Shown piece by piece: positions 1 through 24,394 of a DNA stretch of 24,394 nt. Under the pieces are notes generated by a model. It did no database searches. It was not told the origin of the DNA and saw only the letters and a list, made by a program, of their open reading frames with translations. The stretch spans positions 1 through 24,394 of IMG/VR virus record IMGVR_UViG_3300020160_002813; one strand, 5' to 3'. Positions within the stretch are counted from its first letter, which is position 1. Each line of letters opens with the position of its first letter. Made by a program: the position numbers and the translations under genes. The DNA is from a virus.

Positions 1-36
1 TTAATCATTTTTGGATTTATTATTTTTGTCTTACAT

Positions 37-47
37 TATATATTAAA
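37..47 (-). promoter_or_regulatory. candidate late promoter (TTTAATATATA) facing left
   Basis: Read on the minus strand this is TTTAATATATA, the same 11-mer that stands upstream of the minus-strand genes starting at 2628, 8260, 15724 and 22394. It would drive a minus-strand gene whose start lies beyond the left edge of the window. The role as a gp55-dependent promoter is inferred from recurrence and position only. Confidence 0.4.
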
Positions 48-76
48 ACTTTATCTCTCCCTTTCATATAATTACT

Positions 77-436
77 ATGAAAATTGATAGAAATAAAATT
101 AATGATATGTGTAAACATATCTCAAGTAGAGAAGTATTGGCAAAAAAAGCAGAACGTGATTCCATACGTTATAAACAAATTGAATATTTGGAAGATAAAA
201 TTGGACAAGTATTTGATGGAATTGTATCAGGAGTTACTGAATGGGGTATGTATGTAGAACTTATTGAAAGTAAATGTGAAGGAATGGTTAGATATAATAA
301 TAACTACACAGTTGATGCCGAAAATTATATTGTATTTCCTAAAATGGGAGGTTCAATAAGATTAGGTGATGAAGTTAAAGTAACAGTTAAAGCAGTTGAT
401 TTAGATAGAAAACAAATAGATTTTGAAATATTCTAA
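77..436 (+). CDS. S1-domain protein resembling the C-terminal end of RNase R
   Basis: The 119-residue product matches the end of Bacteroidota-type RNase R. Residues 14-40 (HISSREVLAKKAERDS, then YKQIEYL) resemble the last helices of the RNB catalytic domain, and residues 43-119 form one S1 RNA-binding domain with FDGIVSGVTEWGMYVEL, KCEGMVR and the closing VDLDRKQIDFEIF. The catalytic RNB core with its metal-binding aspartates and the cold-shock domains are absent, so this should bind RNA but not degrade it. No remains of the missing part are visible upstream within the window, and the start codon is preceded by a normal-looking A/T-rich leader, so it reads as a deliberate short gene rather than a broken one. 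It overlaps the next gene by one base (TAATG). Possible roles are competition with host RNase R or guarding phage mRNA; these are inference. Confidence 0.75.
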   Translation: MKIDRNKINDMCKHISSREVLAKKAERDSIRYKQIEYLEDKIGQVFDGIVSGVTEWGMYVELIESKCEGMVRYNNNYTVDAENYIVFPKMGGSIRLGDEVKVTVKAVDLDRKQIDFEIF

Positions 437-858
437 TGAAATTAAATGTAAAACTAAACAATAATACTTTAGACCAGTATGATAAAGCACTTTCCACTTA
501 TAATGAGTGGAAATCTTTTTATAGGGATATTAAACTTTCTACATTACTTGAAGGTAAGAAAGTTCAGTTTGATGTTGACAATATACAAAAAATTGGAATG
601 GTACAAGATTTTGTAACTCTTGAAAATCCTGGTAAATTACAAACAATGGCATTTAGTATAAGTGGAATGACCTTTATAATAAAAGATAATGACATTGAAA
701 AGTTAACATTAGAAGCAGAATTTTTGGAAACTGATTGTGGAAAAAAGTTAAAAGAAATTTATGATGCTGGCATAGAACTTGAAGTCAGACAAGTATTTAC
801 AGAGAGAAATATCTCATTCACAATAGATTTACCAGAAACAAAAAATCCTTTCAATTGA
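436..858 (+). CDS. hypothetical phage protein, co-translated with the S1 protein
   Basis: Unrecognised 140-residue soluble protein. Its ATG shares a base with the stop of the preceding S1-domain gene, which suggests translational coupling. The sequence is a mix of short strands and helices, with no membrane segment and no cysteine cluster. The C-terminus ends in the phrase FTIDLPETKNPFN, and its last codons lie inside the palindromic terminator shared with the portal gene. No family could be assigned. Confidence 0.7.
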   Translation: MKLNVKLNNNTLDQYDKALSTYNEWKSFYRDIKLSTLLEGKKVQFDVDNIQKIGMVQDFVTLENPGKLQTMAFSISGMTFIIKDNDIEKLTLEAEFLETDCGKKLKEIYDAGIELEVRQVFTERNISFTIDLPETKNPFN

Positions 859-867
859 AAGGATTTT
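842..867. terminator. bidirectional terminator between converging genes
   Basis: A perfect 26-base palindrome with arms AAAATCCTTTCAA and TTGAAAGGATTTT. It is flanked by A-rich sequence on the left and T-rich sequence (ATTTTTAT) on the right, so each strand gives a stem followed by a U-tract. It sits between the + gene ending at 858 and the - strand portal gene ending at 877. Confidence 0.8.
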
Positions 868-876
868 ATTTTTATA

Positions 877-2628
877 TTAGAACTCAAATTCTCCACCACC
901 CTCTGGAGCTGGAGGAGCTTCAGGTGCCGCCTGAGGAGCTGCTTGACCTCCACCTTGTGCTGGAGCTTCAGGTGCTGCTTGTGGAGCTGCTTGTCCACCA
1001 CCTGGCATTTCACCACTTTCACCAGAGCCACCAAAGCCACCGCCTCCACCACCTTCTGATGGAGCACCAGGTTCACCAGTGGCACCAGCTGCTTGATTAG
1101 CAACATCCATTGCCCAGTACTTAGCATTCTCTGCTTTTTCTTCTGGAGTAAGTTTGAATACATTATCCATAATCCATTCAATGTGAAAGTATGGTTTCTC
1201 ACCATTCATCACACCAAGTAAAGTACCAACTATACCTGCTTTCTTTTCTAAATTGTTTATCTTTTTCCATTCTTCAAATACTTGATTTGTAAAGAAATTA
1301 ATATCTATTGAATTTGTAAAAAACTCATCATCTTTTAATTCAGGAAACTCAATTAGCATCTGTAGTCTTAATGGCTTAACAATTAATTCTTTAAAGTTTG
1401 ATCTTAATCTACTTACAAAGTTATGAAATTTAATCTCATCTCTTGTCATCTCAGCTGCATCAGTAACTAAGTTACCACCACCATTATCACTTTCAAATCT
1501 TGACATTGGTATTTTAGATGCTCTCTTTAAAGCCTTAAAGAACCAATCTAACATTGTGTCATCATTTAAGTTATGACCTTGTGGAGAAACTAATTCCATA
1601 TTAGGTGTACCACCATCTCCCTCAGGAAACCAAATTTGTTTGTTATAAGGCAAATGTTTAGAACCATTAATAGTTAAAGTACCTAATGAATCATCCCATT
1701 CTACTTCTTCCGAATAATCATGTATTAATTGTCCTATTTGTTCTTCTGCTCTTTGTCTAGACATTCCTTTAATTGGAATAGTAAACTTTTGATAAATAGT
1801 TGCATTAATAATGTTAAACATTATTCTTGTTTGTTGTAATATTTTTAATTGATTATAAGGTTTAATTAAGCCCTCTACATAAGATGTCTCAGAAAACTCA
1901 TTTTGAGTTGAGTATGAAACATAAACTATCTGCGAATCTAAGAATATTCTTCTTAATTGTGGATCCTCAGGAAACTGAATCCATAAGTGACCAATTGATG
2001 GTTCATATGCAGGAACTAAAGTCTCTGGTCTTAATCTATTGAAACTAATAATATTTTTCTTTTTATCATCAAATATAATCTCAAGTGCAACATAACCATC
2101 AACTAAAAAGTCTTTCATCATATTCCATGCAGTAATGTTATCAGAGAAACCAAACTTGTTATAAATAGATTCAAAGTACTCTTGGTACTTATCTTGTATC
2201 TCTGTTGAATATTCTACTGGTAAAGCCACTGGTGAACAGAAATCTCTCTCATCATTATAAACTATACACTCATCTGCAATTGAACTCACAAAGTCTCTAA
2301 TTTCATCTTTAATAGAGTATTCTCTTAATATTCTTCTCTTATCTGCATAAGCTTTGTCTAAGTAAGGTATTGATTTTCTGTTTAATACTGATGCAACAGC
2401 CCTTTGCGAGAAGAAGTCATACATCGAATTTCCACGAGCAGCATATGGGTCCTCATTAATTCCAATACCCACTTGATTTCTAATAATCATATCATCATAG
2501 TTCATTCCATATGATGATAGGGTTCTAAGTATTCTATTAAACAATCCTTTATTTTCAACTGCTGATTGCCCTGCAGCTCCAAAGTTTGCAGTATTACTAT
2601 TAGTGTCGAAGTTATTATATGATGCCAT
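877..2628 (-). CDS. 20: portal vertex protein (T4 gp20 family)
   Basis: The 583-residue product is a T4-type portal. It forms the dodecameric ring at the unique capsid vertex through which DNA is packaged and to which the neck attaches. Diagnostic segments are SYVEGLIKPYNQLKILQQ (clip/stem entry, matching the T4 AIKPANQLKLLED region), the FPEGDGGTPNMELVSPQG loop and the following LDWFFKALKRASKIPMSRFE helix, in the same order as in gp20. The length is slightly above the T4 protein (524) because of an unusual Gly/Ala/Pro/Gln-rich tail at residues 515-583 with an exact 14-residue tandem repeat (GGGQAAPQAAPEAP at 543-556 and 559-572). A late-promoter-like element lies 22 bases upstream of the start. 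Confidence 0.93.
   Translation of the reverse strand: MASYNNFDTNSNTANFGAAGQSAVENKGLFNRILRTLSSYGMNYDDMIIRNQVGIGINEDPYAARGNSMYDFFSQRAVASVLNRKSIPYLDKAYADKRRILREYSIKDEIRDFVSSIADECIVYNDERDFCSPVALPVEYSTEIQDKYQEYFESIYNKFGFSDNITAWNMMKDFLVDGYVALEIIFDDKKKNIISFNRLRPETLVPAYEPSIGHLWIQFPEDPQLRRIFLDSQIVYVSYSTQNEFSETSYVEGLIKPYNQLKILQQTRIMFNIINATIYQKFTIPIKGMSRQRAEEQIGQLIHDYSEEVEWDDSLGTLTINGSKHLPYNKQIWFPEGDGGTPNMELVSPQGHNLNDDTMLDWFFKALKRASKIPMSRFESDNGGGNLVTDAAEMTRDEIKFHNFVSRLRSNFKELIVKPLRLQMLIEFPELKDDEFFTNSIDINFFTNQVFEEWKKINNLEKKAGIVGTLLGVMNGEKPYFHIEWIMDNVFKLTPEEKAENAKYWAMDVANQAAGATGEPGAPSEGGGGGGFGGSGESGEMPGGGQAAPQAAPEAPAQGGGQAAPQAAPEAPPAPEGGGEFEF
914..1002. repeat. 41-bp imperfect direct repeat in the portal gene tail
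   Basis: Two copies, 914-954 and 962-1002, both starting GGAGCTTCAGGTGC and ending in CCACC, are spaced 48 bases (16 codons) apart. They encode an identical 14-residue peptide with a few synonymous differences. This is the most GC-rich stretch of the window. Confidence 0.85.
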
Positions 2629-2650
2629 TAAATTAATTAAAAATTTTACT

Positions 2651-2661
2651 TATATATTAAA
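2651..2661 (-). promoter_or_regulatory. candidate late promoter of the portal gene
   Basis: TTTAATATATA on the minus strand, 22 bases upstream of the portal start codon. It is one of five exact copies in the window, four of them standing 4-28 bases ahead of a minus-strand start codon. Assignment to gp55-type transcription is inference. Confidence 0.5.
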
Positions 2662-2682
2662 TTTTCATTATTCCTCCAAACC

Positions 2683-3378
2683 CTACCTTTTCCCATACTT
2701 GGTAAGGCTTGTCTGTAATCTTTTAATATGAACCTTCATCACATTATATTTTTCTGAAATCTCTTTATTAACATCATAAAAGTCATCTAATGCAGATGTC
2801 ATTATTTCTTTATGTCTTTCATCTCTTTTACCAATCTTAGCTGCCCATATCTCAATTAATTTATTTGGATCATATTTATTTATAGGATGTTGTGAATATA
2901 AAAATCTTGGTAATAGTTCTAAACTTATTCTATGAACTCTAACTAATTGAATTGCATTGAACTCCATTAAAGCATATTCAAATCCTAGCTTTCTAATTTC
3001 ATTATACATACCATTATAATCAACTTTTAGTAAACTATTCTTTTCAAAGTCTTCTGGTAGAATAAACTTATCAAATATCATTGCTCTTATCTCCATTGGA
3101 ATAAAATTAAAATTAACTGCAAATAAAACTACTTTATCATCAAACTTTTTAAAGTCTGCAACAAATACTGGAGAATATTTCATCCAATTTGAATCATCCA
3201 AATAATGAAAGAAGTAGAAACCACCTGGGTAAATATCAGTAGTACTAATAGCAAGTACATCTGGTGTACTTTGATTATACTTTTCATAAAAAAATAGTGA
3301 GTTATTCTTAAAATTTTCAACTATTCCATCTCCATTAACAAGTAAGTTTAATTTGACTCTTTCTAATAGTTCTGCCAT
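2683..3378 (-). CDS. hypothetical protein beside the portal gene, possible neck/head-completion component
   Basis: Unrecognised protein of 231 residues counted from the start chosen here (MAELLERVKL). A longer reading to 3423 would add 15 hydrophobic residues, run over the shared promoter and collide with the start of the + strand gp4 gene, so the shorter start is preferred. The protein has a central segment with GGFYFFHYLDD, a YSPVFVADFK strand and FNFIPMEIRAMIFDKF, and a helical, charged C-terminus. Lying between portal and gp4 genes it may act in head completion or the neck (for example as a gp2-like DNA end protector), but this is a guess from position. There is no signal peptide or membrane segment with the chosen start. 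Confidence 0.7.
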   Translation of the reverse strand: MAELLERVKLNLLVNGDGIVENFKNNSLFFYEKYNQSTPDVLAISTTDIYPGGFYFFHYLDDSNWMKYSPVFVADFKKFDDKVVLFAVNFNFIPMEIRAMIFDKFILPEDFEKNSLLKVDYNGMYNEIRKLGFEYALMEFNAIQLVRVHRISLELLPRFLYSQHPINKYDPNKLIEIWAAKIGKRDERHKEIMTSALDDFYDVNKEISEKYNVMKVHIKRLQTSLTKYGKR

Positions 3379-3391
3379 AAGGGATTTTTTA

Positions 3392-3407
3392 TTTTTATAT
3401 ATAAAAA
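3392..3407. promoter_or_regulatory. palindromic candidate promoter shared by divergent genes
   Basis: A 16-base perfect palindrome (TTTTT-ATATAT-AAAAA) lies between the minus-strand gene starting at 3378 and the plus-strand gp4 gene starting at 3423. It matches the TTTTATATATA form of the recurring upstream element on both strands, so one site could fire in both directions. Confidence 0.4.
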
Positions 3408-3422
3408 AAAGTAAACAGAACA

Positions 3423-3953
3423 ATGATAAATTCTAAACCTAATAACTCTAAATTTCATGGTGGTAACTTTATACCTCAGAACAAAGATAAGGTCTTAAAA
3501 CTAAACACAGAGGGTGGTGTGTACTATCGTTCATCTTGGGAAAAGAAAATTATGTTTTGGATGGATATGAAACCAGAAATATTTCAATGGGGTGCAGAGT
3601 GTTTAGAAATACCATATCAAATGACACACTTTGACAATGGTGATACAAAAGTTAAAGCACATAGATATTATCCTGATTTTTTTTATAGAATGAGATTAGC
3701 AGATGGAACTCTTAAAGAAGTTGTTGTTGAAGTTAAACCACAAAAAGAATATGATATGGTTATACAATTAAATGAAGGTAAATTTGCAAATGTACCTGAA
3801 ACAAGTTTGAAAAAGTTAAAAAGTTTTGAATATGACTTAAAAATGGCATATAAGAATAAAAATAAGTGGGAAACTATGATTGCTTGGTGTAATAAAAAGG
3901 GTTATGACTTTATAATCATAACTGAAAATCACTTAAAAAAGTTTAGTCTTTAA
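3423..3953 (+). CDS. 4: head completion nuclease (T4 gp4 family)
   Basis: The 176-residue product fits the T4 gp4 (gp50/4) family, which finishes the filled head before tail joining. The family signature is present: YYRSSWEKKIMFWMD near residues 34-48, then a PD-(D/E)xK nuclease core with Pro84-Asp85 in HRYYPDFF, and Glu103 and Lys105 in VVVEVKPQ. Glu40 in the SSWE segment is the usual additional acidic residue of this fold. The gene is alone on the + strand, divergent from the neck-type gene on its left and overlapping the last 4 bases of the convergent gene on its right, with no clear terminator between them. Confidence 0.9.
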   Translation: MINSKPNNSKFHGGNFIPQNKDKVLKLNTEGGVYYRSSWEKKIMFWMDMKPEIFQWGAECLEIPYQMTHFDNGDTKVKAHRYYPDFFYRMRLADGTLKEVVVEVKPQKEYDMVIQLNEGKFANVPETSLKKLKSFEYDLKMAYKNKNKWETMIAWCNKKGYDFIIITENHLKKFSL

Positions 3954-4261
3954 TCTAAAATATATTGCATTTCTTTTAAGTTAACTAAGTTTCTTAGTTC
4001 AGTTTGTAATAATCTAATTGATTTTACTTCTTTAAGAATATTATAAATATTATCAGTTACATAAACTTCAATTGGTGCACCAACTGCTACTTCATATTCA
4101 TCAGGAATAACATTTGATTGTCTTAATTCATACTCTGTATTAAGATAGTCTAATCTTGCATCTAAATCTATATGTATAGAACAACCATCTGGTCTTGAAC
4201 CTTTTCCCTTAATAGATTCTTCCCAAAGTTGAAGAATAATAGTCTCTGATAAATTTTTCAT
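3950..4261 (-). CDS. hypothetical phage protein
   Basis: Unrecognised 103-residue acidic protein with a central strand-rich part (RPDGCSIHIDLDARLDYL; YEVAVGAPIEVYVTDNIYNIL) and a helical end. It is the last gene of a minus-strand run that contains the late sigma factor; its ATG is 6 bases past the stop of the small ORF upstream. The stop overlaps the convergent gp4 gene by 4 bases. No membrane or signal segments are present. Confidence 0.65.
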   Translation of the reverse strand: MKNLSETIILQLWEESIKGKGSRPDGCSIHIDLDARLDYLNTEYELRQSNVIPDEYEVAVGAPIEVYVTDNIYNILKEVKSIRLLQTELRNLVNLKEMQYILD

Positions 4262-4267
4262 TAGTAT

Positions 4268-4432
4268 TTATTTAGTACTTTTATCAAAATTATCCAATAA
4301 GTTTTCTATCTTCTTCTTTCTTATAACATTCTTTGGTGGAAAAATAGACATTGTATTTGTTATAGTGGCTGTACCAAATCCTGGATTAGCCACTATATCA
4401 AATGTTCTAATATTATATTGAGTGTAATCCAT
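4268..4432 (-). CDS. small hypothetical protein between the gp55 gene and the next gene
   Basis: A 54-residue ORF (MDYTQYNIRTFDIVANPGFG at its start, ending NLLDNFDKSTK). Two further in-frame ATGs at 4438 and 4441 would add two or three residues; any of these starts overlaps the end of the gp55 gene by 20-29 bases, and the stop lies 6 bases before the next ATG. This tight packing with its neighbours supports it as a real gene filling what would otherwise be a 150-base gap. The sequence is Gly/Pro/Thr-containing in the middle and lysine-rich at the end; function unknown. Confidence 0.6.
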   Translation of the reverse strand: MDYTQYNIRTFDIVANPGFGTATITNTMSIFPPKNVIRKKKIENLLDNFDKSTK

Positions 4433-4778
4433 TTCCATCATTTGCACTATTTATTGAAATAAGTTTTATTTGATGTTCATTATCACCTTTCTTTTTATAA
4501 AGGTCATTCCATCCTTTTGCCAATCCTCTTTTGAATATCTCTGTAAAATAAGCAAAGGCATTAATTGATTTGTCTTCATTGAAGTTATACCAGTTTTGGA
4601 ACATATCTAATAATCCACTTTGGTAACAATCTAACTTGTCATCATTTGACCAGTATCTCATTTTTTTGATTGTTTTCTTTGCTAAAAGTTCTAGCATTTT
4701 CTCAGCATTTCTTGTTAGTCTTCCCTGAGCTTTACTAACTATTATCTCAATGTATAAATCTTTGTTGTTTAAGTACAT
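4413..4778 (-). CDS. 55: late-transcription sigma factor (T4 gp55 family)
   Basis: The 121-residue product aligns by eye with T4 gp55, the small sigma-70-related factor that directs host RNA polymerase to late promoters. The T4 start YVNNKELLQAII corresponds to YLNNKDLYIEII here, followed by a helix with a conserved basic stretch (KKTIKKMRYW), DCYQSGLLDMFQNWYNF for the region-2 core and NAFAYFTEIFKRGLAKGW matching the T4 PHAYITQACFNAFVQRI helix. It is shorter than T4 gp55 (185), mostly lacking the C-terminal extension that in T4 contacts the sliding clamp through a final hydrophobic peptide. The start at 4778 is the one that keeps the NNKDL start intact. The leader has a small hairpin (4797-4818) and a promoter-like TTTAATATACA at 4837-4847. 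Confidence 0.8.
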   Translation of the reverse strand: MYLNNKDLYIEIIVSKAQGRLTRNAEKMLELLAKKTIKKMRYWSNDDKLDCYQSGLLDMFQNWYNFNEDKSINAFAYFTEIFKRGLAKGWNDLYKKKGDNEHQIKLISINSANDGNGLHSI

Positions 4779-4796
4779 CCATAGTTCTTAATTTTT

Positions 4797-4818
4797 AAAT
4801 GGATAAAGTAATCCATTT
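4797..4818 (-). promoter_or_regulatory. hairpin in the leader of the gp55 gene
   Basis: An 8-base inverted repeat, AAATGGAT and ATCCATTT with a 6-base loop, lies 18 bases ahead of the gp55 start. It overlaps a 12-codon leader ORF (ATG near 4825, MNENGLLYPFKN). A regulatory role is only a possibility. Confidence 0.3.
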
Positions 4819-4836
4819 TCATTCATGTTATAGATT

Positions 4837-4847
4837 TGTATATTAAA
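4837..4847 (-). promoter_or_regulatory. promoter-like element upstream of the gp55 gene
   Basis: TTTAATATACA on the minus strand, one mismatch from the recurring TTTAATATATA element, about 60 bases ahead of the gp55 start and just downstream of the terminator of the previous transcription unit. Confidence 0.35.
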
Positions 4848-4857
4848 AAAGTTTAAA

Positions 4858-4893
4858 AAAAAATACTCAAACTTTTTTGTTTGAGTATTTTTT
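4858..4893 (-). terminator. strong hairpin terminator after the 426-residue/68-residue gene pair
   Basis: A perfect 15-base stem, AAAAAATACTCAAAC with GTTTGAGTATTTTTT, and a 6-base loop. On the minus strand the stem ends in a run of nine T. It lies directly after the stop of the 68-residue gene (4895) and separates that unit from the gp55 unit. Confidence 0.85.
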
Positions 4894-4894
4894 A

Positions 4895-5101
4895 TTATAC
4901 TTTAGCTTTATATTTATTATGTTCAATCTTTTCAAATTTTCCCTCTCTAACTAATATATCACTCATATATCTTGCTAATTTGGTTTTACAAGTAACTATT
5001 CCATCCTCATCAACATCAAATCCTATTAGAGTAAATATTTTAACAACAATGGCCTCCATTATTTCTTCTCTACCTTCATTAAATTGTTTTAAATGTTTCA
5101 T
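4895..5101 (-). CDS. small hypothetical protein with capsid-targeting-like N-terminus
   Basis: A 68-residue product starting MKHLKQFNEGREEI. The first eight or nine residues resemble the short N-termini shared by other proteins in this window, with an FNE|G sequence that is close to, but not exactly, the (I/L)-x-E prohead-protease site of T4. The rest looks like a compact helix-strand domain (VVKIFTLIGFDVDEDGIVTC). The ATG overlaps the stop of the upstream 426-residue gene by one base, so the two are probably co-translated, and a strong terminator follows. Confidence 0.65.
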   Translation of the reverse strand: MKHLKQFNEGREEIMEAIVVKIFTLIGFDVDEDGIVTCKTKLARYMSDILVREGKFEKIEHNKYKAKV

Positions 5102-6381
5102 TATCCTCTAACTCTTTCTTTATATTGTAATTCTTTAACTGCATTTAATTCAGTGTTAAGATTAACACTTCTTTTTTCTAAATTTTTAAGAGCAGTAGTT
5201 AAAGTTTCTGACTCACCAATCATTTGGATAGAACCTTTAATTTTTTCAATATTAAAGTGAATATCTTCTAATTTAAGAGTAATTTCTCTTTCTTTATCTT
5301 CAAGTTTTCTTTTAACAATTAACTCTTTACCTAATTTATTTTCATAGAAATAAGTTAAATCACAATTTAATTCATTTCTTACTTCATTTACTAATTCTAA
5401 AGCAGATTCATATTTAAAGAATGAATTACCATATCTTTCATCACATCTGTAAACAAATGTATTGTTTTTATAGTTAAATGCAAATACTTCTAAATAAGGA
5501 TTGATTAAGTTGTTAACTCTTTTAACAACATCTAACTCAACAAATTTATCTAAGTTTTTAGAAGTTTCTAATAAAACAGGATAAAAGTTTTTGTTTACAA
5601 TTGGAACAATTGGAGAATTGAATAAACTCTCTAATGTAGTCTCACCATTTAATTCATCATCATTGATGAAAAGTGTTTTCTTACCAACTCCTAAACCAAT
5701 AGTCATATACTCAGAAATTCTGAAATTAATTCTATTTTCAGTAACAGTTGCATATTTCATAGCAGTTTCTAATGTTCTTAAACTTTGTAAAGCTTCCATA
5801 TCTTTAACATGGTTTTCTAATAAAGTTTTTTCAATTGAATTTTCAGTTAATAAAAACCATGAATCTCTAACTAATGCAATGTGTCCTTCTTCAACTTGCT
5901 CAACAATTGTAAAAATTGATTCAGCATTACCACCACTTAAAAGATTATTTCTTTTTTCTGGAGATTTAGTTAAATTATGAACAAATACTTTAATTTCTGG
6001 AACCCAGTCATAAACTGCTAACTCATTAAGAACTTTAGACATTCTATCTTGATCAGTTTCTAAATTAATAGTTTGTAGTAAAACATTTATAGGTTGTCTA
6101 TAAAGTTCACCTTGATTTTTAGAATTAAGAACACTGTATAAGTTTTTTAATTCATATAACAATTCATAGTTTGCCATATCATCATTAAGGTTCTCTAATA
6201 AAGATTTAACTTCCTTATCATAAGTATAAGGCTTTAATCTTTCATTAAGTGATGTAATTATAGTTTTCTCAGAGTGTTGATTACAAGCATTCATATGGCT
6301 TTCCACAATTACAAATATTTCTTCCTGGTCTAAAGCAAGATCCTTTTTGAAGTTAAACAATTCAAGTTTAAGATTCTTCAT
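5101..6381 (-). CDS. large hypothetical phage protein with C-terminal coiled coil
   Basis: Unrecognised 426-residue protein. It starts MKNLKLELFNFKKDL; residues 1-130 are helical and acidic, residues 140-340 are mixed alpha/beta with ESIFTIVEQVEEGHIALV and LFINDDELNGETTLESL, and residues ~355-425 form a strongly charged probable coiled coil (KRKLEDKEREITLKLED onward). No membrane segment. It heads a two-gene minus-strand unit with its own upstream A/T-rich promoter-like region (TTTTTAATATAAATATATAG near 6400-6425) and a strong terminator. Its size and coiled coil would suit a structural, scaffold or DNA-associated role, but nothing in the sequence proves one. Confidence 0.75.
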   Translation of the reverse strand: MKNLKLELFNFKKDLALDQEEIFVIVESHMNACNQHSEKTIITSLNERLKPYTYDKEVKSLLENLNDDMANYELLYELKNLYSVLNSKNQGELYRQPINVLLQTINLETDQDRMSKVLNELAVYDWVPEIKVFVHNLTKSPEKRNNLLSGGNAESIFTIVEQVEEGHIALVRDSWFLLTENSIEKTLLENHVKDMEALQSLRTLETAMKYATVTENRINFRISEYMTIGLGVGKKTLFINDDELNGETTLESLFNSPIVPIVNKNFYPVLLETSKNLDKFVELDVVKRVNNLINPYLEVFAFNYKNNTFVYRCDERYGNSFFKYESALELVNEVRNELNCDLTYFYENKLGKELIVKRKLEDKEREITLKLEDIHFNIEKIKGSIQMIGESETLTTALKNLEKRSVNLNTELNAVKELQYKERVRG

Positions 6382-6449
6382 ATTATTAAATATTATTTTT
6401 TTATATACTATATATTTATATTAAAAAGCCATTTTTTACCACTTTTTTA

Positions 6450-7355
6450 TTAATCTTTATTAGTATTCCTATTTTGTATTCCTCTTGAACTAGGATTATC
6501 ATTTCTTGCATTTGTTTGCTCCCTTGCCCTTAATATATTATTAAACCATCTTGTTCTTTTTGGTTGTAAAAAATAATCATCTTGATTGTAATAACTTGAT
6601 TGTGTGGAACCTGGTTGGTTAAAGTAGTCTGAAAAACCTCCTTCAATTGAATATCCATTCAAATCTGATTGCCCAGTACCTTTTGAGAATCCTGGCATAT
6701 CAATTCTATCCTTTCTAAATGCAGGGTAATAAGTTTGAACTTCAAAAGAAACTTTTAATTTTACAGTATTATCACTTGTCAAATTCTTTTCTCTTGATAT
6801 TTCTATACCATTTGTATCAGGCATTAAAATAACTGCATCAATATTCATAAAGTTGTGTTCAAAGTACATAAACTTGTAAATCCACAAGGTATCCATTATT
6901 GATTGACTACACTTAAATATATCTAATTCACTTGCCAATAATATTTCTAAGTCATAAGTTACTGAAACAGGAACTGACCTAACTCTACCAAGTATCTTTC
7001 TTATCTCAACTTCATTTTCTACAACTGTTCTTAACCAAACATTTGGATTTGCATATTCATCTGCTCTAATATTAAAACCAGTCATTGTTATGTGACCTCT
7101 TGGTATCATATCAGTATTTAACTCAACATATCTACCATTACCAGAAGAATCTCCAGAAACTATATCATCAACAAATGAATCTAATAAAAATCTTTCATCA
7201 CCTGTCATTGAGTAATAAAAGGGTACATTCACATATTTATCACCTGATGAAAATCTATTAATCCACTTTACTTGTCCTTCCAATGTATCTAATACGCAAA
7301 TGGTTAGATCACGAAAGAAGACATCTTCAAAATTAAATCTTTCTCCTATTGACAT
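6450..7355 (-). CDS. 15: tail sheath stabiliser / tail completion protein (T4 gp15 family)
   Basis: The 301-residue product follows the T4 gp15 pattern from end to end: FRDLTICVLDTLEGQVKW near the start, SGDKYVNVPFYYS (T4 SGDKFIRVPITYA), IPRGHITMTGFNI (T4 LPRINLHLVDFSY), VPVSVTYDLEILLASELDIF (T4 SPIKMIYELSIFTRYEDDMF) and VSFEVQTYYPAF (T4 LTFEVNGWMYPP). gp15 caps the tail tube and sheath and joins the tail to the head neck. The C-terminal ~70 residues are polar, low in hydrophobic residues and probably disordered. The gene starts inside the last codons of a homing endonuclease gene (10-base overlap), so it may be transcribed from the promoter ahead of that gene. Confidence 0.82.
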   Translation of the reverse strand: MSIGERFNFEDVFFRDLTICVLDTLEGQVKWINRFSSGDKYVNVPFYYSMTGDERFLLDSFVDDIVSGDSSGNGRYVELNTDMIPRGHITMTGFNIRADEYANPNVWLRTVVENEVEIRKILGRVRSVPVSVTYDLEILLASELDIFKCSQSIMDTLWIYKFMYFEHNFMNIDAVILMPDTNGIEISREKNLTSDNTVKLKVSFEVQTYYPAFRKDRIDMPGFSKGTGQSDLNGYSIEGGFSDYFNQPGSTQSSYYNQDDYFLQPKRTRWFNNILRAREQTNARNDNPSSRGIQNRNTNKD

Positions 7356-8260
7356 AATCTATTATTTATTTTTTTAAAATCAGACTCCCAGATAGAGACT
7401 ATTTTATAACCTAGTGATTTTAAACATTCCTCTCTCTCAATTGTTTTTTTATACAATTCACCATATTTAATACCATTAACTTTATTTATATCATCTCCTT
7501 TATATATATTAGGATTACCATGCCAAAAATCACCATTAAACTCATATATTATATTTTCATCTAAATTAATACCATCTACATAAAAATTATCTATCTTGTA
7601 TTGTCTATAATCTTTATGTATACCAAAACTATCTAACCAAATATTTTCCAATATACCACCATTTCTATTACACTTTGAACAACCTCTTCCATTTAAGTGT
7701 GAATTTGGCGTCATTGTAAAATCACCATGTTCTTTACAAACTATTGTTACTTTTGTGTTTGAGTTTAAGTATTTTAGTTTTGAATAATCATATTTACTAT
7801 TATGCAATATATCTGATTTTTCGATAAATTGTAGAGTAGTTAGTTTACCTTTACCAATTGAATTACATTTTACACATCCACCTGTTTTAGAAGATAAGTG
7901 TTTTTCTGGGGTTTGTAAAAATTCTATATTGTGTTCTTTACATGTTATGATAACTTTTTCTTTCATTTTAACATAATCAACTTTGGAATAATCATATTTA
8001 AAATTATGTTTAATATTGAATTTATTTAATAACTCATCTATATTGTTTTTTCTTAAATTGATCCTTTTAATTATACCACAAGTTGGACAACCACTTCTAT
8101 AATGTACAGAAGGTAACTGATAAAAAATTCCATGTTCCAAACAATTTATTGAAATCAAAGACTTCTCACTAACATATTCTGTATTTGAATAGTCATATCT
8201 ATTACCATGTTTTGATGTTGACTTTAAAATAAATTCTTGTGTTGTTAATCTTTTAGACAT
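7346..8260 (-). CDS. homing endonuclease-like protein: three zinc-ribbon repeats plus Vsr-like nuclease domain
   Basis: The 304-residue product has three copies of a ~56-residue module at about 7-62, 75-132 and 143-198. Each has a KYDYS-type motif, a Cys-x-x-His pair (C40/H43, C107/H110, C175/H178) and a C-x-x-C pair (C58/C61, C129/C132, C194/C197), making zinc ribbons of the type that bind DNA in phage homing enzymes. Residues 205-300 resemble the very-short-patch-repair (Vsr)/EDxHD nuclease fold: VDG at 228-230, YEFNGDFWHGNP at 239-250 with Glu240, Asp244 and His247, then EREECLKSLGYKIVSIWESD. It overlaps the gp15 gene and has a late-promoter-like element just 4 bases ahead of its start. 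It probably spreads by cutting phages that lack it next to the gp15 gene. Confidence 0.8.
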   Translation of the reverse strand: MSKRLTTQEFILKSTSKHGNRYDYSNTEYVSEKSLISINCLEHGIFYQLPSVHYRSGCPTCGIIKRINLRKNNIDELLNKFNIKHNFKYDYSKVDYVKMKEKVIITCKEHNIEFLQTPEKHLSSKTGGCVKCNSIGKGKLTTLQFIEKSDILHNSKYDYSKLKYLNSNTKVTIVCKEHGDFTMTPNSHLNGRGCSKCNRNGGILENIWLDSFGIHKDYRQYKIDNFYVDGINLDENIIYEFNGDFWHGNPNIYKGDDINKVNGIKYGELYKKTIEREECLKSLGYKIVSIWESDFKKINNRLCQ

Positions 8261-8264
8261 AAAG

Positions 8265-8275
8265 TATATATTAAA
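8265..8275 (-). promoter_or_regulatory. candidate late promoter ahead of the homing endonuclease and gp15 genes
   Basis: TTTAATATATA on the minus strand, ending 4 bases from the start codon at 8260. On the other strand AATAATATATACAAAT lies immediately ahead of the + strand gene at 8309, so the 48-base gap seems to hold outward-facing promoters. Confidence 0.45.
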
Positions 8276-8308
8276 AATTAACTCTCTAAAAAAATAATAT
8301 ATACAAAT

Positions 8309-8923
8309 ATGAAATACTTAAAAATATTTGAAGATTTTAATAATGAATTTCCTGATGTATTCAATGGAACTTTAAGAAGAGGTGTTAAAATTGATAAAGA
8401 TGAATATATTGATAATCCTAAGTCACGTAAAATTAGTAGTGGAAACTCTGATGAAGAACATTATGTAGAATTTCTTAAAAATTATTCTAAATTAGGAATA
8501 CCAGATCCAACTAAATCAGTACATATGTATTTTAGGTTAATATCAAGTAATGATTGGTATGGGAATCAATATAATATTATTCCTGAAAAAGATGCAGTAT
8601 TTGGATTTTGCAAACACATAGACTGTGGTAATGGAACTTTAGGAAATACTTATTTTGGAGTTGATAAAATTACAAAAGAATATAGAATTAAAGTACCTAT
8701 TAAAGATGTTGATAGTTATGATGATTATGATAATTATTTTACTGATTATTATGAAGATAAAAATAAATATCTTGAAGAGATTACTGAGTATCAAAAAAAA
8801 TTAATAGACTTAGGTTTAGTTGGTATTTTAACATATGATGAACTCATCAAAATGTCTAAAGAAGAAGGTGAAACACTACAGGTTTGGACTGAATCACCTT
8901 GTTTACATAAAAAGGTAATTTAA
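8309..8923 (+). CDS. candidate packaged effector, capsid-targeting-like N-terminus, possible ADP-ribosyltransferase-like fold
   Basis: The 204-residue product starts MKYLKIFEDFN, with IFE|D matching the (I/L)-x-E cleavage rule of the T4 prohead protease. The body has LRRGVKI (residues 22-28), a segment SVHMYFRLISSNDWYG (70-85), FGFCKHIDCGNG and a closing QVWTESPCLHKKV (191-203). An Arg-Gly near the start, a serine/aromatic strand in the middle and a late Glu in a strand are the order expected of arginine-type ADP-ribosyltransferases, but the match is weak and no proper catalytic triad can be fixed. It precedes the gp44 gene by 52 bases on the + strand. The packaging role is inference. Confidence 0.6.
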   Translation: MKYLKIFEDFNNEFPDVFNGTLRRGVKIDKDEYIDNPKSRKISSGNSDEEHYVEFLKNYSKLGIPDPTKSVHMYFRLISSNDWYGNQYNIIPEKDAVFGFCKHIDCGNGTLGNTYFGVDKITKEYRIKVPIKDVDSYDDYDNYFTDYYEDKNKYLEEITEYQKKLIDLGLVGILTYDELIKMSKEEGETLQVWTESPCLHKKVI

Positions 8924-8975
8924 AAGTCAATAAACTTTCAGTAGAAATTACTGTATATCATGTAAAGGAAATTAT

Positions 8976-9947
8976 ATGTCAGTAAATAAATTATTATTGT
9001 GGGAAAAATATCGTCCAAAAAATATGGAAGATGTTATCTTACTACCAAGAATAAGAGAAAGATTCAAAGATGGTGTTAATCAACACTACATTTTTCATGG
9101 TCACTATGGAACTGGTAAAACCAGTTTAGCAAGAATACTTATAGGTAAATACTCAAAAGAAACTGCATTTTTAGAACTTAATTGTTCTTTTGATACTTCT
9201 ATTGATGTTCTTAGAACTCAAATTGATGACTTTTGTAAATTTTCATCAATAATGGATGTTAACTCAGATGTAAAGTATGTATTCTTAGATGAATTTGAAA
9301 GAGTTTCTGCAAACTTTCAAGATGCATTCAAAGCATTTATTGAGAAGTATAACAAGAATGTTAGATTTATTATCACAACTAATCACATCAATAAAATATC
9401 TGATGGGTTAAAGTCAAGAATTAAACTAGTTGACTTTGATGTTCAAGGATTAGAAGAAGAAAAGTTCTTAAAACAAGAAATCTATAAAAAGATTACTAAT
9501 ACAGTTCTACCAAATGAAGGTGGTGAAATACCTAAAGAAGATTTAATTTCAATTATAAATAAGAAATTTCCAGATTTCAGGTCTGTAATGGTTGAAGTTC
9601 AAGGTTATTTAGAAACAGGTACATTAAGTAGTGGTACAAGTAATATATCTAACAAAGTTAAATTAGATTTATACAAAAGTTTATATGATGATTTAGACTA
9701 TGAACAAATCTATCACTTCTTAATGTCTAACTTTGGAGCTGAGAAGATACACTCAATGTTAACTCTTTTAGGCAAACCATTTGTTGAGTGGGCCTTTAAT
9801 GAGAAAAGAGAAGATATATCTAAATTATTTGAGACAAGTTATGTTGTAACTGAGTTTACACCTAAATTAGATAGTGCAATTGATCCTATAATATTAGGTA
9901 TGACTGTAGTAGGAAAATTTAGAGATATATTAAAAAACCCAGTTTAA
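8976..9947 (+). CDS. 44: sliding-clamp loader ATPase subunit (T4 gp44 family)
   Basis: The 323-residue product is an AAA+ clamp-loader subunit which, with a gp62-type partner, loads the sliding clamp for replication and, in T4, indirectly supports late transcription. Visible motifs: LWEKYRPKNMEDVILLP at the N-terminus, Walker A GHYGTGKTS at 42-50, Walker B VFLDE at 102-106, sensor 1 TTN at 134-136, and LKSRIKL at 145-151, where the usual SRC arginine-finger motif keeps its Arg but lacks the Cys. The length matches T4 gp44 (319). It has the clearest Shine-Dalgarno-like site in the window (AAAGGAAATTAT before the ATG) and no late-type element, which fits earlier expression. No gp62 or clamp gene lies next to it, unlike in T4. 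Confidence 0.93.
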   Translation: MSVNKLLLWEKYRPKNMEDVILLPRIRERFKDGVNQHYIFHGHYGTGKTSLARILIGKYSKETAFLELNCSFDTSIDVLRTQIDDFCKFSSIMDVNSDVKYVFLDEFERVSANFQDAFKAFIEKYNKNVRFIITTNHINKISDGLKSRIKLVDFDVQGLEEEKFLKQEIYKKITNTVLPNEGGEIPKEDLISIINKKFPDFRSVMVEVQGYLETGTLSSGTSNISNKVKLDLYKSLYDDLDYEQIYHFLMSNFGAEKIHSMLTLLGKPFVEWAFNEKREDISKLFETSYVVTEFTPKLDSAIDPIILGMTVVGKFRDILKNPV

Positions 9948-9962
9948 TCTGGGTTATTTTTT
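9936..9962. terminator. bidirectional terminator between the gp44 gene and the convergent gene
   Basis: Stem AACCCAG/CTGGGTT with a 6-base loop, A-run on the left and eight T on the right. The stop codons of both converging genes lie inside its loop (they overlap by 4 bases), so one hairpin ends both transcripts. Confidence 0.85.
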
Positions 9963-10864
9963 TTATATTCATCTAAGTTTTTATCATTTAAGTATTCTAA
10001 ATACTTAACATAAAAAGCAGGATCAACTAAATAGTATTTATCACAGACAAATGTTATTTCTTGGTCAACTATCTTATCCATTTGATTATCAACATAACCA
10101 CTTACTATATCTTCTAATCTTTCTTCTAATTCTTTTTGTGATTCTTTCATATAATCATCAAGACTACATGCAGGTTCCCAGTCTAAAAGTTTTTGAACAT
10201 ATTCAAATGACTTATTTGACAATTCTACATTATCTTCTTTAACTCTCTTAACAGCAGTTATAATATCATTATCATACTCAAGTCCATCATAACACCAGTC
10301 ACCATTATTTCCTGGACCATATTGCCATTCCCAGTCACTTTCACTGGTATAATACCAATGTGTTCCTTCAATATCACCATATAAATCTTTTACATCTGGA
10401 TTCCAAAAATATTCATATTCACCAATTGGGAAAAATAGATAAGGTCTACCATAATCACTTGCAACCGTTGGTAGTTTAGATGCAAAAACACCACTACTTC
10501 TTAATTTAAGTCCAAATTTTTCTTCAAAACAATTATCTAAAATGTCTGATACATCTTTTCTAGTATCAAGAGGAGCTCTATCAATTCTAGAACCTTTAAC
10601 ACCAATACCTTTTGTGTAAGTATCATCAACATTTTTAGCTCCTCTAAAGATAGGACCTACTTTACTTTCCTTTACTTCATCAAGAAACTCTTTACATTCA
10701 TTTTCTAATATAGATATAATTTCTTTAAATTCATCATCATCATATTCTTCTTCCCTATATCTTTTACTTGTCCAAGTAATGAAACTACCTAAACTTGAAA
10801 ATCTTGGTGAAGAACTACTACCAAATCCTGATGAGAAAAACTCATATGTTTTCATATATTTCAT
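9944..10864 (-). CDS. probable ADP-ribosyltransferase-like effector with capsid-targeting-like N-terminus
   Basis: The product is 306 residues from the start chosen here (MKYMKTYEFFSSG). A longer reading to 10945 would overlap the divergent gp25 gene and add an unlikely N-terminus. The fold signature is that of phage R-S-E type ADP-ribosyltransferases: IFRG with Arg74, RAPLDTRKDVSDILD (96-110), the strand RSSGVFASK (122-130), SDYGRPYLFFPIGEYEYFW (137-154) and a late VDQEITFVCDKYYLV with Glu269 as the candidate catalytic acid. In T4, Alt is a packaged protein of this class that modifies host RNA polymerase. The gene shares a back-to-back promoter region with the gp25 gene. The enzymatic assignment is by motif order, not proven. 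Confidence 0.6.
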   Translation of the reverse strand: MKYMKTYEFFSSGFGSSSSPRFSSLGSFITWTSKRYREEEYDDDEFKEIISILENECKEFLDEVKESKVGPIFRGAKNVDDTYTKGIGVKGSRIDRAPLDTRKDVSDILDNCFEEKFGLKLRSSGVFASKLPTVASDYGRPYLFFPIGEYEYFWNPDVKDLYGDIEGTHWYYTSESDWEWQYGPGNNGDWCYDGLEYDNDIITAVKRVKEDNVELSNKSFEYVQKLLDWEPACSLDDYMKESQKELEERLEDIVSGYVDNQMDKIVDQEITFVCDKYYLVDPAFYVKYLEYLNDKNLDEYKKNNPD

Positions 10865-10867
10865 AAA

Positions 10868-10895
10868 TGTATATATAAAATTTTTATATATAATT
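10868..10895. promoter_or_regulatory. back-to-back candidate late promoters between divergent genes
   Basis: An 11-base perfect inverted repeat with a single central base, TATATATAAAA and TTTTATATATA (10870-10880 and 10882-10892), fills the 33-base gap between the genes at 10864 (-) and 10898 (+). Each arm reads TTTTATATATA toward its own gene and ends a few bases from the start codon. Confidence 0.5.
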
Positions 10896-10897
10896 AT

Positions 10898-11275
10898 ATG
10901 GCAAATTTTAACTTTATAGACTTTTATATACATTATCCAGGACACCCTGACTATATACCATTAGAACTAATAGAAGATGATGTAGTAAAGGTTATTATAC
11001 AAAAATATGAAATGATAATATTCACAAATAAAGGTGAAGTATTAGGAGAACCTAACTTTGGTGCAGACCTTACATTACTATTACATGAAACAAAGTTATC
11101 ATCAGAATCAATACAAGGTGAATTAATGGCACAAATTGCAGATTATATACCAGAGATTGATATTATGGCTTATGAATTGACTGTTAACTTTTATGATGAT
11201 CCTGAAAGGTATCAAGAATATATGGAAATTAATTTTTCAATTAATGGATATGAAGTTTATGCCACTATTACTTAA
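10898..11275 (+). CDS. 25: baseplate wedge protein (T4 gp25 family)
   Basis: The 125-residue product has the gp25/lysozyme-like wedge fold shared by T4 baseplates and type VI secretion TssE. Motifs in T4 order: a short N-terminal strand, VIIQKYEMIIFTNKGEV (T4 IKNSLLGIITTRKGSR), GEPNFGADLTLLL with the conserved E-P-x-FG-DL element (T4 FDPEFGCDLSDQL), IADYIPEIDIMAYEL (T4 VRNYEPRIDKLAV) and a C-terminal MEINFSINGYEV strand. gp25 nucleates sheath assembly on the baseplate. It is a lone + strand gene within a minus-strand block, converging with a hydrolase gene whose stop it overlaps by 8 bases. Confidence 0.85.
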   Translation: MANFNFIDFYIHYPGHPDYIPLELIEDDVVKVIIQKYEMIIFTNKGEVLGEPNFGADLTLLLHETKLSSESIQGELMAQIADYIPEIDIMAYELTVNFYDDPERYQEYMEINFSINGYEVYATIT

Positions 11276-11882
11276 TAGGACAATAAGTTGCAGAATAAAT
11301 ATAATTGTTATCTCTTCTAATTTTAACTCCAAAAGTTTTTGCTGCAGTTTCCACATCTAAATAACATTCTTGATCAGAACCACCAACCATTACAACTTCT
11401 TTACCTTTTAAGTCAGTAAACAACTCTTGTAGTTTTTTAGGTAGATGATACCATTTATGATTGTTACCAATGTAAATAAGATAAGTATCTTCTGTAGTTT
11501 TGAAGAAGTCACCTCTTTTTAATTGATGATTATCTTCTTTTTGTTTAATATCATTAAATACCTTTTCATCTAAAATCTTTTTATAGAAATCTGCATCAAC
11601 ATCATAATTATATCTTTTCTCAATCATATCTCTTTGATTAGGAAAACTATATAAATCATTGTGAACTGGAATATCTGGATTCTCATCATATAGATAATCT
11701 TTATCTACATTCTTACCCATTACATGATTATCCCATATTTGATAAACATCTTTAAAACTTTGACAATATTTATTAAGTGCAGTTATATAATTATCTGTGA
11801 AAAATTTCTTGAAACTATGTTGTACATCAACTATAATTAATGTACTTGAATTGAAACTTTCATATAATTTAATATGTTTCAT
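11268..11882 (-). CDS. nicotinamidase/isochorismatase-like cysteine hydrolase with capsid-targeting-like N-terminus
   Basis: The product is 204 residues from the start chosen here (MKHIKLYESFN); a start at 11894 adds only four residues. LYE|S matches the (I/L)-x-E rule of T4 prohead cleavage. The rest is an isochorismatase-family hydrolase: STLIIVDVQHSF gives the nucleophile-activating Asp19, IWDNHV gives Asp51 and His53 as candidate metal ligands as in nicotinamidases, IEKRYNYDVD gives Lys89, and VGGSDQECYLDVETAAKTFG gives the catalytic Cys173. A D-K-C triad is therefore complete. Nicotinamidases turn nicotinamide into nicotinate for NAD recycling; other members cleave isochorismate or related amides, so the substrate is open. 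The insert between residues 55 and 85 is longer than usual. The start lies inside the end of the upstream HNH gene. Confidence 0.72.
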   Translation of the reverse strand: MKHIKLYESFNSSTLIIVDVQHSFKKFFTDNYITALNKYCQSFKDVYQIWDNHVMGKNVDKDYLYDENPDIPVHNDLYSFPNQRDMIEKRYNYDVDADFYKKILDEKVFNDIKQKEDNHQLKRGDFFKTTEDTYLIYIGNNHKWYHLPKKLQELFTDLKGKEVVMVGGSDQECYLDVETAAKTFGVKIRRDNNYIYSATYCPIK

Positions 11883-12618
11883 AAATATTATCAATTTTTA
11901 TATATCTATTTACATAACTACAAAGTGGTTGTAAATTTGTGTAATGATTTAATTCTATTATTTCTTCTTCTATTTTACCAGAAGATAAAGGTATTTTGTG
12001 GTCTATATCCCATCCATAATTAAATTGTCCATTATATTTACCATAATTTTCCCAAGTCATCCAAGGTTCAAATTTACTTTCTAAATAAAGCTTTAAATAT
12101 TCAATTGAACAACCTATTATATTAATTGTTGTATTATTTTTTTTAGAACCTATAGATTTCAATGATTCAGATATTCTATGTCTAATTTGATCTTTCAATC
12201 TATACAAAATATCTGTAGATCTTTTATCACTTCTATAAACTCTAAAATATTCTCTTAAATCTTCTTTTTTTAATTCTCTATAAATAACTCCATATTCTGA
12301 GTTTTTTTCTCTATTTTCAAATCTATATTTTTTTTTATATTCTTTACACTTATCTGTCTTACAATATAAACTACTTCTATTTTTTATTATATCTATATTA
12401 TCCAAATAATAATTTGAATGATAATCCTTTAACTTAGATTCATTATTTAATCTATATTCTTTATTATAGTTTTTTATTTTCTCTTTATCTTTTTTAGAAT
12501 TTAATGTTTTACTTGCATTACATTTTTTACAATAAATACTTATACCATCTTTTTTTGACTTATCTTTACCAAAGTATTCATATTTTTTAATTTCACTACA
12601 TTTTTTACAACACCTCAT
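11869..12618 (-). CDS. HNH homing endonuclease with N-terminal zinc motif
   Basis: The 249-residue product begins with a zinc-binding motif (Cys4, Cys7, Cys30, Cys33), continues with a long lysine/tyrosine-rich helical DNA-binding stretch (residues 40-150), and ends in an HNH nuclease domain: YGWDIDHKIPLSS with Asp206-His207, then ELNHYTNLQPLCSYVNRYIK with Asn224/His225, Asn228 and Asn237. It is inserted tightly between two capsid-targeting-like genes: one base overlap with the upstream gene stop (TAATG), and a 14-base overlap with the downstream hydrolase. Very A/T-rich codons and many lysines fit a mobile gene, probably free-standing, since no interrupted coding sequence or intron is visible around it. 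Confidence 0.85.
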   Translation of the reverse strand: MRCCKKCSEIKKYEYFGKDKSKKDGISIYCKKCNASKTLNSKKDKEKIKNYNKEYRLNNESKLKDYHSNYYLDNIDIIKNRSSLYCKTDKCKEYKKKYRFENREKNSEYGVIYRELKKEDLREYFRVYRSDKRSTDILYRLKDQIRHRISESLKSIGSKKNNTTINIIGCSIEYLKLYLESKFEPWMTWENYGKYNGQFNYGWDIDHKIPLSSGKIEEEIIELNHYTNLQPLCSYVNRYIKIDNIYETY

Positions 12619-14024
12619 TATAAAGAATATTTATTTTTTAAGAATTTTATAAATCTTTCACTACCTTCAAGTCCAGATTCAATATCTCTATCATAAAGAT
12701 GTCTATTAGTTAAATAATCTTTTGCATCATTCCAACTCCATCTAGATGGAGTTCTATCAAAGAAATATCTAATCTCATATAAATATCTTTTTTCATTAAA
12801 TAACTGAGTAATTGTTGTCAAATCTGCTAATAGTGACTCATAATCATATAAAGTCTCAACTTTATAATTAGATACATACTTATAAATAAGATTATTTATC
12901 TCCATAATATTATTAAACATTTTAACTGATCTATAATCTTTTGTTCTTTCTGCATCAGAATTAAGATATGATTTAGTTAGTTCTAAACTTTTCTTAATTC
13001 TAATTTTATAATCTTTCAAACCATTAAGATATGATTTAATATTACCATTTACATTGTGTATTTTAGTTATTAGTGAGTTTTGGTTTCCTTGACTATTATC
13101 TTTTTGTAAAGAAACCATAATATCATAAATATCTTCACCAATACTATTTATCTTACGCATAGAATCAACATCACTAGAAGGATGTAATGCAAATAATGGA
13201 TAATTACCACACATAAATCTTGAAACCAGTTTATGTAAGTTTTTAATATCATCTAAGTTACCTTTAAGTTTACTTCTCTCTATAAGTTCATCAAAATATC
13301 TTCTAATGTTTTGTTCTTTAATATCTTCATTACTTTGTAATGCAAGTGCACCCTCTCTACTTTCTTTTCTATTACTTATAGTTACTTGTGTATTTTTTAC
13401 TTTTTTAGATTTCTTTTCTAATTTATCTAAATCAAGAACCAGTGCAAAATTTGCTTGTTTTAATGACTTCTCAATACTATCTTCACTCCAATACCATCCT
13501 GAAGCACCAATTGACCCATAACTTATACCAACTGTTCTATCATATCTATATGGACTTGTAGTATCATAAGTAACACCATTTGTTGCAGTTTTTGTAACAT
13601 ATTTCTTATCAGCACTAAACCAAAATTTAAGATATTTCCAATTTTCTTTAAATGGTTCAATTCCTGTGCCATTACAATTAGGACAAGTCATAACTCTAAC
13701 CCTACCAACACCCCAACTTCTTTTTAATTTACCTTCTTCACACTTTTCACCAGGTAATGCCACATCAGAACTAAATTCACTTTCAGAAGTTGCACTACAT
13801 TTTTTCTGAACTGGATCTTTATGAAGTGAAAGTGCTTTTCTATAAGGAAGATATTCAAACAAATCATCACTTATTTCAGATAATGGAAAGTTTTTCGAAT
13901 TACATATTGATTCTATATCTTGTAAAAATCTACTTCTATATTCTTTATTAATAAACTTTAATGTCTTAGATAGTTTACTAGATTCAAATGCTTCAAAAAG
14001 TTGTATATATTTTAATTCTTTCAT
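12618..14024 (-). CDS. zinc-motif protein with capsid-targeting-like N-terminus, function unknown
   Basis: A 468-residue protein starting MKELKYIQLFEAFESSKLSK; LFE|A fits the T4 prohead-protease rule. After an N-terminal helical part (SEISDDLFEYLPYRKAL) there is a four-cysteine region: one Cys in KKCSAT, one in GEKCEEG, and a DnaJ-like knuckle CPNCNGTG. This is followed by an aromatic segment (KFWFSADKKYVTKTATNG; GASGWYWSEDS) and a long helical C-terminal half (residues ~230-468) with probable coiled coils. No enzyme family is recognised. It is between the LRR-like gene (end-to-start adjacent) and the HNH gene, in what appears to be one transcript from the promoter near 15753. Confidence 0.72.
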   Translation of the reverse strand: MKELKYIQLFEAFESSKLSKTLKFINKEYRSRFLQDIESICNSKNFPLSEISDDLFEYLPYRKALSLHKDPVQKKCSATSESEFSSDVALPGEKCEEGKLKRSWGVGRVRVMTCPNCNGTGIEPFKENWKYLKFWFSADKKYVTKTATNGVTYDTTSPYRYDRTVGISYGSIGASGWYWSEDSIEKSLKQANFALVLDLDKLEKKSKKVKNTQVTISNRKESREGALALQSNEDIKEQNIRRYFDELIERSKLKGNLDDIKNLHKLVSRFMCGNYPLFALHPSSDVDSMRKINSIGEDIYDIMVSLQKDNSQGNQNSLITKIHNVNGNIKSYLNGLKDYKIRIKKSLELTKSYLNSDAERTKDYRSVKMFNNIMEINNLIYKYVSNYKVETLYDYESLLADLTTITQLFNEKRYLYEIRYFFDRTPSRWSWNDAKDYLTNRHLYDRDIESGLEGSERFIKFLKNKYSL

Positions 14025-15724
14025 TATATAGATGGTCCAGTAACTTCTATTTTTATCCCTTTTGATTTTAATGAATCAAAAAATGGTTTTGTTTGTTTAT
14101 TAAATAAATCACCAGATACTCCAAGTTTTTTAAGACTTTCAACACCTCTGATTGCTCTTTCTAATTGTTTAATAGTATCTAATGTATAAATAAGGTACAA
14201 TTCTTCTAAATTTTTGAATTTAGAAAAATTAGGAGTTGTTGCATTATCACAACTTATAAGTTTTATCTTTTTAACATCTGGAGTATTTTTTAAAATATCT
14301 GTAAATATCTTATTATCAAATTTACATTTTTCAAAAGCTATAGCAGAATATGATATTTTAGAAAATGGTTCCAATGTATTTAATTTCAAATATTTAAACT
14401 TAACCCACTCTAGATCTAGTTTAATATCTAATAAATTTTCAGGTATTTCAGTAGTTTCAACAACCAATTCTTTAAGATTATTATTTGGTGAAATAATAAA
14501 ATTACTCCAATCATGTAAAGCTGAAAGGTCAAGACTTCTAATATTAGAACCTATTCTCTTTTTATTTATAATTCTACCCTCAATTCTATCATGATATGGT
14601 CTATCTAACTTATTTTCATCACCTGAATCAAGATCTGGCGCATAAATATAATTATAACCACTTGTAGTTTCTGCTTCTTTATTTGATGTATATTTCTCAA
14701 CAATTTGTGGAAATACATCTTGCATTCTATCAGGATAAGCTCTATCAAAATATATTTTAACATTCTTATTCTCATCCATAGTTTCAATCTTTCTTAATTG
14801 CATTCTTGATAATGGCATTACATCAGATATTTTTTGGTTTTCTTTATTATAAATAGGTGAGTCAAAAATTAAAAATGCTGGAATACTATTAGGATCAAAA
14901 ACATTTGCCAGTAATTGACTTCTATAACCACCAGTATATAAGTGTTGACAAGATGAGTAGAATTTAGATATAGACATATTTAGTATATCCATTGGATTAT
15001 GTTTAATAGATAAATAAATATCTTTTTCAAAAATTTCAACATCATATTTCCAGTTATAATCTGAATTTGAATCATCTTTTGCTGCACTTACATATTTTTG
15101 TAAGTCATTATTATGTAAGAACAAATTATCACTCAATATATCAGAATTATTATACTTATCACCTAAATTAGCACTTATATATTTATTAACCATTGAATTA
15201 TAATCATCAACAATAGTATTAATATTAACTAAGTTATTTGTTAAAACTAATTCTCCAGGTATTTTTTCAACTCTAATCATATTTCCATCAGAATCTTTTA
15301 TAGGTCTACCATTCTCATCTTTAGAAATCATATTATTTGCTAATGTATCATTAACAGATATTTTTTTAAATACAGGATTAAAAATAAAAACTAACTGGTC
15401 TAATGTAGGTTTGTTTATATCAATTCCCTTTACATTCTCAGATGCAACCTCAGAAACAAAATTAACAAATGCTTGTGGTAAATTATCAAATAATTCAATT
15501 ATTTCATCCATATCACAATCCATAAAAGCTGAAAATACTGCCATTTTATCCTCATACTCTAATTTCCATCTTCCTTGTTCTATACTACTTGTAGGTTCTA
15601 TTTCTTCATAGTCTAAATACTTTTCACCCCATCTAGAACTAACTTCTTTAGCTTGTGTAGGTAATATAACATCTCTTAATCTTGCTTCATTAAGGAATTT
15701 GTTTCTGTTTCTAATCCATTTCAT
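14024..15724 (-). CDS. large protein with leucine-rich-repeat-like C-terminus and capsid-targeting-like N-terminus
   Basis: A 566-residue protein. It starts MKWIRNRNKFLNEARLRD, where LNE|A is a textbook match to the T4 prohead-protease site. Residues ~20-370 form a domain with SMSISKFYSSCQHLYTGGYR and LLANVFDPNSIPAFLIFDS, a pattern I have not tied to a named family. Residues ~380-566 read as irregular leucine-rich repeats of 20-28 residues (SLDLSALHDW, LKELVVETTEIPENLL, FKYLKLNTLEPFSK, VKKIKLISCDNA, LEELYLIYTLDTI, LKKLGVSGDLF), which usually serve protein binding. It heads a minus-strand series (14024, 12618, 11882), and a late-promoter-like element lies 28 bases upstream. A delivered host-interaction protein is plausible but unproven. 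Confidence 0.72.
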   Translation of the reverse strand: MKWIRNRNKFLNEARLRDVILPTQAKEVSSRWGEKYLDYEEIEPTSSIEQGRWKLEYEDKMAVFSAFMDCDMDEIIELFDNLPQAFVNFVSEVASENVKGIDINKPTLDQLVFIFNPVFKKISVNDTLANNMISKDENGRPIKDSDGNMIRVEKIPGELVLTNNLVNINTIVDDYNSMVNKYISANLGDKYNNSDILSDNLFLHNNDLQKYVSAAKDDSNSDYNWKYDVEIFEKDIYLSIKHNPMDILNMSISKFYSSCQHLYTGGYRSQLLANVFDPNSIPAFLIFDSPIYNKENQKISDVMPLSRMQLRKIETMDENKNVKIYFDRAYPDRMQDVFPQIVEKYTSNKEAETTSGYNYIYAPDLDSGDENKLDRPYHDRIEGRIINKKRIGSNIRSLDLSALHDWSNFIISPNNNLKELVVETTEIPENLLDIKLDLEWVKFKYLKLNTLEPFSKISYSAIAFEKCKFDNKIFTDILKNTPDVKKIKLISCDNATTPNFSKFKNLEELYLIYTLDTIKQLERAIRGVESLKKLGVSGDLFNKQTKPFFDSLKSKGIKIEVTGPSI

Positions 15725-15752
15725 ATGATTTAATATAAATTTATTTGTAGTG

Positions 15753-15763
15753 TATATATTAAA
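15753..15763 (-). promoter_or_regulatory. candidate late promoter for the LRR-like gene series
   Basis: TTTAATATATA on the minus strand, 28 bases ahead of the ATG at 15724. No comparable element faces the divergent + strand gene at 15787, whose leader is only T-rich. Confidence 0.45.
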
Positions 15764-15786
15764 TATTTTTTCACTATTTTTGTACT

Positions 15787-16050
15787 ATGTTTAACATTTT
15801 TGATAAAATACAAATAAAAAGTATTCTTAACCAAAAGGTAATAGATAAAGAAATCAATGGCTTCAAGTTAGGTGATACAATTCTCTGTTTGTATATATCA
15901 GGTAGAAGAAAGAAGAAGTATAATATTGAATTATCTAAAGTATCTGGTAAAGAATTAATAACTATTCTTTGGAAGAAAATACCAAAAGATATTGATACTC
16001 ATTTTAAAGTTGAAATGAGAAATGCTAAACTGAGAAAATTATTAAACTAA
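15787..16050 (+). CDS. small basic hypothetical protein
   Basis: An 87-residue lysine-rich protein (SGRRKKKYNIELSK in the middle, MRNAKLRKLLN at the end) with a short KLGDTILCLYIS strand. It begins a three-gene + strand run of small proteins (with 16086 and 16549) placed between two minus-strand blocks. No family recognised; the charge would allow nucleic-acid binding. Confidence 0.6.
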   Translation: MFNIFDKIQIKSILNQKVIDKEINGFKLGDTILCLYISGRRKKKYNIELSKVSGKELITILWKKIPKDIDTHFKVEMRNAKLRKLLN

Positions 16051-16085
16051 ATTATTAAAAAATACTAAAATAAGAAATTAAAATC

Positions 16086-16547
16086 ATGATATTACAAATT
16101 GCTCTATTGGTCTCATTAGTTTGTTTATTCTTCCTAATAATACTATTACATATATTCTACTCAAAGAATGAATCTTTAAAAAAAGAACTTGCTGAAATAA
16201 AAGCAAAAAATACTGAAATGGAAAAGTTCAATGATGAACTTATGTTAATTGAACCAGGTGATAAAGTTATTTATCCTGACTATGGACTTTGTTATAATCC
16301 AAAAACAGACAAAGAAGAAAGTTTCAAAGTTACTTATGAACTTGAAGTTTTAGACACATCTAAAGATAAAGTAAAAGTTAGAGCTGTTGATTTTACATCA
16401 ACTGATGGAATTGCAAAAGATCCTAAAAAGAAACAAGGTATTATTGATTTTATGAAAGATAAATGGGTTAGTAAAAAAGAAATACAACTTGTTGTAGATG
16501 ATTCCATTAAAAGAGATATTAAATTAAGAAAGTTAGGAATTAATTAA
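16086..16547 (+). CDS. single-pass membrane protein with a soluble C-terminal domain
   Basis: A 153-residue product with one strong transmembrane helix at about residues 3-25 (IALLVSLVCLFFLIILLHIF), a short coiled coil (SLKKELAEIKAKNTEMEKF) and a soluble, charged domain (LIEPGDKVIYPDYG to the end) resembling a small beta barrel. The helix is followed by Lys-rich sequence, suggesting the long domain faces the cytoplasm. It lies 35 bases after the previous gene and one base before the next. The role is unknown; it could be a lysis-related, superinfection-exclusion or membrane-anchoring factor. Confidence 0.7.
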   Translation: MILQIALLVSLVCLFFLIILLHIFYSKNESLKKELAEIKAKNTEMEKFNDELMLIEPGDKVIYPDYGLCYNPKTDKEESFKVTYELEVLDTSKDKVKVRAVDFTSTDGIAKDPKKKQGIIDFMKDKWVSKKEIQLVVDDSIKRDIKLRKLGIN

Positions 16548-16548
16548 G

Positions 16549-16869
16549 ATGAAAGAATTAGCTGAAATTGAAAGAGGATATATAAAAGATATTATAGAAT
16601 TCTTTTGTAGAAAATCATTTGAAATATTTGGAAAAAATTTTTTAAAAAGTAAGATTAATTCTCATGATATTATATCCTGGATAGAAAATCATATTAGAAA
16701 AAGATTATTTGAAACTGGTATAATAACTGACTATAGAATTATAATTAATTTTAATGACATTGCTGACCAACTATTAGGTAATGATTCTGATAAACCTAAA
16801 AATAACATAGAAGTTAGTGTAAGATATGGTAATAGAGATTTTGAAACTTTTGAATATGAAATTACTTAA
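16549..16869 (+). CDS. hypothetical protein, last of a three-gene run
   Basis: A 106-residue protein starting one base after the previous stop. N-terminal helices carry a conserved-looking FFCRKSFEIFGK, then ENHIRKRLFETGIITDYRIIINFND and a closing strand pair (NNIEVSVRYGNRDFETFEYEIT). The helix-turn-strand arrangement with a final beta-hairpin recalls the C-terminal part of sheath-like tail proteins, but the resemblance is too loose to name it. Its stop overlaps the convergent gene by 8 bases. Confidence 0.6.
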   Translation: MKELAEIERGYIKDIIEFFCRKSFEIFGKNFLKSKINSHDIISWIENHIRKRLFETGIITDYRIIINFNDIADQLLGNDSDKPKNNIEVSVRYGNRDFETFEYEIT

Positions 16870-17365
16870 TTCTTAAACAAGAAAACTTACTCTTATCAAA
16901 ATAAAACTCTATTTCAGTTGATGATATTTCTCTGATTAAAAAATCAGTTCTTTCTCCTACAATAATATCATTAACTGAATTATCTATAACTACTTCACAA
17001 TTTATATCAGTCAAAAAACTATTAAATATGTCAGTTGATGTAATTATAAAATTACTTGATGAAATATCTTTTAGTTCTTTCAAAATAATCTTCTTATTAT
17101 CTCTAAAAAGTCTTGTAAGTGCATTTTTAGACAGTTTTATCTCTTTTACATTAGATAATGTCATGTTAGTAAATAACATTGTTTTAATAGAAGAAATATC
17201 AGTTATGTCTAACTGATATTTTTCTAAATTATATACCTCTTCTCTTATAGAAGATTGTACTTTACCATTACTTTTGAATACTTCTCTTATACTGAAAGAA
17301 ACTGGATTACTATAAACTTTTATAAGATTAAAGTATTTCTCTATCTCATTAGAAAGATGTGTCAT
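16862..17365 (-). CDS. hypothetical protein at the end of the thymidylate synthase cluster
   Basis: An unrecognised 167-residue protein, helical and strand segments alternating, serine/isoleucine rich, with no cysteine cluster or membrane helix. It overlaps the end of the upstream gene by 17 bases, so translation is probably coupled. It is the last gene of the minus-strand series that starts with the Acb1-like gene at 20091. Confidence 0.6.
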   Translation of the reverse strand: MTHLSNEIEKYFNLIKVYSNPVSFSIREVFKSNGKVQSSIREEVYNLEKYQLDITDISSIKTMLFTNMTLSNVKEIKLSKNALTRLFRDNKKIILKELKDISSSNFIITSTDIFNSFLTDINCEVVIDNSVNDIIVGERTDFLIREISSTEIEFYFDKSKFSCLRIK

Positions 17366-17840
17366 AATAATCTAAAATAATATTATTTTTATCAATTATA
17401 AATTGTAATTCATCTCTCTTTACTAATTGATACTCAAAGTGTCTACCTGTTTTGAACAGAGTTCTTATAAATGGAATCTCTTCACTAAAGTTAACAGTCT
17501 TTTCATCAATCATTAAACAAAGAACTTTTTTATCGTCTTCTGTATTATAATGAGTTACTATTTCACCATTATCTTTATCCAAACCTTGTTTACCATAACA
17601 AATAAACTTTGTTGTCATTTTCTCACCACTTGGAGTATAATAAATTGAAATATCATCACCAATTTCAATATTTGGTTGTTCATCTTTTATATAAAGTCTT
17701 ATCCAAAAGAAAGTTTTTTGTTCTTCTACAACTTTTTGTACTGCTTCATCACTAACATTATCAGATAAATCAGTAGTATCAATAGTTTTTATTTGTTCTA
17801 CTATACTATCCAAATAGTTCATTGTACTTAAATTACTCAT
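17349..17840 (-). CDS. hypothetical protein downstream of thymidylate synthase
   Basis: An unrecognised 163-residue acidic protein. The N-terminal 50 residues are polar and helical; the rest looks like a beta-rich domain (FFWIRLYIKDEQPNIEIGDD, ISIYYTPSGEKMTTKFICYG, KKVLCLMIDEKTVNF). It starts 16 bases after the thymidylate synthase stop. No enzyme motif was found; a structural or binding role fits but is unsupported. Confidence 0.6.
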   Translation of the reverse strand: MSNLSTMNYLDSIVEQIKTIDTTDLSDNVSDEAVQKVVEEQKTFFWIRLYIKDEQPNIEIGDDISIYYTPSGEKMTTKFICYGKQGLDKDNGEIVTHYNTEDDKKVLCLMIDEKTVNFSEEIPFIRTLFKTGRHFEYQLVKRDELQFIIDKNNIILDYYDTSF

Positions 17841-17856
17841 TTTATTTTATTATTTT

Positions 17857-18963
17857 TTAGTTAGATAGAGGGAAATCTACCTTAGGTGAAGATTGATAAC
17901 CAACTATCTTAAAATCTTCATATTTTATATCATCAATAGATGTATTTGATAATTCTAATGTTGGTAGTTTATAACTTTCTTGTTCTAATTGTTGTTTAAC
18001 ACCTTCTACTTGATCCAAATAAATGTGACAATCTCCACCAGAGAATATTAAATCATTTGGAACCATATTAACTTCTCTTGCCAATAGATGTAATAGAAAG
18101 GCATAAGATGCTATATTGAATGGAATTCCAAGTGGAACATCACAACTTCTTTGAAACCATTTCAAGTCTAATTTTCTTTTAGGAACATTTAATTCATCCA
18201 ATCTTTTTTCATCAAAGTCATTTCCATAACTAATATGTTTACCTAATGAACTACACCAATGTTCTAGTCTTTGTTCAAATGACATTTCTGTAGTATAACA
18301 TTGAAATCCAAAGTGACAAGGTGGTAAAGTCATATTTTCAATTTCTGAAACATTCCAAGCATTAACCATAAGTCTTCTTGAGTCTGGATTAGTTCTAAGG
18401 TCATTAATCAGATTAGCAATTTGGTCTATGCCATATTTCTCTTCATCAACATTATTACCACCCCATTCAATATCATGTGCAATTGCCATTCCTGCAGAAA
18501 CACCTTCCCAATTTCTCCATTGTGCACCATATACAGGTCCTAATTCACCCCATCTTTCAAAGAAATCTTCATCAGTTTTCATACTTTTAACAAAATCTTC
18601 TTTAGAAAGTAATTGCAATGGTTGAAAATCAATTTGTGGATTTTCTCTTCTAACTTTTTCATCAGTTGTTCTAACATATCTCTCATATGCTTTGTAGGCA
18701 TCACCATTCCAGATATTACAACCATTATCAACTAAGTATTTGATATTGGTATCACCTTTCAAGAACCACATAAGTTCAATGATAACTGCTTTAGTGAACA
18801 TTTTTTTGGAAGTAAGTAAAGGAAATCCTTCACTCATATTAAATCTCATAGAGTAGTCAAATACAGATAATGTTCCTGTACCTGTTCTATCAATTTTTTT
18901 AACACCATTTTTAAGAATATGTCTTAAAAAATCAAGGTATTGTTTATCTACATTATTATTCAT
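17857..18963 (-). CDS. thyA: thymidylate synthase, enlarged form
   Basis: ThyA converts dUMP to dTMP with methylenetetrahydrofolate, supplying thymidine for an AT-rich genome. Key residues are in place: KIDRTGTGT with phosphate-binding Arg27, PLLTSKK, the catalytic LPPCHFGFQ with Cys216, PDSRR (195-197), RSCDVPLGIPFNIASYA with Asn284, and GDCHIYLDQ (usually GDAHIYxNH), where Cys and Asp-Gln replace common residues. At 368 residues it is about 100 longer than the E. coli enzyme; inserts lie near 96-138, 151-180 and 223-266, between catalytic blocks. The start codon sits in the 3' arm of a perfect 15-base-pair hairpin (18956-18995), suggesting control of translation. It lies within the cluster that starts with the Acb1-like gene. 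Confidence 0.95.
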   Translation of the reverse strand: MNNNVDKQYLDFLRHILKNGVKKIDRTGTGTLSVFDYSMRFNMSEGFPLLTSKKMFTKAVIIELMWFLKGDTNIKYLVDNGCNIWNGDAYKAYERYVRTTDEKVRRENPQIDFQPLQLLSKEDFVKSMKTDEDFFERWGELGPVYGAQWRNWEGVSAGMAIAHDIEWGGNNVDEEKYGIDQIANLINDLRTNPDSRRLMVNAWNVSEIENMTLPPCHFGFQCYTTEMSFEQRLEHWCSSLGKHISYGNDFDEKRLDELNVPKRKLDLKWFQRSCDVPLGIPFNIASYAFLLHLLAREVNMVPNDLIFSGGDCHIYLDQVEGVKQQLEQESYKLPTLELSNTSIDDIKYEDFKIVGYQSSPKVDFPLSN

Positions 18964-18995
18964 ATAACAAAATTAGTTTCTTGTTATATGAATAA
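18956..18995 (-). promoter_or_regulatory. 15-base-pair hairpin burying the thymidylate synthase start codon
   Basis: Perfect inverted repeat: arms TTATTCATATAACAA and TTGTTATATGAATAA (18956-18970 and 18981-18995) with a 10-base loop. In the minus-strand transcript the ATG of thyA lies in the 3' arm and is fully paired. It has no T-run after it in the transcript, so it is not a usual terminator. A translation switch or a protein-binding operator are both possible. Confidence 0.6.
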
Positions 18996-19007
18996 CTGTA
19001 GATTTGT

Positions 19008-19031
19008 TTAATCATGTAACATCATGATTAA
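19008..19031 (-). repeat. short inverted repeat just after the 164-residue gene
   Basis: Arms TTAATCATG and CATGATTAA with a 6-base loop, overlapping the stop codon of the gene at 19028. It lacks a T-run and stands 12 bases from the larger thyA hairpin; it may weakly end or shape the upstream message. Confidence 0.35.
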
Positions 19032-19522
19032 TTATTTAATATATTTTCAAGTTTTTTATTTCTGTTAAACTCTTTTAACTCAGGAATCTGACAAAGATGT
19101 TTATCTATTAATATAGTATCTAACTTTTCCAACTTTATTTCTTCATATAAACCAGTATTTCCTACAGATTTAACAGGCATAAAAAAATCATCTAAATCAA
19201 AGAATAATCTAATAGAATAATTAAAATAAGGCTTAACCTCATTACCATTATAATCAAATAAATAAATTGTCTTAACCTCAACTTCACATAGCTTATCATC
19301 AGACATTCTTTTTTTCAACCAAATAGTACCATCAGGCCTTTCTTTTAAGAACTTTATAGGTGAAACTTTATCTCTTAAAAAGTAGAATAGTTTCTTACTC
19401 ACACTATTCATTATCCAAATATAGAAGTTTCTTTTTATGTATTGAAACTCACTAGCAGGAATTGAACAAGGTACAATTTCAAAGTCATATGTATCTTTTA
19501 TGTAATTTACTATTTGTTCCAT
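19028..19522 (-). CDS. hypothetical protein between the Acb1-like gene and thyA
   Basis: An unrecognised 164-residue protein starting MEQIVNYIKDTYDFEI. It has an aromatic-rich middle (NFYIWIMNSVSKKLFYFLRDK; YLFDYNGNEVKPYFNYSIRLFF) and a charged end. It overlaps the Acb1-like gene by 13 bases, so the two are probably translated together. Its neighbourhood (anti-defence enzyme and nucleotide metabolism) gives no firm hint of function; a companion to the anti-CBASS protein is possible. Confidence 0.62.
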   Translation of the reverse strand: MEQIVNYIKDTYDFEIVPCSIPASEFQYIKRNFYIWIMNSVSKKLFYFLRDKVSPIKFLKERPDGTIWLKKRMSDDKLCEVEVKTIYLFDYNGNEVKPYFNYSIRLFFDLDDFFMPVKSVGNTGLYEEIKLEKLDTILIDKHLCQIPELKEFNRNKKLENILNN

Positions 19523-20091
19523 TCTACTATTTTTAATTCACTCAATGGTTTTCTTGGTTCATTAGAAATCAATTCATGTCTTTTACAACACTCTAAAATA
19601 TATTCAGAATGTTCTATATAATCTTTTCTTACTTTAATTGCAAGTGGACTATCATTTAATGAAGTAGCCTCTGGATATTTAACTAATGCATATCCTAATG
19701 TTAAGTGCATACCATAGAATGGTTCTCTTGATAAACCCATTACCTCTCTAATACTTTCAGCTTCTGGACAGTGAACTCTTAACCACCAGTGTTCACCATT
19801 GCTTCTTGGTTCAGTTTCAACATAAAAGTCTATTTCTTTACCATCAAATATTTGTACAAATTGTTCAAATACTTTAGCATCCATTCTATCATTAATAAAG
19901 GTAACGTGAGTTCCTCTCAAGGTGCTATTTAACTCAAGGTTAAATCTTTTTTTCAAAAACCAAGCATAGTATCTATCCATATCACAATTGGTACGTATCA
20001 TAGCAACTCTCTTCCAAGAAGCTTGACTTACATGCTTCTTAGTTTTGTCCTCAGGACTGAAATCTAATATACCTCTTACTTTAAATACCAT
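19510..20091 (-). CDS. acb1: anti-CBASS 2H phosphoesterase (Acb1, T4 gp57B family)
   Basis: A 193-residue 2H-phosphoesterase. Acb1 of T4 degrades the cyclic di- and trinucleotide signals of host CBASS immunity. Both catalytic His-x-Thr motifs are present: LRGTHVTFINDR with His62-Val-Thr64 and YGMHLTLGYA with His129-Leu-Thr131. The surroundings also match the Acb1 pattern as I recall it: SWKRVAMI at 26-33, YYAWFLKKRFNLELN, EPRSNGEHWWLRV at 94-106 and SIREVMGLSREP before the second motif, then a C-terminal DYIEHSEYILECC helix with Glu160. Length and order fit T4 gp57B. It is the first gene of the minus-strand series leading to thyA and is divergent from a small + strand gene across a palindromic A/T element. 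Another 2H substrate remains possible. Confidence 0.85.
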   Translation of the reverse strand: MVFKVRGILDFSPEDKTKKHVSQASWKRVAMIRTNCDMDRYYAWFLKKRFNLELNSTLRGTHVTFINDRMDAKVFEQFVQIFDGKEIDFYVETEPRSNGEHWWLRVHCPEAESIREVMGLSREPFYGMHLTLGYALVKYPEATSLNDSPLAIKVRKDYIEHSEYILECCKRHELISNEPRKPLSELKIVEWNK

Positions 20092-20109
20092 ACTGCAAAG
20101 ATAATAAAA

Positions 20110-20119
20110 TTATATATAA
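20110..20119. promoter_or_regulatory. palindromic promoter-like element between divergent genes
   Basis: TTATATATAA, extended to TTTTATATATAATTTTATT on the minus strand, lies between the Acb1-like gene (starts 20091) and the small gene at 20135. Both strands resemble the recurring element, so it may serve both genes. Confidence 0.35.
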
Positions 20120-20134
20120 AATAAAAATTAAATT

Positions 20135-20287
20135 ATGGATAAATCACAAAAAGAAAACATTTCATTATTAAGAGAAAAGTTTCTATTAAACTTCTGTAAG
20201 AAGATGAATTGGAATCATAATGAATTATCAACTAATCAAATGTTAACTATAATTACTCAAAAAGAGTATATTACACCTAAACAATAA
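20135..20287 (+). CDS. small hypothetical protein
   Basis: A 50-residue ORF (MDKSQKENISLLREKFLLNF at the start, ending YITPKQ) in an otherwise empty 230-base gap. It is helical and lysine-rich. The ATG follows an A/T-rich leader like its neighbours, and the next gene starts 38 bases after the stop. Support is position and sequence composition only. Confidence 0.5.
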   Translation: MDKSQKENISLLREKFLLNFCKKMNWNHNELSTNQMLTIITQKEYITPKQ

Positions 20288-20325
20288 GTTTTTTATTAAT
20301 ATAAATAAAAAATAATTAATTATGA

Positions 20326-21084
20326 ATGAATACACACACTTTTACCTTTATAATAGGGTATAGACACAGAATTGATAGATTTAACAATCTTAAAAGAACA
20401 TTAGACTGGATCAATGGATTTGCAGGAGTTGATGTTATTCTTGTTGAACAAGATACACACTCAAAAATTTCACACTTAACTCTAAGAGCAAGACATATAT
20501 TTTTAAAATCTGACAAACCTTATAATAGATCTTGGGCATTTAATGTAGGAACTAAACTATCAAAATCAAATGTAATAGTATTCTCAGATTCTGATTTAAT
20601 AATGGACCCTAACCAATTCATTGAAGGACTTAAATCAATAGAAAAATATGAAATGGTCAGTCCTTATAATTCAGTGTTAGACTTAAATGCACAAGAATCA
20701 ACATCACAACTACAAGACATTGTTAAGATAAGTAGACCTGGTAGAGGCGAAACAGATAATCAAAAAATCAATATATGTGGTGGTATAAGTATTTTCAGAA
20801 AAGATGCAATACAAAGAATTGCAGGATGGAATGAAGATTTTATAGGCTGGGGTGGTGAAGATGACTTTCAAGCCATTAAAGTTGAAAACTTTCTATCAAA
20901 TACAACATTACCTTATAAGTGTTATCATTTATACCACAATAGAGAGACTCCTAATCAAAGTGGATACCAAAGAACTTTACAATTATTACAAAGTCTTAAA
21001 AGTTTATCCAAAGATGATTTAGTTAGAACAATAAACATGAGTTTACCAAAAATTGGAATGGTTAATAAATATGATAACTTCTAA
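20326..21084 (+). CDS. GT-A type glycosyltransferase (family 2 / galactosyltransferase-like)
   Basis: A 252-residue soluble glycosyltransferase. The N-terminus FTFIIGYRHRIDRFNNL is a typical nucleotide-sugar binding start, VIVFSDSDLIMDP (83-95) carries the DxD metal motif Asp88-Ser-Asp90, and GGISIFRKDAIQRIAGWNEDF followed by IGWGGEDDF (173-181) is the acceptor-side signature of the galactosyltransferase C-terminal family. His201 and His204 are candidate late metal ligands. There is no membrane anchor. Phage enzymes of this kind sugar-coat modified DNA bases, virion proteins or host surface glycans; which applies cannot be told here. It overlaps the start of the next gene. The start at 20326 is used; an ATG at 20322 is out of frame. 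Confidence 0.82.
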   Translation: MNTHTFTFIIGYRHRIDRFNNLKRTLDWINGFAGVDVILVEQDTHSKISHLTLRARHIFLKSDKPYNRSWAFNVGTKLSKSNVIVFSDSDLIMDPNQFIEGLKSIEKYEMVSPYNSVLDLNAQESTSQLQDIVKISRPGRGETDNQKINICGGISIFRKDAIQRIAGWNEDFIGWGGEDDFQAIKVENFLSNTTLPYKCYHLYHNRETPNQSGYQRTLQLLQSLKSLSKDDLVRTINMSLPKIGMVNKYDNF

Positions 21085-21832
21085 TATAGAAAAAATATGT
21101 AACTACTCAGAAGATACTAAAAATCCTTATCAACCATCAATATCATTAAGTTATGTAGATATGATTACAGAAGATGATGATGTCAAATTAAGAGAATTAA
21201 AAAGAGAAAATAGAGAGTTAGCCATTGATATTATCTTAGATGATAAAGATGAAAGTGAATGGGAAAATAGAAATAACTTACCCAATACTGGATTTGGTTC
21301 AGGATATATGTCAACAATAAGCCCTAAAATATTTACAGTAAATACAAGAGCTCAAAAATTTACATCTTTCAAAGATTTAGAATATGAAGTATTTAATAAA
21401 TTAGAAAATCTAACTAAAAATATACCTTCTTCAATTGCTAAGTTAGCAGGCAATACTTTAAATCTTACTATACCTACAGATAATGATTTATTGGCTTTTC
21501 AAAGAAGAGTTTTAACTAAAATTACAATGTGTAGTAATTTTATTGCAATGGAAAGTGCTAAAGGTATTGCAAACACTGTTATAGTTGGTAGAAATGTTAT
21601 ACAATATGTTCAAAGTTATGAACAAATAATTGATAATAGTACATCAATACTTGGTGGTATGAATTTAATAGTAACACCTTATATAGATCCTGATAAGATA
21701 ATTGTTATGAGATGTGAAAATACACCAGGAGTAGGACTTAATGTCATACTTAAACCAAATGATTTAGTTTATTATATGGTAGAAACACCACAATCTTGGG
21801 AAAAGACCGTGAAATGGTTTTGGATAAAATAA
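21071..21832 (+). CDS. hypothetical protein, possibly structural
   Basis: A 253-residue product from the start at 21071, which overlaps the glycosyltransferase stop by 14 bases; a start at 21053 would add six residues. The N-terminal 90 residues are polar and charged. Residues ~95-253 have helices (YEVFNKLENLTKNI; FQRRVLTKITMCSNFIAMES) followed by strands NTVIVGRNVIQYVQS, GGMNLIVTPYIDPDKIIVMRC and GLNVILKPNDLVYYMVETP. This order faintly recalls the C-terminal half of HK97-fold capsid proteins (a strand, a variable region, then a V-x-P-Y-x-D-P-D turn), but the protein is too short to be a major capsid protein and the match is uncertain. A bidirectional terminator follows. Confidence 0.68.
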   Translation: MITSNIEKICNYSEDTKNPYQPSISLSYVDMITEDDDVKLRELKRENRELAIDIILDDKDESEWENRNNLPNTGFGSGYMSTISPKIFTVNTRAQKFTSFKDLEYEVFNKLENLTKNIPSSIAKLAGNTLNLTIPTDNDLLAFQRRVLTKITMCSNFIAMESAKGIANTVIVGRNVIQYVQSYEQIIDNSTSILGGMNLIVTPYIDPDKIIVMRCENTPGVGLNVILKPNDLVYYMVETPQSWEKTVKWFWIK

Positions 21833-21834
21833 AT

Positions 21835-21859
21835 AAAACCACTCATTGAGTGGTTTTTT
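21835..21859. terminator. bidirectional terminator between converging genes
   Basis: Stem AAAACCACTC/GAGTGGTTTT with a 3-base loop followed by further T on the right and A/T-rich sequence on the left. It separates the + strand gene ending at 21832 from the - strand gene ending at 21858. Confidence 0.85.
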
Positions 21860-22394
21860 AGTTTCTTGACTGAACTCTTATTTTATCATATTTTAACATT
21901 AACTTATACATACTATCCCATTCATCATTTGGATTCTCAACCAACTTTTCATTCCATTGATTATTGTTAAAGTATTCAACAATCATACCAACTTTAAAAT
22001 CCTCTTTTTGTTTTGGAATCCAGTATCTTTTCTCTTCAAAGAAAGAAAATGACATTCCTTTGTAAATATAGGAATTATCACAACTTTCATTATATTTAGT
22101 AACACCTAATATTTTTTCTGAACCAGTATTAGATATTTTTCTTGGTTTATTCTCACCTTTATACTTTATAATAGCAGATTCAATATCAAATTTATCAAGT
22201 AAAAATATAATATCATTTCTTAATGAATCACTATCAATAGTACCATATGCTAAAATTGAATCATTGAATACACCTGATTCATAATTCTTCATTTCTAATA
22301 TTTGGTAATCTCTTGAGTATAATACAGATAAAATATCATCTAATTTATCAGACGATATTAATAAATATGATATTTGAGGATTTTCTAAATTCAT
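21858..22394 (-). CDS. hypothetical protein
   Basis: An unrecognised 178-residue protein. Residues 1-100 look like an alpha/beta domain (ISYLLISSDKLDDILSVLYS, then DSILAYGTIDSDSLRNDIIF); residues 110-178 are aromatic and charged (MSFSFFEEKRYWIPKQKEDF). A late-promoter-like TTTAATATATA ends 4 bases ahead of its start. The N-terminal half loosely resembles small ACT- or RNA-binding-like folds, too weak to assign. Confidence 0.65.
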   Translation of the reverse strand: MNLENPQISYLLISSDKLDDILSVLYSRDYQILEMKNYESGVFNDSILAYGTIDSDSLRNDIIFLLDKFDIESAIIKYKGENKPRKISNTGSEKILGVTKYNESCDNSYIYKGMSFSFFEEKRYWIPKQKEDFKVGMIVEYFNNNQWNEKLVENPNDEWDSMYKLMLKYDKIRVQSRN

Positions 22395-22398
22395 AAAC

Positions 22399-22409
22399 TA
22401 TATATTAAA
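22399..22409 (-). promoter_or_regulatory. candidate late promoter
   Basis: TTTAATATATA on the minus strand, 4 bases ahead of the ATG at 22394, the same spacing as the copy ahead of 8260. With such a short leader the transcript would be nearly leaderless. Confidence 0.45.
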
Positions 22410-22410
22410 T

Positions 22411-22563
22411 TTATTTAGTAGTAACTCTAAATATCTCTAATAGTTTACCCATACCAATTTGTTTTATTTCTGCAAAATATTCAATAGCTAATTCCTTTGA
22501 TGGAAAATTTCCTTTTTTAATAACTTCATCAGAAGTCTTTGTTTTTAGATAAAATGTTTTCAT
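22411..22563 (-). CDS. small hypothetical protein
   Basis: A 50-residue ORF (MKTFYLKTKTSDEVIKKGNF at the start, then FPSKELAIEYFAEIKQIG and LLEIFRVTTK) that fills the gap between the genes at 22394 and 22577. Its composition is that of a folded protein (helix with regular aromatic spacing, closing strand) and an A/T-rich leader of the usual kind precedes it. Function unknown. Confidence 0.6.
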   Translation of the reverse strand: MKTFYLKTKTSDEVIKKGNFPSKELAIEYFAEIKQIGMGKLLEIFRVTTK

Positions 22564-22576
22564 ACTCTATATATTT

Positions 22577-23812
22577 TTATATTAAATTAAATTCTTTACT
22601 TATTTCATTTTGAAAGATATTATTTACAATATCTTTGTATTTCTTTTGAACAACAATACTATCATGTATTGTAATTATTTTTATTTCAGGATAAAGATTC
22701 ATTATTGTTTTAATCATTTTATTGAATATAAGATTAGATTCTGCTTTCTGTAAATCATATGCTAAAATTTTATAATCACCATGTTCTTTCTTATATAATT
22801 TAATAAAATTATGAATTGTTGGAAATAATGTCTTAAAAAACTTATCAGATTTACTATTTGCAACATTTCTACCAAATAAAACTTTATAAGTCATTTCTTT
22901 AACCTTTCTCTTATCTTCTTCACCAGTTTGTTCTATAACATACTGGTAATAATAACCATTTGTTGTTAATTCTCTGAATAATTCAAACTCATCTTCTCTT
23001 ACCCATCTACTATCAGATTCTTGTATCAATTTACTTAAAAATAAAGGTTGACTATTCTGTATATCAATCTCACAAGTTTCTTCACCATCAATCATTAAAC
23101 AATTCTTTCTAATAAATGACTTTAATATTGTGTAATTAGTATGCATTCTTCCATAAGCATCAAAATGATAAAAGATATGTTTATTATTTATACACTCAAC
23201 AGAGTAAACATTTCTGTTATAAATATCATAATCTTGATACTTCAATGAGTCTAAGAAAAATATAGCTCTATCAAACTCAATATTAACACTAAATAAGTCA
23301 GAAACTAACTTTTCTTTAACATCAATATCAATTAATGATTCTTTCTCATCAATAGAACTTCCAACCATCTCTACAAACTTACCTTTATACTTTCTCAAAA
23401 GTACTTTGTCATAGTTCTTATATCTTTTAATCTTAGATTTAAAAATATCATCATCTAATGAATATATTCTTGATGTAACACCTGTTTGATATTGTGTCAT
23501 AAGTGCAATTATATTATTATCAATAAGATAATTTATATAATAGTTGTATAAGTAACCATACTTATCTTTTAACACAGTGGCATTAATTGCAAATCTGTTT
23601 TCTTTTTTGAAATAATACTTTAAAATTAGACTATGAACTATATCAATTAAATAATCTGTCTTTAGTTTTGTTTCTTTATAATTTATAGTTTTTATATTCT
23701 CAATATGATATAAACATTCTGGTAAAAATTGAAGTGTAAAAGTTTTATCTTCTACTCTTTTAGATACTATTTGGCTTGATATTTTATTAGTGATTTTGTT
23801 CTCAATATACAT
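22577..23812 (-). CDS. polymerase-like protein: winged-helix-like N-terminus plus family-A-polymerase-like motifs
   Basis: A 411-residue protein not matching any named phage gene I know. Residues ~70-120 read as a winged helix (FAINATVLKDKYGYLYNYYI, then NNIIALMTQYQTGVTSRIYSL), as in plasmid replication initiators. The C-terminal half has, in order, FDAYGRMHTNYTILKSFIR (217-235, like the R-x-H/Y-T element before the palm), CEIDIQNSQPLFLSKL (247-262, motif-A-like with Asp250), RKVKEMTYKVLFGRN (302-316, motif-B-like lysines with a YxxxFG), DLQKAESNLIFNKMI (353-367) and IITIHDSIVV (379-388, motif-C-like His383-Asp384). This order matches the palm and fingers of family A DNA polymerases and T7-type RNA polymerases. 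There is no exonuclease domain. Polymerase or primase activity is inference. Confidence 0.6.
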   Translation of the reverse strand: MYIENKITNKISSQIVSKRVEDKTFTLQFLPECLYHIENIKTINYKETKLKTDYLIDIVHSLILKYYFKKENRFAINATVLKDKYGYLYNYYINYLIDNNIIALMTQYQTGVTSRIYSLDDDIFKSKIKRYKNYDKVLLRKYKGKFVEMVGSSIDEKESLIDIDVKEKLVSDLFSVNIEFDRAIFFLDSLKYQDYDIYNRNVYSVECINNKHIFYHFDAYGRMHTNYTILKSFIRKNCLMIDGEETCEIDIQNSQPLFLSKLIQESDSRWVREDEFELFRELTTNGYYYQYVIEQTGEEDKRKVKEMTYKVLFGRNVANSKSDKFFKTLFPTIHNFIKLYKKEHGDYKILAYDLQKAESNLIFNKMIKTIMNLYPEIKIITIHDSIVVQKKYKDIVNNIFQNEISKEFNLI

Positions 23813-23828
23813 AGTTTTTATATGAAAA

Positions 23829-24029
23829 TTAAACCATATGTTTCAAGATTTTTTCTATTTTTTTCTTTCTCATTTCTCTTCTCAATTCACTAGCTAACAA
23901 TCTTTCTAACTCATCTGATACATCACTATTAATATATGTATTTGATAATTCAGTTGTCCACTTACTTCTAAGTGGTCTTGATTCCGACTTAACAATAACT
24001 TCTTTCATACTTATATTTATCTCATTCAT
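23829..24029 (-). CDS. small T4-like phage protein of unknown function
   Basis: A 66-residue protein whose central segment (RPLRSKWTTELSNTYINSD) resembles the short Arg-Lys-Trp-Thr-x-Glu proteins, or C-termini, found near head genes of T4-like phages. The last third is a basic helix (ELRREMRKKKIEKILKHM). A second in-frame ATG at 24008 would give MKEVIVKSESRPL. It lies 16 bases ahead of the polymerase-like gene, with a TTTTTTATATAAAAATT leader facing it. Confidence 0.6.
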   Translation of the reverse strand: MNEINISMKEVIVKSESRPLRSKWTTELSNTYINSDVSDELERLLASELRREMRKKKIEKILKHMV

Positions 24030-24061
24030 AATTTTTATATAAAAAAGTAAATATATAGTTT

Positions 24062-24394
24062 ATGAGAGAATATTTATTTGTATATGGGCAGTTCAGAGAT
24101 ACTGCAAGAAAGTTATTAAAGGATCCTGTTTTTTGTGGCAAAGCAACAATTAATGGTAAAATTTATAAAGTCAATGAGTTCTATCCTGGTTTTGTTGATG
24201 GTAAAGGTAAAATATTAGGAGATGTCTATCTAATTGATCCTGTTCTATTTCCAGAACTTGATGAATTTGAAGGTGATGAGTATGTAAGAACTAAAGTAAA
24301 GACATCAACAGATATTGAATGTTGGGTTTATAAATACATTCATGATGTTAAAGGATTTGAAGAGGTTGAAGGTGGAGACTGGTGGCTTAGATAA
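24062..24394 (+). CDS. gamma-glutamylcyclotransferase-like (AIG2/GGCT fold) protein
   Basis: A 110-residue product whose stop codon is the last three bases of the window. It begins with LFVYGQFRDTARKLL, the nucleotide/glutathione-binding loop of the YGxLR type (here YGQFR), continues with KIYKVNEFYPGFVDGKG and GDVYLIDPVLFPELDEFEGDEY, where the Glu in DEFEG is the usual catalytic acid, and ends with WVYKYI. This is the small GGCT/AIG2-like cyclotransferase fold, known in cells to release 5-oxoproline from gamma-glutamyl amines. In phages the substrate is unknown. The gene is divergent from the small gene at 24029 with a GTAAATATATAGTTT leader. Confidence 0.85.
   Translation: MREYLFVYGQFRDTARKLLKDPVFCGKATINGKIYKVNEFYPGFVDGKGKILGDVYLIDPVLFPELDEFEGDEYVRTKVKTSTDIECWVYKYIHDVKGFEEVEGGDWWLR

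Follow-up and report, generated by a model that had tools for sequence, protein, structure and literature searches.

The 2H phosphoesterase gene and its conservation

The window, that is, the whole 24,394-nucleotide stretch of viral DNA that was analysed, contains a 2H phosphoesterase gene at 19510..20091 on the minus strand, which starts with ATG, encodes 193 amino acids and was recognised from its relatives, its predicted fold and Pfam. The protein has two H-x-[TS] motifs (H62/T64 and H129/T131) in the order and spacing expected for the 2H superfamily. The first motif, H62-V63-T64, lies at 19900..19908 and the second, H129-L130-T131, at 19699..19707, both on the minus strand, and the histidine of each was invariant in the alignments. 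Four further blocks were located in the 193-residue protein: SWKRVAMI (residues 25-32), RFNLELN (49-55), RSNGEHWW (96-103) and MGLSREP (118-124). The open reading frame, both motifs and the four blocks had been quoted in an earlier note on this DNA, and all of them were found in the sequence.

A first, single-sequence scan of IMG/VR revealed relatives of the gene at no fewer than 37 loci, down to 37-39% identity, and a profile scan revealed 166 relatives; conservation of this extent places the open reading frame far above chance. In the family alignment, W26, Y41, Y42, H62, R115, H129 and G133 remained invariant down to 22-28% identity. The dN/dS of the gene against three close relatives was 0.025/0.28, 0.049/0.47 and 0.052/0.43, and the gene is under purifying selection. 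We conclude that it is a real, conserved 2H phosphoesterase gene of a relative of the largest known bacteriophages. When 84,980 bacterial and archaeal genomes were searched for the family, a single match was obtained (L175:994-1479), on a contig of 7.8 kb from a Mollicutes metagenome bin, which may be a phage contig binned with Mollicutes; with only this match, the cellular context of the family could not be read.

Immediately downstream, a gene of 164 amino acids without a recognised domain occupies 19028..19522 on the minus strand, and its overlap with the 2H gene was confirmed to be 13 bases. Searches of Pfam, PHROGs, NCBIfam, PADLOC and the PDB sequences with the 164-residue protein found no match, and its N-terminal half was well conserved where the protein was present. 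In the window, its gene and the 2H gene may share a transcript. The earlier suggestion that it could be a partner of the 2H enzyme was not supported, as only 8 of about 94 loci have it beside the 2H gene and no domain was recognised in it, and it was rejected as a general partner because other genes fill its place in most relatives.

Phage and host of the window

A T4-type portal protein gene at 877..2628 (minus strand) places the window among the Mahaphage-type huge phages. The portal protein was 84% identical over 510 residues to that of LR745206 (634,780 bases), and 78%, 54% and 48% identical to those of the huge phages LR756502 (642 kb), LR756504 (636 kb) and LR756501 (735 kb), respectively. 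The other T4-type genes of the window are those for head closure, the baseplate wedge and the clamp loader of DNA polymerase (8976..9947, plus strand; profile match), and together with the portal they bear out the earlier description of the phage as T4-like. Judged by the portal, the 24-kb window is a piece of a Mahaphage-type huge phage. Replication in Bacteroidetes was predicted for the Mahaphage clade, the size class of the 634-kb LR745206 (PMC7162821), and the Mahaphage-type portal thus makes a Bacteroidota host plausible for the phage of the window. The Bacteroidota affinity put forward in the earlier note is supported by the 84% portal identity to this 634-kb genome and by the TAnnTTTG promoters described below. 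In LR756502, whose portal is 78% identical, the best candidate for a 2H gene had E 0.006 and was not convincing, which indicates that the 2H gene comes and goes; this genome has an Acb1-family gene and RlaP.

Several other genes of the window were also observed. A gene at 7346-8260 (minus strand) encodes a DUF4379 zinc finger with a weak match to a restriction-type nuclease, and a gene at 11869-12618 (minus strand) encodes a protein in which an HNH-like D-I-D-H-K-I-P motif was recognised by eye alone; each is a probable free-standing endonuclease. A gamma-glutamyl cyclotransferase-like gene (PF06094, E 2.8e-20) begins at 24062 on the plus strand and runs to the window end at 24394. The thymidylate synthase gene (17857..18963, minus strand; Pfam) encodes 368 amino acids in the window and at three related loci (L006-L008) and about 276 at three others (L005, L009 and L011), a difference due either to an insertion of about 92 residues or to another start.

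Predicted fold of the 2H protein

AlphaFold2 models were obtained for the window protein (mean pLDDT 80.7) and for a relative from locus L064 (171 amino acids, 63% identical, 53-sequence alignment), which was modelled with a pLDDT of 93.7 and a pTM of 0.86. The leading structural matches of the two models included the 2H enzymes MHV ns2, Usb1, CNPase, Acb1 (PDB 7t26), plant CPDase and LigT-like proteins, with tied Z-scores of 4.5-6.5. Acb1 7t26 showed the lowest rmsd among the listed 2H matches, 2.9 Å over 104 residues with a Z-score of 6.0. Foldseek against the PDB gave no significant match for either model (best E 0.12 and 0.05); the best match of the L064 model, likewise not significant, was 1fsi (E 0.05), an ADP-ribose 1'',2''-cyclic phosphate phosphodiesterase of Arabidopsis.

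Z-scores of up to 6.5 are below 8 and weak when taken alone; together with the motifs and with matches to the Pfam family 2H-SAK, they make a 2H fold convincing for the modelled proteins. The earlier note had also proposed a 2H phosphoesterase, and this part of its reading was supported by the predicted fold, the structural matches and the 2H-SAK matches. Because the Z-scores were tied across the 2H subfamilies, the fold backs the superfamily and is silent on the substrate, and for the same reason the choice of a subfamily by fold comparison was abandoned.

Sequence searches pointed to a separate family within this superfamily. Sequence and profile searches of solved structures returned chance matches only, and NCBIfam and PADLOC gave nothing useful for the window protein, the GajA match (E 0.028) being at chance level. 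LigT/ThpR, CNPase, Usb1 and plant CPDase have the 2H fold in common with the window protein, with tied Z-scores of about 5-6, but their sequence similarity was not significant; E. coli ThpR, the protein compared, was rejected as a closer relative (hhalign 0.2%, a weak test made with a single sequence). The window protein matched phrog_12204 (E 1.8e-14) and gp116 of phage G (E 1e-15), and the jumbo-phage 2H proteins (phrog_12204; phage G gp116; CBB_185, GAP32_178 and K64-1 gp033) belong to the same family as the window protein. The window clade differs from these in a conserved N-terminal T-x-K-H-x2-Q-x2-W-K stretch and in a C-terminal tail that extends further, and its gene has a leaderless promoter of its own.

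Comparison with Acb1

The earlier note had identified the protein as an Acb1-type anti-CBASS nuclease. Acb1 (T4 gp57B; Acb1 of Erwinia phage FBB1, PDB 7t26/7t27) resembles the window protein in its 2H fold, its two H-x-T motifs and its viral origin, and the motifs and fold are what favours orthology. However, the Pfam Acb1 model (PF23474), which detected T4 gp57B at 2.7e-60 as a positive control, gave zero matches among 28 family members including the window protein, at E-values up to 1. In contrast, the 2H-SAK model (PF22547) matched 23 of the 28; the window protein itself stayed below the Pfam gathering cut-off (E 0.0012, 19.6 of 27 bits), and the Kaldavass member, which lies above it (E 9.8e-10, 39.2 bits), serves as a bridging member.

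Profile comparison by hhalign with an alignment of 15 diverse Acb1 proteins gave probabilities of 2.5% (family profile of 54 sequences) and 4.7% (28 sequences, more diverse), over a short aligned piece in which the second motif was laid on the first, out of register. As a control, the same profile reached 99.8% (E 2e-28, 129 columns) against the family's own members from phage G, K64-1, CBB and Kaldavass, which are only 22-28% identical. Acb1 additionally conserves a proline before the second histidine and Y-S after the first H-x-T, and both features are absent from the window protein. Acb1 is further characterised by metal-independent cleavage of 3'3'-cGAMP, cUA and cAAA and by the stacking residues Y12, W74 and F107, and it uses a C-terminal lid with E141 and W147 (PMC9117128). 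The short members of the 2H family (134-141 amino acids) stop a few residues past the second motif, which leaves no room for the lid or for E141/W147, and the lid region is missing in them.

Acb1 was also found as a separate gene in some of the same phages. Eight of the 48 virus records having the 2H gene contain a distinct gene above the Acb1 cut-off, and CBB and Kaldavass carry separate Acb1 genes (E 3e-16 and 7e-16) of T4-like length (149-151 amino acids). In these records and in CBB and Kaldavass, all relatives of the window, which is itself a fragment, the Acb1-family gene always lies elsewhere, 13-165 kb from the 2H gene. A true Acb1 orthologue is thus refuted as a family assignment by the PF23474 result (0/28), the hhalign probabilities and the separate Acb1 genes of the relatives. 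The absence of a significant Acb1 match together with matches to another 2H family, 2H-SAK, is the outcome that the earlier note had itself named as speaking against the Acb1 identity when it proposed a profile comparison. On these sequence comparisons, the family is one of stand-alone 2H phosphoesterases of huge phages, related to Pfam 2H-SAK and separate from Acb1.

Promoter of the 2H gene

In Bacteroidota promoters, the -7 element reads TAnnTTTG and spans -12 to -5 relative to the transcription start (PMC6847099). We found an element of this type, TATCTTTG, at 20096..20103 on the minus strand. Counted back from the A of the 2H ATG, it covers exactly the positions -12 to -5, so that the mRNA is expected to start at the ATG and to be leaderless. 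Of 28 diverged relatives from the window clade, 24 have TAnnTTTG at -14 to -10, and several also have TTTG 19-20 bases further upstream. Exactly at -12 from the ATG, the element occurs before three of the 31 window genes, namely the 2H gene, the thymidylate synthase gene (element at 18968-18975, minus strand) and a gene of 87 amino acids (element at 15775-15782, plus strand), and leaderless mRNAs made by a Bacteroidota host polymerase are predicted for these three. A scan of the region for sigma-70-type promoters and terminators gave results near the level of shuffles, and the Bacteroidota-type element is the only informative promoter signal in the region. In Flavobacterium johnsoniae, leaders exceed 10 bases in 87% of the transcripts with a probable promoter (PMC6847099), and an exactly leaderless layout is thus uncommon in the type of host presumed here.

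When TAnnTTTG was located before the 838 open reading frames of LR745206, its offsets peaked at -12 (17 genes), with mostly 1-4 genes at offsets away from the peak. Only 34 of the 838 genes have the element at -14 to -10, and these include the 2H gene, RlaP and one ligase-domain gene; among the repair genes other than 2H, two of six have it (p 0.022). The other members of this class include genes for an NAD-dependent DNA ligase, an RNase H, a PP-loop ATPase, an HD-domain protein and a calcineurin-like phosphoesterase. A GGACT-family gene of LR745206 belongs to the leaderless promoter class as well. In other relatives, the element was found 11-28 bases before the start of seven of eight RlaP genes and of all eight probable counterparts of the LR745206 ligase, while six further ligases had none within 30 bases, a split of the ligases that was made after the data had been seen. 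The promoter-sharing ligase of LR745206 scored higher as a DNA ligase (36.6 bits) than as an RNA ligase (31.3 bits). Promoters common to 2H, RlaP and a ligase are consistent with a common role, within a class that is broad. This class looks like early genes generally and suits a counter-defence gene equally well.

Gene neighbourhood and RNA-repair genes

To describe the surroundings of the 2H gene, the neighbouring genes were clustered over about 94 loci. The common order in the window clade was a glycosyltransferase gene on the opposite strand, a peptidase-like gene (absent from the window), a small divergent gene, the 2H gene and, further on, thymidylate synthase. Another clade (L022-L038 and L103-L126) showed the order RNA ligase (PF09414), small gene, PARP, phrog_3668 hydrolase, 2H and RlaP (PF10127). 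At locus L015, which falls on the same side of the tree's deep split as the window and thus on the opposite side from this clade, RlaP lies directly downstream, 61 bases from the 2H match, and is followed by a gene of the phrog_3668 hydrolase family. The next gene after 2H is an RNA ligase at two further loci (L063 and L064), and in CBB and Kaldavass an RNA ligase gene lies about 3 kb upstream with a DUF2828 gene in between.

The proximity of 2H to repair genes gave a combined Fisher p of 0.033, calculated with one record per lineage and with 2H placed at random; a repair gene within 5.5 kb of 2H was found in four of 16 lineages against 1.9 expected (p 0.11). Among the 48 records with the 2H gene, many of which are fragments, 26 have an RNA ligase and 21 have RlaP. 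LR745206 combines the 2H gene with five ligase-domain genes and one RlaP. A long relative from the window's lineage (G002), whose 2H protein is 91% identical, has a T4-like Pnkp adjoining an RNA ligase, plus RlaP; in this relative, the distance from the 2H gene is about 42 kb to RlaP and about 81 kb to the RNA ligase. Full-length T4-like Pnkp was found in this genome and in CBB, Kaldavass, K64-1 and G033. According to its annotation, T4 Pnkp acts on 2',3'-cyclic phosphates, and the 2H enzyme would be partly redundant in these five genomes.

KptA usually acts after the 2H enzyme, removing the 2'-phosphate. It was present in only two of the 48 records and was rejected as the step downstream of the phage enzyme. 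The PARP gene noted above (for example L030:2600-3892, plus strand) occurs at about 22 loci, where a PARP catalytic domain (E 1.1e-27) lies between the RNA ligase and 2H/RlaP; in this one clade of large phages, ADP-ribosylation is possibly tied to RNA repair. Taken together, the gene context and the shared host-type promoters give moderate, not decisive, backing to an RNA-repair role.

Discussion

We tentatively propose, as the leading reading and one that we rate just short of an even prospect, that the 2H enzyme heals 2',3'-cyclic phosphate ends of RNA beside a separately encoded RNA ligase and RlaP. The present data fit best with the published assignment by Iyer et al. (2021), in which jumbo-phage 2H enzymes were assigned, as a kind, to 2',3'-cyclic phosphates and RNA repair (PMC7824862). 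In 2H enzymes, and in Acb1 (PMC9117128), the two H-x-T motifs provide the acid and base with which a phosphodiester next to a ribose 2'-OH is attacked or opened.

The catalysis, substrate, timing and biological role that we infer for the enzyme are as follows. The gene's own Bacteroidota-type promoter would be used by the host RNA polymerase, probably at an early stage, to give a leaderless mRNA. In the protein, the H-x-T motifs would serve as general acid and general base towards a phosphodiester involving a ribose 2'-OH. The most likely substrate would be the 2',3'-cyclic phosphate that host anticodon nucleases and other metal-independent RNases leave behind when they cut tRNA or other RNA, and the opened end would then be ready for the RlaP nucleotidyltransferase and RNA ligase of the phage, presumably encoded elsewhere in its genome. 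The modest clustering, the redundancy with Pnkp, the rarity of KptA and the higher score of the shared ligase as a DNA ligase argue against this repair role.

The main rival, which we consider unlikely but the strongest of the alternatives, is a functional analogue of Acb1 from a different 2H family, with cyclic di- or trinucleotides or some other signalling nucleotide of CBASS, Pycsar, Thoeris or type III CRISPR as its substrate. Viruses have repeatedly used the 2H fold against immune signals, as seen in T4 Acb1 (PMC9117128) and in enzymes of poxviruses and RNA viruses (PMC11410667), and both the early promoter and the rmsd of 7t26, the lowest of the listed 2H matches (with a Z-score tied to the others), agree with such a function. 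However, the family has no sequence or profile relation to Acb1, eight of the 48 records as well as CBB and Kaldavass already have a separate Acb1-family gene, the 134-141-residue members lack room for the lid and E141/W147, and no association with other anti-defence genes was seen. A more specific version, which we regard as improbable, would be a second, Acb1-independent 2H lineage of huge phages that destroys an immune signal untouched by Acb1, alongside Acb1 in some phages, and that is expressed immediately from a leaderless host-type promoter.

A housekeeping role in NAD/ADP-ribose metabolism, in which the 2H enzyme would act on small molecules (for example ADP-ribose 1'',2''-cyclic phosphate or 2',3'-cyclic mononucleotides), appears more improbable still. 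The best Foldseek match of the better model (1fsi, E 0.05) was of this kind, though not significant, and a PARP-domain gene lies a few genes upstream of 2H in one clade; against this, all the 2H structural matches were tied and no member of the PARP cluster was near 2H in the window's clade. KptA is the main producer of ADP-ribose 1'',2''-cyclic phosphate, and its presence in two of 48 records also speaks against this role. That the window protein is a true Acb1 orthologue, given the silent PF23474 model, the out-of-register hhalign result and the distinct Acb1 genes of the same genomes, is scarcely credible.

The preferred reading, RNA repair, and its rivals concern an enzyme family that is, to our knowledge, unstudied in the largest phages, and we know of little work on RNA repair in phage-host conflict in Bacteroidota. 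The present analysis removes a wrong Acb1 label and indicates that 2H motifs alone are insufficient to call an anti-CBASS enzyme; Acb1 and this 2H family coexist in some phages. It also defines a conserved family of enzymes in the largest phages, for which the candidate substrates are clear and testable, and tentatively connects this family with RNA repair and with early transcription that depends on the host polymerase.

Follow-up and report, generated by a model that had tools for sequence, protein, structure and literature searches.

The compact polymerase open reading frame at positions 22577..23812 (minus strand) of a 24,394-bp virus record, which was analyzed at its full length and is hereafter called the window, starts with ATG and encodes a protein of 411 amino acids. 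Judged by its palm aspartate pair, fingers motif and modeled fold, this protein belongs to the family-A polymerase superfamily (DNA Pol I/T7-RNAP class). The motifs, their conservation, a structural model and profile alignment indicate that this is a real polymerase gene, probably with an active product, and it is likely that the product serves as an accessory template-directed polymerase of family-A fold within a TV-Pol-like or divPolA2-like group, a wide and little-studied assemblage of accessory polymerases or primer-makers found in phages and mobile DNA. Features particular to this polymerase family are an invariant DIxNSQP motif, Gln at the steric-gate position occupied by Glu710 in Pol I, HDS as motif C and a fused winged helix. 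The compact family-A polymerase is a known kind of enzyme; the fused winged helix, DIxNSQP and the Gln gate are what is new. Other products of the window are a T4-like portal protein gp20 (E 4e-59), a thymidylate synthase and an AAA ATPase that weakly resembles clamp loaders; the window is therefore taken to come from a T4-like phage. The phage is put among the very large ones.

The motifs quoted in a preliminary description of this DNA, EIDIQNSQP with Asp250, YKVLFG at residues 309-314 and TIHDS with His383-Asp384, are all present. Motif A (residues 248-256; 23045..23071, minus strand, as for all features of the gene below) and motif C (TIHDS, residues 381-385; 22658..22672) supply the metal ligands Asp250 and Asp384, which align with Asp705 and Asp882 of Escherichia coli Pol I, and Gln255 of motif A occupies the Glu710 position. 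The fingers helix (residues 301-314; 22871..22912) carries motif B as [K/R]xxxK...Y..FG, with K305, Y309 and F313-G314. It is followed by LQKAES (residues 354-359; 22736..22753), which pairs with MQGTAA, the stretch of Pol I that contains Gln849. A beta-hairpin ahead of motif A, YGRMHTN (23135..23155), contains Arg222 and falls opposite the part of E. coli Pol I around Arg668. Profile-profile alignment with a family-A set comprising E. coli Pol I, T7 DNA polymerase and phage PolAs paired YGRMH with TGRLS, EIDIxNSQ with SADYSQIE, LQKAES with MQGTAA and TIHDS with QVHDE, all collinear, and placed the K305..FG helix on RRSAKAINFGLIYG of the family-A profile, collinear with the other motifs. The score obtained with the diverse alignment was 34-35 (E about 1e-3) as against a maximum of 19.1 in 60 column shuffles.

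Thirteen residues are invariant in all 65 sequences of our alignment A2, most of which are 22-65% identical to the window protein: R222, D250, S254, Q255, P256, Y289, K305, P331, K341, Q355, E358, H383 and D384. The fingers motif is nearly as constant, with [K/R]301 in 62/65, K305 in 65/65, Y/F309 in 62/65, F/Y313 in 65/65 and G314 in 54/65; the position equivalent to Phe762 is Tyr in 50 sequences and Phe in 12, and motif C reads HDS in 64 of the 65. Because the key residues never vary in this set and the profile score lies far above that of the shuffles, the motifs can be regarded as real and chance as excluded. Searches of Pfam and PHROG with the window protein gave no family at E<=10, and sequence searches of the PDB with its profiles did not reach solved structures. 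A Rep_4 match in Pfam (best E 7e-4, 4 of 15 members) and other stray Pfam matches were judged to be due to chance.

An AlphaFold2 model of the protein (pLDDT 89.9, pTM 0.84) retrieved exclusively family-A DNA polymerases or mitochondrial RNA polymerases at Foldseek ranks 1-28 against the PDB, the best matches being apPol, KlenTaq and Mycobacterium smegmatis Pol1 (prob 0.96-1.00), with mitochondrial RNA polymerase as the second group. The values themselves are modest (best E 2e-3, TM-scores about 0.4), the low TM-scores arising because the thumb and N-terminus differ. The palm fold, for which the preliminary description had proposed structure prediction as a check, is thus borne out by the top PDB matches, and its assignment to a compact polymerase of the family-A/T7-RNAP class is upheld by the register with Pol I, the model and the 65/65 conservation. 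Domains in the model follow the order winged helix, putative thumb helices, Arg222 hairpin (strands 215-217 and 223-225) and a palm split by the fingers; no exonuclease segment was found, as had been noticed earlier, all 411 residues being accounted for by winged helix and polymerase core.

The N-terminal winged-helix-like domain (residues 48-119; 23456..23671) is modeled as helix 52-69, strand 74-77, helix 78-98 and strands 102-106 and 114-119, and winged-helix proteins match this segment weakly in Foldseek. Its wing motif, Y-x-x-G-x-x-S-x-x-Y, is kept from phages to bacteria (Y108 in 27, G111 in 25 and Y117 in 34 of 35 diverse sequences), so that the winged helix proposed from the sequence now has modeled secondary structure and conservation in bacterial relatives behind it. 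Between this domain and the hairpin the model places helices 136-151, 163-175, 180-188 and 195-209, which may form the thumb.

The protein had been put forward as the most likely undescribed system in the window, a description that no longer fits, since compact family-A polymerases lacking an exonuclease were reported as TV-Pol in 2008 (PMC2579912), as the CCPol-MP primase in 2020 (PMC7581432) and as phage divPolA2 in 2024 (PMC11348598). Moreover, the top match of the model in BFVD, A0A8D9FR19 of an uncultured marine phage, is a full-length member of the same family (41% identity, TM 0.93) already entered in UniProt as “putative DNA polymerase I”, although this is a database name only. Next in BFVD are divPolA2-type proteins such as the “DNA polymerase” of Rheinheimera phage Barba31A (E 1e-6 to 1e-5). 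Compared with E. coli Pol I/Klenow, motifs A, B and C and the hairpin Arg are in register, but the protein has neither a 3'-5' nor a 5'-3' exonuclease, differs in its thumb and N-terminus, and has Gln for Glu710, mostly Tyr for Phe762 and Ser for Glu883.

Members of the TV-Pol family (Iyer, Abhiman and Aravind 2008, PMC2579912) share with the present proteins a compact stand-alone family-A core devoid of nuclease, the hairpin Arg, the two palm Asp residues and the fingers RxxxK. They come from mobile elements, viruses, Bacteroidetes and Planctomycetes, the same phyla as most bacterial relatives found here, and lambda-type integrases neighbor several of those relatives, as they do TV-Pols. TV-Pols have a bi-helical antiparallel thumb before the hairpin (PMC2579912), and their N-terminus is the all-helical TV-PolN, in contrast to the winged helix of the present family. 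Microcystis phage LMM01, the source of a published TV-Pol, gave no match with A2, nor did 50 kb of it match a broader profile; a direct tie to a published TV-Pol is therefore missing, and on sequence grounds we call the family TV-Pol-like and not a proven TV-Pol. The divPolA2 proteins of barbaviruses and other phages are likewise about 430 residues long, with a family-A palm, no exonuclease and an unusual N-terminal globular domain, and occur in phages already equipped with PolB (PMC11348598). The divPolA2 example AUR84708 matches our family profile (E 2.4e-4) and the bacterial relative L092 matches phrog_4756, the PHROG of AUR84708 (E 2.5e-5). The similarity is remote, however: AUR84708 has FDE in place of HDS as motif C and lacks DIxNSQP, neither the window protein nor any of the nine related genomes has a phrog_4756 member, and scanning with a single sequence recovered no divPolA2 relatives. 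CCPol of SCCmec and the PolA-SSB primases is a mobile-element family-A polymerase without editing and with a two-Asp active site, as here, but stands close to Pol I and keeps Glu710 (PMC7581432, PMC10061031). CCPol is itself a TV-Pol and an active polymerase that becomes a primase with MP (PMC7581432). Its partners are an OB-fold protein encoded next to it and a helicase, and no gene for either was found beside the one described here. CCPol has Glu and Phe at the two gate positions and accepts dNTPs only.

Relatives of the polymerase number more than 100 in huge phages. Close relatives occur in genomes of 595-735 kb (LR745206, LR756501/2/3/4, LR756511) and in IMG/VR contigs as long as 597 kb; of 134 relatives recovered, 80 were retained. 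More distant relatives, for the most part 22-29% identical, are encoded on chromosomes of Bacteroidota, Planctomycetota and Ignavibacteriota. Phylogenetic analysis recovered 24 of the 25 sampled phage copies in one clade with one metagenomic “bacterial” contig (100/100). The LR756511 copy falls outside this main phage clade and groups with an Ignavibacteriales sequence (90/85), which suggests a second acquisition. In LR756511.1 (393920-396366, minus strand; L124:2921-5367) the gene of the polymerase relative shares 4 nt with another family-A gene, of 428 aa (DNA_pol_A, E 1e-20), placing two different family-A polymerases in one operon; this phage has a Pol III alpha and no PolB match. Near the bacterial relatives, a clustered tyrosine integrase is present in 7 of 26 loci, Pfam confirmed Phage_integrase in all five neighbors checked, and some loci also hold AAA_24 ATPases and DUF3871, which is the mobile-element context reported for TV-Pols (PMC2579912). 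An ArdC-type anti-restriction gene, fitting a mobile element, lies near the chromosomal relative in Planctomycetota L088 (Pfam) and L090 (clustering). Near the phage copies we saw no D5 helicase, resolvase/recombinase, integrase or transposase.

In the window the polymerase is the second of four genes in a minus-strand operon, with a 66-aa gene upstream (23829..24029, 16-nt gap) and a 50-aa gene (22411..22563, 13-nt gap) and a 178-aa gene (21858..22394, 16-nt gap) downstream. The 66-aa product resembles part of the model of the T4-type major capsid protein gp23, from about residue 131 to 195 (PF07068 E 4e-4, phrog_138 E 3e-4), and is kept as a small stand-alone gene in 52 loci; the 50-aa gene accompanies the polymerase in 35 loci, and 81 of 86 loci retain the 178-aa gene. 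The structure closest to the model of the 178-aa protein is phage T3 SAM lyase (prob 1.00, TM about 0.6 by target), with PII proteins next; the protein may be a regulator of the PII type or an anti-restriction enzyme that depletes SAM. This fold rules out the OB-fold SSB partner that the gene had been considered to encode, and hence the CCPol-MP arrangement is absent. In 73 of 86 loci the polymerase is preceded by the gene for a 443-aa protein (e.g., L001:4064-5398, plus strand), which has a mean column identity of 71%, far above that of the polymerase, with no Pfam match and no significant PHROG match. None of the libraries gave a replication-gene identity for the operon neighbors, and no helicase or OB-fold partner was found adjoining the phage polymerase gene. 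On the opposite strand, a gamma-glutamyl cyclotransferase-like (GGACT) gene (24062-24391, plus; E 3e-20) adjoins the operon.

We searched the genomes or contigs of nine relatives for replication genes. PolB was found in eight, mostly as separate parts, in agreement with the earlier expectation that such a phage should have its own replicase; DnaB was found in all nine (eight over the cut-off), a T4-type primase (phrog_47) in seven, and DNA_pol_A and Pol III alpha in one each. DnaG_N was found in none of the nine, but the presence of phrog_47 in seven rules out the idea of a phage with no other primase. The polymerase gene lies 10-20 kb from DnaB in six of the nine, a proximity suggestive of a functional link, although the genomes are related and the chance figure is not a clean test. 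With PolB and DnaB available in the related huge phages, and a T4-type primase in most of them, we regard the polymerase as an accessory enzyme.

Catalytic activity of the 411-aa protein is very likely, given its sequence and model. In the palm, Asp250 and Asp384 would coordinate a pair of metal ions, Lys305 and Tyr309 of the fingers helix would bind the incoming nucleotide, hairpin Arg222 would grip the template and the N-terminal winged helix would bind DNA. Bulk replication of the genome would be left to a PolB/DnaB/T4-type-primase replisome encoded elsewhere, a role not expected of the present protein because it lacks an exonuclease and related genomes carry that replisome elsewhere. The product would be short stretches, probably of DNA rather than RNA, made either by de novo priming at origin or restart sites or by gap filling or lesion bypass. 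We put primer-independent initiation at slightly under an even chance; this route would parallel that of the relative CCPol with its partner, but a primase role would be redundant with the T4-type primase in seven of the nine genomes. Because Glu710, which CCPol keeps, is replaced by Gln, sugar selectivity may differ. It is conceivable, if rather doubtful, that the protein is a single-chain prim-pol in which the winged helix provides the template grip that CCPol borrows from its SSB partner and the Gln gate permits rNTP or mixed starts.

The confidences we attach to the alternatives overlap with that of the accessory polymerase proposed above. A repair or lesion-bypass polymerase that extends primers and cannot start chains is a less likely but serious candidate: the exonuclease is absent, the phages have PolB and mostly a T4-type primase, no OB-fold partner is encoded next door, and CCPol alone only extends primers, requiring MP to prime (PMC7581432, PMC10061031). 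Against this, the bacterial relatives lie beside integrases in apparent small integrative elements, a setting usually taken to point to an initiator or primase. That the protein makes RNA, either as an RNA primase or as a single-subunit RNA polymerase in reduced form, using rNTPs on the same palm, with the winged helix reading a promoter or origin, appears unlikely. In favor of it, motif C is HDS and not the HDE of Pol I, Gln replaces the Glu steric gate, mitochondrial RNA polymerases match the model with TM-scores similar to those of Pol I, and the authors of divPolA2 raised the same option (PMC11348598). The family profile resembles Pol I at all motifs, whereas the T7 RNAP profile matches in the motif C region only (E 0.04), which makes an RNA-making version less likely. 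T7 RNA polymerase also has an HDS motif. Single-subunit RNA polymerases have Gly at the gate position, which differs from the Gln found here, and 411 residues are too few for the promoter-recognition parts of the T7 type. For terminal transferase as the main activity and for a promoter-specific RNA polymerase, both entertained in the preliminary description, there was no positive evidence. A catalytically dead family-A remnant with a DNA-binding or structural role would suit a gene that stands apart from the replication genes proper, in an operon with those for a gp23-like peptide and a PII-like protein on either side of it; it is nevertheless highly improbable because a dead enzyme would not preserve its active-site residues, and the metal Asp pair, fingers Lys and hairpin Arg are invariant down to about 22% identity.

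If the single-chain prim-pol were to prove true, it would be a primase of neither DnaG nor AEP descent beside a T4-like replisome. Widespread as it is among huge phages, whose genomes reach 735 kb, this polymerase family escapes Pfam and PHROGs. It ties the polymerases of phages to integrative elements found in Bacteroidota and Planctomycetota. The sequence set assembled here is ready for asking whether a small family-A polymerase can prime alone, and bears on why an extra polymerase is retained by phages already equipped with PolB and a T4-type primase. The DNA_pol_B matches are to two distant open reading frames of about 480-530 aa, each covering different parts of the domain, so that PolB appears to be split between two genes far apart in LR745206.1 (131 and 234 kb), LR756502.1 (122 and 255 kb), L071, L083 and L010.
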